53,827 nucleotides of DNA from NCBI GenBank assembly GCA_003246455.1, contig QKAF01000107.1:1-53827 (forward strand), read 5' to 3'. A program made the translations under genes and the position numbers. Of this stretch, positions 1 through 53,827 are shown piece by piece. Origin of the DNA: Bacteroidota bacterium. Lineage in GTDB: Bacteria > Bacteroidota > Ignavibacteria > SZUA-365. How positions within the stretch are numbered: the stretch's first letter is position 1; every line of letters starts with the position of its first letter. Below the pieces are notes generated by a model. It was not told the DNA's origin. It ran no database searches and saw only the letters and a list, made by a program, of their open reading frames with translations.

Positions 1-127
1 CACCCGATCCCGAGACACAATCCCATGAATTCCGTTACGGTTGAGCGATCATGCTTCCCGACATGAAAGGACGCTCCGCTTTCGCTGTCCGGCAGAACGA
101 ATATCGCGCGGTTCCTGCCGGCCCTTC

Positions 128-2317
128 TCATTCCGGAAACACCAGCGGCTGTGACTGCATCTGGCCGTTGACGCTGAGATTGATGAAATACAGCCCGGCG
201 CCTCCGTAGAGATACGAATGCGTGTGGTGCAGACCCTGGTAGAATGTTCCCGTACCGTGAACGCCTTCATGCAGCACACCCCGCTCCCGGCCACTGATGT
301 CATGGATGGTCAGCCGGACGTAACCGGGTTCTTCCAGTGTGTAGGGAATCATCACCGGAGAGGTCGCGGGATTGGGATAGGGCACGCCGAGGTGGAAGGT
401 GTTCGGCACCGTACTGCCGCGCAGTCCCATGGTGCTGCGGTACAGACCGTCGTCGGTACCGAGGAGAAGGCGTCCTTCGGAATCCGTGTACGCGCAGTAA
501 ATGAACCTCCGCGTGTCCGCCTCGGGAACGATGCGTTTCCAGGACGTTCCCATGTCGCTGGAGAGCAGCATCACGTCTCCGATACCGGTCACGGCGAAAG
601 AATGTGCGTTGTCCAACCACACGATCCTGGGAGAATGGTGGAAGAAAATGTCGTCGACGGGGAGGCTGGTCCATGTCTCTCCATGGTCGGAGCTGTGTCG
701 GAGCCGTCCCACCTCGAGCAGCAGTAGATGGAAATCGTTCCCGCCGATCGCCCGCCCGTTTACCGCGGCGGTGACAAATTCCCATTCTGTCTGCCCGTCC
801 TTCCTGAAAAGAAGCGTGTCGTTCCTCAGAACGAATATCCCTCCCTGCATGGCCTGGATATCTTTCACACCCGCAAGCATGGACTCTGACGTCCATGAAT
901 CGCCGCCGTCCGTGGAAATGTTCTGCGCCCTGTCATCGGTCAGCACCAACGAGTCCCTGCCACGCGCAACGCTGTTGGCGTAAAAATCGAGCTGCCGCCA
1001 CGTCTGAGTGCCATTCCAGGAAAGATCCAGCGTGTATGCCCAACCCCACCAATCGATGAACTCCACTCCATACACGCTGTAAACGAGATAGGGCTGCGTG
1101 TGCTCGACTGCGATAAGGGCGTGACCTTCTGCAACGGAAAAACCGTCGACGATACCGCAATACCCCGTCCCGGCGTGTGTCCATGTCCTGCATTCATCTC
1201 TGGAAAGGAACAGTCCGGCATCTCCCGTACCGGCGTATATCGTGTTGTGCCCGTCATTGAATAAATGCGTCACCCGCCGGCGTGTGCTTCCGGCGGCACA
1301 GTCCTCCCAGGTACGCCCACGATCATCTGAGCGATACAATCCGCCATGCGTGGCTGCGAGCACGGTGCCGTCCGGGCACTGGCAGAAATCGCTCACCGCG
1401 GCGCGGATACCCGAGGAGCTCACCCATGTTCTGCCGCTGTCTGCCGAACGCATGATGGTCTCGTTTCTTTCGACGGCGGCCGCGAGAAGGTCGCCGTTGT
1501 CGAGCAGAATACCGACCGGTATGCTGCCATAGAACGGTCCCGATCCGATCGTCTGCACGACAGATCCATCATAGGACACGCGGATGAGTTCGTCCGGTGC
1601 GTTTACACTGGAGCTGTCCACCGCCGCAACCAGCACCCCGCCCGCGGGATCGCGAAGCAATTGCGAATAGTAACGGTGCCGCGTCGGGATACGACCCCAG
1701 GACAGCCCGCCATCACCGCTTCGAAAAAGTCCCCTGTAAGACAGCGCGAAGAGCACGCTGTCAGACAGTACCTCGAGCCTGTAGTCCGAGCAGCACGGGG
1801 CCATCGGCGCTTCGGATATCAGCGTCGCCCATGAGAGACCGTCGTCCGTCGACATATGCAGCCCCCCGCCGCCCTCGCTGTACATTTTTGAGCCGTATGA
1901 TTTGAGGATCGCCATTCCGAAATGCCCCGCATCGCCAGCCGGAAGCTCGTTCCAACTGGCTCCGCCGTCAGACGAACGCAGCACTGCCCTCCGGGACATC
2001 CACCCTTCGGTTCGGAATGCAATGATGGTGCCCCCCGGTGCAACGTGAATCGGCCAGATGTTCCCCTTTCGAAGCGAGGTACTCTGCCAGCTCTCACCCC
2101 CGTCCGTGGACCGCAGAATGCCGTTCCCTTCGGTCCCTGCGAAAATCACCCCATCGCTGGTGCATGCGACAGAGAGGATTCTCTCCCCGAACGGGCTCGC
2201 GATCTTTTCAAACGTCAGCGGCCAGTTGGGAGGAGTCTGCTCCTTGGAAAATTCGCCCTGTGCCCGGGCGATCGACGAGATGGTGAGGAACAGAACGAGG
2301 ATCCGGATAACGCGCAT
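128..2317 (-). CDS. Secreted Asp-box (BNR) repeat protein with T9SS sorting domain
   Basis: The 729-aa product is predicted to be exported and passed to the type IX system. It has a signal peptide (about residues 1-20, ending ARAQ). At least ten Asp-box motifs of the form S-x-D-x-G-x-[TS]-W follow (STDGGESW, SSDGGASW, SADSGRTW, SSDHGETW), typical of sialidase/Vps10-like beta-propellers. The last ~85 residues hold a YPNPA motif and end in LVFPE, as in T9SS type A sorting domains. The start was set at 2317 because GGGGGA lies just upstream; an in-frame start 23 codons earlier would put a basic stretch before the signal peptide. A paralogue lies at 5627-7825. No sialidase active-site Arg triad or FRIP motif is seen, so an enzymatic role is not claimed; a binding or surface function is more likely. 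Confidence 0.85.
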   Translation of the reverse strand: MRVIRILVLFLTISSIARAQGEFSKEQTPPNWPLTFEKIASPFGERILSVACTSDGVIFAGTEGNGILRSTDGGESWQSTSLRKGNIWPIHVAPGGTIIAFRTEGWMSRRAVLRSSDGGASWNELPAGDAGHFGMAILKSYGSKMYSEGGGGLHMSTDDGLSWATLISEAPMAPCCSDYRLEVLSDSVLFALSYRGLFRSGDGGLSWGRIPTRHRYYSQLLRDPAGGVLVAAVDSSSVNAPDELIRVSYDGSVVQTIGSGPFYGSIPVGILLDNGDLLAAAVERNETIMRSADSGRTWVSSSGIRAAVSDFCQCPDGTVLAATHGGLYRSDDRGRTWEDCAAGSTRRRVTHLFNDGHNTIYAGTGDAGLFLSRDECRTWTHAGTGYCGIVDGFSVAEGHALIAVEHTQPYLVYSVYGVEFIDWWGWAYTLDLSWNGTQTWRQLDFYANSVARGRDSLVLTDDRAQNISTDGGDSWTSESMLAGVKDIQAMQGGIFVLRNDTLLFRKDGQTEWEFVTAAVNGRAIGGNDFHLLLLEVGRLRHSSDHGETWTSLPVDDIFFHHSPRIVWLDNAHSFAVTGIGDVMLLSSDMGTSWKRIVPEADTRRFIYCAYTDSEGRLLLGTDDGLYRSTMGLRGSTVPNTFHLGVPYPNPATSPVMIPYTLEEPGYVRLTIHDISGRERGVLHEGVHGTGTFYQGLHHTHSYLYGGAGLYFINLSVNGQMQSQPLVFPE

Positions 2318-2356
2318 GTATCCCCCAATGCGAAACAGAACACGGTTTTCACATCC

Positions 2357-2385
2357 GAAGATACTCTGACGGGGTCTCGCAGTCA
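2357..2385 (-). promoter_or_regulatory. Sigma70-like promoter for the BNR protein gene
   Basis: On the minus strand TTGACT (2380-2385) and TATCTT (2357-2362) are separated by exactly 17 bp, which would start transcription about 30 nt before the start codon. The same arrangement (TTGACG-17-TATCTTCGG) precedes the paralogue at 7825. This was identified by eye only. Confidence 0.5.
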
Positions 2386-2470
2386 ACTCATCAATTCAAA
2401 GGTCGAGAAATCCCCTTCGGTCGGTGTGAATCATGAGATCGTTGTATCGCAACCTTCAGCTCCCGTGCGG

Positions 2471-3856
2471 TCAGAGCAGCGTTCCCGACAGCACCGCCGA
2501 TGCCATCGTGAAATAAATGATGAGCCCGGTCACATCAACCAGGGTGGCAACGAACGGCGCGGAGGAAACCGCAGGATCCGCGCCGATCCGCTTGAGCAGC
2601 AGCGGCAGCATCGATCCGGAGAGCCCTCCCCAGAGCACCACCCCGACCAGGGACAGGGACACGACGAACGCCACCAGCAGCCAGTGCGGCCCGTACATCC
2701 CGAAAGCCGCCGCCCATATGGTGATACGGAGGAATCCTACCGCGCCGAGTATCACGCCGAGCCAGAGACCCGAAAGCAGTTCCCTGCGCATTACGCGCCA
2801 CCAGTCGCGGAGTCCGACCTCCCCGATGGCGAGTGCGCGTATGATCAGGCTCGCGGCCTGACTGCCCGAATTTCCGCCGGAGGAAATGATCAGCGGCACG
2901 AACATCGCCAGCACCACTGCGCGGGCGATTTCCGTCTCGAAATATCCCATGGCCGTTGCCGTCAGCATCTCGCCCAGGAAAAGCACCACCAGCCAGCGCG
3001 CCCGTTTTTTGACGAGGGTGAACAGCGGCGTGGACATGTACGGTTCATCGAGGGCCTCGCTGCCGCCGAGTTTCTGGATATCCTCGGTGGCTTCCTCATC
3101 CGCCACGTCGAGCATGTCATCATGCGTGACGATACCGACGAGCGTGCCTGCGGCGTCCACCACCGGCAGGACCGCACGGTCGTAGCGACGGAAGGAATTG
3201 ACCGCCTCCTCCTGATCGTCGGTAACGCGAAGGGCGATGAAGCGATTGTCCATCAGGGACCGCACGGTCTGCTCAGGTTCCGCAAGAATCAGGTCCCTGA
3301 TTCTGATATCATCTATCAGCCGGCCGTATTCGTCGACGACATAGATCACGTTGATCGTTTCGCTGTCCCTGCCGAAGCGGCGAATCTGGCGAAAAGCCTC
3401 CTCCACCGTCCATTCCGGCTGCAGTGCGATATAGTCCGTAGTGACGAGGCGGCCGATGCTGTCTTCCGCGTAACCGAGCAGACGTTCGGCGATCTCCCGT
3501 TCCTCCGGATCGAGAAATCCGAGGAGCTGCTGCACGGCGGAAGGCGGAAGTTCCTCGAGAAAGGCGGTGCGATCATCGGGAGAAATATCGTTGAGAAGAC
3601 CTGACAGGAGTTCGGTGTCGTCCGCCAGTTCTTCCACCAGAGCGGATTGGTCCTTGTGCGGCAGGTGCTCGAATACCTGCGGCCCGAGCGTCGGAGACAG
3701 TGCGGCAAACACCGTCGCGGCTTCCTCCTCGGCGAGATCCTCGATCAGCGCCGCGACTTCCGCGGGCTCGAAAACCTCGAGCGCCTCCTGCAGCTCATCA
3801 TATTTTTCCGAGAAAATCAGTTCCCTGATTTCCGGTTTCAGAAGCTGGTCGAGCAT
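2471..3856 (-). CDS. mgtE: Magnesium transporter MgtE
   Basis: A 461-aa protein matching the architecture of MgtE Mg2+ channels. It has an acidic helical N domain (about 15-130), two CBS domains (about 135-260) that in the family act as a Mg2+ sensor, and a C-terminal membrane domain of about five helices. The membrane domain carries the family signature GGNSGSQ before a RALAIGE segment, and a conserved Asp in LVDVTGLIIY. Length fits the family (about 450 aa). The start at 3856 was chosen because GGAGG lies 7 nt upstream; an earlier in-frame ATG lacks this. The gene precedes the BNR gene on the same strand with a ~150-bp gap that holds the latter's promoter, so the two are probably separate units. 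A TATCTT hexamer at 3886-3891 may be its -10 element. No M-box riboswitch was recognised upstream. Confidence 0.95.
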   Translation of the reverse strand: MLDQLLKPEIRELIFSEKYDELQEALEVFEPAEVAALIEDLAEEEAATVFAALSPTLGPQVFEHLPHKDQSALVEELADDTELLSGLLNDISPDDRTAFLEELPPSAVQQLLGFLDPEEREIAERLLGYAEDSIGRLVTTDYIALQPEWTVEEAFRQIRRFGRDSETINVIYVVDEYGRLIDDIRIRDLILAEPEQTVRSLMDNRFIALRVTDDQEEAVNSFRRYDRAVLPVVDAAGTLVGIVTHDDMLDVADEEATEDIQKLGGSEALDEPYMSTPLFTLVKKRARWLVVLFLGEMLTATAMGYFETEIARAVVLAMFVPLIISSGGNSGSQAASLIIRALAIGEVGLRDWWRVMRRELLSGLWLGVILGAVGFLRITIWAAAFGMYGPHWLLVAFVVSLSLVGVVLWGGLSGSMLPLLLKRIGADPAVSSAPFVATLVDVTGLIIYFTMASAVLSGTLL

Positions 3857-4062
3857 GATACTTCCTCCGGGAATACTGTTCCGCAAGATACAGATAAAGG
3901 CCGTGCCGTATCGCTGGGAATTATTGCCCGAATGATGTGTCAGGAATGTGCAGTCCTCTTATCGTTCTGAATGATGGGAGAAATGCGCCGCGAGAACTAT
4001 CTTCCCGGGTGCGAGTCTGCGGCAATCCACGGATCGGTTCGTTCGGACAATAGAGGATAAGA

Positions 4063-5640
4063 ATGAGGTATTTCGGGACGGTATTTTTCGTATTGCTTGC
4101 ATCGCCCATGATATTCGCACAGCCCGCATTTCAGCCCTCGGATGAATATCGTCTGAGCGAAGTGCGATGCAGTGCGGGATCCGCCCCGGCCCTTGCGCTC
4201 CGGCGCGATGGCAGCGGACTGGTCTTCTGGTATTCCTCGGCACAGCAGATCGGGAGCAACGGACGTCCAACAGGGGCGAACACATCATCGTTTGATTTTA
4301 CCAGGGCGGCGATTGCGCTGGATGACAGTTCATATGCAGTCCTGAGCAGCTCATGGGTCAGACTCCCCGGGTACAACCAATCCGAAACGAGCTTCAGACT
4401 GAAGCACGTCGACGTATCGGCGGTGCTGGATTCCTCACCGGTTCTCATCAAAACGTACCAGGCCGGATTCATGCCGGAGGCGCAGGACGGTAGTAGCGAA
4501 TACTGCGTGTATCCCGGCTTATTCTCATCCGAATTCGGTGTTCATCTGTCCTGGAACGTCCTGGCGTTCAGAAATTCGGACTATGCCGGTTCATCAGGTC
4601 AATGCAAGCTCGGAATGGATCGGTGGAATCCATATACGCATTCGTATACATGGGTTATCGACGAAATAGCTTACACTGCACCAAATCCGCCTCTCGGTAA
4701 GAGCACGCCCTTTCCCATGCCGTTTCACCGTCTCTCGGACGATTGGAATGGACAGCGCTGGCGTTTTCTTCGAAGGCCGGTGGATCCGTCTGATCGTGAC
4801 GATACGACATGCGTGCGACTTATCAGCAGGCTGAGTCCGGGCGGCGCGATCCTCTCCGAGGACGTCATCGATACCCTGCCTGCTCGAGGGACAGACCTCT
4901 CGACATTTCCCATTCCATCCGCGGACGGAGTCGATCTCCTTCAGCGATACGCGCCCCGGGGAGTCCTGGTCGAACGGATCCGCGATGACGGCATGATCCT
5001 CGACTCCCTCGTCCTGCCCATCGATGTCCGATCATATAACGGGCTTGGGTCTCTCGGCGAGTCGGTCATGGCGAATTATGATTCGTCTTACGCCATGCTG
5101 GATCTGACGGGACAGCGCCTGCCGGACGGGAGGGTTCTTCTCGCATGGAGTGCCGTGGGAAGTGACGATTCCGCGGATGTGTACATCGCACTCTTCGGGA
5201 GCGACTGGACGCTGCTCGGTCCACCCAAACGGTTGAACAGCGTTACTACCCGCAATCAGTACGGGGCCCGGCTGTTCGTGCATGGCGACAGCGTATCCGT
5301 TGCCTGGCTCGATAATCGCGACAGGGACTGGCATGTCTATTATCGCTGCTTCGCCATCGACCGGGTCCTCGTGATACCATTACCCGGGCTGCGTCCGACA
5401 TTTGAGATCGAAGGCCCGTGGCCGCATCCCGCTTCAGGCCGCACGACCTTCTCGATCCGCGGAAGCGACGAAAATATCTCGCTGCGCATCGTCGACGCGC
5501 TGGGGCGGATTGTCTGGACCGGCAGCACCACCGGCGGCTCTCGATTCGCCGTCGATCTTCATCCGTTTCCCTCCGGACTTTATTTCCTCCACGCATCGGG
5601 CGCAGGCCTGGAGTCCGTGCGTCTCTTCATTGTGCGGTAG
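4063..5640 (+). CDS. Secreted protein of unknown function with T9SS C-terminal domain
   Basis: The 525-aa product has a signal peptide (MRYFGTVFFVLLASPMIFAQ) and a C-terminal ~80-residue module containing PHPASGRTTF, LRIVDALGR and LYFLHASG, the pattern of a T9SS type A sorting domain. The middle region (about 25-440) is a beta-rich stretch with repeated strands such as VSVAWLDNRDRDW and VLLAWSAVG. This resembles the propeller-like cores of 'exo-sialidase-like' cargo, but I recognise no defined family. The start at 4063 is preceded by AGAGGA. Its 3' end overlaps the convergent lipoprotein gene by 14 bp (5627-5640). It lies between two BNR paralogues and may share a surface function with them. 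Confidence 0.8.
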   Translation: MRYFGTVFFVLLASPMIFAQPAFQPSDEYRLSEVRCSAGSAPALALRRDGSGLVFWYSSAQQIGSNGRPTGANTSSFDFTRAAIALDDSSYAVLSSSWVRLPGYNQSETSFRLKHVDVSAVLDSSPVLIKTYQAGFMPEAQDGSSEYCVYPGLFSSEFGVHLSWNVLAFRNSDYAGSSGQCKLGMDRWNPYTHSYTWVIDEIAYTAPNPPLGKSTPFPMPFHRLSDDWNGQRWRFLRRPVDPSDRDDTTCVRLISRLSPGGAILSEDVIDTLPARGTDLSTFPIPSADGVDLLQRYAPRGVLVERIRDDGMILDSLVLPIDVRSYNGLGSLGESVMANYDSSYAMLDLTGQRLPDGRVLLAWSAVGSDDSADVYIALFGSDWTLLGPPKRLNSVTTRNQYGARLFVHGDSVSVAWLDNRDRDWHVYYRCFAIDRVLVIPLPGLRPTFEIEGPWPHPASGRTTFSIRGSDENISLRIVDALGRIVWTGSTTGGSRFAVDLHPFPSGLYFLHASGAGLESVRLFIVR

Positions 5641-7825
5641 GCAGCCGCCACAGGAGCGGTCTGCGCTGTACGCGTCCGTCAACATTCAGCAGCAGGGTGT
5701 AGTCGCCCGGCGCGGGAAGATTATTCAGACGCACGAGATGCCCTCCGACGTCACGGTGCTCCTCGACACAGGTCCTGATGTCCATCCCGGTTTCATCCTG
5801 CACGGTCAGCCGTACATAGCTGCTGCGCTGAAGCGAATAGGGGATGTTCAGAACATCGGTATCCGTGGAATCCTGGTATGGCGTCCCAAGCGCGAACTCA
5901 ATCGGGGATGGCATCGCATTCAGCGGACTTCGGCTGCGATACAGGCCTTCACGCGTCCCGAGCAAAAGGTGGTTGTCCCGGTCGAGCAGCACGGACAATA
6001 CATGAGCGCGAGGGGATGAACCCGGGACGAACTGTGTCCATGAGCGGCCTGTATCACTGCTGACCAGACAGCGATCGCGCCAGCCTGTGATCGAAAGCAT
6101 GTTCGGTAAAACTTCGGAGAGTTCATGCATCGCGTACCACCCTTTGTCGATGGAAACACTCTCCCAGGTCTCTCCAAGATCCGTGCTGCGGAAAAGTTCA
6201 TCCCGCGCAAAGACGACGAGGACGCTGTCGGTATTCTCAACCTGCCACATCCGAGGTGCGGTCAGTAATATCCTCCAGGTCTCCCCTCCCTGTTTTCTGA
6301 AGTGCAGGGTATCGCTTTGAACCACGAACAATCCGCGGGTCCCGATACAGAAGCCACTCGCGTTGCTGAGCATGGGCTCCAGCTGCCATGACTCGCCGCC
6401 ATCGGTGCTCATGTTGAGATCCGCAGCGTTGGAGCAGACGGCCTCTCCTCTGCCTGCAGCGATCCTCCAGGGACCCCTGTTTCCCGGGGTGATCTCCTCC
6501 CAGTTATGGCCGGCTCCATCGGAAACAACCAGGCTCAACTGATCACCAACAAAATCAAGAAACGCTCTTCCACGAATTTCGTCGTACACGTTTTCCGCGA
6601 AGACCGGCTGTGTTCCGATCAAGATCTTCGATCCAGATGCGAAACCTCGATAAACCGAGCACATTCCATACTGCGGGGCACCCCATCGATCGGAGGGATC
6701 CTTCGCGGAGTACAGGCCACCGTTCCTGGTTCCGGCAAAGATTCTTTCCTGTGTACTCTTGAAGAGGTGGAGAACGGGCAGCGAAGGAAGCCCGGTACAG
6801 CATTCTTCCCATGATCGACCGTCGTCATGCGAACGAAATATCCCGCCATACGCCGCAGCAAACACTGTCCCGTCGGATGTCTGTACGAAGCCGGTGATCA
6901 CTCCTCTCCGAAGTTCGGTGCTCTGCCATGAGCGACCGCCATCTTCGGAGCGGTACACCCCTTGAGACATATCACCCGACCCGCCGACCATGGTACCGTT
7001 TTGAAGCAGGATTGAACGGTGTTCCCCTCTCCACATCCTGTCGGAGAGAATCTCGGTTACCATCCCATCGACTGATACACGCAGCAATCTTCGAGGTCCA
7101 TTCATTCCTGAGTGGATCGAAGTATCCCGAGCGCCCACGAGGACGCCTCCGAATGAATCCTTCTCCAGCTGCGAGAAGCAATCGTAGCCGGTAAGTCGCT
7201 GCTCCCACGATCGGCCGCCATCCTTGCTCTGATACAATCCGTGATAGTGCATACGGAACATCACACTGTCCGGGAGAATCTCGAGATGATATTGGCCGCC
7301 AAATGCATTCTCCGACGGACCATCCATCAAGGTTTCCCAGGTATAACCGTCATCCGTTGAAAGGTGCAGACCTCCTTTTCCCTCCGTGTACATTGTCTCA
7401 CCCGAGACGCGGATCACGGTGGTCGCGAAGTACGAGGTCAGACTATCCGGGATCCGCACCCACGTTCCTCCCGCATTATCGGATCGATAGACGGTATTTT
7501 CGCCAAGTAAACCGGCATCGGTCATTGCGAGGACTCCACCACCCGGCGTTGTATACAGCGGCCATACATTCTGCATCTGAAAACCGGCGGCTGACCATGA
7601 ATCGCCGCCATCGGTCGAGCGATATACCCCATGATATTCCACACTCGCGAACAGCACCCCTTCCTTCGTAGCTGCGAGTGAAATGATAGTCCCACCCTGC
7701 GGTCCGTCGAGTTTATCGAAGGACAGGTCAACGTTGTCACGGACGACGCTTCGAAGCAGCGGGGCCTCCGACTGGCAGCCGGCTGTCACCAAAGCGAACA
7801 GAACCAGGAATTTCGAGAATCGCAT
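5627..7825 (-). CDS. Asp-box (BNR) repeat lipoprotein, paralogue of the 128-2317 product
   Basis: The 732-aa product is collinear with the BNR protein at 128-2317. It shares the Asp-box series (STDGGDSW, SKDGGRSW, SEDGGRSW, SHDDGRSW, STDLGETW, SSDTGRSW) and phrases such as MYTEGKGGLHLSTDDG. Unlike the paralogue, the N-terminus (FALVTAGC) reads as a lipobox, suggesting a lipid-anchored protein. The C-terminal module aligns with a T9SS domain, but the YPNP motif has decayed to YQDSTDTD and the protein ends LLWRLPTAQ. The gene converges on and overlaps its left neighbour by 14 bp. GGGGAG lies ahead of the chosen start. It is probably a duplicate that switched its mode of surface attachment. Confidence 0.85.
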   Translation of the reverse strand: MRFSKFLVLFALVTAGCQSEAPLLRSVVRDNVDLSFDKLDGPQGGTIISLAATKEGVLFASVEYHGVYRSTDGGDSWSAAGFQMQNVWPLYTTPGGGVLAMTDAGLLGENTVYRSDNAGGTWVRIPDSLTSYFATTVIRVSGETMYTEGKGGLHLSTDDGYTWETLMDGPSENAFGGQYHLEILPDSVMFRMHYHGLYQSKDGGRSWEQRLTGYDCFSQLEKDSFGGVLVGARDTSIHSGMNGPRRLLRVSVDGMVTEILSDRMWRGEHRSILLQNGTMVGGSGDMSQGVYRSEDGGRSWQSTELRRGVITGFVQTSDGTVFAAAYGGIFRSHDDGRSWEECCTGLPSLPVLHLFKSTQERIFAGTRNGGLYSAKDPSDRWGAPQYGMCSVYRGFASGSKILIGTQPVFAENVYDEIRGRAFLDFVGDQLSLVVSDGAGHNWEEITPGNRGPWRIAAGRGEAVCSNAADLNMSTDGGESWQLEPMLSNASGFCIGTRGLFVVQSDTLHFRKQGGETWRILLTAPRMWQVENTDSVLVVFARDELFRSTDLGETWESVSIDKGWYAMHELSEVLPNMLSITGWRDRCLVSSDTGRSWTQFVPGSSPRAHVLSVLLDRDNHLLLGTREGLYRSRSPLNAMPSPIEFALGTPYQDSTDTDVLNIPYSLQRSSYVRLTVQDETGMDIRTCVEEHRDVGGHLVRLNNLPAPGDYTLLLNVDGRVQRRPLLWRLPTAQ

Positions 7826-7874
7826 TTACTACTCCCCGGACGCAGAACAGAGGCATATACGATATTACCACCCG

Positions 7875-7903
7875 AAGATAGACAGATACGCAGGTTTCGT
7901 CAA
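7875..7903 (-). promoter_or_regulatory. Sigma70-like promoter for the BNR lipoprotein gene
   Basis: On the minus strand TTGACG (7898-7903), a 17-bp spacer and TATCTT (7875-7880) followed by CGGGTGG match the promoter of the paralogue at 2357-2385 in sequence and layout. Confidence 0.5.
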
Positions 7904-7950
7904 GTCGGCGGCACCCGATGCCTGCGGGCTGCCTTCCGCGTCCGAGGCGA

Positions 7951-7979
7951 TTGAATTCCTCAATCGGACTGGTTATCTT
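7951..7979 (+). promoter_or_regulatory. Candidate promoter for the small membrane protein gene
   Basis: TTGAAT (7951-7956), a 17-bp spacer and TATCTT (7974-7979) lie about 90 bp before the start at 8070. The -10 hexamer is identical to those before the two BNR genes, which supports TATCTT as a common form in this genome. Confidence 0.4.
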
Positions 7980-8069
7980 CCGCCATCATTCACGACGTAT
8001 TTCTTAAACACGATGCCCGGCTGTCGGCGACACAGTACGGAGTATTCATATATCACAGGAGCATCATCC

Positions 8070-8489
8070 ATGCGTGAAATCATGCTGATCGTGCACTTCC
8101 TCGGCCTGGCCATGGGACTGGGGACAGGTTTCGCCAATCTTTTCGTGGGGCTTGCTGCCGCAAAGATGGAAACGGCGGAGGCTGCGAAGTTCCGCATGCA
8201 GTCCGCCGTCCTCATTCGAATGGGACATATCGGCCTCGGGCTGCTGATCATTTCGGGATTCTATCTCATAACGCCCTACTGGGCCACGCTCACAGCGATG
8301 CCGTTCCTGATGATCAAGCTGGCGCTGGTGATATGCCTGGTAACGCTCGTAAGCATCCTGACGGTGAAGGTCAGGAAGGCGAAACAGAGCAGCACCCCTC
8401 CGGATTTCGAGAAGCTCGCCCTGCTCGGAAAGATCACCCTGCTCATCACGATCTCCATCGTGGTCATGGCCGTGTACAGTTTCCATTGA
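8070..8489 (+). CDS. Small four-helix integral membrane protein
   Basis: A 139-aa hydrophobic protein with about four transmembrane segments: residues near 4-28, 48-68, 74-96 and 117-138. A conserved-looking His lies in helix 1 (LIVHFLGLAMGLGTG) and another in the RMGHIGLG segment, reminiscent of small DUF2269/CopD-like or haem-binding membrane proteins. I cannot assign it to a family with confidence. The start is supported by AGGAG 8 nt upstream; the open frame extends further 5' but only through sequence that looks noncoding. It is transcribed alone, divergent from the BNR lipoprotein gene and convergent with the C25-like gene. Confidence 0.75.
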   Translation: MREIMLIVHFLGLAMGLGTGFANLFVGLAAAKMETAEAAKFRMQSAVLIRMGHIGLGLLIISGFYLITPYWATLTAMPFLMIKLALVICLVTLVSILTVKVRKAKQSSTPPDFEKLALLGKITLLITISIVVMAVYSFH

Positions 8490-8597
8490 GATTCCCGTCA
8501 CGGTGACACGGCCGGTTCTGCTATTCCTTGCGACCGCTTGCCGAGCGAGCAATCGCGGAGGCATACGCTCCGCCGCGTACGTACCGGGCCTGGCAGA

Positions 8598-10046
8598 TCA
8601 CTTGAGCAACAGCATGCGCCGGGTTTCGGCATAGTCGCCGCATCGAACGCGGTAGTAGAATACTCCGCTCGTCGCGTTTCCGCCATTCCACCTCCAATGG
8701 TATTCGCCCGCGGGGAGTTCACCGTCATACAGGACTTCCATCTCCCGTCCGAATACATCGAGAATCGCCAGCGATATCGCCGAGCGCCGGGGTAAGGAAA
8801 GCGCAATCGTCGTGGACGGATTGAACGGATTGGGATAATTTTGCTGGAGGACCACGTGGTCCGGCAGCGTCGGCGGGGGAGATCCGATTCCCGCAATGCG
8901 CGGACTCTTGATGACGACCGCCGGATCGCCGAGCAGCGTTTCCCTGCGGATCCCGGGAAGGGCACCGAGAGGCGTACGTTTGACCGCCATGATTCCCATT
9001 CCGATCGGCTGCCTGGGATTGTCCGCCAATCCTTCAAAAAACATCCGAAGAAAACGCGATTTTTCGGAGGCAAACATGAGACCGGTAGGCGCCAATGTCG
9101 CTACCGCGCCTTTTGTGGGCGCTTCCAGGAGGGCCACCGCGATCGCCGGTGTGGCGGTACGGTCGAAGCGTTGATCCGCATCCAGAGTACAGAATGCGAG
9201 AGGTGTGTTGTCCGTGAGTGAATCCACGTCCCAGGTGGAGAAATAAAAACTTCTGGAGAAGTGCATCCAGTCGGCCAAACCCAGAAGACTCACGATCGCC
9301 GCTCCCTCGTCCCAGAGTTCCCGAAATCGCTGCGTGCCTCCGTACTGTGTCGACGATTCCCGCACATGTACGGTGGTCGAATCGCTCCAAACGCTGGAAA
9401 GGATCTTCTGCAGCGCCCATCCCTCGAGTTCGAACATGCTGCCGAAATCCTCGGCGTAATCCGCAGCAATCAGCGTACGTCCGAACCAGGGCGAAGCTGC
9501 GGCGTTTTCATACGCGATGGTCTTTGATACCATGTTCGCCAGTCCGAGGGAGTCGCGAGCCGGGAATCGCCCTATCGCTGCCGCGGGTCGCGGAAATGTC
9601 GTGTCCGCCGGGCCTTCAACGAACCATTGATCGATGCTGACGGAATCCTCAAAGGAGAATACCCCCGCTTCCCGGTGCGTCGGTACGGCATCGGTATTGC
9701 CGGCAAGGAGAAAGTACTTCGGCCTGGGCTCGGTCCAACCGCCCGTCAGAGTGAACGTGATGAAACTCCGGATCGCACTGTCCGGAGCAATGTCGTGCCC
9801 GAAGGAATCGTAGATGTCCTCGACCGAAGTGATCGAAACCGTGAAGCCGTTCGTCGCCTGGCGGAAAGCTGCCAGCGGCTGCATCGTCTGAACGTACCGC
9901 GAAGGTGCGATGATGACGTAATCGGCTTGCTGCGACATCGTCGCCCGAGTGGCGTCGTATGTCTGGGACATCGCACACTCGGCGAGTACGGCGAAGACGA
10001 CGCCTGCGTACACGAATGACGATCTCAGGGAATGCGGTGTGTTCAT
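8598..10046 (-). CDS. C25 (gingipain-fold) peptidase-like protein with T9SS sorting domain
   Basis: The 482-aa product has a signal peptide and then a caspase-like domain with C25 hallmarks: ADYVIIAPSRY, KYFLLAGNTDAVPTH and a late KGAVATLAPTG stretch. The C-terminal ~85 residues (QQNYPNPFNPSTTIALSL ... RMLLLK) are a standard T9SS type A sorting domain. By-eye alignment to gingipain-type sequences puts Leu257 at the catalytic His of the usual GHG motif (here SLLGLADW). Asp289 lies at the catalytic Cys position (here PLAFCTLDADQRFD, with the only nearby Cys three residues early). It is therefore likely proteolytically inactive or altered. The start at 10046 has GGAGG upstream. It lies downstream of the GH20 gene on the same strand, with a 156-bp gap. 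Confidence 0.8.
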   Translation of the reverse strand: MNTPHSLRSSFVYAGVVFAVLAECAMSQTYDATRATMSQQADYVIIAPSRYVQTMQPLAAFRQATNGFTVSITSVEDIYDSFGHDIAPDSAIRSFITFTLTGGWTEPRPKYFLLAGNTDAVPTHREAGVFSFEDSVSIDQWFVEGPADTTFPRPAAAIGRFPARDSLGLANMVSKTIAYENAAASPWFGRTLIAADYAEDFGSMFELEGWALQKILSSVWSDSTTVHVRESSTQYGGTQRFRELWDEGAAIVSLLGLADWMHFSRSFYFSTWDVDSLTDNTPLAFCTLDADQRFDRTATPAIAVALLEAPTKGAVATLAPTGLMFASEKSRFLRMFFEGLADNPRQPIGMGIMAVKRTPLGALPGIRRETLLGDPAVVIKSPRIAGIGSPPPTLPDHVVLQQNYPNPFNPSTTIALSLPRRSAISLAILDVFGREMEVLYDGELPAGEYHWRWNGGNATSGVFYYRVRCGDYAETRRMLLLK

Positions 10047-10082
10047 GATTTCCCTCCGTGCGTGGTGCTTCCTATTTGCACA

Positions 10083-10119
10083 AATTTCATTCCCAGTGTC
10101 TGGCAATGAATTTCATTCC
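10083..10119. repeat. Two 11-bp direct repeats upstream of the C25-like gene
   Basis: AATTTCATTCC occurs at 10083-10093 and again at 10109-10119, 26 bp apart. The second copy is embedded in the inverted repeat AATGAATTTCATT. They lie 37-73 bp before the start codon at 10046, so a regulator-binding site is possible. Confidence 0.4.
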
Positions 10120-10197
10120 GTCCAAACTCCGGGTTTTTCCCGCCAGGTACAATGGGAGACGGGCGATTTAACAGGGCAAATATCCTGGTACCACAAT

Positions 10198-10216
10198 TCC
10201 CGTCACTGTGACGGGA
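10198..10216. other. Nine-bp-arm palindrome spanning the GH20 stop codon
   Basis: TCCCGTCAC and GTGACGGGA flank a single central base. The GH20 stop codon (10203-10205, minus strand) lies inside the left arm. There is no T-run after it on either strand, so an intrinsic terminator is not supported; attenuation or mRNA 3'-end protection is possible. A similar ATTCCCGTCAC sequence is at 8491-8501. Confidence 0.4.
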
Positions 10217-12395
10217 GGACATGCAGCATCGTCGCGCCCGTGTGGGCAGCCGCTCGCGTGACCACCATATACGAACCTGCTGCGAAATTCTCGATCGTCA
10301 CGGGGATGGTCCACGTGCCGAACGGCAGTGCCTGCACCAGGATGCTGCGGACGCGCTCTCCCCGCAGATCGTACACGGAGACTTCCACCGGACCGAGTTC
10401 GTCAATCGTCAGTCGGACCCGAAACTCTGCTGTCTGTCCGGTCGGAGACAGCGGATTCGGGAATAACTCCATCCGCGGCGATGTCCGCCCCTTTTCCGCA
10501 CGGGAGAGATGACACAGTCCGTCGAGGCTGAGCGAATCGATCAGCTCCGCCCAGGGGTTCATTTTCTTATGCATACCCCGGACCGTATAGCCGTCGATGA
10601 GTTCAGGATGGGTATATGCATAATCGATGGCCACCTCCGTACTGTCGAAGCGGGCCACGACGGGCGGCATGGACGACACCGGGAAGGCGCTCGCGTTCGG
10701 ATTTGCCACCGCTGGACGCCCCTCGGAAAGTCCGCTCAGCACGAAGCGCGTCGCATCCTGAAACGGTACGCCGTCATCGAGCATCGGCCTATCGACGGAT
10801 TTCATCGTCAGTGGTTCTCCGTTGTCCCACAGCACTTCATCGAGAGGAAGGAAGTCCTGCCCCTGCTGTCGCCATCGTCCGCCGAGTACGCCCAGCCGCA
10901 GCCGGAATGAGTCCCAGTCCTTTCTCTGCGCTTCAGACCACGCCGCTTCGGCGACGGCAGCGATCCGGGGAAACAGCATGCGGTTGACCTCCACCGGTGT
11001 CGGAAGGGACTCAGTCCAGAGGCAGCATTCGATACCCAGCACCGACTTTCCCCCGTCAGGCCAGGGGTGACCGATGATCGGATCGAAGGAATACACTTTT
11101 TCCAGGGTGTTGTAGTCATGATGGTAATTGAGGTAATACGGTTCGATCGGCGAACAGATGACCTGAAATCCCTGTTGGCTCATTTCGATTCCGACCTCCA
11201 CATGATACCACGCCTGCACGATTGTGCTCTTCGAAGCACCTTCCGCGATTTCGTTCCAACCGATCGGCGTCCGGCCCAGTCGGGCGAGCATCGATTCAAC
11301 GCGTCCGGTGAAATACGACTGCATGTAGTTCACGTCAAGAAGTCGGTTCCTGCGCTGGCTTGCATGGCACGAATCGCAGGACCACCAGCGCTCCCGGCGG
11401 CATTCATCACCCCCGACATGGATCCATGGAGAAGGAAACAGGTCGACAACCTCCCGCAGCACGGTTTCGATGAATTCATAGGTCGTTTCACGTCCCGGAC
11501 ACAGCACCGTTTCGAAGATTCCCCATGTCTCGGCTACCGCTTCCGTTTCCGCGCGGCACCCGAGCCAGGGATACGAGGCGAGCGCCGCGGTGGCATGCCC
11601 GGGCATGTCGAGTTCCGGTACGATCACCACATGCCGCGCCATGGCGTACGCGACAAGGTCACGCACGTCCTGCTGACTGTAATACCCACCGTAACGGGTA
11701 CTTCCCTCTCCTCTCCAGGCGCCAACTCGCGTCAGTTCAGGATAGGCGCGAATTTCGAGACGCCAGCCCTGGTCGTCGGTCAGGTGCCAGTGCAGCCGAT
11801 TCATTTTCAAGGCCGCCATGCGATCGATTATCTGTTTGATCTCGGGGACAGGGAGAAAATGCCGACTGCAGTCCAATGATACGCCGCGCCAGGAAAATCG
11901 AGGACAATCCGAAATGGTCATGCAGGGGATGCGCCATGCGCGGAACCTGCTTCCTCCCTCGATACACGAAGGGAGCAGCTGCCGCAGCGTCTGTACTGCG
12001 TAATAGGCGCCCGCATCCGTACCGGCGCGGATCACGATGCCTTCCGCGGAGATACGGAGATGGTACGCTTCGCCGGTGATTCCGGGGGGTGCGAGCACGA
12101 ATCGGATGGAGGGGACCACGCGATGTTCGAAAGGGGTCGGTGCAGCGCTGGAAATCAGTTCAGCCAGTGATTGCGCGGCATGCTGAAACAGCGGGTCTGC
12201 GAAAACGGGGGTACCGCGGAAAATGACACACTCCCCTGCCTGCATGGTCACCGCAACAGGAGCGGGCAGCACGGGAAGGCTCGTCGTGCGCGACTGCGCA
12301 CGAAGGGGCTCCGTACCACTGCCGATGGCCGCGACCATCAGGCAGATAACCGCAAGTGCTCTGATACATGCCGCAGTACGATGACTGCTCTCCAT
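10203..12395 (-). CDS. Beta-N-acetylhexosaminidase (GH20) with T9SS-type C-terminal domain
   Basis: The 730-aa product is predicted to remove terminal N-acetylhexosamine from chito-oligosaccharides or glycans at the cell surface. It has a signal peptide (to about 34), a GH20 N-terminal alpha/beta domain (about 40-155) and a TIM barrel (about 160-520). The barrel carries the family catalytic Asp-Glu pair in HVGGDEC (D330, E331), the substrate-contact motif HWHLTDDQGW, and PELDMPGH. The last ~85 residues (MELFPNPLSPTGQTAEFRVRL ...) are a T9SS-like sorting domain, although the protein ends VLPSQ. The start was chosen from GGAGGG a few bases upstream; an in-frame ATG nine codons earlier is less well placed. 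The C25-like gene follows in the same direction. Confidence 0.92.
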   Translation of the reverse strand: MESSHRTAACIRALAVICLMVAAIGSGTEPLRAQSRTTSLPVLPAPVAVTMQAGECVIFRGTPVFADPLFQHAAQSLAELISSAAPTPFEHRVVPSIRFVLAPPGITGEAYHLRISAEGIVIRAGTDAGAYYAVQTLRQLLPSCIEGGSRFRAWRIPCMTISDCPRFSWRGVSLDCSRHFLPVPEIKQIIDRMAALKMNRLHWHLTDDQGWRLEIRAYPELTRVGAWRGEGSTRYGGYYSQQDVRDLVAYAMARHVVIVPELDMPGHATAALASYPWLGCRAETEAVAETWGIFETVLCPGRETTYEFIETVLREVVDLFPSPWIHVGGDECRRERWWSCDSCHASQRRNRLLDVNYMQSYFTGRVESMLARLGRTPIGWNEIAEGASKSTIVQAWYHVEVGIEMSQQGFQVICSPIEPYYLNYHHDYNTLEKVYSFDPIIGHPWPDGGKSVLGIECCLWTESLPTPVEVNRMLFPRIAAVAEAAWSEAQRKDWDSFRLRLGVLGGRWRQQGQDFLPLDEVLWDNGEPLTMKSVDRPMLDDGVPFQDATRFVLSGLSEGRPAVANPNASAFPVSSMPPVVARFDSTEVAIDYAYTHPELIDGYTVRGMHKKMNPWAELIDSLSLDGLCHLSRAEKGRTSPRMELFPNPLSPTGQTAEFRVRLTIDELGPVEVSVYDLRGERVRSILVQALPFGTWTIPVTIENFAAGSYMVVTRAAAHTGATMLHVLPSQ

Positions 12396-12440
12396 GCCCT
12401 CCCTCCACATCTGTCGTGTCAATGGTCGGTATGAATTGCT

Positions 12441-12460
12441 GACGGCAATATATCGCCGTC
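12441..12460. promoter_or_regulatory. 20-bp near-perfect palindrome, candidate operator of the GH20 gene
   Basis: GACGGCAATATATCGCCGTC is palindromic at 18 of 20 positions. It covers the predicted -10 hexamer of the GH20 promoter, 46-65 bp upstream of the start codon. This placement suits a repressor that blocks polymerase, for example one sensing amino sugars. The regulator is unknown. Confidence 0.45.
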
Positions 12461-12476
12461 CGGCCTACTCCACCAA
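12447..12476 (-). promoter_or_regulatory. Candidate promoter of the GH20 gene
   Basis: On the minus strand TTGGTG (12471-12476), an 18-bp spacer and TATATT (12447-12452) would give a leader of about 45 nt. An alternative -10, TATCTT, lies at 12490-12495 without a good -35 element. Confidence 0.4.
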
Positions 12477-12517
12477 GACACTCCGCGGGAAGATAAATTC
12501 CCTCCCGAACTGCGAAA

Positions 12518-13030
12518 TCAGAACTGTCCGCGGATCTCGCCTGCAGGGAAATCGGTGGTATGGACGTTCACATACGCCTGCCCGTTCTGCATGCTCGACA
12601 GAAGAACGGACAGCGGCTGACCCGCCAGCTGGCCGACGAGATTCGCAGCGGTGATGGTGCCTGACGCGAAAATCCCATTGATGGGACCGCTGGGACCGGC
12701 CGCAGGCGGCGCCGAGGGATAGAGCCACACAACCACAGGACCATTCGCTCCCGGTGGCGCGAGGTGTATGTGCGCCTGTGTCACATTGTCAATGCCGGTT
12801 GCGATGAGGCGGTAGCCGATCGACTGCCCGTTCGGGTTCACGTTGAAAATCGCCTGCCCCTGCGCACTGCTGTTTGAGCCGCTCAGATGCACGATAAACG
12901 CCATCTGCCGCGCAGCTGCGGATGCGGGAGGTGCGCCTGCTTCCGTTTCCGGTCCGGCCGGCTGATCGCTGCAGGCCGAGAGGGAAACGCAGACGGCGAG
13001 CACCGCAATGTATGTCATTCCTTTACGCAT
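12518..13030 (-). CDS. CHRD-domain lipoprotein
   Basis: The 170-aa product has a lipoprotein signal with lipobox LSAC (Cys about residue 20). A Pro/Ala-rich linker follows, then a CHRD domain (about 45-170) with FIVHLSGSN, NVTQAHIHLAPPG and the C-terminal YVNVHTTDFPAGEIRGQF that is diagnostic of this family. CHRD domains occur in chordin and in many bacterial exported proteins; their biochemical role is not established. The second of two close ATGs was chosen (13030) because AAGGAG is 7 nt from it and too near the first. It sits upstream of the GH20 gene on the same strand. Confidence 0.88.
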   Translation of the reverse strand: MRKGMTYIAVLAVCVSLSACSDQPAGPETEAGAPPASAAARQMAFIVHLSGSNSSAQGQAIFNVNPNGQSIGYRLIATGIDNVTQAHIHLAPPGANGPVVVWLYPSAPPAAGPSGPINGIFASGTITAANLVGQLAGQPLSVLLSSMQNGQAYVNVHTTDFPAGEIRGQF

Positions 13031-13553
13031 GATCATTCTCCTTTCATGTGAGAAACACGATCTACGGGAGCACGGACACCGCTCCGACAGACTGCACCTT
13101 CGTCACGAGGCGGGATGCACTCGGCGACGATGAAAACAGTGCGGCCAGCATCGTATGAGACGGATCTGGACCTCTCGATTAGCGATCGAATGAGTATTGA
13201 CTGTTTCAGCTTACGGAATTTCGCCTCCGGTGTACATACGTAGTTATGCGTATGCGATCCACAACGCCCCCGATACCCTGATCTCTGCTCGGAAAGCCGG
13301 GTGATCGGGCCGCATTCGCGTGCCGCTTGTCCGTGGACGGCTCATGGAGGCGCAGAGCACAGCGGCTTTGAATTGGGCGTGCGCCGTCGTACATTGGGTG
13401 CGCCATGAATTAACAATCTCTCCCATATTCGCATGAACCACCGCTCCTTCGCGGTGACGACGCACTTCCCGCTCGCGACGAATCAATGACGATGCGAACG
13501 CGGAAAGCATGCGGCTTCCTTCCCTTCATTCGAAACGATTACGAGAGATTGTC
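13031..13553. other. Intergenic region between divergent genes, no gene recognised
   Basis: This ~520-bp stretch separates the CHRD lipoprotein and methyltransferase genes, which diverge. Short minus-strand open frames (for example 13244-13510) have Arg/Ala-rich, non-conserved-looking translations and no ribosome binding site, so they were not called. No RNA gene, convincing promoter or terminator was seen. It presumably holds both promoters. Confidence 0.5.
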
Positions 13554-14387
13554 ATGCATACACTTCTGCACGATTTCACCCAACGCCCCACCCCTTTTTC
13601 TTGCTGCACGGCCACGGAGTTATGGACCCGGCCCCACCTTGCGCAGCAGATGCTGGCCTGCCATCTGGACCAGGGCACCGCGCTCGCGTCGCGACCGATC
13701 ATTGATATTGAGTCGATCGTGTCCTGGATAGACGGGATGATTCCGCTCGAAGGCAGATCGGTCTGTGACCTCGGCTGCGGTCCGGGACTCTATGCCGTGC
13801 GCTTCGCCGAACGGGGGGCTTCCGTCACCGGGATCGACATATCGGATCATTCCCTCGCGCATGCAGCGACGGAAGCGGAACGCATCGGTTCTGCCGTCCG
13901 CTGGCTGCATGCGGACTACCTTACCGACCCGCTGTCAGAGGGCTTCGATCTCGTCACGCTCATATACTACGATTACGGGGCCCTTTCCCCGCAGCAGCGG
14001 CGCCGCCTGCTCGCGAGAATCCACACGATGCTCGCGCCCGGAGGGAAGCTGGTGCTCGATGTCCTGGGCATGCCGAGCTTCCGCGAAAGAAAGGAAGTGA
14101 CGTTCGTCGAGCAGCGACTGATGAACGGGTTCTGGGCACCTGGTGATTATGTCGGCCTGCAGCGGACGCTGCTCTATCCCGATGAGGCCGTTGCCCTCGA
14201 CCGCTACCTGATCGTCGAAACGACCGGGCACTGGCAGATCTTCAACTGGCTGCAGTATTTCACGGCGGCACGGCTTTCCGAGGAACTCCTGGATGCGGGA
14301 TTCAGTGTCGACACCCTCGCGGGTTCGCTGGCCGGCGCGCCGCTTCAAGAAGACAGTCCGACACTGGGCGTCATCGCCGGGAAATGA
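13554..14387 (+). CDS. Class I SAM-dependent methyltransferase
   Basis: The 277-aa protein carries a Rossmann methyltransferase core: motif I VCDLGCGPGLYAVRFAERG (about 75-95), the acidic strand-2 end VTGIDIS, motif II-like FDLVTLIYYDYGALSP, and the post-core segment LAPGGKLVLDVLG. These bind S-adenosylmethionine. The substrate is unknown; the family includes ubiquinone/small-molecule methylases. The N-terminal ~70 residues (ELWTRPHLAQQMLACHLDQ) resemble those of UbiE/COQ5-like 'class I SAM' proteins of Firmicutes and FCB bacteria. The start at 13554 is one of two in-frame choices (the other is 13509) and was preferred for the conserved-looking core length and a weak GAGAG upstream. The ABC-F gene follows after 101 bp. 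Confidence 0.8.
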   Translation: MHTLLHDFTQRPTPFSCCTATELWTRPHLAQQMLACHLDQGTALASRPIIDIESIVSWIDGMIPLEGRSVCDLGCGPGLYAVRFAERGASVTGIDISDHSLAHAATEAERIGSAVRWLHADYLTDPLSEGFDLVTLIYYDYGALSPQQRRRLLARIHTMLAPGGKLVLDVLGMPSFRERKEVTFVEQRLMNGFWAPGDYVGLQRTLLYPDEAVALDRYLIVETTGHWQIFNWLQYFTAARLSEELLDAGFSVDTLAGSLAGAPLQEDSPTLGVIAGK

Positions 14388-14488
14388 ATTGACTCGGAGA
14401 GGTTCCCGTTCCCACGGTAGGGACCGGTGAAGCTCTCCGGCAGGAACAGTAACGACAGAACAGACTACGTCAGCGCAGGAATCGCCCG

Positions 14489-15991
14489 ATGGGACTTTCA
14501 TTCAACCATATCACCTTTACACATGATGGGGCGGCCGTACCGCTGTTCGAGGAACTCATCGCCCACTTCGACACGGGCTGGACCGGCGTGGTCGGCGCGA
14601 ACGGCACGGGAAAGACGACGCTGCTGCACATCGCCGCCGGCCGGCTGGACCCGCAGGACGGCAGCGTGCAGCGTCCTGCGGACGTCGTACTTTGTGCGCA
14701 GCGGACCGATGATCCGCCGGAGCTGCTGCGGGAGTTCCTGAAAGAGACGGATGCGGAGGCGTGTGCGCTTCGAGGGAAGCTCTGTCTCGGCGACGACTGG
14801 ACGGAGCGATGGACGACGCTCAGTCATGGCGAGCGCAAGCGCGCACAGATCGGCGTCGCCCTCTGGCAGCAGCCGGAGGTCCTTCTGCTCGATGAACCGA
14901 CGAATCACATCGACGGCGGCGCACGCAGCCTGCTGATCGATGCGCTGCGCTCGTTCCGCGGCATCGGACTTGTCGTCAGCCACGACCGGGAACTGCTGGA
15001 TCTTCTTTGCAGGCAGTGCCTCATCATCCGGCCGCCGAATGCCGTGATGCGTCCGGGAAATTACATGCAGGCGATATCCGACGCGGAGCGCGAAGCGGCC
15101 GGCAGACGCGGTCAGCGCCAGCTCATGCAGCAGGAACTTGATCGGCTCCGCAGCGAATCGAAGCAGCGCCATTCGAAGGCGGCGCAGGCAGACCGGCGAA
15201 GATCGAAACGCGGACTGGCGCGTGGCGACAGCGACGGCCGGGCGAAACTCGACCTGGCGCGCGTATCCGGCAAAGACGGGCAAGCCGGCCGCGTGGCCCG
15301 ACAGCTCGACGGCCGCATCGCACAGCTCGAAAACGATCTCGCAGCATTTCACGTCGACCCGCAGATGAAAACGCAGTTCTGGCTGGAGGGATCATCCTCG
15401 CCGCGACGCGTGCTTTTCACGCTGCGGGACGAGGTCCTGCCCCTCGATGACACGCGGACGCTGCATGTTCCCCCGATCACGATGCTCCGCGACGACCGAA
15501 TCGCGGTGACGGGAGCGAACGGCCTGGGAAAAAGCACCTTCATCCGTCACGTCCTTCAGCTCCTTGACATCGAGGAGGAACGGCTCGTATATCTGCCGCA
15601 GGAAATCGACCTGACGCAGACCCGGCGCATCATGGGCGATGTGCGGCGGCTCCCGCGCGAGGACCTCGGCAGAGTCTTTTCCGTGGTCAGCGCGCTGGGC
15701 TCCGATCCCAAGCGCCTGCTGCGAAACGACGACGCGAGTCCGGGCGAACTCCGCAAGGTGCTGCTTGCGCTGGGCGTGATCCGCCGTCCCTACCTGATCG
15801 TCATGGACGAACCCACGAACCACCTGGATCTGCCGGCAATCGAGCACCTGGAGCATACGCTCGCCGAGTGTCCCTGCGGACTCATCCTGGTCAGTCATGA
15901 TATGCGCTTCCTGTCACGTGTGGCTTCCGCTCGCTGGGATCTGTCCCTCTCCGGCGAGCGCGTGGAGATGCGGATGGATCGCAGTTTCTGA
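14489..15991 (+). CDS. ABC-F family ATPase (soluble, tandem ABC domains)
   Basis: The 500-aa protein has two ABC domains and no membrane segment. The first has Walker A GANGTGKTT, signature LSHGERKRAQ and Walker B LLLDEPTNHID. The second has Walker A GANGLGKST, a diverged signature (SPGELRKVLL) and Walker B VMDEPTNHLD. The EPTNH sequence is typical of ABC-F proteins that act on ribosomes. The linker (about 195-300) is strongly basic (QADRRRSKRGLARGD, KLDLARVSGKDGQAGR), consistent with rRNA contact. ABC-F members include translation factors and antibiotic-resistance proteins; which applies here is unclear. AGGA precedes the start. It may be co-transcribed with the methyltransferase upstream and the small helical protein downstream. 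Confidence 0.9.
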   Translation: MGLSFNHITFTHDGAAVPLFEELIAHFDTGWTGVVGANGTGKTTLLHIAAGRLDPQDGSVQRPADVVLCAQRTDDPPELLREFLKETDAEACALRGKLCLGDDWTERWTTLSHGERKRAQIGVALWQQPEVLLLDEPTNHIDGGARSLLIDALRSFRGIGLVVSHDRELLDLLCRQCLIIRPPNAVMRPGNYMQAISDAEREAAGRRGQRQLMQQELDRLRSESKQRHSKAAQADRRRSKRGLARGDSDGRAKLDLARVSGKDGQAGRVARQLDGRIAQLENDLAAFHVDPQMKTQFWLEGSSSPRRVLFTLRDEVLPLDDTRTLHVPPITMLRDDRIAVTGANGLGKSTFIRHVLQLLDIEEERLVYLPQEIDLTQTRRIMGDVRRLPREDLGRVFSVVSALGSDPKRLLRNDDASPGELRKVLLALGVIRRPYLIVMDEPTNHLDLPAIEHLEHTLAECPCGLILVSHDMRFLSRVASARWDLSLSGERVEMRMDRSF

Positions 15992-16055
15992 AGCGCGGAA
16001 GGGGTTTGCCTGAAAGCGGCAAAGGCGATAGTTTTCCATGGAAACAGCATGACGA

Positions 16056-16574
16056 ATGGTAATGACGGAACTGAAACATCTGTTGACGAGCGCGTACAAG
16101 GACGAGATGATCGTCTTTCTTACCTCCCATCCCGAGCACTTCGATGAGGCGGTCGCGCTGGCGGTGGCGGATGATCAGCCCTACTCCTGGCGTGCGGCGT
16201 GGCTGCTCTTCGACTGCATGGAGGAAAGCGACCCGCGTATCACCCGGTACATCCCGAAGATGATCCGCGCGTTACCCGACCGCGCCGACGGGCATCAGCG
16301 GGAGCTGCTGAAAATTCTCCTGCGAATGGAATTGCGTGAGACAGAGGAATCGCGCCTGTTCGATGTCTGCCTCTCGCTGTGGGAGGCGATACACAAATCA
16401 CCCTCGGTGCGACTCACCGCCTTCAAGTTCATCCTGAAAATGGCGAAGAAATATCCCGAATTGGCGAATGAGCTTGCCGGACTGACCCAGGAGTGGTTCC
16501 TCGACACGCTCGCCCCCGGCGTCAGGAAGTCCATCTCCCGCATGGTCGCGGCCAGCCGATTGCCCGGGCGCTGA
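16056..16574 (+). CDS. Uncharacterised helical (HEAT/ARM-like) protein
   Basis: The 172-aa protein has no signal peptide or membrane segment. It appears wholly alpha-helical, with helix pairs (YSWRAAWLLFDCMEES, VCLSLWEAIHKSPSVRLTAFKFILKMAKKYPEL) resembling HEAT-type scaffolds. I do not recognise a family. Two in-frame ATGs (16056 and 16062) are possible; neither has a strong ribosome binding site. The 12-bp palindrome TTTCCATGGAAA (16033-16044) lies just upstream. It follows the ABC-F gene by 64 bp and may be in the same unit. Confidence 0.65.
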   Translation: MVMTELKHLLTSAYKDEMIVFLTSHPEHFDEAVALAVADDQPYSWRAAWLLFDCMEESDPRITRYIPKMIRALPDRADGHQRELLKILLRMELRETEESRLFDVCLSLWEAIHKSPSVRLTAFKFILKMAKKYPELANELAGLTQEWFLDTLAPGVRKSISRMVAASRLPGR

Positions 16575-16656
16575 CCGCCTCCGGTCTGCCCCGCCATGGA
16601 TCCATTTCGAAAATATTTCACGCAGGGATTTGCGTCGCGGGATTCATGGTGTTATG

Positions 16657-16680
16657 TTTACATACATACATGTTTGTTTA
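16657..16680. promoter_or_regulatory. AcrR-type operator upstream of the TetR regulator gene
   Basis: A 24-bp site beginning TTTACATACATACATG and ending TGTTTA lies 14 bp before the TetR start codon. It matches the site at 17347-17370 at 22 of 24 positions and resembles the known E. coli AcrR operator (TACATACAT, then a spacer, then ATGTATGTA). It implies autorepression. Confidence 0.7.
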
Positions 16681-16693
16681 TGAACAGCCGACA

Positions 16694-17308
16694 ATGAGAC
16701 GAACGAAAGAAGAAGCAGAAGTAACACGGGCGAACCTCCTTTCCGCCGCGCTGAAACTGTTTGGCGAGAACGGCGTGACCGCGACGCGTCTCGAGGATAT
16801 CGCCCGCGCAGCCGGTGTTTCCCGTGGTGCTCTCTACTGGCACTTCGACGGGAAAGGCGACATCATTATCGAACTGCTCAAGACCCGCACCGACAGTTTT
16901 TTCCATGTACTCGATGAAGCGCTCGGCGTGGCGGGCGATCCCCTGGACCGGATCAGCGGCGCACTGAACTCCCTGATGCGGCATCATGAAAACGATGTCG
17001 TTTTCCGCGACGCCATGATGCTCGAATTCGAGCGCGCAATCCTCGATGACCGGGATAACCGCTTTCACGCGTATCTCAAACAGACGACGGAGCGATATGT
17101 GAAAGTCTTTTCCGCCATCATCGAAGAGGGGAAACAGTACGGCAGTATCCGGGACGATTTCCCGACTCCCTACCTCCTCCAGTTTCTCGGGGCACTGACC
17201 ACCGGAGTATTCATGGAATACCGTCTCCTGAGCAGCGGGAATGCACTGACGCCGGGAGTGAATCGAGACGCTGTTATCAAGCTGGCAATCGAAGCGCTGA
17301 AAGCCTGA
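16694..17308 (+). CDS. TetR/AcrR-family transcriptional repressor of the RND operon
   Basis: The 204-aa protein begins RRTKEEAEVTRANLLSAALKLF and has an N-terminal helix-turn-helix (about 30-55; LEDIARAAGVSRGALYWHF), very close to the AcrR signature. The C-terminal domain (about 70-204) is the ligand-binding and dimer region. It is divergent, as usual for drug-sensing members. The start was set at 16694 to match AcrR-like N-termini; in-frame ATGs upstream (for example 16670) lie within the operator. Matching operators flank it on both sides, which predicts that it represses itself and the downstream MFP-RND-TolC genes and releases on binding a toxic ligand. Confidence 0.9.
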   Translation: MRRTKEEAEVTRANLLSAALKLFGENGVTATRLEDIARAAGVSRGALYWHFDGKGDIIIELLKTRTDSFFHVLDEALGVAGDPLDRISGALNSLMRHHENDVVFRDAMMLEFERAILDDRDNRFHAYLKQTTERYVKVFSAIIEEGKQYGSIRDDFPTPYLLQFLGALTTGVFMEYRLLSSGNALTPGVNRDAVIKLAIEALKA

Positions 17309-17346
17309 TCCAATCCGGACAGCCCATGCGCTTTTCCTTACGCTTT

Positions 17347-17370
17347 TTTACATACATACATGAATGTTTA
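17347..17370. promoter_or_regulatory. AcrR-type operator upstream of the RND efflux operon
   Basis: A 24-bp site beginning TTTACATACATACATG lies 35 bp before the membrane fusion protein start. It differs from the 16657-16680 copy only at two central bases (AA in place of TT). The pair of sites strongly links the TetR regulator to this operon. Confidence 0.75.
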
Positions 17371-17404
17371 CTCCTGTTCAAAAAATATTCTTGAGGCTTT
17401 CCCA

Positions 17405-18436
17405 ATGAAACACTACGCCCTGCTTCCCGTGCTGCTCGCGGTCGTCCTGGTCCAGACCGGCTGCGACAAAGGAAATTCATCACCGAGCAGCATGGAGGAA
17501 CTCCACAGGAAAAACGGCGTGCCCGTACGCGTCGAGGTCATCGGTCAGCATGCGCAGGCCGCGGACATGCGCTGGAACGCCGTGCTCTCCGGCGGAGAGG
17601 AATCGACGGCGAGCGCGATGGTTTCCGATCGCGTCGCGCGCATCGAGTACAAGGTCGGCGACCGGGTCGCCGGCGATGCCGTCGTCGTGCGCTTTCCTGC
17701 CGATAATCCCGCGGCGAACTACAACCAGGCCCGGGTGACGTTCGAGCATGCGCGGACTACGCTGAGCCGGATGGAATCGCTTTACAAGAGCGGCGGCATT
17801 TCGCAGCAGGAACTCGACAACGTGCGCACGCAGTTCCAGGTCGCCGAGGCGAACTGGAAAGCAACGCGCGAGGCGGTCAACGTGGAAGCACCCATCAGCG
17901 GCGTGATCACCCGCATCAACGTCACCGAATCGCAGAACGTAAAGGCCGGCGATCCCCTGTTCACCGTCGCGGACACACGGACGCTTCGCGCGCGCCTACT
18001 GGTCACCGAATCCGTCGCGCGTCTTCTCGCCGTGGGAGACGAAGCCAGCGCGGAGTATCGCGGGACCATGCTCAAGGGCCGGGTCGCGCAGGTCGACCGC
18101 TCGATGGAGAGCAAGAAACAGGCGTACGGCGTCATCCTGGAATTCGCGAACCCCGGAAAAACCGTCGCGAGCGGAAGCAACGCCCTGATCCGCGTACTTC
18201 CGCGCAAGGAAGGAAACGTCGTGATGATCGAACGCAAGGACCTTCAGCGCGAGAACGATGATTACTACGTGTTCGTCGCTCAGGAGAAAAAAGCCGTCCG
18301 GCGACCCGTAACCATCGGGGCGTCGATCGATACACGGGTGGAAATTCTGACCGGGCTGGCAAAAGGCGATCGACTGATCACCGCGAGCCAGATGATGCTT
18401 GAAGACGGCAGCGCCATCCGCGTGGTCGAGGACTGA
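17405..18436 (+). CDS. RND efflux periplasmic adaptor (membrane fusion lipoprotein)
   Basis: The 343-aa HlyD/AcrA-type adaptor links an inner-membrane RND pump to an outer-membrane channel. It has a signal peptide with lipobox-like VQTGC (Cys about 20) and a biotinyl-lipoyl half (about 60-95). A short coiled hairpin follows (NYNQARVTFEHARTTLSRMESLY ... QFQVAEANWKATREAV), then the second lipoyl half (VEAPISGVITRINV) and beta-barrel and membrane-proximal domains. The start at 17405 is supported by GAGG and gives a proper signal peptide; an upstream in-frame ATG at 17360 lies in the operator. It is the first gene of an operon with the pump and the channel. Confidence 0.93.
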   Translation: MKHYALLPVLLAVVLVQTGCDKGNSSPSSMEELHRKNGVPVRVEVIGQHAQAADMRWNAVLSGGEESTASAMVSDRVARIEYKVGDRVAGDAVVVRFPADNPAANYNQARVTFEHARTTLSRMESLYKSGGISQQELDNVRTQFQVAEANWKATREAVNVEAPISGVITRINVTESQNVKAGDPLFTVADTRTLRARLLVTESVARLLAVGDEASAEYRGTMLKGRVAQVDRSMESKKQAYGVILEFANPGKTVASGSNALIRVLPRKEGNVVMIERKDLQRENDDYYVFVAQEKKAVRRPVTIGASIDTRVEILTGLAKGDRLITASQMMLEDGSAIRVVED

Positions 18437-18466
18437 TTACAAACCAGATAATCGAAGGATTTACTC

Positions 18467-21400
18467 GTGTATATAGCAGATCTATCCATCAAACGCCCCA
18501 TACTCATGAGTATGGTGCTCATCGTGTTCGTCCTCTTCGGCGGCATCGCCTATTTCGGATTGAATCTCGAGCTCACACCTGAAATCACCCTGCCTGTCAT
18601 CACGGTCCAGACCGTGTACCCGGGTTCGGGCCCCAAGGAAATCGAATCGCAGATCTCCAGGAAGATCGAAGACGCCATATCGGGCGTCAGTGAAATCGAT
18701 TACATCCAGTCGTATTCCATGGAAAGCGTTTCCTACGTGCTCGTGTTTTTCGATATGTCGAAAAACGTGCACCAGGCGCTGCAGGAGGTGAAAGACAAGG
18801 TCGATCCGATCCTCAATGAACTCCCGCAGGATGCCGAACGTCCCGTCGTGCAGCGCTTTGATCCGACGGCCCTCCCCGTCGTCGAGATGGTGCTCTCGGG
18901 GAACGTGGACGCCACGGAGCTCTACGACATCGCCGACAAGCAGCTGCGGATGAAGCTCTCGCAGATTCGCGGCGTGGCGGATCTGTCGATCACCGGCGGG
19001 CGCGAGCGGGAAATTCGCATCGAACTCGACAGGCAGACCGTCGAGCAGCTCGGGATCTCGCTGCCCCGGCTTTCCCAGATTCTCGCGGCGCAGAATATCG
19101 AGATGCCCGGCGGCAGCATTCAGCGCAGTTCGCAGGAATTTTCCGTCCGTCTCGAAGGGAATTTCGATTCCGTCGAAAGCATCCGCAGCCTCGAGGTGCC
19201 GACCGCCAACGGCATGCGCAGACTCGGCGATATCGCCGTCGTCAGGGATATCGGCGAGGACGTCCGCAAACGCACCAGCTTCCGGAATTTCCGCGAGGGA
19301 ACGGGCGACGACAACGTGGTCCTGCTGAGTGTCATGCGGGCGACAGGCGGCAACGCCGTCGAGATCTATGACCTGCTGCAGGAAGAACTCCCCGATCTGC
19401 AGGCCGGACTGCCGGACGGATGCTCTCTGACCGTCGTCAACGAGGGGACGAGCTTCACGCGGGATTCCGTCGTCGATACTCTGACCAATATCGTCCTCGG
19501 CATCATCCTTACGTCGCTCATCCTGCTGTTCTTCCTTCACGACTACAAGTCGACGATCATCGTCGCGCTGTCGATGCCGATGTCCATCATCTCGACATTC
19601 CTGTTCATTCAGATCTTCGATTTCTCCCTGAATATCCTGAGCCTGATGGGGCTGTCGACATCGGTCGGCATCCTCGTCACCAACTCCGTGGTGGTTCTCG
19701 AAAACATCTTCCGCCACAAGGAAATGGGACACAACAAGCGCGAAAGCGCGTCGAAAGGAACAGGGGAAATCGCGCTCGCGGTTCTCGCCTCCACACTGAC
19801 CAACCTGATGGTGTTCCTGCCGCTTGCGACGCTTTCCAGCGTTGCCGGCAGCATGTTCAAGCAGTTCAGTCTCACGGTGGTGTTCGCCACGATTTTCTCT
19901 CTGATCATGTCCTTCACGCTCACGCCCATGCTGGCCTCGCTGATCCTTCCGGAAAGCGATCGGAAGAAGCACCCGATCGGCGAGCGCCTCGAAAAACTGT
20001 TCGCCTCCTGGGAACGGGTGTACGGGCGCCTTCTGGCGATACTCCTGCGAAGTAAAAAACGCGGCTTCGGCGTAATCGCCGCGACCATCGGACTGTTCGT
20101 CCTCACGATGATGTTCGCCGGGAACATCGGTTTCGAATTCATGGGAAAGATGGACGAAGGGTACATCGGCGTGCGCGTGGAGCTGCCGACGGGATACGAT
20201 CTTGCGTCCACGGCCAGAACCCTGCGCACCCTGGAAGACAGGATCGCGCAGTACCCCGACATCAGCCACTGCTGGACGACACTCGGCACCACCGGCAGCA
20301 CGAATGTCGGCGTGAACCTCGCCTACCTCAAGATCAAGCTCGTGCCGGCCGATCAACGGAGCAGTTCCACCAACGACATGGTCAGCGCGCTGATCGAGGA
20401 CTTCTCCGATGTTCCGAATGCGATCATCCGCGTATCCTCCATCACCTCGATGCAGATGGGCGAAGGAGATATCGAGTTCGATCTGCTCGGACCGAATCTC
20501 GACGAGCTCGAACAGATCAAGAACCGTCTCCTTCCCCGCATCACCGCCCTGCCCGGCATCCGCAACGTGAACACGAGTTCCCGGGCCGGGAAACCCGAGA
20601 TCACCATTACGCCGCGGCGCGACGTGATGGCGGAAGCCGGTGTGCTGATGTCGGATATCGCGCTCACGCTGCGCGGCAGTATCGACGGCATCGTCTCCAG
20701 CACGATCAAGGAGGCCGGAGAGGAATACGACATCCGCATAGTGATGTCGGATGAAAGCGTGGACACCCCTGAAGAAATCGGGAAGATTCCGGTGGTCGCC
20801 GCCTCCGGGACCTACGCGCTGGAACAGCTCGCCGATCTGCATTTCACGGAAGGGTATTCGACGATTGTGCGGAAGGACCGTTCCCGGGAAATCAAATTCA
20901 GCGCCAACATCGCCCCGGGCTTCGTCATGGGCGACGTCATGAACGAGATCGATGCCATCGTTGCGGAACAGGACCTCCCGAAGGGATACGAAACACGCTG
21001 GTCCAGCATGGCCAAGGAGATGAAGTCCACGACGATCGATATCGCCCGGGCCTTCATCATCGCGCTCCTCCTCACGTACATGCTGCTCGCGGCGATGCTC
21101 GAGAGTCTGACCCAGCCCCTGCTCATTCTCGGCACCGTCCCCACCGCCCTGATCGGCGTCGTGCTTTCCCTGCTGTGGACCGGCGCGACGATGAACATCA
21201 TTTCCATGCTTTCCATCGTCATGCTCATCGGTATCGTGGTCAACAACGGGATTCTGCTTCTGGACTACACGAACATCCTCGTCCGCGAACGCGGGATAGC
21301 CGCGCATGACGCCCTGCTCGAGGCCTGTCCGACCAAGCTGAAGCCCATCCTCATGTCGACACTGGCGATCATCCTCGGCATGCTGCCCATGGCGCTCGGC

Positions 21401-21562
21401 ATGGGTGCGTCAGGATCCGAACTGCGTCAGCCCATGGGCATCGTCTCTATCGGCGGACTGCTCGTTTCGACCATCATGTCGCTCGTGCTGATCCCGGTTC
21501 TCTATCACCTCACACATAAAACTTCAACGACACCCTCGACTGTTATACAGGACTCGAAATGA
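18467..21562 (+). CDS. RND (HAE1-type) efflux transporter, inner-membrane pump
   Basis: The 1,031-aa pump has the duplicated RND architecture: twelve predicted membrane helices and two large periplasmic loops (about 35-335 and 560-860). It starts with GTG, with GAAGGA 7 nt upstream; the first residues YIADLSIKRPILMSMV are family-typical. In TM4 the segment GILVTNSVVVLENI has Thr405 and Asn406 where AcrB has the two proton-relay aspartates (D407, D408). In TM10, GIVVNNGILLLDY has Asn926 at the AcrB Lys940 position. It may use another relay, or a different ion. The adaptor gene is upstream and the channel gene overlaps by 4 bp (ATGA). Confidence 0.95.
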   Translation: MYIADLSIKRPILMSMVLIVFVLFGGIAYFGLNLELTPEITLPVITVQTVYPGSGPKEIESQISRKIEDAISGVSEIDYIQSYSMESVSYVLVFFDMSKNVHQALQEVKDKVDPILNELPQDAERPVVQRFDPTALPVVEMVLSGNVDATELYDIADKQLRMKLSQIRGVADLSITGGREREIRIELDRQTVEQLGISLPRLSQILAAQNIEMPGGSIQRSSQEFSVRLEGNFDSVESIRSLEVPTANGMRRLGDIAVVRDIGEDVRKRTSFRNFREGTGDDNVVLLSVMRATGGNAVEIYDLLQEELPDLQAGLPDGCSLTVVNEGTSFTRDSVVDTLTNIVLGIILTSLILLFFLHDYKSTIIVALSMPMSIISTFLFIQIFDFSLNILSLMGLSTSVGILVTNSVVVLENIFRHKEMGHNKRESASKGTGEIALAVLASTLTNLMVFLPLATLSSVAGSMFKQFSLTVVFATIFSLIMSFTLTPMLASLILPESDRKKHPIGERLEKLFASWERVYGRLLAILLRSKKRGFGVIAATIGLFVLTMMFAGNIGFEFMGKMDEGYIGVRVELPTGYDLASTARTLRTLEDRIAQYPDISHCWTTLGTTGSTNVGVNLAYLKIKLVPADQRSSSTNDMVSALIEDFSDVPNAIIRVSSITSMQMGEGDIEFDLLGPNLDELEQIKNRLLPRITALPGIRNVNTSSRAGKPEITITPRRDVMAEAGVLMSDIALTLRGSIDGIVSSTIKEAGEEYDIRIVMSDESVDTPEEIGKIPVVAASGTYALEQLADLHFTEGYSTIVRKDRSREIKFSANIAPGFVMGDVMNEIDAIVAEQDLPKGYETRWSSMAKEMKSTTIDIARAFIIALLLTYMLLAAMLESLTQPLLILGTVPTALIGVVLSLLWTGATMNIISMLSIVMLIGIVVNNGILLLDYTNILVRERGIAAHDALLEACPTKLKPILMSTLAIILGMLPMALGMGASGSELRQPMGIVSIGGLLVSTIMSLVLIPVLYHLTHKTSTTPSTVIQDSK

Positions 21563-22884
21563 AACTGCCCATCGGAATAATCCTCAGCTTCTGCGTGCTG
21601 CTTCCGCTCCAGGCCCGGGCGCAGAGCTATACCCTCGACACCTATCTCGAAGAAGTGCAGCAGCACAACCGCGACCTCCAGCTGGCCCGGCAGGAGAAGC
21701 GCTCCGCCGGCGTGCAGGAAAGCGAAGCCCTTGCCGGCGCGCTTCCGAAGCTCGCCTTCGAAGCCGGATACAACGCGAACCTCACCGATTATTACATGTA
21801 TCTCGATCTCAGCGCACTGCAGCCGGGCGCCACCGGCGTCACCAAGGCCCCGATCAAGAGAAACAACGAATTCTCCGCCACCCTCGCATTGCAGCAGACG
21901 CTCTTCAGCCCGTCGGTCCTGTATGCCATCCGGGCATCGGAACAGTACAGCGCGCTGACTGACGAAGCTGTCGAGGATGCGCGGCAGAAAATCATGGTCG
22001 GCGCGAAAAAGCTGTTTTATCAGACCATCCTGCTCCAGCATGTCCTCGACGTCTCGCGGGCTTCACAGCAGAACGCGCTCGAGAACTACGAAACGATGAA
22101 GCTGAAATACAGCAACGGCCAGGTTTCGCAGCTGGACCTCCTCCTCGCGGAGACGCGCTGGCGGAATACGGTGCCCGCGACCGATGCGGCGGGACGCAAC
22201 CGTTCGATCGCGATGAACATGGTGAAAACCCTTGCGGGGATGGAACTCGACCGGGACATCACCCTTGCGGGGACACTCGAGGAAATTCCCCCGGAGCCTG
22301 CAGACGTGGCGCTGCAGCGCGCGTTCGAAACCCGCACCGACATCCGGATGCTGGAGATGGAGACCGAACTGCGCGGAACCGCGGTCCGCGCCGCGCGAAG
22401 CAGCTACTTCCCCGTCGTCACCGGCACGGTCGCATTCAACTATTCCGCGCAATCGGACGCTTTCCGTCTCGACGAAGAAAACAAACTCCTGTTTGCCGGG
22501 CTCACACTCTCCTGGCCGATTTATACCGGCGGATACCGCTCCGCCGAGGTGGAGAAAGCGACGATCGATCTCGAAAAAACCCGGTTGAAACTTCTGCAGC
22601 AGAAGGACGCGACGCGGAACGAACTCGCGAACATTCGCCTGCGTCTCCAGGAAGCCCGTAACCGCATCACCTCGGCGGACGCAACGCTGCAGGCCGCGCG
22701 CAAGGCGTTCGAGATCGCGGAAACCACGACCCGGAACGGCCTGACAACACAGCTGCAGCTGAAGGACGCACGCATGCAGTACGACCAGGCTCAGCTCGGG
22801 TACTACTCTGCCGTCTTCGATCTGCGCGAGGCCCAGTTCGACTGGGAGTACGCGAGCGGCTCCCTGGCGCGCGCGGACCGGTAA
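21559..22884 (+). CDS. TolC-like outer-membrane efflux channel
   Basis: The 441-aa protein has a signal peptide (ending about residue 22, QARAQ) and two OEP repeats. Each repeat combines long coiled helices (for example TRNELANIRLRLQEARNRI and GLTTQLQLKDARMQYDQAQLGYYSAVFDL) with beta strands of the barrel (FSATLALQQTLF, LFAGLTLSWPIYTGG). This is the trimeric exit duct of tripartite pumps. The ATGA overlap with the pump gene shows translational coupling. The regulator-cyclase gene begins 26 bp later, suggesting read-through. Confidence 0.93.
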   Translation: MKLPIGIILSFCVLLPLQARAQSYTLDTYLEEVQQHNRDLQLARQEKRSAGVQESEALAGALPKLAFEAGYNANLTDYYMYLDLSALQPGATGVTKAPIKRNNEFSATLALQQTLFSPSVLYAIRASEQYSALTDEAVEDARQKIMVGAKKLFYQTILLQHVLDVSRASQQNALENYETMKLKYSNGQVSQLDLLLAETRWRNTVPATDAAGRNRSIAMNMVKTLAGMELDRDITLAGTLEEIPPEPADVALQRAFETRTDIRMLEMETELRGTAVRAARSSYFPVVTGTVAFNYSAQSDAFRLDEENKLLFAGLTLSWPIYTGGYRSAEVEKATIDLEKTRLKLLQQKDATRNELANIRLRLQEARNRITSADATLQAARKAFEIAETTTRNGLTTQLQLKDARMQYDQAQLGYYSAVFDLREAQFDWEYASGSLARADR

Positions 22885-22910
22885 TCCGAATCCTCGAACA
22901 GCGGTCTCCC

Positions 22911-24926
22911 ATGAATCAGCCATCGGCCAGAACCCGCAAACTCGCCGCCGTCATGTTCACCGACATGGTGGGGTACACCGCGCTCATGCAGACGGACGAA
23001 GCGGATGCCCGCCGCATGCGCATCCACCAGCACGCCGTCATCGAACGCATGTGCCGGGAGTTTCGCGGGACGCTCGTGCAGAATTACGGAGATGGCAACC
23101 TGATTCTCTTTGATTCCTCCGTCGACGCGGTACGCTGCGGTACGGCCGTGCAGAAGATTCTGCAGAGGGAGCCGGTCGTCCCGCTGCGGATCGGGATCCA
23201 CATGGGCGAGGTGGTGCTCGATGACGACGGCGTGTATGGAGACTGCGTCAACGTGGCATCGCGCATCGAATCCCTCTCGATTGCCGGCGCGATACTGATT
23301 TCGGAAAAGGTCAACGGGGAACTGCAGAATCAGCCGCACTGCGTGACTGTTCCGGTCGGCGAATATCGGCTGAAGCATGTCACCAACCCGGTGAAAGTAT
23401 TCGCGGTGAAGGCGGACGGACTTCCCCTCCCCGACAGTACCACGGTGCACTCCGCGAAAGCCACGCTTCTGCGCAGCATCGCGGTGCTGCCATTCGCCAA
23501 CATGAGCAGCGACGCGGATGCGGAGTATTTCAGCGATGGCATAACCGAGGAGATCATCAACGCGCTTGTGCGCATCGACGGACTCCGGGTCACCGCACGG
23601 ACCTCTTCCTTCGCATTCAAGGGGCAAAACGTCGATCTCCGGACACTCGGCCGTCAGCTCGGCGTCAACTCGATCCTCGAAGGCAGCGTCCGAAAGTCCG
23701 GGAACCGGATTCGCATTACCGCGCAGCTGATCGATACCGCCGACGGCTTCCATCTCTTTTCCGAAACCTGGGACCGGGACATGAAGGATATTTTCCCGGT
23801 CCAGGATGAAATCGCTCGGGATGTCGCGGGGATGCTGGAAGGCGACCTGCACGCCGCGTTCGCCGAGCGCGGCCCCGCCCCTGAGCCCGCGGTCAACTTC
23901 AGCGCATACCAGTACTACCTGAAAGCCCTGCGCCAGCTGCACGGGCTTACGCCTCACAGCGCGTCTGCAGCCCTGGAATTCTGCAATGAAGCCCTGCGTA
24001 TCCAGCCCGGCTTCGCTCTCGCGTACAGCGCCATGTCTTCGGCCCTGCTTCTACTCGGTGTGAGCGGCCGCCTGTCGACACGGGACGCATACACGCGCGC
24101 ACGCCAATCCGCCCGCCGTGCACTCGCAATCGACCCGGACCTCGGACAGGCATATATCGCCATCGCCGGAGCGCGGGCATTCCAGGACTGGAATGTTCCG
24201 GCAGCGATACGGGCGATCAGAAAAGGTCTGTCGCGCAGTTCCGGGGAAGTGGCCCTCCACGCCATGCACGCAACACTGCTGTCGATTTCTCAGGAGCATG
24301 AACTGGCGGTTGAGGAAGCGCAGTATGCGCTGCGACTGGATCCGCTGTCACCGGCCGCAACTCTCGATTATGCGACCACCCTGTTTTCCGCGCGGCGCTA
24401 CGGTGACTGTCTCGATGTCATCGCGTCTGCGACGGTCAGCGCGGAAGTGGACAGCAGCTTCCGGGCGATCCGCGGCTGGATCAATCTGTTTCGCGGTGAT
24501 TACGAATCCGCGCAGAGCGATTTTGAATACTGCCGTGCCAGGAACGGGATGCAGCGGCATGCGCTGGCGGGACTCGGATTATTGCACGCGCTCCTGGGGC
24601 TGCACTCCGAAGCGCGTGATTATCTTGCCGCGCTCATGCGCCATCCGTCCGTCGCCACCGAGCAAGGGATGCATCTCGAACGCGCGATGGTGCATCTCGG
24701 GCTCGCGGAGATCGACGAAGCCCTGCAGCAGCTCGGCCATGCCGCCGAACAGCGGTCAGCCGAACTTCTCATGCTGGAAAACATTCCTCTCTGGGACGGC
24801 CTCTGGGGGGACGCGCGATACGAGCGGCTGATCAACCGCATGGGCCTGGCACGCCATCATGCGCATGCCGCACGGCTCGCCGGGACGCCGATGCCGCAGG
24901 GCATCTACGCCGGAACCAGGCCATGA
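22911..24926 (+). CDS. Class III adenylate/guanylate cyclase-type protein with TolB-like and TPR regions
   Basis: The 671-aa soluble-looking protein has an N-terminal class III cyclase domain (about 8-150). The two metal-binding aspartates are present (FTDMVGYT and YGDGNL), as is the transition-state Asn/Arg pair (VNVASR). The usual purine-selecting Lys before GDG is Gln (LVQNYGDG). A TolB-amino-terminal-like domain follows (about 185-305; SIAVLPFANMSSD, YFSDGITEEIINAL), then helical TPR-like repeats (about 315-610). Family members of this layout are common in FCB bacteria; product and partner are unknown. It lies directly after the efflux operon, so it may sense or signal envelope stress, which is inference. 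Its ribosome binding site is weak. Confidence 0.85.
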   Translation: MNQPSARTRKLAAVMFTDMVGYTALMQTDEADARRMRIHQHAVIERMCREFRGTLVQNYGDGNLILFDSSVDAVRCGTAVQKILQREPVVPLRIGIHMGEVVLDDDGVYGDCVNVASRIESLSIAGAILISEKVNGELQNQPHCVTVPVGEYRLKHVTNPVKVFAVKADGLPLPDSTTVHSAKATLLRSIAVLPFANMSSDADAEYFSDGITEEIINALVRIDGLRVTARTSSFAFKGQNVDLRTLGRQLGVNSILEGSVRKSGNRIRITAQLIDTADGFHLFSETWDRDMKDIFPVQDEIARDVAGMLEGDLHAAFAERGPAPEPAVNFSAYQYYLKALRQLHGLTPHSASAALEFCNEALRIQPGFALAYSAMSSALLLLGVSGRLSTRDAYTRARQSARRALAIDPDLGQAYIAIAGARAFQDWNVPAAIRAIRKGLSRSSGEVALHAMHATLLSISQEHELAVEEAQYALRLDPLSPAATLDYATTLFSARRYGDCLDVIASATVSAEVDSSFRAIRGWINLFRGDYESAQSDFEYCRARNGMQRHALAGLGLLHALLGLHSEARDYLAALMRHPSVATEQGMHLERAMVHLGLAEIDEALQQLGHAAEQRSAELLMLENIPLWDGLWGDARYERLINRMGLARHHAHAARLAGTPMPQGIYAGTRP

Positions 24927-25055
24927 CCATCGGCACCCCGATCGAAGAATGATCCGCAGGGTCATGGAGAATTCCATACCAACAGTGCCGGGAATTCCTT
25001 ACTATTTCTACTCTTCACCCCTTCGCGCATTCAGAACCAGAGATCGTAACCCTGT

Positions 25056-25907
25056 ATGTTCCGATATCATGATCCACAGTTCCAGGCGTACTTCAGTGTC
25101 GGCTTTCTGGAGGAGTCGTTTCCTGTTCAGCAGCGCATCCGGGTCCCGTACTATTCCGTCCTGCTCGGTTTCGAAGCGACATGTGCACTCCAGTACGACA
25201 TTGAACGCCTCACCCTCGACGCGCCGTCCGTGTTCACGCTCTCGCCGGGATCATTGATCGAAGTCCGCAGTGTCCCTGCCGAGACATATTACTGTATCCA
25301 GTTCAACCGGGAATTCTACTGCGTCGAGTACCATGATGCGGAGGTCTCCTGCAACGGACTCCTTTTCAACGCCGCGCTGCAGCCTCCTGTCATCACGATC
25401 CCCGAATCCGAACGGGGACCGCTTCGATTGCTGCTGCAGATGTTCGAGCATGAGTCGGCGAATTCCGACCGGCTTCAGCTCGAAATGCTCCGTGTCCTGC
25501 TGAAGCGGCTGATCATTTCCTGCACCCGTCTGGCCAAACAGCAGCTCGAGTCCGAACGTCTGCTCCGGTATTCACAGACGGATCTTCTGCGCAGCTACAG
25601 CGCGCTCGTTGAAAAGCACTTCCGTGAACTGCACAAGGTCACGGACTACGCGGTGATGCTGAATCGATCCCCGAAAACCCTGTCCAATCTTTTCGTGCAG
25701 TACAGCGGACGCAGCGCGCTGCAGGTCATCCACGACCGCCTGGTCCTTGAAGCCCAGCGCCTGCTGCTTCTCTCCGACAAATCTGCGAAGGAAATTTCAT
25801 TCGAACTCGGTTTCTGCGATCCCGCACAGTTCAACCGTTTCTTCAAGCGGCTCACCGGATGCACGACACTTGAATTCCGCGAGACCAGGCTGCGCTTCAG
25901 CGCATGA
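25056..25907 (+). CDS. AraC-family transcriptional regulator
   Basis: The 283-aa protein has an N-terminal cupin-like sensing domain (about 1-130) and a C-terminal double helix-turn-helix (about 185-283). The second helix-turn-helix matches the AraC signature (KEISFELGFCDPAQFNRFFKRLTGCTTLEFRE). A YAVMLNRSPKTLSNLF helix precedes it. The ligand is unknown. The start at 25056 has only a weak purine-rich region upstream. It follows the cyclase gene by ~130 bp in the same direction; targets could include the efflux operon or the lipoprotein gene at 26089. Confidence 0.85.
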   Translation: MFRYHDPQFQAYFSVGFLEESFPVQQRIRVPYYSVLLGFEATCALQYDIERLTLDAPSVFTLSPGSLIEVRSVPAETYYCIQFNREFYCVEYHDAEVSCNGLLFNAALQPPVITIPESERGPLRLLLQMFEHESANSDRLQLEMLRVLLKRLIISCTRLAKQQLESERLLRYSQTDLLRSYSALVEKHFRELHKVTDYAVMLNRSPKTLSNLFVQYSGRSALQVIHDRLVLEAQRLLLLSDKSAKEISFELGFCDPAQFNRFFKRLTGCTTLEFRETRLRFSA

Positions 25908-26088
25908 ATGCGAAGCGCGCAGCTGCGTCACTCCGAGGCCGAGCGGGCACGCGCTGGTCGACAGGGCACGGATAATTCCTGAAAACGGGAACAATCCTCA
26001 ATCATTCGGGAAAAACTGTCATTTCACCTCACTTGGCGCTGCGATAGCTTGAATACACAACCTATCCACACAAACTTCGAGGTCTGAG

Positions 26089-26562
26089 ATGAACAACCGA
26101 ATGAAATTCCATGCACTGGGCCTGGTCCTTCTTCTCGCATTTTCGCTCACCGCATGCAACACCGACGAGGGCGTCATTACTCCCGGCGATACGAACGTGC
26201 GCTCCGATGCAGGGGTAACGCTCGAGAAGGTCGGACGCGGACAGATCTGGGCCGGATGCACGCTGTTCAACACTGTCGGGACACCTGCGAATTTCAGTCC
26301 CGCTTCGGAGCCGTTCGATGAGCTGTATAACGTCGCCGTTTCCGGCGGTGCATTCAAGGACGGCATCGGGGCCATCTCCGAGTCCATGCCCGGAGACATG
26401 GACTTCAATGGAGGCCGGTGGCATGTGAACGTGCTCAAACCCGGTGTCAGCGTCAATAAGTATTCCACGGCATGCAGCGTCGAAGAGCTTGATCTTGACG
26501 ACTTCATGGGTACGAGCATCTATTTCGAATGCCCGCTCATCCCCATGAACCGGCGGCCGTAG
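26089..26562 (+). CDS. Lipoprotein of unknown function
   Basis: A 157-aa protein with a lipoprotein signal (lipobox SLTAC, Cys near residue 24) and no recognised domain. The mature part is beta-like, with a WAGCTLFN segment and two Met-Pro-Gly/Asp stretches. GAGG lies ahead of the start. It is followed by an intrinsic terminator shared with a convergent gene. Confidence 0.75.
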   Translation: MNNRMKFHALGLVLLLAFSLTACNTDEGVITPGDTNVRSDAGVTLEKVGRGQIWAGCTLFNTVGTPANFSPASEPFDELYNVAVSGGAFKDGIGAISESMPGDMDFNGGRWHVNVLKPGVSVNKYSTACSVEELDLDDFMGTSIYFECPLIPMNRRP

Positions 26563-26601
26563 CCTCACCGTTTCTTTTCCGTCCCTCATTTCCCGAAAAT
26601 G

Positions 26602-26639
26602 CCCCCGCTCCCTCCCGGTTAACGGTTTGGGAGCGGGGG
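26602..26639. terminator. Bidirectional intrinsic terminator
   Basis: CCCCCGCTCCC (26602-26612) pairs perfectly with GGGAGCGGGGG (26629-26639) across a 16-nt loop, between two convergent genes. The T-rich tails are modest on both sides (ATTGCATTTCC on plus; CATTTTCGGGAAATG on minus). Confidence 0.75.
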
Positions 26640-26652
26640 ATTGCATTTCCTC

Positions 26653-27408
26653 TCAGCGCATCATCATGTCTGTCAGCTCGACGGAGTACTGCTTGGCACT
26701 CGCATCGTACGAGATTCTGTACTTCATCGGAAACGCCTTGCCTGTCTGCTGGAAGGCGGCAGGCTGGACGATATCGATGTTCACATCCGGCTTCGATTCG
26801 AAGAACGCCTTCGTGATCATCGGTTCCATGAAAAGGAGGTTCCCGCGATAGAATCCGTAGATGAATGTCTTGTCGAAGGCTGATCCGTGCAGTTCGGGCG
26901 CCTGGCTGTCGAGGTAATGCGTCCCCATGTTCGGCACCGCCGAGAACGTCGAGAAGTATCCCGTCGGCATGTACTGGGCGGCCGGCAGTACGCTGTCAGG
27001 CCCCGGTATGATCGCGGCAACAGTCTGCTCATCGACGATGTAATAGTGCACGTCGAAATGCGGTACGGTGTAAATTCCTTCAGGTTCGTGACCCTGGGGA
27101 TTCCAGTCGAACATGAGAAATTCGAAGGGTGACGTCGAAACCTTCTTGGGCAGCTTCAGCGAAAGCGCGGTCGGGTCGGTGGGAAGACTGCTCAACACCG
27201 ATTCATCAAAGCGGATGCCGACCGCCTCGAGGCTGCCGTCGGCAGCCGCCCGTTCGTACACCGTAACCTGCCCCTGCCCCAGCGCAACGCTCTGGCCGTC
27301 GTAGGTTACGGCCTGTGCGGGCTGCACCGGGTCATCGTCATTGTCGCACGCTGTTACGAAACTGAGTGACAGCAATGCTCCTGCAAGAAGCACAGCAAAT
27401 CTATTCAT
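26653..27408 (-). CDS. DUF5602 (TTHB210-like) lipoprotein, tentative
   Basis: The 251-aa protein has a lipoprotein signal (FVTAC, Cys near 21) followed by an Asp-rich linker. The beta-rich body contains PHFDVHYYIVDEQ and a GTHYLDSQAPEL motif. The 'HFD-x-H-x-Y' pattern recalls DUF5602/TTHB210-type proteins, but this is a memory-based match. It could bind a metal through the His residues. AAAGGA precedes the start. It converges on the lipoprotein at 26089 and diverges from the gene at 27647. Confidence 0.7.
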   Translation of the reverse strand: MNRFAVLLAGALLSLSFVTACDNDDDPVQPAQAVTYDGQSVALGQGQVTVYERAAADGSLEAVGIRFDESVLSSLPTDPTALSLKLPKKVSTSPFEFLMFDWNPQGHEPEGIYTVPHFDVHYYIVDEQTVAAIIPGPDSVLPAAQYMPTGYFSTFSAVPNMGTHYLDSQAPELHGSAFDKTFIYGFYRGNLLFMEPMITKAFFESKPDVNIDIVQPAAFQQTGKAFPMKYRISYDASAKQYSVELTDMMMR

Positions 27409-27466
27409 TGATCTGTCCTTTCAGATGTGTTGAATCGACGGTTGCCCGTCATGAAGTACCAATCAG

Positions 27467-27477
27467 TATGCTACAAT
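27467..27477 (+). promoter_or_regulatory. Candidate extended -10 promoter
   Basis: TATGCTACAAT combines a TGn extension with the -10 hexamer TACAAT (27472-27477), about 170 bp before the start at 27647. No convincing -35 hexamer is seen. This would leave a ~160-nt leader. Confidence 0.35.
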
Positions 27478-27646
27478 ATACGCAGGATTGTCCGATTGTT
27501 TCAGCTTTGTGCCCTCATTCTCGTGGGCGCAAACGAGAAATCAACAGATTCCGCTGCGCTTTCCACACTTGAGACAGTTCCGTACATTACACTCCTGCAT
27601 CCTCGGCGGTAGACCTGGGGACGAATTTTTTGGATCGGAGGTATCG

Positions 27647-29008
27647 ATGAAGGCCATTCGGATCGCATTGCTCTCAATGCTGCTTACGGTTTCGGTCGCG
27701 GGCGTCTTGTCCGCACAGGAAGTACAGATCCCCATCGACGACGAAGGCCGTCTGCAGAGGATCACTCCCGAACTGGAGGAGGAACTCAAGCTGTTCACGG
27801 AGTATCCCGGCTTCATCGACGCGCGTCTTTTCCGTCTGTCCGAAAACCGGTATGAACTGGAAATAGAGTACGCGGAGAACGGAGAGACCCGGCGAAGCCG
27901 CCGTGAAATGTCGCATGAGGATATGCGTGCGTTCCGTCTGACCGTAGCCGATCGCCTGAGAATGCGCGCGCCGGGGCTGCTCGTCGATCACGAGGGCCGA
28001 TCCTCGTTCATCACGGGGATGACCGCGCTTTCACTCGGTTTCTACGGCTGGGCTGTTCCGGTCACCATGGGGGTCAGGAGCCCGAATGTCGCCGTCGGAA
28101 GCTATATGATGATCAGCGGCGCCGGCTTCCTCATCCCGTATCTCGCGACGAAGAACTCCCGGGTAACCGATGGCATGGCAACGCTCGGAATTCAGGGCGG
28201 AATCCGCGGTATCGCCGACGGCCTCCTGCTGTACTGGCTGGCAAGCCCCGGTTCGTCGAACGAACGCGAACTGATGGGCGCCGCCGTGGCCGGCAGCGTG
28301 ACCGAACTTATCGTCGGTTACAACGTCGCCGCCATCAGCGACCTCAGCGGCGGAAGCGCGAGTGTGATCAGCGCCGCCGGGAACTTCGGCCTGGGCATCG
28401 GCCTCGGAACGTACCTGCTCATCGCGAAAGACAGTTTTTCCGACAATCGTCTCGCGCCGGCTCTCGGGCTCGGGATGAGTGCCGCGGGGTACGTCGTTGG
28501 CGTTGTCATGGCGAATGACGCTCATTATACCACCGGTGATGCTACGGTGCTGAGCACACTCGGCGGATTATGTGCCTATGCGCCTCCAGCTCTGCTTTCG
28601 CTCACGGACAGCGAGGATGAGAATCTGTATATCAGCTCTTCTATCGCGGGTGCGATCGGCGGATTGATTCTCGGTCACTCGTTTCTTGCCACAAGGGATT
28701 TCACGACCTCGCAGGGAACGTATATCAGTCTGGGGACGAGCGCGGGAGGATTGATGGGGCTCGGGATCGCCATGCTGAGTGCGGACTCCGGCAGCGATGC
28801 CTCGTATTTCCTGACACTCAGCGCACTCGGCGCCGGCGCGGGATTCGCGATTCTCGCCAGCAGCTTCAGCGAAGAAGCCGAAAGCGCTGCGTCAGGGTTG
28901 AGCATGGGATTCCAGGTTTCCCCCCTGGGACTGCTTGCTGCTCTCGGGCGGGATCGGACCACAGATCGGCAGCCAGTACCCCTGATCTCGATGCAGATGC
29001 GATTCTGA
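27647..29008 (+). CDS. Glycine-rich multi-spanning membrane protein of unknown function
   Basis: The 453-aa protein has a signal peptide (cleaved after LSAQ, about 24), a short charged domain (about 25-120) and a long series of Gly/Ala/Ser-rich hydrophobic segments (about 125-440). Many carry small-xxx-small spacing, for example SAAGNFGLGIGLGTYLL and GTSAGGLMGLGIAM. It ends MQMRF, a terminal Phe seen in outer-membrane proteins, so membrane placement is uncertain. The start is supported by CGGAGG 5 nt upstream; the frame stays open 5' but in a noncoding-looking stretch. No family was recognised. Confidence 0.7.
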   Translation: MKAIRIALLSMLLTVSVAGVLSAQEVQIPIDDEGRLQRITPELEEELKLFTEYPGFIDARLFRLSENRYELEIEYAENGETRRSRREMSHEDMRAFRLTVADRLRMRAPGLLVDHEGRSSFITGMTALSLGFYGWAVPVTMGVRSPNVAVGSYMMISGAGFLIPYLATKNSRVTDGMATLGIQGGIRGIADGLLLYWLASPGSSNERELMGAAVAGSVTELIVGYNVAAISDLSGGSASVISAAGNFGLGIGLGTYLLIAKDSFSDNRLAPALGLGMSAAGYVVGVVMANDAHYTTGDATVLSTLGGLCAYAPPALLSLTDSEDENLYISSSIAGAIGGLILGHSFLATRDFTTSQGTYISLGTSAGGLMGLGIAMLSADSGSDASYFLTLSALGAGAGFAILASSFSEEAESAASGLSMGFQVSPLGLLAALGRDRTTDRQPVPLISMQMRF

Positions 29009-29095
29009 TTCGGGCGTCCAGACTGCGGCGGATCTCGCTTCGAGGGTCTCACTCAGGGCCGTACATGATCCATGGCGGAATGCGAACGGGTCGTG

Positions 29096-29135
29096 AAAAA
29101 GGCGCCTCTCTCACGGTGGAGGGAGACGCCTTTTT
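29096..29135. terminator. Bidirectional intrinsic terminator between convergent genes
   Basis: AAAAAGGCG (29096-29104) and CGCCTTTTT (29127-29135) bracket an inner CTCTCTC/GAGGGAG pairing. The T-run is present on both strands, so it can end both the membrane protein gene and the subtilase gene. Confidence 0.85.
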
Positions 29136-29150
29136 CCGTTCAACAGCGAT

Positions 29151-30527
29151 CTATTTGTGCAGCGCGAGAGACGCGTTCACTTCGGCCAGCTGCCGCGACG
29201 CACTTCCGACCGGAGCAATCTGCGCACCGCGGGCGGTGGCCTGCAGACGTGCGATCAGTTCAACCGGCGATCTTCCGCATGCGGCAGACTGCAGCATTGC
29301 TGCGACACCGGTCACATGACAGGCGGCAACCTCGGTACCCGTGGAGAATACATACCAGGAATCCGGATTGCGCAGCTGCATTGCGCGGGCTACCGCCGGT
29401 GACAGCGCCGAGATAACCATTTCGCTCATGTTGCGGAAGCTGCCCGAGCTGCAGTCGATGATACCGCCCGGTGCCGAAAGCGTGACGCCGTCTCCATAGT
29501 TCGAGTAGCATGCCAGCTTGGCACCGGCGACATCGGCCTGCCCTGTCGCACCGACAAGTACGACGTTCGAAGCAGATTCATGGAGCAGCGCAATTCCGCC
29601 CTCAAGCGACCGCGCATCGTTCCCGGCAGACGCGACGATCATCACGCCCTTCTTCCCGGCGTAGGATACCGCCTTCCCCAGCATTTCAATCAGCGGGGCG
29701 TAGCTGGCGTCCAGTTCCCGCGCTCCGAAGCTCAGGTTGATGATATCCACTCTCCCCTCATCGACAGCGTACATGATGCCCGCGATGAGATTCGAGAACG
29801 ATGCCCTGCCCTCGTCATCGAGGACTTTCACGCCGACAAGTGTGACATTCGGCGCGATGCCGGCGACACCGAAATTATTCGATGAAATAATGGCGGAGAC
29901 GTACGTTCCGTGGTAATGCCGGTCAATGAAGTCACGTGCATCTTCCGGATCGGAATCGCTCAGATTGATGCTGGCCGTGACGTCATATTTCCCGTTCAGG
30001 TCAACATGGTCGGGACTGATCCCGGTGTCCAGGAGTCCGACGCGTGTTGTGGTGTGCTGATTCCCTGCTTTCCACGCTTCCTCGACACCGATCTGCGAGA
30101 GCGGCCACTGGATATCGTAGAATTCCGCACTCTCGGGTTTGCTGTCCGCCGGCGGCGCGGGATCGGACTGCACGACGATGTTGCGTCCGGGAGCGAGTTT
30201 CTCGACCCAGAGCACGTTTCTGTCGGCAACGACCGCGTCAATCCCCGGCGCGTTCCGCAGGATGACGTTCGCCGCCCCGCCCGGGACCGATACCGCCGCG
30301 AGACCGATCTCGGGCCAGATATTCCGCAGCGTGGCGCCGGCTCCGCTCACGGCCGCAGTGAGTTCTTCCGCACTGCCGTGATACGCGACAAGACCGGTCG
30401 CGTTCGAAATGGCGTTGTGTCTCTCTGGCTGCTCCCCATGAGACATCGCAGCGGCCGTCGAAACATATGCAAGGCTGGCCATTATCACCAGCACTGTAAC
30501 CGCGGTGTATTGACTGATGCGTTTCAT
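29151..30527 (-). CDS. Subtilase (S8) family protein with catalytic Ser replaced by Glu
   Basis: The 458-aa exported protein has a signal peptide (to about 27), an inhibitor-I9-like prodomain (about 40-125) and a subtilisin domain. The catalytic Asp (D167 in GLLDTGISPDH), His (H206 in HYHGTYVS) and oxyanion Asn (N303 in VASAGND) are present. The serine motif, normally GTSMAAPHV, reads GTEVAACHV with Glu at residue 399. This should abolish ordinary serine-protease activity. It has no T9SS domain, so it may be periplasmic. AAGGAGG precedes the start chosen at 30527; the longer upstream frame is Lys/Arg-rich. The codon (GAG) is read directly from the sequence, but a sequencing error cannot be excluded. 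Confidence 0.88.
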   Translation of the reverse strand: MKRISQYTAVTVLVIMASLAYVSTAAAMSHGEQPERHNAISNATGLVAYHGSAEELTAAVSGAGATLRNIWPEIGLAAVSVPGGAANVILRNAPGIDAVVADRNVLWVEKLAPGRNIVVQSDPAPPADSKPESAEFYDIQWPLSQIGVEEAWKAGNQHTTTRVGLLDTGISPDHVDLNGKYDVTASINLSDSDPEDARDFIDRHYHGTYVSAIISSNNFGVAGIAPNVTLVGVKVLDDEGRASFSNLIAGIMYAVDEGRVDIINLSFGARELDASYAPLIEMLGKAVSYAGKKGVMIVASAGNDARSLEGGIALLHESASNVVLVGATGQADVAGAKLACYSNYGDGVTLSAPGGIIDCSSGSFRNMSEMVISALSPAVARAMQLRNPDSWYVFSTGTEVAACHVTGVAAMLQSAACGRSPVELIARLQATARGAQIAPVGSASRQLAEVNASLALHK

Positions 30528-30685
30528 TTCGCTCCTCCTTCTGCGATGCGGAATCGCCGTTCGAAGACGTGCTATAAAAAGTTTAATACGTTTTTTCTTT
30601 TTTTTGGCGTACGGCACCCCGCGTGAAGAAGTTTCACCAACTCGCCGCATTTTTGTTTCCGCTGATGATTTTTTTTGCGCTTGCG

Positions 30686-30720
30686 AAAAAAAAGGAGCAG
30701 GTCCCGAGGGACCTGCTCCT
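30686..30720 (-). terminator. Strong intrinsic terminator of the giant adhesin-like gene
   Basis: AGGAGCAGGTCCC (30693-30705) and GGGACCTGCTCCT (30708-30720) form a perfect 13-bp stem with a minimal loop. On the minus strand it is followed by eight T residues (plus-strand A-run, 30686-30693). It lies 24 bp after the stop codon of the 30744-36719 gene. Confidence 0.92.
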
Positions 30721-30743
30721 GCTGAACCGTTCGATACGGTTGT

Positions 30744-33700
30744 TTACTTGACCAGCATCATCTTCCGCTGATCGTGGAATATCGTTCCGTCCTGTCCCTT
30801 CGCAAGGATGCGATAGGTGAATACGCCGGACGAAACATTGACGCCTGCCGAGCTGCTGTTCCACATGATGGCATGCGTACCAGCCGGCATTTCTTCGTTC
30901 ACGAGGACGGCAACTTCCTCACCCAGCGAGTTATAGACCGCGAGATAGACGGTGCTGTACTCGGGCAGGGTGTAGGTGATCGTCGTCACCGGATTGAAGG
31001 GGTTCGGGTGGTTCTGATGGAGTTCGAAGCCCTGCGGCACTGCCTCGGTCCTCGCCGCTTTCGGCGGCGGGGTGACGTAGTAGCCACCGAAGAATCTCGC
31101 TGCATCGAAGCCCTTGTTGATGGCGTCGAGCGCGGCGACGATATCTGCAAGGGAAACACCCACGGGAGTCACACCAGCAAGCGCAAGGTTTGCCATTGCG
31201 AGCAGGTCCGCTGCCGTCTTGTTCGAACCGTTCGAGTTCAGTGCGCTCAGCACGTTCGGCGGGAAATAGAAGTTTTGGAACGTGCTGTCCGGCAGATCAT
31301 CCCCGTCAAGGCAGATACCGTTGACGTAGTCCGATCCCTCGGTCCTCATCCACGGTGTCGCGGGAGGCGGCAGGTAGAATGAAGATGCGAGCGTCGTGTC
31401 AAGCCTCAGGTTGAGAGCCAGGGTGATGGTCTGCGAAAGCAGGATGTTGTCGAAGCGGCCCTGGCTGTTCAGCGGCATGCCGGATGGCGTGATGCTGCAG
31501 TTGGGGCTGCTGAAGCGGTAATCCTGGGCAAGTGCGACAGGTGTGCCTCCGCCCGGGAGATACTGGATCACGCACGCTGCATCACCGGTGATGATGGTGA
31601 GCGAGCCCGCTCCCAGCTGGCCGACGGTGATGGTATCACCGCTGAGCATGAGCAGGGAATCGATCAACGCAGCAGTACCCTGTCCCGTTCCGCAGAACGC
31701 TCCGCCGGGATTGCCGTAGAAGCCCTGGGTGAGGGAACCGAACTGGTTGCACAGCTCGGTGATCGTCTGCGTGACGACGTTGGACTCGTTCGCGCAGGCG
31801 TCGACGGCTTTCCACGACTTGACGTGGGTGATGATTCCACCGTTGTAGATGATGGTATCAAGAACCACCACCAGAGCCGGATTCTGATCACAGTTATCCG
31901 CATAGATCGGATCGATGAAGAGAATCGGCTGGCCGCAGGCGACGGTATCGTCGGGTGCTCCCGTGATGGAAGGCGGAGCGGTATCGACGATGGAGAATCG
32001 TGCCATGGTGGACGAGGCGTTGCCGCAGGAGTCCGTGGCGTAGAACGTCACGTCAACATACCCGGTGCTGCCGCAGTTCGGCACGAAGTTGTTCGCATTG
32101 TAGTTGTGTGTCCACGCGAAATCGGAACACACGTCGCTCGCAATCGCGCCGCCCTGGTTTGCAATCCAGCTGTTCAGCCCGGAGAGGTTGCCGGTGCCGT
32201 CGCACTCCACGGTCGTATCCTGCGCCGCGGTCGTGATGGCCGGCGGAGTGGTGTCGACGATGGTGAAGCGCGCGGATGTCGAATCGGCATTGCCGCAGGC
32301 ATCGGTGGCGTAGAACGTCACGTCGATGTATCCGGCGCCGCCGCAGGTCGGCACGAACCTGTTCGCACTGTAATTGTGCGTCCAGGAGAACGAGGAGCAG
32401 GCATCCGTGGCAACCGCACCGCCATGGTTGGCGAGCCAGCTGTTCAGTCCGGCAGTGTTTCCGCTGCCGTCACATTCCACGGTCGTATCCTGCGCCGCGG
32501 TCGTGATGGCCGGCGGAGTGGTGTCGACGATGGTGAACCGCGCCGAGGTCGAATCCGCGTTGCCGCAGTCGTCGGTGGCGTAGAACGTCACGTCGACGTA
32601 TCCTGCGCCGCCGCAGGTTGGCACGAACCTGATCGGGTCGTAATTGTGTGTCCACGAGAACCCGGAGCACACATCACTGGCAACCGCACCGCCATGGTTG
32701 GCGAGCCAGCTGTTCAGGTTCGCAAGATTCCCGTTGCCATCGCATTCAACGGTCGTATCCTGCGCCGCCACCGTGATGTCCGGGGGCGTCGTGTCGACGA
32801 TCGTGAAGCGGGCGCCGGTCGAGGATGTATTGCCGCAGGTGTCCGTGGCGTAGAACGTCACGTCAACGTATCCGGCACCGCCGCAGGTCGGCACAAAGCT
32901 GTTCGCGTTGTAGTTATGCGTCCACGAGAACGCGGAGCACACGTCGCTGGCAACCGCGCCGCCGTGGTTGGCGAGCCAGTTGTTGAGGTCGGCGATGTTC
33001 CCGCCGCCGTCGCATTCCACTGTCGTATCCTGCGCCGCGGTCGTGATGGCCGGAGGCGTGGTATCGACGATGGTGAAGCGCGCGGAAGTAGAGGACGTAT
33101 TGCCGCAGGTGTCGGTGGCGTAGAACGTCACGTCAACATATCCGGCACCGCCGCAGGTCGGCACGAAGCTGTTCGCGTTGTAGTTATGCGTCCAGGAGAA
33201 CGCCGAACACACGTCGCTTGCAACCGCGCCGCCATGGTTGGCGAGCCAGTTATTCAGATCCGTGATATTTCCGCTGCCGTCGCATTCCACGGTCGTGTCC
33301 TGCGCCGCGGTCGTGATGGCCGGCGGAGTAGTGTCGACGATGGTGAAACGTGCGGAGGTCGAGTCGACGTTGCCGCAGTCGTCGGTGGCGTAGAACGTCA
33401 CATCGACGTATCCGGCGCCGCCGCAGGTCGGCACGAAGTTGAGCGGGCTGTAATTATGCGTCCATCCGAACGCGGAGCAGATGTCCGTTGCAGCGGCACC
33501 GCCGTGATTGGCGAGCCAGCTGTTCAGGTCCGTGAGATTGCCGTTGCCGTCGCATTCCACGGTCGTGTCCTGCGCCGCCACGGTGATGTCCGGAGGCGTC
33601 GTGTCGACGATCGTAAAGCGCGCGGAGGTCGTCGAAGCGTTGCCGCAGGTGTCCGTGGCGGTGAACATCACGTCCACGTATCCGGCGCCGCCGCAGGTCG

Positions 33701-36700
33701 GCACGAAGTTGTTCGCGTTGTAATTGTGGGTCCAGGAGAACGCAGAGCACACGTCCGTGGCAACCGCACCGCCGTGGTTGGCGAGCCAGTTGTTCAGGTC
33801 CGCAATGTTGCCGTTCCCGTCGCATTCCACTGTCGTATCCTGCGCCGCGGTCGTGATGGCCGGCGGGGTGGTGTCGACGATGGTCAGACGCGCAGAGGTC
33901 GAATCGACGTTTCCGCAGTCGTCGGTGGCGTAGAACGTCACGTCCACGTAACCGGCGCCGCCGCAGGTCGACACGAAATTGAGCGCGTTGTAGTTATGGC
34001 TCCAGCTGAAATCGGAGCACTGGTCCGTCGCTGTCGCACCGCCATGGTTGGCGAGCCAGCTGTTCAGGTTCGCGAGATTGCCGTTGCCGTCGCATTCCAC
34101 TGTCGTGTCCTGTGCCGCAACGATAACCGGCGGCGTCGTGTCGACGATGGTGAACGTTGCGGAGGTTGAATCGACATTGCCGCAGTCATCCGTCGCATAG
34201 AAGGTGACTGTTGCGCTGCCGGTCTCCCCGCAGAGATCCGAAAGACCGGAGAAGTTGTTGCTCCAGGTCACCGAACCGCAGGCATCCTGCGCCGTACCTC
34301 CGCCGTTGCTTCCGAGCCAGGCGTTCAATTCGGCGAGGTTGCCGCTGCCGTCGCATTCCACGGTGGTGTCGCGTGCGGCAGTGACGACCGGCGGGGTCGT
34401 ATCGATAACGAATACCGTCTGCGAGCAGCTGTCCGCGTTGCCGTAGGTGTCGGTGGCGACCCAGGTGCGCGTGACGCTGTAGGAATTCGGGCAGGAACCC
34501 GGGGCCATCACGGTATTGCTGATCACGACGACGGGATTCGGGTCGCAGTTATCGACCGCGGTCGGCGTCGTAAAGGGCAGCACTGTCGGCGCGGGACATT
34601 CGATGGTCGTGTCCGCCGTGCAGGTGATGACCGGCGGCGTGATGTCCCTCACCGCGACGGTCAGCGAGCAGGTGCTCGAACAGTACGGGAAGGTGGTTTC
34701 CGTGATGGTCAGCATGAGCGTGAAGGATCCGACTGCGACACCGGCATCCACGCTGACCGTCTGGCCGATAGTGGATCCGTTGATGCTGCCGTTCCCCGAG
34801 ATGCTCCAGGCGTAGGTGAACGCTCCGACTGGAGCACTGAAGATGTTGCCGGTCGAACCCGGGCAGACATCGCCGACGGGAGTGATGGAGCAGACCGGGT
34901 TGGACTTCACGGTGATCGTGCGTGACTCTGTCTCGGTGCATCCGTACACGTCCGTGACTGTCAGGGTCAGGGTGAACGAACCCGTTCCGGATGCGCTCAC
35001 AGTGACGGAATCCGACGTCGTGCCGGAGGTGATGGAGCCGTTGCCGGAAATCGACCACTGCCATGCGACGATGGAATCGATGGGAACCGGCGAGTTCGGG
35101 GCGAAGGATGCCCAGAAGGTATTTCCGACGGAGAATTCGCAGACGACCGAATCACCCGCGATCTCGAAATCGGGAATCGGGAAGACGCGGACGATTCCGG
35201 AACAGCCGGAAGAGCTCAATCCGTTCGCATCTGTCAGAACGACCGTGTACGTTCCCGCAGCGGCTGCGGGGACGACAATGCTCTGCGTGTTTGCGCTGAA
35301 ATTATTCGGCCCCGACCATGCGTAGGTGTACGGAGGCGTTCCCTGCGCGATTCGCTGCGCGGTCAGTGTGACCTGGGATTCATCGCAGATCGTGGTATCG
35401 GCGGGAAAAACCGCACAGACAGGCGCGGGGATGTGATTGCCGAAATTGATACCGCCGACGATATTGGTGCCGGTCATGTCTGCGTCCCAGGAAACCGGGC
35501 CCTGACCCAGCAGGATTCCTGCCGGCATGGTTGCGGTACCCTGCAGATAGGTGCCGCTGGAATTGACATCCGGATAGGTCTCCACCCACTCGGATGGCGG
35601 CGTCTGGGCAAATGCCGGCGCTGCGTTCGTGTATCCCGCCGACAATCCTGTCGTCGGACCGTTCGCCAGTTCCTCCGACACCACGTAATGCGCCTGCGGC
35701 AGGCCGGTGATCGACCACAGTCCCGAAGCGTTGGTTATCACCGTGTCGGAAATCGGCAGGCCGCCGATGATGGTGGAGATATAGATGGGCCAGCCGTCGA
35801 GAACGGTTTCATTGCCGTTCTGTACCTGGTTGCCGTCGATATCATGCCATTTCAGCCCGGAAAGCTCTCCCGCAGGCTGCGGCGGAATCGGGATGGGAAC
35901 CGTCTTGTTGCCGGTGACGAGATAGGTATGGCCTGAGGAACCGGAAACGAAGCCGGAACCATGACGGACATCACTGGCGAACGCGGAATAGCCGTAGACA
36001 TATCCGCCCCAGAAGTCCGTGGGCGAGGTATTCAGCTGCGACTGCAGACTGTGGTCCCAGATGAAGGTCTGCGCTTCGTGGAGATTGAAGTAGATGTAGA
36101 AGGTCGTCGTATTCGGAACATTGATCATACCGCCATACGCATTGATGATATCCTGGCGTGTGATCGTGAAGCACCGGGTCGCATCATCGGGTGCACCGAT
36201 CTGTCCAAGCGTGTTCCGGTTCATCTGCGTACTGTCGATGTTCAGAAGCCGATAGCCCGCCCAGTGATACTCGGTCCCCCAGGCATTCAGCCCCTGGCTG
36301 TTCTGCGCGGTTTCCAGCTCGAAGCGGGTAGTCAGCGGAAAGGCCGTACCAGCTGTATCTGATGGCCAGCCCTGGCTGTTGCTCAATCCGGTGGTCCCGA
36401 TCTGAAGCCCGCGCACCAGATCGATGAAACGGGCGTCGAGATTGCCGCGGGTAAAATCGAAACAGATGGATATGTCGGTGAAGTTGGGATTGGTAAGATC
36501 GACGTTTTTGAGCGTCAGTACGTATGGAACCCACTCCCCTTCGTTCCATGTGTTACCGAGATTTCCGGTCGACCACCCGAGGTTCAGACTCCCGTTTCCC
36601 GTCGTGTCTGCTTTGAAGCCCTCGTATCTCTGGACTCCCCAGCCGGTTTGTGCATGTAATGGCACGGACAAGCCGAGTAATATCAGCAGTACCGCGCACG

Positions 36701-36719
36701 CAGTGGTACATCGTTGCAT
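30744..36719 (-). CDS. Giant secreted adhesin-like protein with tandem HYR-like repeats and T9SS domain
   Basis: The 1,991-aa product has a signal peptide (to about 23) and an N-terminal globular region (about 24-280). A SdrD-B-like domain (about 285-345, GLKWHDIDGNQ) and several Ig/PKD-like modules with paired Cys (about 435-710) follow. Then come nine tandem ~90-aa repeats, each with DTTPP, TTVECDG, FVPTCGGAGYVDV and FYATDDCGN-type motifs and about four Cys. A last HYR-like unit and a ~250-aa segment precede a T9SS type A sorting domain (about 1905-1991, NHPNPFNPVTTITY ... KMMLVK). The start is preceded by GAGGAGG. It is probably a surface adhesin or matrix protein; no enzyme motif is seen. 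A perfect terminator follows and a ~300-nt leader precedes it. Confidence 0.9.
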   Translation of the reverse strand: MQRCTTACAVLLILLGLSVPLHAQTGWGVQRYEGFKADTTGNGSLNLGWSTGNLGNTWNEGEWVPYVLTLKNVDLTNPNFTDISICFDFTRGNLDARFIDLVRGLQIGTTGLSNSQGWPSDTAGTAFPLTTRFELETAQNSQGLNAWGTEYHWAGYRLLNIDSTQMNRNTLGQIGAPDDATRCFTITRQDIINAYGGMINVPNTTTFYIYFNLHEAQTFIWDHSLQSQLNTSPTDFWGGYVYGYSAFASDVRHGSGFVSGSSGHTYLVTGNKTVPIPIPPQPAGELSGLKWHDIDGNQVQNGNETVLDGWPIYISTIIGGLPISDTVITNASGLWSITGLPQAHYVVSEELANGPTTGLSAGYTNAAPAFAQTPPSEWVETYPDVNSSGTYLQGTATMPAGILLGQGPVSWDADMTGTNIVGGINFGNHIPAPVCAVFPADTTICDESQVTLTAQRIAQGTPPYTYAWSGPNNFSANTQSIVVPAAAAGTYTVVLTDANGLSSSGCSGIVRVFPIPDFEIAGDSVVCEFSVGNTFWASFAPNSPVPIDSIVAWQWSISGNGSITSGTTSDSVTVSASGTGSFTLTLTVTDVYGCTETESRTITVKSNPVCSITPVGDVCPGSTGNIFSAPVGAFTYAWSISGNGSINGSTIGQTVSVDAGVAVGSFTLMLTITETTFPYCSSTCSLTVAVRDITPPVITCTADTTIECPAPTVLPFTTPTAVDNCDPNPVVVISNTVMAPGSCPNSYSVTRTWVATDTYGNADSCSQTVFVIDTTPPVVTAARDTTVECDGSGNLAELNAWLGSNGGGTAQDACGSVTWSNNFSGLSDLCGETGSATVTFYATDDCGNVDSTSATFTIVDTTPPVIVAAQDTTVECDGNGNLANLNSWLANHGGATATDQCSDFSWSHNYNALNFVSTCGGAGYVDVTFYATDDCGNVDSTSARLTIVDTTPPAITTAAQDTTVECDGNGNIADLNNWLANHGGAVATDVCSAFSWTHNYNANNFVPTCGGAGYVDVMFTATDTCGNASTTSARFTIVDTTPPDITVAAQDTTVECDGNGNLTDLNSWLANHGGAAATDICSAFGWTHNYSPLNFVPTCGGAGYVDVTFYATDDCGNVDSTSARFTIVDTTPPAITTAAQDTTVECDGSGNITDLNNWLANHGGAVASDVCSAFSWTHNYNANSFVPTCGGAGYVDVTFYATDTCGNTSSTSARFTIVDTTPPAITTAAQDTTVECDGGGNIADLNNWLANHGGAVASDVCSAFSWTHNYNANSFVPTCGGAGYVDVTFYATDTCGNTSSTGARFTIVDTTPPDITVAAQDTTVECDGNGNLANLNSWLANHGGAVASDVCSGFSWTHNYDPIRFVPTCGGAGYVDVTFYATDDCGNADSTSARFTIVDTTPPAITTAAQDTTVECDGSGNTAGLNSWLANHGGAVATDACSSFSWTHNYSANRFVPTCGGAGYIDVTFYATDACGNADSTSARFTIVDTTPPAITTAAQDTTVECDGTGNLSGLNSWIANQGGAIASDVCSDFAWTHNYNANNFVPNCGSTGYVDVTFYATDSCGNASSTMARFSIVDTAPPSITGAPDDTVACGQPILFIDPIYADNCDQNPALVVVLDTIIYNGGIITHVKSWKAVDACANESNVVTQTITELCNQFGSLTQGFYGNPGGAFCGTGQGTAALIDSLLMLSGDTITVGQLGAGSLTIITGDAACVIQYLPGGGTPVALAQDYRFSSPNCSITPSGMPLNSQGRFDNILLSQTITLALNLRLDTTLASSFYLPPPATPWMRTEGSDYVNGICLDGDDLPDSTFQNFYFPPNVLSALNSNGSNKTAADLLAMANLALAGVTPVGVSLADIVAALDAINKGFDAARFFGGYYVTPPPKAARTEAVPQGFELHQNHPNPFNPVTTITYTLPEYSTVYLAVYNSLGEEVAVLVNEEMPAGTHAIMWNSSSAGVNVSSGVFTYRILAKGQDGTIFHDQRKMMLVK
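31972..34405 (-). repeat. Nine tandem ~270-bp repeats inside the adhesin gene
   Basis: The motif encoding DTTPP recurs at fixed distances: seven consecutive units of exactly 270 bp (90 aa), preceded in protein order by units of 267 and 261 bp. The units share long near-identical DNA stretches, for example the segment encoding TAAQDTTVECDG. This points to recent duplication or gene conversion in addition to protein-level repetition. Confidence 0.9.
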
Positions 36720-37099
36720 TCTCTATTTCCTCCTCAACTGTTAAAGCGGTGTGTGTGTGGTATACGTGGCTCAACCGAGGACGCATGTGGGACGTCACAC
36801 GGATTTTATCCGATCAACCACTGCTGTTCCTGCATTCACCGGTTCTCCGCGGCATGCGCGTGCTGCAGCGTGATCCGTCGCTCTCGTCCTTCTGTCACGA
36901 GACAGGCGAATCCTCTTACAGCAATGAACCTTTTGGAACCGAGCCAGTCGTACCTCTCTGCGCATCTTTGCACCGACGATGCGCGAAAAGGAACCGACCT
37001 CGTGGTTTACGGATAATTTGACTCCCTAATATCTACTTATGAAAGAAAAAAGTCAAGGATTATTTTATTTTTTTTCCTCGGGGGGATGAATCCCTTTCG
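36720..37099. other. Intergenic region with long structured leader of the adhesin gene
   Basis: The 380-bp gap lies between two genes on the minus strand. Its distal part is AT-rich and holds the candidate promoter at 37028-37056. The remaining ~300 nt would be the untranslated leader of the adhesin gene. It contains a 7-bp hairpin (GCGCATC/GATGCGC, 36960-36984), two copies of CGGTTCC, and CGGAT-TTT-ATCCG at 36800-36812. No known riboswitch was recognised. Confidence 0.4.
37028..37056 (-). promoter_or_regulatory. Candidate promoter of the adhesin gene
   Basis: On the minus strand TTGACT (37051-37056), a 17-bp spacer and GATATT (37028-37033) lie in an A/T-rich segment about 300 nt before the start codon. 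Confidence 0.4.
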
Positions 37100-40000
37100 C
37101 TAGCGAAGCAGAAGCATGCGCCCGACCCGCGTGTTATTGCTCCCTTGCAGACGATAGTAGTAGGTACCGGACGGCAGAAGCTCCGCATCGAATTGGACGA
37201 TGTGCCGACCCGCTTGCATTGCCACGCCGTGAAGCAGTTGTTTCACGTCCCTTCCGTATGTGTCGAATACGGCGAGTGTTACATTCATGCTGCGGGGTAG
37301 TTCAAAACCGATCATGGTCGACGGATTGAATGGATTCGGATAATTCCCGTGGAGGATAATCGATTCGGCCGCGGATGCGGCGGAAGGAGTCCCTGTTGAA
37401 CCACTCCAGGGCAGGTGGATATACCTGGCTTTGTGCATCTCCTGTCGATACCATGCGCTGATATCCGGACTGTTCTGTATGCGCGCGTCCCCCCACCCGG
37501 GATAAGCCTGCACCGGCCAGTTGGCATCGATATAGCTGAAACCCTTGATCTCGGTGTGAGCGGCGATGAAATCCCAGAATTTAACGAACCAAGCGTCCCA
37601 GTCATTCTGGCTGTCGACAGCGTCCGCGCTGATGTTCATCCCCTTCGCCGAGGTCTCGCTCATGTAGACGGGTTTCCCCTTCTGCCGCGCCATCGCAAGG
37701 AAACGCTCGGACTTCCCCTTCCGCGTGATGCTGCCTCGTTCATAGTCGGGCAGCGTCATGTCGAAATCCTGCGGATCGAAAAGGTCGAGTCCGAACCAAT
37801 CGACATACTCGTCGCCCGGATACCAGAGTGCGCCTTGCGCGTCGGTGGAATCGAAGTTATTCGGACCTGCGGGATAATAGCACCAGATAGTTGCGACAGA
37901 GTCACGGAAGCCGCGTGCTGCGAACATGTCGGTGATCTTGCGGAACATGGTCACGTAGAGATGCTCGTGATACCCGTTCCATGCGCCGTTGAATTCCCCG
38001 CCGATGCGAAGGAACATCGCCTTTCCGTATTCCTTCGAGAGCGTTATGATACTGTCGATGACTGCGTCATACTGTGAAGAAACCGCGATAACACTGTCGG
38101 TCGCGACGTCACTCGTCAGGAAAAGACTCAGTTCCGGGATAAACCCGATGGAATCCGCGGAGCGGAAAAACGCGCCCAGCTGGCGCAGGGTCTGTGCGGG
38201 ACCCCTCGTCCCCGGAATGCTGAAAAACATGCCCCGCGATGCAGGTTGTATGTTTTCATTGTTCAGCGCGGAAAGGTATCCGCCGACAGGGTCGACACCA
38301 CCGCCTTCGAACGTCATGGTCTGGACGCCGTGATAGACCCTGCCGTCCTCCGGTTCGAGCAGAGCGCGCGAGGTATCGGGCTCTGCCTGGAATTCCCATA
38401 CCAGAACGCGTGGTTCCTGGGACACGCTCAGCGACGGGACAAGCTGCCGGACCGAACCCGTTCCGTGCAGCGTTCCGAATATGTCATAGATCTTCAGAAC
38501 GACGGCGTCCTTCGGAATGATGGGGGTGTATAATTCGTCCGTGCTGTCGCTGTCCGACAGGGCATCGCGCCAGACAACGTCGACAAGCTTGTCTTCCGTG
38601 AAACGGTATGCCGCGAATCCGCCACCGGATACATCGGCCGGCGGCGAGGCAGGTTCAATCAGCGACCGCAGGAATACATATGCGTCGGCGGCCAGGTAAC
38701 GCTGACCGCGGTCGGAATACAGACCGAAAAATCGATCCGGCGGCGCGCCGACGACGGGCGTACAGATCCCCTCCAGGCCTGCCGCCATGCCGAATATCCA
38801 CTTCCGTACCATGTCGCCGGCATGGAAGCGTTCCTCGTACACCGTTTCTCCCTGCGCCTCCAGCTGCATCGCCGCTTCGGCGGCGAACCAGGGCTTCAGC
38901 GTCCCGCCCGAGTCTATCACTGCCCGTTCGAACGCCGACATATTCTCGCGGAGGAAGCGCGGTTTGAAATGATAGTGGATATCGAACCAGTCCAGCCAGT
39001 CGGTCTGACCGGCGATCGCGTCCATCCAGTACGTTTCGGGCATGCCTGTCTGCCCCTGCTGCCTGCGCCGGAAATCGCTCCAGCTGCTGATCGGCAGCGG
39101 CCACTGCCGCTCGTACATCGCGTTGAACAGCGTTATCAGCGAATCCTGCGCTTCCGGATGCGCTTCTCCATACGCGAACCAGATCCGTTCCAGCTGTGCG
39201 TAATAATAGAATCCGCCATGCGAGACCTGGATACGGGCGCCGTTTTCCGCGGCGGCCCTGTGGGCGGCGAGATACACGGTGCGCAGACAGCGGATGTAAT
39301 CCTCGACGTCCTGCGGATACGTCTGCTCCGTCGTCATCCAGTGATCGGGGTACTGCGGCTCGTTTCCGTACCGGAGGTAGCCCAGCACCGACGGATTGCG
39401 TTTCGCCGCATGCTCCACCAGGCGATAGGCATAATCGTAAAGGGACTCGGAATACCCGCGCTCGGGAACCGTCGTTGTGAGGGGAATCGAGCGGTCGAGA
39501 TCATCCGGTGCGCGTGCTTCGCCGCCGCTCGCCCACGACGAAGCCGGGGTGAGAAGGAACACTGCCTTCGCGCCACGCTGTGCCGTGAAATCGACAGCCT
39601 GATCGAGCCCGCCCCAGCTGAACGTGTCGTCCGGTCGCTCGACGCGGTCCCACACGAATCCCCATGCGATATACCGGGGATTCCAGTCGTCGTAGACCTC
39701 CCCCGGGAGGGACATGTCAATGTTCCGCAGCCCCCAGTAGCCAGCGGACGCGGGGGGCGACGGTTCCAGCTTCCTCACAACCTCCCGTACGAGGTTCGTC
39801 ATCGTGTACGATTGCGTTTCCGGAAGCCATGCTCCCGGCAGCTGGTACCAGGACTGTATCCAGTATCCGTCCGGTTTCCCCACGCGCTGATGGTAAAGAT
39901 CGATCAGCGCAAGCGTCTGCTCCGAATACCCCTGCGCGTTGCGACCGGCATTCGTATTGAAAATCATGTTGACCTTCATCCCCATTCCCCTTGCTGCGAT

Positions 40001-41545
40001 GTCGAGTTCCGCCAGCCGCTGCATCCAGTCCACACCGGCAATGAGTGCGGGCTGATTCGACTGCGCCCTTCCCGTTGCGTAGTCATAGGGATTGTCGACG
40101 GTCAGCCCGTCAAAATACAGTCCGCTCACGGCCTGCTCTGCCGCCACGGCGTCGAGAACGTCCATGTACTGCCCGTACCCCTCGCTGTGGCCGTCAATTG
40201 CGAAGTACGAGGGAGTGTTCCCCCACGCCCAGTTGGGGAAATTCGTCAGCAGATTTATCTCGATGCCCGGAATGGAATCCCTCCACATCCGGACCACTTT
40301 CGAGAGCTCCGTAACCGCGCTGGCGATGGTGTGATAGTTCGACTGGACATTGTTGGGGAACAGCATGCGGCGGATGGGACCGTCCATGTCGAGCATGTCG
40401 ATGCTGCGGCCGGGATCGATGCTTTTGATCAGATCGATCAGCGGTTTGACGCTGGCGTACTCCTGCTGGAATGACGCGAGGGCGGTCTGCTCTCCCTTCG
40501 AAGCATGCCAGTCGAGCAGTCCTCCCAGTTCGACGGCGATTTTCACATCGTGCGCGAGCAGCGCCGAAACGAAAGTACGTGCCGAATCAGGATCGATGCG
40601 GGTGCTGATATTTCCGATGTACATTTTCAGAATATCGAGCTTGCCGAGAGTCTCGGCCCATCGAGCCGTATCCGCGAGCACCCAGGGATTCCCGTAGCAC
40701 ATCGCGACGCGCGGGGCCGACGGCGAAGGATTGACGTACTTCACCTCCGATTCGAAACGCTGAAGAAAGTCCTCAAGGGAACCCTGTCCGAAATAGAATC
40801 TGCTGATGACGGTCTTCTCCTCCCCGACCGGAATGGATCCAAAATCGGTCGCGGAATGAATGCAGCACCGATCAAGGTTGTCGAAGAGAAAACAGGATTT
40901 TGGACTCGTGGCGGCCATATACGACCTGCCGTCCTCAGACATCGTCACGATATAGGAATCGTCGCTTCGATCGGGACTCGTCGCCTTGAAGCCCTCGATA
41001 AAGGGAGAGACGGGAGCGTATCCATCATTCAGATAGAACTGCACGGTCGCCATGGACCCGTTGTTGATACGCGTTGTTCCATCCATGCGAAACGGCCGCC
41101 CGCCTTTGGACATGTACGTCCGTTCCAGTGTCCAGTCCTGGAAAGCCGGCGCTCCGGCGGGATTGAGGCAGTTGAATGCGAAGACATTCGTCCATGCCGT
41201 CCGTCCCAGGTTGCGCACTGTCATCGTCGCGTCGACATGGTCCGTGGCCGGGGTCAGGACGAGGGAGTACGAGATCTTCCCCGGAGACGTCCACTCCTGC
41301 CTTACCGCTCCGCTCGCATCCGGACCTTCCCATTGAGGAGCTGCCTCCGGGAAATTAAGGATCATACCTTCCGATGACCCGATTGTTTCGGGCAGACCGA
41401 GAATGAACGACTGCCGCGAAATTCCTGGAACACGGACGGTGCAGGCCATTTGTCCTTGCTGCGGTGTCAGCGTTATCGTCTGAGCGGTCAGGGCTGTCGG
41501 TATGGTTATGGCCATCAGGATGAAAAGTGTCACAACGTGTTTCAT
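37100..41545 (-). CDS. Three-barrel secreted glycoside hydrolase-like protein with T9SS domain
   Basis: The 1,481-aa product has a signal peptide (to about 22) and a beta-rich N-terminal domain (about 25-260). Three TIM-barrel-like regions follow. Barrel A (about 270-595) has no recognised family. Barrel B (about 600-960) looks like clan A (GH39/GH42/GH5-like): FVWDRVERPDDTFSW, putative acid/base E729 in RYGNEPQ and nucleophile E890 in WFAAEA, then a small beta domain. Barrel C (about 1070-1375) resembles GH26 mannanases: E1184 in RIGGEFNGAW and E1297 in PVYMSETSAKG. A T9SS domain (about 1395-1481, HGNYPNPFNPSTMIGF ... MLLLR) ends it. The start at 41545 gives the signal peptide; the open frame runs 105 codons further through noncoding-looking sequence. 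It likely degrades a complex polysaccharide. Confidence 0.8.
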   Translation of the reverse strand: MKHVVTLFILMAITIPTALTAQTITLTPQQGQMACTVRVPGISRQSFILGLPETIGSSEGMILNFPEAAPQWEGPDASGAVRQEWTSPGKISYSLVLTPATDHVDATMTVRNLGRTAWTNVFAFNCLNPAGAPAFQDWTLERTYMSKGGRPFRMDGTTRINNGSMATVQFYLNDGYAPVSPFIEGFKATSPDRSDDSYIVTMSEDGRSYMAATSPKSCFLFDNLDRCCIHSATDFGSIPVGEEKTVISRFYFGQGSLEDFLQRFESEVKYVNPSPSAPRVAMCYGNPWVLADTARWAETLGKLDILKMYIGNISTRIDPDSARTFVSALLAHDVKIAVELGGLLDWHASKGEQTALASFQQEYASVKPLIDLIKSIDPGRSIDMLDMDGPIRRMLFPNNVQSNYHTIASAVTELSKVVRMWRDSIPGIEINLLTNFPNWAWGNTPSYFAIDGHSEGYGQYMDVLDAVAAEQAVSGLYFDGLTVDNPYDYATGRAQSNQPALIAGVDWMQRLAELDIAARGMGMKVNMIFNTNAGRNAQGYSEQTLALIDLYHQRVGKPDGYWIQSWYQLPGAWLPETQSYTMTNLVREVVRKLEPSPPASAGYWGLRNIDMSLPGEVYDDWNPRYIAWGFVWDRVERPDDTFSWGGLDQAVDFTAQRGAKAVFLLTPASSWASGGEARAPDDLDRSIPLTTTVPERGYSESLYDYAYRLVEHAAKRNPSVLGYLRYGNEPQYPDHWMTTEQTYPQDVEDYIRCLRTVYLAAHRAAAENGARIQVSHGGFYYYAQLERIWFAYGEAHPEAQDSLITLFNAMYERQWPLPISSWSDFRRRQQGQTGMPETYWMDAIAGQTDWLDWFDIHYHFKPRFLRENMSAFERAVIDSGGTLKPWFAAEAAMQLEAQGETVYEERFHAGDMVRKWIFGMAAGLEGICTPVVGAPPDRFFGLYSDRGQRYLAADAYVFLRSLIEPASPPADVSGGGFAAYRFTEDKLVDVVWRDALSDSDSTDELYTPIIPKDAVVLKIYDIFGTLHGTGSVRQLVPSLSVSQEPRVLVWEFQAEPDTSRALLEPEDGRVYHGVQTMTFEGGGVDPVGGYLSALNNENIQPASRGMFFSIPGTRGPAQTLRQLGAFFRSADSIGFIPELSLFLTSDVATDSVIAVSSQYDAVIDSIITLSKEYGKAMFLRIGGEFNGAWNGYHEHLYVTMFRKITDMFAARGFRDSVATIWCYYPAGPNNFDSTDAQGALWYPGDEYVDWFGLDLFDPQDFDMTLPDYERGSITRKGKSERFLAMARQKGKPVYMSETSAKGMNISADAVDSQNDWDAWFVKFWDFIAAHTEIKGFSYIDANWPVQAYPGWGDARIQNSPDISAWYRQEMHKARYIHLPWSGSTGTPSAASAAESIILHGNYPNPFNPSTMIGFELPRSMNVTLAVFDTYGRDVKQLLHGVAMQAGRHIVQFDAELLPSGTYYYRLQGSNNTRVGRMLLLR

Positions 41546-41850
41546 GCGGCGGGCCTTGTTTGCTGGTGAAATGGGGGAAATCGTATGATTTGGTCGCGGG
41601 GGCGAAGAAAGATGACTCGAGTTGATGGGAACTGACAGCACAGGGGGCACCATGGTTACAGGTTCCGCGGATGAATCTTCTCCCATGCTCCGCGGCTGCG
41701 AGTCCTGTATCGGCCGACATGGAGTCCACGACGGCGGGAAGCCATGAGTGAAATTACCCGCCGGGTTGTTATTTTTGATTTCGGAAGTCTGTCCGCACCT
41801 CACCTTCGGAGCTCGTGCCCGCGAGCCCCGGAGCAATCGTCTGGCACTGC
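41546..41850. other. Divergent intergenic region with several GC-rich hairpins
   Basis: The region lies between the divergent glycosidase and cation exchanger genes. Two inverted repeats stand out: CCGCGGA/TCCGCGG (41665-41695) and CGGCGGG/CCCGCCG (41732-41763), the latter followed on plus by a T-rich tract. They could be regulatory leader structure or a terminator. No promoter could be assigned. Confidence 0.35.
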
Positions 41851-42840
41851 ATGCTATCACCTGACATCCTCCTCGCCATCCTCGCCCTTAGCGCCGGACT
41901 CGCCGTTCTCGTCTGGAGCGCCGATCGCTTCGTCGACGGGGCCGCCGCGCTGGCGAGAATCTTCGGTATGCCCCCGCTTCTTATCGGCATGATCATCGTC
42001 GGATTCGGGACGTCCGTCCCGGAAATGATCGTCTCCGCCTTTGCCGCACTGCAGGGCAATCCGGAACTCGCCCTGGGAAACGCCTACGGCTCGAACGTCG
42101 CGAACATCGCGCTCATTCTCGGTATCACCGCGCTGGTCAATCCCATCCGCATCGGTTCCGGTATCGTGCGGCTCGAAATGCCGATTCTCCTGGGGGTCAC
42201 CGCGTTCGCGGGAGTGGAAGTGTACACCGGCGATCTGACACGCGTCGATGCTCTGCTTCTGCTTGTGGTGTTCACCGCCCTGATGGGTTGGAGCCTGTGG
42301 CAGAATGCGCACAAGGACCGCGACCATCTGGCCCAGGAAATGGAGGAGGAACTCGCGACGAAGTCCATGTCCCGGCGGCCAGCAGTGCTGTGGACGGCCA
42401 CGGGACTCATCCTGCTCGTTGCCAGTTCACGCGCGCTCGTGTGGGGTGCTGTCGAGATCGCCTCGGCCATCGGCATCAGCGATCTCGTTATCGGGCTGAC
42501 CGTCGTCGCGCTCGGGACCTCCCTGCCCGAACTCGCCTCCTCGCTCGCCGCGGTAAAAAAGAACGAGCACGATATCGCGCTCGGAAACGTCCTCGGATCG
42601 AATCTGTTCAACACACTCGCTGTTGTCGGTATTGCGGGAGCCATTTCCCCTCTGCGCGTTCCTGCGGAGGTGCTCACGCGCGATTACCCGGTCATGGCCG
42701 CACTCACGCTGCTTCTTTTTCTCCTGCTGTACGGCTTCAGACACGGCGGGCAGCTCACGCGCGCGAAGGGCGCCCTGCTCCTGGGCACTTACGCCGCATA
42801 TACGCTTTACCTCATCATGACAACGGTCCGTTTCCTCTGA
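41851..42840 (+). CDS. Calcium/sodium:cation antiporter (CaCA family, YrbG-like)
   Basis: The 329-aa membrane protein has about ten helices and the two inverted alpha-repeat signatures of the CaCA family: GFGTSVPEMIVSAF with ALGNAYGSNVANI (about 55-90), and ALGTSLPELASSLAA with ALGNVLGSNLFNT (about 210-250). These acidic Glu residues and Asn residues bind Ca2+ and the counter-ion. Length fits the family. The start at 41851 puts the first helix at the N-terminus as in YrbG-type proteins; a GTG at 41815 is an in-frame alternative. It is convergent with the next gene. Confidence 0.9.
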   Translation: MLSPDILLAILALSAGLAVLVWSADRFVDGAAALARIFGMPPLLIGMIIVGFGTSVPEMIVSAFAALQGNPELALGNAYGSNVANIALILGITALVNPIRIGSGIVRLEMPILLGVTAFAGVEVYTGDLTRVDALLLLVVFTALMGWSLWQNAHKDRDHLAQEMEEELATKSMSRRPAVLWTATGLILLVASSRALVWGAVEIASAIGISDLVIGLTVVALGTSLPELASSLAAVKKNEHDIALGNVLGSNLFNTLAVVGIAGAISPLRVPAEVLTRDYPVMAALTLLLFLLLYGFRHGGQLTRAKGALLLGTYAAYTLYLIMTTVRFL

Positions 42841-42866
42841 CCGCTCGCCTTCCGCAAACGAAATCC

Positions 42867-43358
42867 CTATTTGATGGCAGCCTGAATGTCGCGCGCGATG
42901 GCGATCAGCTTGGTTTTCAAGTCCGTGGTTCCCGGATGATCGAGATGGATATGAACGATCAGCTTTGAGTTCAGCAGAACCGACAGCTGCTTCCATTTCT
43001 CCGACATCACCGCCTTGCGGCCGATACCGGTCACCGGGCTGCCATCCTTGTAGGTGGCACGAACGCGCTCGAAGTCCTTCTCGGCGCCGACCTCCGCGAA
43101 CACCACCAGCAGCTTGCTGCCCGACGGCGCCACGCCCGCCTTCAGCCGCAGTGCGTCGCCTTTCTCCGGGACTCCCCACACGACGGTTGCCGTGGGATAC
43201 GTTTTCTTCTTGAATTCCTCGAATTTCACCTCCTCCCCCTTCGCAAGCGCGAAGTGCTTTCGCACGTAATCGCCGGTGATGATATGGTCGTAGGGCTGAC
43301 TGAACGCCGCAACGGAAAGGAAGAGAAAACTCAGCGCTGAAAAGAAAAGTCGAAGCAT
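42867..43358 (-). CDS. Small secreted protein of unknown function
   Basis: The 163-aa product has a signal peptide (to about 20, VAAFSQ) and a mixed alpha/beta body with charged segments (EEVKFEEFKKKTYPTATVVWG and GRKAVMSEKWKQLSV). The C-terminal helix is amphipathic. No family was recognised. The start at 43358 was chosen for the signal peptide and an AGG upstream. It lies between the convergent exchanger gene and the arginine operon, and the ~170-bp gap to argH contains nothing recognisable. Confidence 0.7.
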   Translation of the reverse strand: MLRLFFSALSFLFLSVAAFSQPYDHIITGDYVRKHFALAKGEEVKFEEFKKKTYPTATVVWGVPEKGDALRLKAGVAPSGSKLLVVFAEVGAEKDFERVRATYKDGSPVTGIGRKAVMSEKWKQLSVLLNSKLIVHIHLDHPGTTDLKTKLIAIARDIQAAIK

Positions 43359-43527
43359 ATCGGACCTGCCAGGGTTTCGGAGAATATCTATCGGAGAATG
43401 TGTACGCATACCGCGGAGTGGTGTTCCGGGCACGAACCATGTTTACAGGAGAAACTACGCAACCGCAGGTATAAAGGTCAACGCGGATTTTATCGATGCC
43501 GCATTTCGTAGTACAGACCCGCGCGCA

Positions 43528-44868
43528 TCACTCTGCGGTCGACAGCAGCCTGTGAAACGCTTCGTCGCGGCGATGGAACGGAAAGCGGTTCCGCTCATCG
43601 TCCAGCATCCGCCTGATGCGTTCGTTGCCGAGATTGCCCGGACTGCCCACGTGGGTAGACTGCGGCGCCGCGGGAACGGTGAAGCTGCCGTTCCGCAGTT
43701 CCTCGGCAATTTCACGATACGCATCGCGGAACGGAATCCCTGCCTGTACGCGCTGCTGAATCGCGTCGACGCTGAACACGTCGCGATATCGGGGGTCGTC
43801 GAGTACACCGTTTTCCACCACAAGGAAATCGACCGCGTACGCGGCGATATCGAGGCATTCCTGCAGGTCGTCCAGCGCAGGGAAGAGCAGTTCCTTGATG
43901 ATCTGCAGATCGCGATGGTAGCCCGAGGGAAGATTCGTCAGAATGATCGCGATGTCGTTGGGTACGGACTGCATCCGGTTGCATCGTGCGCGGATCAGTT
44001 CGAAAACGTCCGGATTGCGCTTGTGCGGCATGATGCTCGATCCGGTGGTGATTTCCTCCCTGAGACGCAGGAAGGCGTAATTGCCCGATGCATACATGCA
44101 GACATCCGCGGCGAATCTCGCCAGTGTAGCCGCGACGGAAGCGAACGCCTGTGCCGCGATCCGCTCGCTCTTCCCTCTGCTGAGCTGTGCGTCGATGGCG
44201 TTGACGTGCATGCTCTCGAAACCGAGCAGTTCTGTCGTTCTGTCGCGGTCGATAGGAAATGCAGTCCCGTATCCCGCCGCGGAGCCGAGCGGATTGCGGT
44301 CGGCAATGCGATATGCTGCATGCAGCGTGATGAGATCCTCAGCCAGGCTCTCCGCGTGCGCGGCGAACCACTGGCCGAATGAAGAAGGCATGGCCGCCTG
44401 CCCGTGCGTGTATCCCGGGATCTTCGCCTCCGCGTACCGGTCGCTGCAATCGAGCAGAATCTGTGCCAGCTTCACCGTCCCGTCGACAACCGCTCGTATC
44501 GCGTCACGCAGAAAGAGTTTCACGTCCACCAGCACCTGGTCGTTGCGCGAACGCGCCGTATGGATCTGCTTCCCGGCTTCTCCCGCGCTGCGAATCAGCT
44601 GCATTTCGATCTGCGAATGAACGTCTTCCACGCCGTCCTCGATGCGGAAGGAGCCGTCCTTCACCGAGGTATGCACCGCGTGCAGGCCTTTGGCGACGGC
44701 GGTCCATGCATTCTCGCTCAGCAGTCCGCATTCATGCAGCATCCGCGCATGCGCCAGGGATCCGAGGACGTCGTATTCCGCCAGACGCAGGTCGTACTGC
44801 GGGTCCCTGCCGATCGTAAATGCCTGCACCCTGCTGTCTGTCGTACCGCCTTTTTCCCAGAGTTTCAT
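43528..44868 (-). CDS. argH: Argininosuccinate lyase
   Basis: The 446-aa enzyme splits argininosuccinate into arginine and fumarate, the last step of arginine synthesis. It has the fumarase/aspartase superfamily signature GSSIMPHKRNPD (about residues 270-285) with the catalytic serine, and conserved THGQAAMPSSF and TARSRNDQV segments for the substrate. Length matches bacterial ArgH (about 450-460 aa). It is the last gene of the operon. Its start codon overlaps the upstream argE-like stop by 4 bp (ATGA) and is preceded by GGAG. Confidence 0.97.
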   Translation of the reverse strand: MKLWEKGGTTDSRVQAFTIGRDPQYDLRLAEYDVLGSLAHARMLHECGLLSENAWTAVAKGLHAVHTSVKDGSFRIEDGVEDVHSQIEMQLIRSAGEAGKQIHTARSRNDQVLVDVKLFLRDAIRAVVDGTVKLAQILLDCSDRYAEAKIPGYTHGQAAMPSSFGQWFAAHAESLAEDLITLHAAYRIADRNPLGSAAGYGTAFPIDRDRTTELLGFESMHVNAIDAQLSRGKSERIAAQAFASVAATLARFAADVCMYASGNYAFLRLREEITTGSSIMPHKRNPDVFELIRARCNRMQSVPNDIAIILTNLPSGYHRDLQIIKELLFPALDDLQECLDIAAYAVDFLVVENGVLDDPRYRDVFSVDAIQQRVQAGIPFRDAYREIAEELRNGSFTVPAAPQSTHVGSPGNLGNERIRRMLDDERNRFPFHRRDEAFHRLLSTAE

Positions 44869-45929
44869 CTGATTTTCTCCGCGTATCGTTCGAGTAGGGC
44901 CTTATAAATTTTCAATCCGCGTTCGAGTTCTTCGATCGTGATGTACTCGCCTGCCGTATGCGAGCGTTCCGACATTCCCGGGCCGATCTTGACCGACGGG
45001 ATGCTCAGAAGCGCCTGGTCCGACATCGTCGGAGAAGCGAAGCACCGAAGTCCGAGATCCTGCGCGGCTGCGACAACAGGATGATCACTGTCGATCGCGG
45101 AAGGCCGCAGCCGCATGGAGCGAGGCTGCACCTCGGACTGAAGGTGCGTGCGCAGGTCGGCGAGAATTTCTTCATGTGCGTAGGCGTCCGTGACACGAAC
45201 GTCGACGACGAAACGACACGTATCGGGCACGACATTGTGCTGTGTTCCCGCTTCGATCTGCGTGACGGTCATCTTCACAGGACCGAGAAGTTCGGATTCC
45301 CGAGGGAAACGATACCCTTCAATCCACGCGATATCGCGCATTGCGATGGAGATCGCGTTGATGCCCGTCGAACGCGCGGCATGTCCCGAAACGCCGCGTG
45401 CCGTGCAGTCGAGCACCATGAGCCCCTTCTCCGCCACGGCCAGCGCCATATCCGTCGGTTCGCCGACAATGGCGAATGCGACGGGACCGACGTCGTCCAT
45501 GATCGAGGCGACGCCTCCCGCGCCCGCTATTTCTTCCTCGGCGCTGAGCGCGAGCAGCAGGTTGAAAGGCAGATCCTTTCGTGCATGCATATCGAGAAAA
45601 GTCATGCTGAGCGCCACGACGCATCCCCCGGCGTCATTGCTTCCGAGGCCGATGAGTTTCCCGTCCTCCAGTCGCGGATCGAACGGATCGCCGTCCCACG
45701 ACGAAACCGGCCGCACGGTATCGTGATGGGAGCAGAGCATCACGGTCGGTTTGTCCTGCGAATACGCCGCCCCGCGGACCCAGAGATTGTTGCCGCTTCG
45801 CCGGACCTCGAGACCGCGCGAGGAGAGCCACAGGTTCAGGAGGCTGGCGGTATCCTGTTCCTCGCGGCTGAACGACGGCGTCTGGATAAGATCGCGCAGG
45901 AGCGAAATGGCGGTGTCGATCTGCGTCAT
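44865..45929 (-). CDS. argE: M20-family N-acyl-ornithine/citrulline deacylase (ArgE-like)
   Basis: The 354-aa zinc peptidase-family protein would remove the N-acyl group from N-acetyl- or N-succinyl-citrulline (or ornithine). It has the M20 metal-site sequences LCSHHDTVRPVSSWDGDPF (His and Asp), the bridging GLGSNDAGG motif, SAEEEIAGAGG with the catalytic Glu, and a dimerisation domain (about 170-280). Because the operon encodes an N-acylornithine carbamoyltransferase, the substrate is probably an acylcitrulline. The start at 45929 overlaps the argB stop (ATGA) and has GAGG 7 nt upstream; a GTG at 45947 is less plausible. Confidence 0.9.
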   Translation of the reverse strand: MTQIDTAISLLRDLIQTPSFSREEQDTASLLNLWLSSRGLEVRRSGNNLWVRGAAYSQDKPTVMLCSHHDTVRPVSSWDGDPFDPRLEDGKLIGLGSNDAGGCVVALSMTFLDMHARKDLPFNLLLALSAEEEIAGAGGVASIMDDVGPVAFAIVGEPTDMALAVAEKGLMVLDCTARGVSGHAARSTGINAISIAMRDIAWIEGYRFPRESELLGPVKMTVTQIEAGTQHNVVPDTCRFVVDVRVTDAYAHEEILADLRTHLQSEVQPRSMRLRPSAIDSDHPVVAAAQDLGLRCFASPTMSDQALLSIPSVKIGPGMSERSHTAGEYITIEELERGLKIYKALLERYAEKIR

Positions 45930-46711
45930 GTCCGCACCTCGGTCCACGGGCCTGTCCCGCCTTCAGCCGCCGCGGCGATGTGTTCGACCGCGCAGAGAAT
46001 CACCCGTTCGACACCGGCATTTTTCGCTTCGAATGCGCTGTGCAGTTTCGGCAGCATGCCGTCACGGATGACGCCATCGGCAGTGAGCTGCTCTGCCAGC
46101 GGAAGCGAGATCACCGGCAGGATGCGGCCCTCACGGTCGCGCACTCCGCCGGAATCGAAGCAGAATAGCAGCTGCACCGGCAGGGCGGATGCAAGCGCCG
46201 ACGCGATGGAGGACGCGATCGAATCCGCATTGGTGTTCAGGAGCGCCCCTTCCCCGTCGTGCGTCAGCGGAGCCACGACCGGAACCGAATGCACGTCAAG
46301 CAGTGCGCGAACGGCATCGACATTCACGGTGACGATATCCCCCACATGGCCGTAATCGATCTCGCCGACGGGACGTCTCCGTGCGCGAATGAGATCGAAA
46401 TCGGCGCCGGTGACACCGCAGGCATTGCATCCGCGTCCCTGCAGCTCCGCGACGACCGTGCGATTCACCAATCCGCCATACACCATCGTAACGACATCCA
46501 GCGTCGGACGGTCGGTGACGCGGCGTCCGTCAATCAGCTGCGGCACGATGCCGAGACGTTCCGCCATCGCGGTTGCGGTGCGGCCGCCGCCATGCACGAG
46601 CACCCGGGCGCCATGCAGCGCCGCGAAACCGGTCAAAGCCGCGGCGCGGGCTGCCGGATCTTCCAGGATATTGCCTCCGAGCTTGACGATCGTGAGCGCC
46701 GATTTCGTCAT
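45926..46711 (-). CDS. argB: N-acylglutamate kinase (acetylglutamate kinase family)
   Basis: The 261-aa kinase phosphorylates N-acetyl- (or N-succinyl-) glutamate. It has the amino-acid kinase glycine loop KLGGNIL, VHGGGRTATA and NTNADSIAS motifs. The sequence has the compact form typical of Bacteroidetes. In that phylum argB and the carbamoyltransferase may use the succinyl series, so the acyl group is not settled. The gene lies 3 bp after the argF' stop, so translation is probably coupled. The stop overlaps the argE start. Confidence 0.93.
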   Translation of the reverse strand: MTKSALTIVKLGGNILEDPAARAAALTGFAALHGARVLVHGGGRTATAMAERLGIVPQLIDGRRVTDRPTLDVVTMVYGGLVNRTVVAELQGRGCNACGVTGADFDLIRARRRPVGEIDYGHVGDIVTVNVDAVRALLDVHSVPVVAPLTHDGEGALLNTNADSIASSIASALASALPVQLLFCFDSGGVRDREGRILPVISLPLAEQLTADGVIRDGMLPKLHSAFEAKNAGVERVILCAVEHIAAAAEGGTGPWTEVRT

Positions 46712-46714
46712 GGC

Positions 46715-47662
46715 CTACAATGCCTCCAGCATACGCTTGAGTACGGCCTGTGCGGACCAGATCCGATTGCCCGCCTGCTGGAGGACAACCGAGGCAGGAC
46801 TGTCGAGCACGGCGTCATCCGCCACCACGTTGCGACGGACAGGCAGACAGTGCATGAAGCGTGCATCGGCGGTTGCAGCCATTTTTTCCGCGGTCACCAT
46901 CCACGCCGGATCGTGGCGCAGAATCTTCCCGTACTGGGAATAGCTCGACCAGTTCTTCGCATAGACGAAGTGCGCACCCGACAGTGCCGCCGCCTGGTCG
47001 TACTCCACCGCTGTATCCCGCATGAACTCGGGCGAGAGTTCGTATCCTTCCGGATGCGTCACCACCAGATCGACTTCCCGCCGCTGCATCCATTCGACGA
47101 AGGAGTTGGGAACGGCCTGCGGAAGTGCCCGCGGATGCGGCGCCCAGGTCAGCACGACTTTCGGGCGGCGAACCGTCCGCAGCTCTTCGATGGTCACGCA
47201 GTCGGCGAGCGACTGCAGCGGATGGCGGGTCGCGGATTCGAGGCTGACGACCGGACGACCGCTGAAGCGCACCATGCTGCTGATGACTGCTTCCCGCTCG
47301 TCGTCCTCCCGGTCCTTCAGGGAGGGAAATGCACGGACCCCGATGATATCGCAGTATTCACCGAGCACGCCCGCGGCCTCCCGGATATGTTCCGCCGATC
47401 CGCCGTCCATGACCGTTCCGTCCGCGAATTCGAGCTGCCACGCATCCTGCCCGGTGTTGAGCACGATGACCTGCATTCCAAGATTCTGCGCCGCACGCTG
47501 CGTGCTGAGCCGCGTCCGCAGACTCGAGTTGAAGAACACCAGGCCGATGGTACGGTGCCGTCCCAGTTCCTCAGATGAAAAGGGTGACGCCTTCTGCCGC
47601 AGCGCCTCCGCGACCAGGGCGTCAACATCATCGACATCGTGTACGGAGAGGAACTGCTTCAT
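46715..47662 (-). CDS. argF': N-acylornithine carbamoyltransferase (AOTCase/SOTCase family)
   Basis: The 315-aa protein transfers carbamoyl from carbamoyl phosphate to an N-acylated ornithine. It has the carbamoyl-phosphate site FFNSSLRTRLS (Ser-x-Arg-Thr), and the HPLQS and FMHCLPVRRN motifs. The whole sequence is close to the Bacteroides fragilis N-succinylornithine enzyme as I remember it. Residue 90 decides acyl specificity: Pro in the succinyl enzyme and Glu in the Xanthomonas acetyl enzyme. Here residue 90 is Ala (DGGSAEHI). The gene starts with AAGGAG 7 nt upstream and its start overlaps the argD stop by 4 bp. Confidence 0.93.
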   Translation of the reverse strand: MKQFLSVHDVDDVDALVAEALRQKASPFSSEELGRHRTIGLVFFNSSLRTRLSTQRAAQNLGMQVIVLNTGQDAWQLEFADGTVMDGGSAEHIREAAGVLGEYCDIIGVRAFPSLKDREDDEREAVISSMVRFSGRPVVSLESATRHPLQSLADCVTIEELRTVRRPKVVLTWAPHPRALPQAVPNSFVEWMQRREVDLVVTHPEGYELSPEFMRDTAVEYDQAAALSGAHFVYAKNWSSYSQYGKILRHDPAWMVTAEKMAATADARFMHCLPVRRNVVADDAVLDSPASVVLQQAGNRIWSAQAVLKRMLEAL

Positions 47663-48813
47663 TCGGTTGCTCCTTGAGTGTTCATGGTATGCAGGGCGGC
47701 TGCGATTGCAGCTGCCAGTTCAGCGGCATGTGCCCGCGTGAAGGTCAGCGGGGGCAGCAGGCGTACCGTTGCCGGGCCTCCTCCTCCGCCGGTAAGAATG
47801 GCGTGATCCCGTATCAGCGCAGCACGCAGCGCAGCGGCAGGTACGGCGGCGTCGAAGCCAATCATGAGGCCTCTGCCACGCACCTGCGAGACGCCGTCAA
47901 TCGAGGCGAGTTCGGCCATGAGCGCGGCCCCGACCTCGGCGGCGGATGCCTGAAGCGACTCCGCATCGAGCACTTCCACAACCGACAGGGCTGCGGCGCA
48001 GGCAAGCTGTCCTCCGCCGAAGGTAGTCCCGAGCATCCCATGCGAGGCAGCAATGGACGGTGCGATCAGCACGCCGGCAACGGGAAATCCATTCCCCATT
48101 CCCTTCGCCATCGTGACGATGTCGGCGTCGATGCCGAATTCCTGATGCGCGAAGAACCAACCGCTGCGTCCGAACCCGGACTGAACTTCATCCAGGATGA
48201 GAAGCGCTCCATGCGCGCTTGCCAGCGATCGAAGCCGGCGCATGAATTCTGCCTCCACTTCACGGATGCCGGCAACTCCCTGGATTCCTTCGATGATCGC
48301 CGCTGCGAAATCGTGGGAAGCGAACGCTGCTTCCAGGGCTTCGAAATCGTTCAGCCGGACAAACACCACTTCGTGACCCGCGTTGTACGGCGCGGCGATG
48401 GCGGGATTGTCAGTGACGGCGATTGCGCCGGAGGTTCGGCCGTGAAACGCACCCGTGAACGCGAGCACACTGCGCCGTCCGGTATGAAAGGAAGCCAGCT
48501 TGAGTGCATTCTCATTGGCTTCCGCACCCGAATTGCAGAAGAAAATCCGGTGATCGGGATAGCCGCATATGGCCTCGAGCCTGGCGGCGTATTCCTCCTG
48601 CAGCCCATTCGGAAAAGCGTTGCTGTAAAACGGCAGCTGCTCCAGCTGCTCCCCGATTCGCCGGACGAAGCGCGGGTGCGCGTGGCCGATCGATATGACC
48701 GCATGGCCTCCGTAACAGTCGAGGTAGCGCCGTCCCGCGGCATCCCATACATGCACATCCTTTCCGCGAACCAGCGGAACATCGAAACGGGGGTAAACAT
48801 CGAAGAGCTTCAT
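47659..48813 (-). CDS. argD: N-acylornithine aminotransferase
   Basis: The 384-aa class III PLP aminotransferase converts N-acyl-glutamate semialdehyde and glutamate to N-acyl-ornithine and 2-oxoglutarate. Landmarks are FFCNSGAEANENALKLA (about 90-105), the FTGAFHGRTSG loop, the Asp in LILDEVQSGFGR, and the PLP Schiff-base lysine in MAKGMGNGFP. The start at 48813 is the second of two adjacent ATGs; GAGG is 5 nt away, and it begins just after the argC stop. Its own stop overlaps the argF' start. Confidence 0.95.
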   Translation of the reverse strand: MKLFDVYPRFDVPLVRGKDVHVWDAAGRRYLDCYGGHAVISIGHAHPRFVRRIGEQLEQLPFYSNAFPNGLQEEYAARLEAICGYPDHRIFFCNSGAEANENALKLASFHTGRRSVLAFTGAFHGRTSGAIAVTDNPAIAAPYNAGHEVVFVRLNDFEALEAAFASHDFAAAIIEGIQGVAGIREVEAEFMRRLRSLASAHGALLILDEVQSGFGRSGWFFAHQEFGIDADIVTMAKGMGNGFPVAGVLIAPSIAASHGMLGTTFGGGQLACAAALSVVEVLDAESLQASAAEVGAALMAELASIDGVSQVRGRGLMIGFDAAVPAAALRAALIRDHAILTGGGGGPATVRLLPPLTFTRAHAAELAAAIAAALHTMNTQGATE

Positions 48814-48820
48814 CATTACC

Positions 48821-49798
48821 TCAGAACGCGCTCGCCTTGAGACGCAGTCCGCTGCGTTCGTCAAGTCCGAACAGGATATTCATATTCTGCACCGCCTGTC
48901 CGGCAGCGCCTTTGAGCAGGTTGTCGATGACCGAGACCGCCACGCACATTCCGTCGATGACTTCCACGGAGATGAGGCAGCGGTTCGTATTCACCACCTG
49001 TTTGATCGACGGACTGTCCGCGACGACGGAGACGAACGGATGTTCGTCGTACGCACGGCGGTACAGCACGCGGGCTTCTTCCGTCGATCCGTCGAATTGC
49101 GTATAGCTGGTGGCAATGATGCCGCGAGTGAACGGACCGCGATAGGGGACGAAATAATGCCGGCCCTCGTATCCCGGCTGCAGCCGAACCATCGTCTCCC
49201 GCATTTCAGCGAGATGCGAATGCGTGAACGCACTGTAGACCTGCATGTTGTCGTGACGCCAGGAATAATGCAGCGTCTCCGCCTGCGCGCGTCCGGCACC
49301 GGTGGACCCGGTCACGGCACTCGTGTGGATATCGCTCGTCACCTTCCCCATCTGCAGAAGCGGCAGCAGTCCGAGCTGGATGGCGGTGGCGAAACACCCC
49401 GGGTTGGCGATATGCATGCCCGCCGCTCGCGCGGTGCGCAGCTGTTCGCGCACGAGTTCCGGGAGTCCGTAGACAAAGCGTGTATCCGCCGCGCTTCGAT
49501 GATCGCGGCTCAGGTCGATGATGGTGCAACCGCTCGGCGGAGGATTCGAAGTCAGGAACCCCGCGGCTTCCCCGTGCGGGAGGCAGAGAAACAGGACATC
49601 CGTGTCCGGTGACAGCGTCTCGCCGAATACCAGGTCCGGGAGATCCGACATCCCGTCATGCACTCGCGAGAGCGGTGCCCCGGCATGCGACCTGCTGAGA
49701 ACGGAGACGACCGTCACATCCGGATGAACCGCGAGAAGACGCAGCAGTTCCCCTGCGGCGAATCCGCTTCCCCCGGCGACTGAGGCCCTAATCTTCAT
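48821..49798 (-). CDS. argC: N-acyl-gamma-glutamyl-phosphate reductase
   Basis: The 325-aa NADPH-dependent reductase makes N-acyl-glutamate semialdehyde. It has the Rossmann start VAGGSGFAAGELLRLL, the catalytic Cys in NPGCFATA (about residue 135) and the AVTGSTGAG loop. Length is typical (about 320-345). GGAG lies 6 nt from the start. It overlaps the end of argG by 11 bp, so the genes are translationally linked. Confidence 0.96.
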   Translation of the reverse strand: MKIRASVAGGSGFAAGELLRLLAVHPDVTVVSVLSRSHAGAPLSRVHDGMSDLPDLVFGETLSPDTDVLFLCLPHGEAAGFLTSNPPPSGCTIIDLSRDHRSAADTRFVYGLPELVREQLRTARAAGMHIANPGCFATAIQLGLLPLLQMGKVTSDIHTSAVTGSTGAGRAQAETLHYSWRHDNMQVYSAFTHSHLAEMRETMVRLQPGYEGRHYFVPYRGPFTRGIIATSYTQFDGSTEEARVLYRRAYDEHPFVSVVADSPSIKQVVNTNRCLISVEVIDGMCVAVSVIDNLLKGAAGQAVQNMNILFGLDERSGLRLKASAF

Positions 49799-50996
49799 GC
49801 GGGTCTCCGTTGACGCTCACGTACATCATGAGCTGGTTCGAGTAGATGCGCGAAAATCCACGCACGTCATCCCCCGTCCACAGGGTGTTGCTCTCGCCAT
49901 AGGCGCCGAACTGCCCGCTCATCAGGTCGTTCGGGGATTCCACGCCCAGCACCTCGAAGCGATACGGCGCGAGCAGCAGGCGGACCCTGCCGTTGACCGT
50001 GCGCTGGGATTGCTCAAGCAATGCCTCGATATCCCTTGCGGCAGGCTCGAGGAATTGTGCTTCGTGCACAAGCGATCCGTATGTGATCGCGACCTGTTCC
50101 TTGAGCAGCTGCTGATGCCGGGTGAGCGTGTGCTTCTCCAACTGCCGATGCGCGGCGATGATCAGGTGCGGCGCGGCGGCTTCGAAGCCGACCCGGCCTT
50201 TCAACCCGATGATCGTATCGCCGACGTGCATTCCGCGTCCGACCGCATAAGGAGCGGCCTTTCCCTCCACCGCGAGGATAGCGTCGACCGGGGATTGATA
50301 CTTCCGGCCGTCGACTTCCCGCAATTCACCGTTCTCGAAACCGAGGGTGATTTCTTCACTCCCGGTTCTGGAAAGCTGCGTCGGCCATGCGTGTTCCGGC
50401 AGTGGCTCGGACGAGGTGAGCGTCTCCCGTCCCCCGACCGACGTTCCCCACAGTCCGCGGTTTATAGAGTACGCCGCCTTTTCCCAGTCCATGTGAACAC
50501 CGTGTGCCTGCAGCCACGCAATTTCTTCGTCGCGCGAGAGCCCCTGGTCACGAATCGGCGTGAGCACGTCCACCCCGGGGAGCAGAATATGAAAAACCGT
50601 GTCGAAGCGGACCTGGTCGTTCCCTGCGCCGGTGGAGCCGTGCACGATCGCTTCCGCACCGATCTCCTTTGCGTAGCGCGCGATGGCTTCCGCCTGGAAT
50701 ATCCGTTCCGCGCTCACCGAAAGCGGATAGGCATTTCCGCGAAGCACATTCCCGAAAATCAGGTACCGCACGCAGCGGCGGTAAAACTCCCCGGTGCGAT
50801 CGAGCGAGACATGCCGGGCCGCTCCGAGTTTCAGGGCGTGCTGTTCAATGTCCTGCAGCGCGGTCGTGTCGAAACCGCCGGTGTTCACCGTGACGGTGTG
50901 CACTTCGTATCCATGGTCCAACGCCATGTGCAGCGCGCAATAGGTCGTGTCGAGTCCGCCGCTGAACGCCAGGACGGCACGTTTTTTCTCAGGCAT
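49788..50996 (-). CDS. argG: Argininosuccinate synthase
   Basis: The 402-aa enzyme joins citrulline and aspartate with ATP. It has the pyrophosphate-loop motif AFSGGLDTTY (about 8-18) and the HGSTGAGNDQVRF region that contacts ATP, aspartate and citrulline. The early position in the operon fits its Bacteroidetes-type arrangement. Its 5' end overlaps the GNAT gene by 8 bp, with AGGTAAGGA ahead of the start. Confidence 0.96.
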   Translation of the reverse strand: MPEKKRAVLAFSGGLDTTYCALHMALDHGYEVHTVTVNTGGFDTTALQDIEQHALKLGAARHVSLDRTGEFYRRCVRYLIFGNVLRGNAYPLSVSAERIFQAEAIARYAKEIGAEAIVHGSTGAGNDQVRFDTVFHILLPGVDVLTPIRDQGLSRDEEIAWLQAHGVHMDWEKAAYSINRGLWGTSVGGRETLTSSEPLPEHAWPTQLSRTGSEEITLGFENGELREVDGRKYQSPVDAILAVEGKAAPYAVGRGMHVGDTIIGLKGRVGFEAAAPHLIIAAHRQLEKHTLTRHQQLLKEQVAITYGSLVHEAQFLEPAARDIEALLEQSQRTVNGRVRLLLAPYRFEVLGVESPNDLMSGQFGAYGESNTLWTGDDVRGFSRIYSNQLMMYVSVNGDPHED

Positions 50997-51699
50997 TCCT
51001 TACCTCGTGTCCGGATTTGGAAAATATGTTCTCATCGGCGGCGAACACCGCATGGTCGTCCACCAGCGGCGGATGTTCCTCCTCCTTCTCGGAGAGCGTG
51101 ATGTCGATGACATGCTTGTGGATCGCCTGCCGGATGTACGTGCGCGGATCGTCGGGATCGCACAGCATCCCCGTGCACAGGCACATCCTGCGCTGGGTCC
51201 GCTCGAGAATATCGAAATTCGGGCAGCTCCTGCAGCCGTTCCAGAACTCGTCATCATCGGTGAGTTCACTGAACGGGACCGGGACATACCCGAGATCGGT
51301 GTTGATCTTCATCACGGCATGGCTGGTCGTTATTCCGAACAGTTTCGCCTCGGGGTACTTCTCGCGCGACAGTTCGAACGCGCGCTGCTTGATGGCGCGG
51401 GCGATTCCGCTGTGCCGGTATTCCGGACGCACGATGAGCCCGGAATTCGCGACATATTTCTTCCCGCCCCAGGTCTCGATATAGCAGAAGCCGGCGAATT
51501 CCGGCAGGGCGTTCTCGTCGTGGACGGCAAACGCAATCACCGCCTTGCCTTCACGCAGCTTCGAGATGATATACTCCGGGGTACGGCGGGCGATCCCGGT
51601 TCCGCGCGCGCGCGCGGCTTCCTCTATGGAACGGCAGATTATCTCTGCGTACTCGGAGTGCCGTTCGGCACCGATCTCTATCGAAAATCTCACCGGCAT
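50989..51699 (-). CDS. GNAT acyltransferase, candidate N-acylglutamate synthase
   Basis: The 236-aa protein is the first gene of the arginine operon. It has a GNAT fold (about 20-125; GLIVRPEYRHSGIARAIKQRAF is the acyl-CoA pyrophosphate loop). A C-terminal Cys-rich segment follows: Cys156, Cys159, Cys173, Cys175 and Cys180, in GCRSCPNF and RRMCLCTGMLCDP. By position and fold it probably makes the first N-acylglutamate in place of ArgA/ArgJ, which are absent from the window. The Cys cluster may bind metal or sense redox state. The start at 51699 has AAGGA upstream; an ATG 21 codons earlier is also open. Confidence 0.85.
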   Translation of the reverse strand: MPVRFSIEIGAERHSEYAEIICRSIEEAARARGTGIARRTPEYIISKLREGKAVIAFAVHDENALPEFAGFCYIETWGGKKYVANSGLIVRPEYRHSGIARAIKQRAFELSREKYPEAKLFGITTSHAVMKINTDLGYVPVPFSELTDDDEFWNGCRSCPNFDILERTQRRMCLCTGMLCDPDDPRTYIRQAIHKHVIDITLSEKEEEHPPLVDDHAVFAADENIFSKSGHEVRNA

Positions 51700-52159
51700 G
51701 ATGTGTCCTTTGCACAAGTCACGGAGGACGTGAAAAACAGTTACCGCAGCCACGTATCGCACACGGCTGCAGACGAACGAGTTCTTGTGGGATCTGGGAT
51801 AAGGGAGAACTCAGCGACGCATGCCCGCGCGGAATGCGGCAGTCGTTCGTCGCTGGAAGGCGAGAATGCGGAGGAGGGAGGAAATGCAACGTTGTCCGTA
51901 TGTACGGAGATGGGCCATTGCGTTAGAATTGATGATCAATAATGTGGTTAAATATACGTGGCTTTATCCACAAATGGCAAGAAAAAAATATTCATTCGAT
52001 TTTTTGTGACTTTTCCCGGACTCCTGTTGTCTTCTAAGACAAAGGCACACGTTGCAACTGCCGCCTCGAAAAGAACACACACTGGAGATTGATGGATCAT
52101 TACGCTACCGCATGAACCGACGAAAGCAGAATCGATCACATCAACACATGGAGGCAGTC
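51700..52159. other. Divergent regulatory region of the arginine operon and a lipoprotein gene
   Basis: The 460-bp AT-rich gap holds the arginine promoter (51951-51980). It also holds ATTGAT-G-ATCAAT (51928-51940) just downstream of the likely start site, TGTGG...CCACA (51943-51973) straddling the -10, and TTGTCTT-CT-AAGACAA (52027-52042) nearer the lipoprotein. No textbook ArgR box was recognised. Two short overlapping ORFs were not credited. Confidence 0.5.
51951..51980 (-). promoter_or_regulatory. Candidate promoter of the arginine operon
   Basis: On the minus strand TTGCCA (51975-51980), an 18-bp spacer and TATATT (51951-51956) each match consensus at 5 of 6 positions. It predicts a ~245-nt leader before the GNAT start. 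The ATTGAT/ATCAAT palindrome at 51928-51940 would fall right at the start of the transcript. Confidence 0.55.
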
Positions 52160-52693
52160 ATGAAACACCTGAGCATCATTCTTACGACCCTGTTCCTTGC
52201 GGCAGCTCTTCAGGCATGCAGTTCCGAAGGAGCCGGGACAGCACCGGAAGCGTCATCCACCATCGAGGCCACCTCACTGGTCGTCACACCGAGTGTGCCG
52301 CTGACTGCGGCGAAGTCCGCGGTCCCCTACGAAAGCGAAACGAGTTCCATCTCCTATCACTACGACACGGAGAGCGGGAATCTGAACGTCCGCCATTCCA
52401 ATGCGGCGTTCCTTCCCGGGGGAAACATTACCGTACGGGTCCGGATCGAGGAAAACATCCTCACCATCATCGAAAAACAGAGCGCGGAACCTTCGGGCGC
52501 GGTCGGGCTGTACGATCTCGACTTCGTCATCACGAATCTTCCTGTTCGCGCATACAGAGTCGTCGTCATCGAACCCTACGTGCACAAGAACGAGCAGCCA
52601 CTGTATTTCCGCATGGATCTCGTGGAAAGTCTCGGCGGTTCCGCGACCGCGGCCCGGACGCAGTCCCCGTGGGGCGATATCGCGTCCTTCTGA
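52160..52693 (+). CDS. Lipoprotein of unknown function
   Basis: The 177-aa protein has a lipoprotein signal (LQAC, Cys near 19). A Thr/Ser/Ala-rich linker follows, then a beta-rich domain (about 60-165) with alternating strands (SISYHYDTESGNLNVRHSN and ITVRVRIEENILTIIEKQ) that looks like an Ig-like fold. The start at 52160 has GGAGG 5 nt upstream; the longer open frame begins in noncoding sequence. No family was recognised. Confidence 0.78.
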   Translation: MKHLSIILTTLFLAAALQACSSEGAGTAPEASSTIEATSLVVTPSVPLTAAKSAVPYESETSSISYHYDTESGNLNVRHSNAAFLPGGNITVRVRIEENILTIIEKQSAEPSGAVGLYDLDFVITNLPVRAYRVVVIEPYVHKNEQPLYFRMDLVESLGGSATAARTQSPWGDIASF

Positions 52694-52818
52694 GCGCGAG
52701 AACCCGTCGACCTCCCTTCGCCCTTCGCTGCGGTGGAGAATCATCCCGGCCCTACGCCGGATCGCCGCAGGCACCGGATGAAATGATATGCACGCGACTG
52801 TCTGACCGCCATAAACGA

Positions 52819-52846
52819 AAACGCCCCGCTGAACAGCGGGGCGTTT
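52819..52846. terminator. Bidirectional intrinsic terminator
   Basis: AAACGCCCCGCT (52819-52830) and AGCGGGGCGTTT (52835-52846) form a perfect 12-bp stem with a 4-nt loop, flanked by A- and T-rich sequence. It lies between the convergent lipoprotein and RRM genes. Confidence 0.88.
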
Positions 52847-52870
52847 ATATACTTGCGGTTCAGATCACTC

Positions 52871-53161
52871 TTACCAGCGGTTGCTGCGATAGCCGCCGCC
52901 ACCGTGATTCGAACGCGGTTCACGCGGCTTCGCCTCGTTGACGGTGATGCTGCGTTCCTGCAGTTCAACGCCATTGAGCTGTTCGATGGCAGCCTTCGCT
53001 TCGGAATCATTCGGCATTTCGACAAACGCAAAGCCCTTGGAGCGACCGGTGTCGCGATCCATGATCACCTTGACGGAGTCGACGGTGCCGTGATTTTCGA
53101 AAACAGAGCGCAGCTCGTCTTCGCGGATGCCATAAGCAAGGTTGCCTACATAGATGTTCAT
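52871..53161 (-). CDS. Small RNA-binding protein with one RRM domain
   Basis: The 96-aa protein is a single RRM with RNP2 IYVGNLAY (about 3-10) and RNP1 KGFAFVEM (about 42-49), then a short Arg/Gly tail. Bacterial proteins of this type are often cold-inducible RNA chaperones. AGGAG lies upstream of the start. The ~190-bp region before it (to 53354) is AT-rich and could be a regulated leader; no promoter was fixed. Confidence 0.93.
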   Translation of the reverse strand: MNIYVGNLAYGIREDELRSVFENHGTVDSVKVIMDRDTGRSKGFAFVEMPNDSEAKAAIEQLNGVELQERSITVNEAKPREPRSNHGGGGYRSNRW

Positions 53162-53354
53162 TGCGAACTCCTGATACTAAGTGCCAAATCAAAATAAATT
53201 CATCAAATTCGAGATAGTGGCACAGTATCAAGAATCGATGGGTTGCTCGTGCAACCGCTGGGAATGCCGCCAGTGTATTCATTTTACATGACGGCTAATT
53301 AATAAAATTAAAAAATACACTCTGAGAATGCAAGCATCCCCGAAGAATATTTTT

Positions 53355-53827
53355 TCACCCGCGAAGCTTCGGCAGGCGAAAGCGCGTTACAAGGCGGATC
53401 ACCTGCCACGCGGTGATACCGAAGTACACGATGATGATTCCCCATGACGTCATCCCGAGGCGTGGCGCGGCATCGCCGTTCGCTTCGAAGGTCATGATCA
53501 TCAGCGCGAGCAGAAACGCCAGGGTGGCCACCCCCATCTGATCGAGCGCGCGACGCATCACGGCAAGCGTTTCGGATCTCCGTTCCGGGGCAAGCCAGTA
53601 CTCCCGATGAGGGACGTTGATCATGGAGTCGGGTATTTTCGGCATCACGACGCCGATCCCCGCGAATGCCCCCCCGATGAAAACGAAGAGCAGTCCGTAG
53701 ATCACGAAGAAAGCATTCTTGTCCATCCAGCCGTCGGCTGTCCCGTCGAACGAAAAATGCGAGGCCATCTGTTCGGGCAGGGAGGGATAATAGAGCGCCG
53801 CGGTTACGAGAGCGGCTGAAATGAGAA
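53355..53827 (-). CDS. DUF1648-type membrane protein, 5'-truncated by window edge
   Basis: The visible part ends at 53355 and reads through the window edge on the minus strand: codons upstream of the ATG at 53768 remain open (LISAALVTAALYYPSLPEQ). The segment LPEQMASHFSFDGTADGWMDK is the DUF1648 signature, seen in membrane proteins related to SdpI. Two further hydrophobic segments (about 20 and 85 residues after it) are predicted helices, with a basic C-terminus (RFRLPKLRG). The 5' end is not in the window, so the start cannot be given. Confidence 0.8.
   Translation of the reverse strand, partial: LISAALVTAALYYPSLPEQMASHFSFDGTADGWMDKNAFFVIYGLLFVFIGGAFAGIGVVMPKIPDSMINVPHREYWLAPERRSETLAVMRRALDQMGVATLAFLLALMIMTFEANGDAAPRLGMTSWGIIIVYFGITAWQVIRLVTRFRLPKLRG

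Follow-up and report, generated by a model that had tools for sequence, protein, structure and literature searches.

A predicted T9SS-exported three-barrel glycosidase from the Ignavibacteria that joins a barrel of no assigned family to a xylanase-type GH26 module

The stretch of DNA analysed here (the window, 53,827 nucleotides of contig QKAF01000107.1 from a bacterium of the Ignavibacteria) encodes a chain that opens with a signal peptide and closes with a T9SS type-A tail; between these lie an N-terminal domain rich in beta strands and, after it, three TIM-type barrels. We propose, with a probability of about 0.6, that it is a T9SS-exported multicatalytic glycoside hydrolase, located at the cell surface or secreted, in which a (beta/alpha)8 barrel (module 1) and an endo-acting GH26 of the beta-1,3-/mixed-linkage-xylanase type (module 3) would form a conserved core pair, and a clan GH-A-like retaining glycosidase (module 2), the third enzyme, would be inserted between them. 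Held together at the surface, the modules would each act on different linkages within a single complex glycan. A more specific version is put forward tentatively: module 1 would represent a new GH family whose catalytic pair is the Asp of strand 4 and that of strand 6, while module 2, a mobile cassette in a fixed core, would stand for another unassigned family, of clan A, with the three enzymes acting jointly on one glycan.

Results

Gene, export signals and domain layout

The open reading frame is read on the minus strand from an ATG at 41545 to a final codon at 37103 and a stop at 37100 (Table 1). A GTG at 41860 could also open the frame; the start at 41545 is favoured because the hydrophobic, signal-like MKHVVTLFILMAITIPTALTAQ, from which the signal peptide was called by eye, fits it. 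The NCBIfam T9SS sorting domain TIGR04183 was matched at residues 1402-1476 (26 bits, cut-off 23), and the chain therefore carries both marks of a T9SS type-A cargo, the N-terminal signal peptide and the C-terminal sorting domain. A search of the organism's own genome with the whole protein rendered ca. 148 matches, nearly all to T9SS-type tails, which indicates that T9SS export is probably routine for this organism; since these tails swamped the search, the modules were searched separately. Apart from GH26 and the T9SS tail, Pfam and NCBIfam recognised no family over the whole chain. A promoter and terminator scan gave scores no better than those of shuffled sequence.

Table 1. Features of the three-barrel gene and its product (window coordinates)
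Feature	Position	Strand	Basis
Whole gene, 1,481 aa + stop	37100..41545	-	ORF
Signal peptide, residues 1-21	41483..41545	-	hydrophobic N-terminus (inference)
N-terminal beta-rich domain, residues 22-272, no Pfam family	40730..41482	-	AlphaFold, relatives
Module 1, (beta/alpha)8 barrel without assigned family, residues ~279-600	39746..40711	-	searches, AlphaFold
D388, proposed nucleophile of module 1	40382..40384	-	invariant, last residue of strand 4; analogy (PMC1249566)
D484, proposed acid/base of module 1	40094..40096	-	invariant, last residue of strand 6; analogy (PMC1249566)
Module 2, clan GH-A-like barrel and C-terminal beta part, residues ~602-1052	38390..39742	-	homologues, AlphaFold, Foldseek, VIA-align
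E729 of NEP, proposed acid/base of module 2, after strand 4	39359..39361	-	invariance, model
E890, proposed nucleophile of module 2 (poorly modelled region)	38876..38878	-	invariance
Module 3, GH26 barrel of beta-1,3-xylanase type, residues 1063-1380	37406..38359	-	Pfam, PDB sequence homology
E1184, GH26 acid/base	37994..37996	-	invariant in six sequences; aligns with acid/base Glu
E1297, GH26 nucleophile	37655..37657	-	invariant in six sequences; aligns with AlXyn26A E243
T9SS type-A C-terminal sorting domain, residues 1395-1481	37103..37363	-	NCBIfam, tail matches in genome

The initial annotation had described a chain of this length with three barrels and a single T9SS signal, and this layout is borne out by the ORF, the AlphaFold models, the Pfam GH26 match and the NCBIfam tail. 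The four glutamates that it named are also where it placed them, E729 in GNEP, E890 in AAEAAM, E1184 in GGEFNG and E1297 in SETSA. Its N-terminal barrel does exist, but not as a single module, since the beta-rich domain and the barrel that follows it are separate. The beta-rich domain is poorly modelled by AlphaFold; it is present at full length in two relatives, G422 (81% identity) and G403 (71%), internally shortened in G428, and missing from G399 and most other relatives compared. The recurrence of homologues, with module 1 relatives falling at 58-84% and at 23-27% identity, those of module 2 at 59-68% and those of GH26 at 39-89%, argues against the modules being products of chance.

The GH26 module

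The Pfam GH26 profile matches residues 1177-1318 with 24.7 bits (24.7-28 across searches; cut-off 20.2), and all six aligned module 3 sequences match it. The nearest solved relatives are the Vibrio beta-1,3-xylanase Xyl4 (2ddx, E 5e-28) and Algibacter AlXyn26A (7xjr, E 2e-26), with homology spanning about 245-305 residues, and mannanases come next at E 7e-5. Both catalytic glutamates align in AlXyn26A, whose E243, the counterpart of E1297, is replaced by Ala in 7xs3. Module 3 is therefore very probably a GH26, as had been claimed. The mannanase signature (the acid/base Glu preceded by His and followed by WFWWG) is missing, module 3 having GGEFNGAWNGY where the mannanase 1j9y has YHENTGSWFWWG. 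An assignment as mannanase was rejected, given the absent signature and E-values 23 orders worse than those of the xylanase matches. By sequence, the module lies nearest to the beta-1,3-/mixed-linkage xylanases, and it is predicted to be endo-acting. Because of this grouping and of the missing signature, mannan and glucomannan, which were among the substrates initially suggested, are not the first ones to try. Xyl4 cuts homo-beta-1,3-xylan, and AlXyn26A cuts mixed-linkage xylan plus beta-1,3-xylo-oligosaccharides (PMC12706835). In contrast to these two enzymes, the GH26 of the window is one of three barrels on a chain with a T9SS tail, in a host without GH43 or xylose isomerase matches.

The first barrel

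Module 1 has no match by sequence in Pfam, NCBIfam or solved structures, and no relevant Pfam or PDB-sequence profile was found up to E 10; within these collections, the earlier statement that the first barrel lacks a family is upheld. Within the class, 10 of 391 genomes carry it, counting the organism's own; it is present in six of the 12 genomes of the same family, and in two more distant sources. It occurs as a tandem pair in a genome from another class of the phylum (G391, E 8e-12), and a genome-collection scan added a homologue (L065) with 39% identity.

The AlphaFold model has eight alternating strand-helix units, mostly of good confidence, with strands at residues 279-284, 305-309, 335-340, 384-388, 429-435, 480-484, 524-529 and 560-564 (protein numbering; model offset +21), so that the (beta/alpha)8 barrel is, as a model, well supported. 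Across 11 aligned sequences, with identities down to ~23%, three acids are strictly invariant (D388, D484 and E576), and all but one of the 11 retain E339, at strand 3; conservation centres on the barrel-mouth motifs MDxP, SW and PE. In clan GH-A, strands 4 and 7 each end with a Glu. Strand 4 of module 1 ends in D388 and strand 7 has Asn or Asp, with no invariant acid, and a clan-A mechanism does not fit this module because Asn, not Glu, stands at strand 7. In the families GH27 and GH31, strand 4 ends with the Asp that serves as nucleophile and strand 6 with the proton donor (PMC1249566); D388 and D484 of module 1 end these same two strands, a correspondence of position only. No homology to GH27, GH31 or GH36 was detected by sequence in Pfam or among PDB sequences up to E 10. 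The module 1 motifs MDxP and xDxP differ from those known for the three families.

With the model of the N-domain and barrel 1, the top Foldseek row was the alpha-galactosaminidase 8x1b (E 2e-11, TM 0.18), a GH36 enzyme; GH66-type and GH31-type enzymes were also among the top five, with low TM-scores, and 3wnn, 8t7z and the GH191 enzyme 9euz were, like 8x1b, in the top 34. The top VIA-align rows for module 1 were mainly GH53 (Z 16.4), GH1 and GH30 barrels (Z 14.5-16.4, rmsd 4-5 A), although the absence of a family from these rows does not exclude that family. The GH27/GH31/GH36 alpha-glycosidase superfamily shares with module 1 the acids ending strands 4 and 6 and supplies the top Foldseek row, whereas a sequence match is lacking and the TM-score is very low. 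Given that TM-score, the poorly modelled N-domain and the preference of VIA-align for other barrels, the GH36 likeness may reflect just the shared barrel. In contrast to the fold, the clan of module 1 is thus poorly supported.

Module 1 is a credible candidate for a new glycosidase family. The initial proposal of such a family thus keeps its barrel, seen in the AlphaFold model, while the new family is possible. That module 1 is an active glycosidase is somewhat probable; that it works as a retaining one through D388 and D484, by analogy with the GH27/GH31 superfamily, may be the case, at slightly less than even odds.

The middle barrel

Module 2 has no Pfam or NCBIfam family and nothing significant among PDB sequences. 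A weak lead among the latter, 8fa4 (E 0.7), is consistent with clan A. Homologues were found in G399 (68% identity) and G436 (59%), and the 395 genomes of the phylum contain only two marginal matches besides the window itself. The AlphaFold model (two sequences) has a mean pLDDT of 49.6 and is reliable over its first half only, which consists of barrel strands and helices and in which NEP (728-730) directly follows strand 4 (721-726). The Asn-Glu that marks clan GH-A at the end of this strand is therefore present, and NEP is invariant in three homologues, as is E890, around which pLDDT is below 50. In Foldseek, the top rows were PslG of Pseudomonas aeruginosa (4zn2, 5bx9; E 1e-3, 20-22% identity over 175 columns) and then GH35, and the best structural neighbours were PslG, GH35, GH53 and GH5 enzymes; VIA-align reached Z ~8 at best, with a tie among clan-A enzymes. 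The likeness to PslG is weak, and PslG lies outside any three-barrel T9SS chain. The clan-A character claimed for this barrel finds support in NEP after strand 4 and in these neighbours, and module 2 is probably a clan GH-A-like barrel. We infer a retaining glycosidase with E729 as acid/base and E890, at a plausible position in a region whose fold is left unmodelled, as nucleophile.

Architecture in relatives

Seven relatives of the protein have both module 1 and GH26. Two (G422 and G403) consist of the N-domain, module 1, GH26 and the tail, G428 of the same with a shortened N-domain, and G679 and G621 of module 1, GH26 and a tail-like end; in these five, module 1 and GH26 occur without module 2. 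In G399 the order is that of the window without the N-domain (module 1, module 2, GH26, tail), and G436 has module 1 (with an in-frame TAA), GH26, a fn3-like domain, module 2 and the tail. A further gene, that of G389, joins module 1 to a metalloprotease-like region, a propeller-like region and a weak tail, with no GH26 partner. Module 1 is paired with GH26 in eight of the nine assessable genes of the class, the window's own included, and the two form a conserved core.

In the window, REVVRKLEP and ALLEPEDGRVYHG directly flank module 2, and in G422 the sequences corresponding to these two flanks adjoin each other. Judged from these sequences, module 2 appears as a cassette cleanly inserted between module 1 and GH26, and placed after GH26 in one relative. 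Window and G436 are 27% identical in module 1, 39% in GH26 and 59% in module 2, a pattern that points to a separate history for module 2 and to its movement as a cassette. Carriage by viruses or plasmids was considered and rejected: viral_contigs rendered no match to module 1 or module 2, and plasmids none to module 1 or the N-domain.

Genomic context

Upstream of the gene, on the same strand, are those for an unknown 337-aa protein, argH, an M20 peptidase and argB, and downstream a 1,991-aa T9SS-tail-like repeat protein and a subtilase. The genome, 98% complete, has no match to SusD, GH43 or xylose isomerase (controls were positive). Membership of the gene in a PUL was discarded, with no SusD anywhere in the genome.

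Discussion

The catalytic role of module 1 has to be weighed against two other views. It could be a non-enzymatic barrel, carbohydrate-recognising or structural, that positions GH26, the two Asp binding a ligand or a metal. Such a role would agree with its almost constant company with GH26, with its joining to an unrelated metalloprotease-like region in G389, and with a chemistry that no family or fold match fixes; the invariant acids at the catalytic-end strand termini, however, and the conservation centred on the barrel mouth make it quite unlikely. It could also belong to a known family (GH36/GH27/GH31/GH66, or GH114/GH191-like) from which it has diverged beyond the reach of Pfam profiles, as the Foldseek rows named above and the acids at strands 4 and 6 would allow. 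The lack of any relevant profile match and the clan-A barrels on top in VIA-align speak against this view, which we hold to be doubtful.

The substrate is a separate matter. Growth on xylan is doubtful and a xylan-feeding role is unsupported, because SusD, GH43 and xylose isomerase are missing from the genome. Processing of a matrix or exopolysaccharide is thus a live rival to xylan feeding. A role in remodelling the exopolysaccharide or biofilm matrix of its own cell or of a neighbour, instead of in growth on algal xylan, would also fit the best Foldseek neighbour of module 2, PslG being an endoglycosidase of the Psl matrix, and a gene that lies outside any PUL and adjoins arginine-biosynthesis genes. 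Nevertheless, the resemblance to PslG is slight, Bacteroidetes without PULs can still degrade plant glycans using T9SS enzymes (PMC5831590), and the pentose-use search covered xylose isomerase, one pentose route among others; we consider this remodelling role rather unlikely. The exported core of module 1 and GH26, with the inserted clan-A-like module 2 and joint attack on one glycan, remains the preferred reading.

The order of the modules, which the initial annotation called unusual, is not unique, since G399 shares it (without the N-domain). Multicatalytic glycosidases with T9SS export are also a known kind, and GH5-GH26 is one of the combinations described. Those of Ca. Paraporphyromonas polyenzymogenes (GH5-GH5 and GH5-GH26; PMC5831590) likewise have several catalytic domains per T9SS chain, hypothetical regions beside the GH domains and no archetypal PULs, whereas in the window's protein there are three barrels, of which two have no Pfam or NCBIfam family and the GH26 is of the xylanase type. 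The CelAly-like modular enzymes of flavobacteria (GH5 cellulase plus PL31 lyase) also carry two catalytic activities and unknown domains on one chain and concern mixed cell-wall glycans (PMC13235733), but none of the window's modules is present in them. The new elements here are the pairing of a conserved barrel, as yet unnamed, with a GH26 of the xylanase type, and a clan-A cassette that has been shuffled.

Should module 1 prove active, it would represent a new glycosidase family for which a catalytic pair can already be suggested, and its regular association with a GH26 of the beta-1,3-xylanase type would narrow the first list of substrates. Moreover, the inserted and relocated module 2 illustrates how T9SS enzymes may gain activities through cassette shuffling.

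Homologues of module 1 and genes around the focal gene

Two distant copies of module 1, the first barrel of the focal protein, occur in tandem in a protein of G391, a genome from another class of the phylum, with the strand 4 motif being MDEP instead of MDGP. A homologue of ca. 39% identity, preceded by an additional N-terminal region, is found in a GC-rich MAG; this gene is incomplete, since it runs off the contig end, and any partner of module 1 would lie beyond the sequence. The G389 protein joins a copy of module 1 with 58% identity to a metalloprotease-like region, which bears the motif HEVGHIYGGFDEY, and to a propeller-like region, with no strong Pfam match for either.

Directly downstream of the focal gene lies a gene whose product carries PKD/HYR and OmpL47-type repeats and ends in a weak T9SS/FlgD-like tail. 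Two other ORFs of the window rendered no match in Pfam or NCBIfam.

The beta-rich N-terminal domain of the G428 protein has an internal in-frame deletion of roughly 170 residues. In G436, module 1 is interrupted by an in-frame TAA (L066 represents the same gene), which could reflect either an assembly error or gene decay.

Coordinates of the features (L, loci in other genomes; others, window)
Feature	Coordinates	Length (aa)
G391 tandem	L077:5571-8240	889
MAG homologue	L065:3723-5111	
G389 fusion	L038:8419-12117	
G428 protein	L052:4282-6930	
G436 TAA	L055:5199	
Repeat protein	30744-36719	1,991
ORF	27488-29008	506
ORF	42427-43440	337
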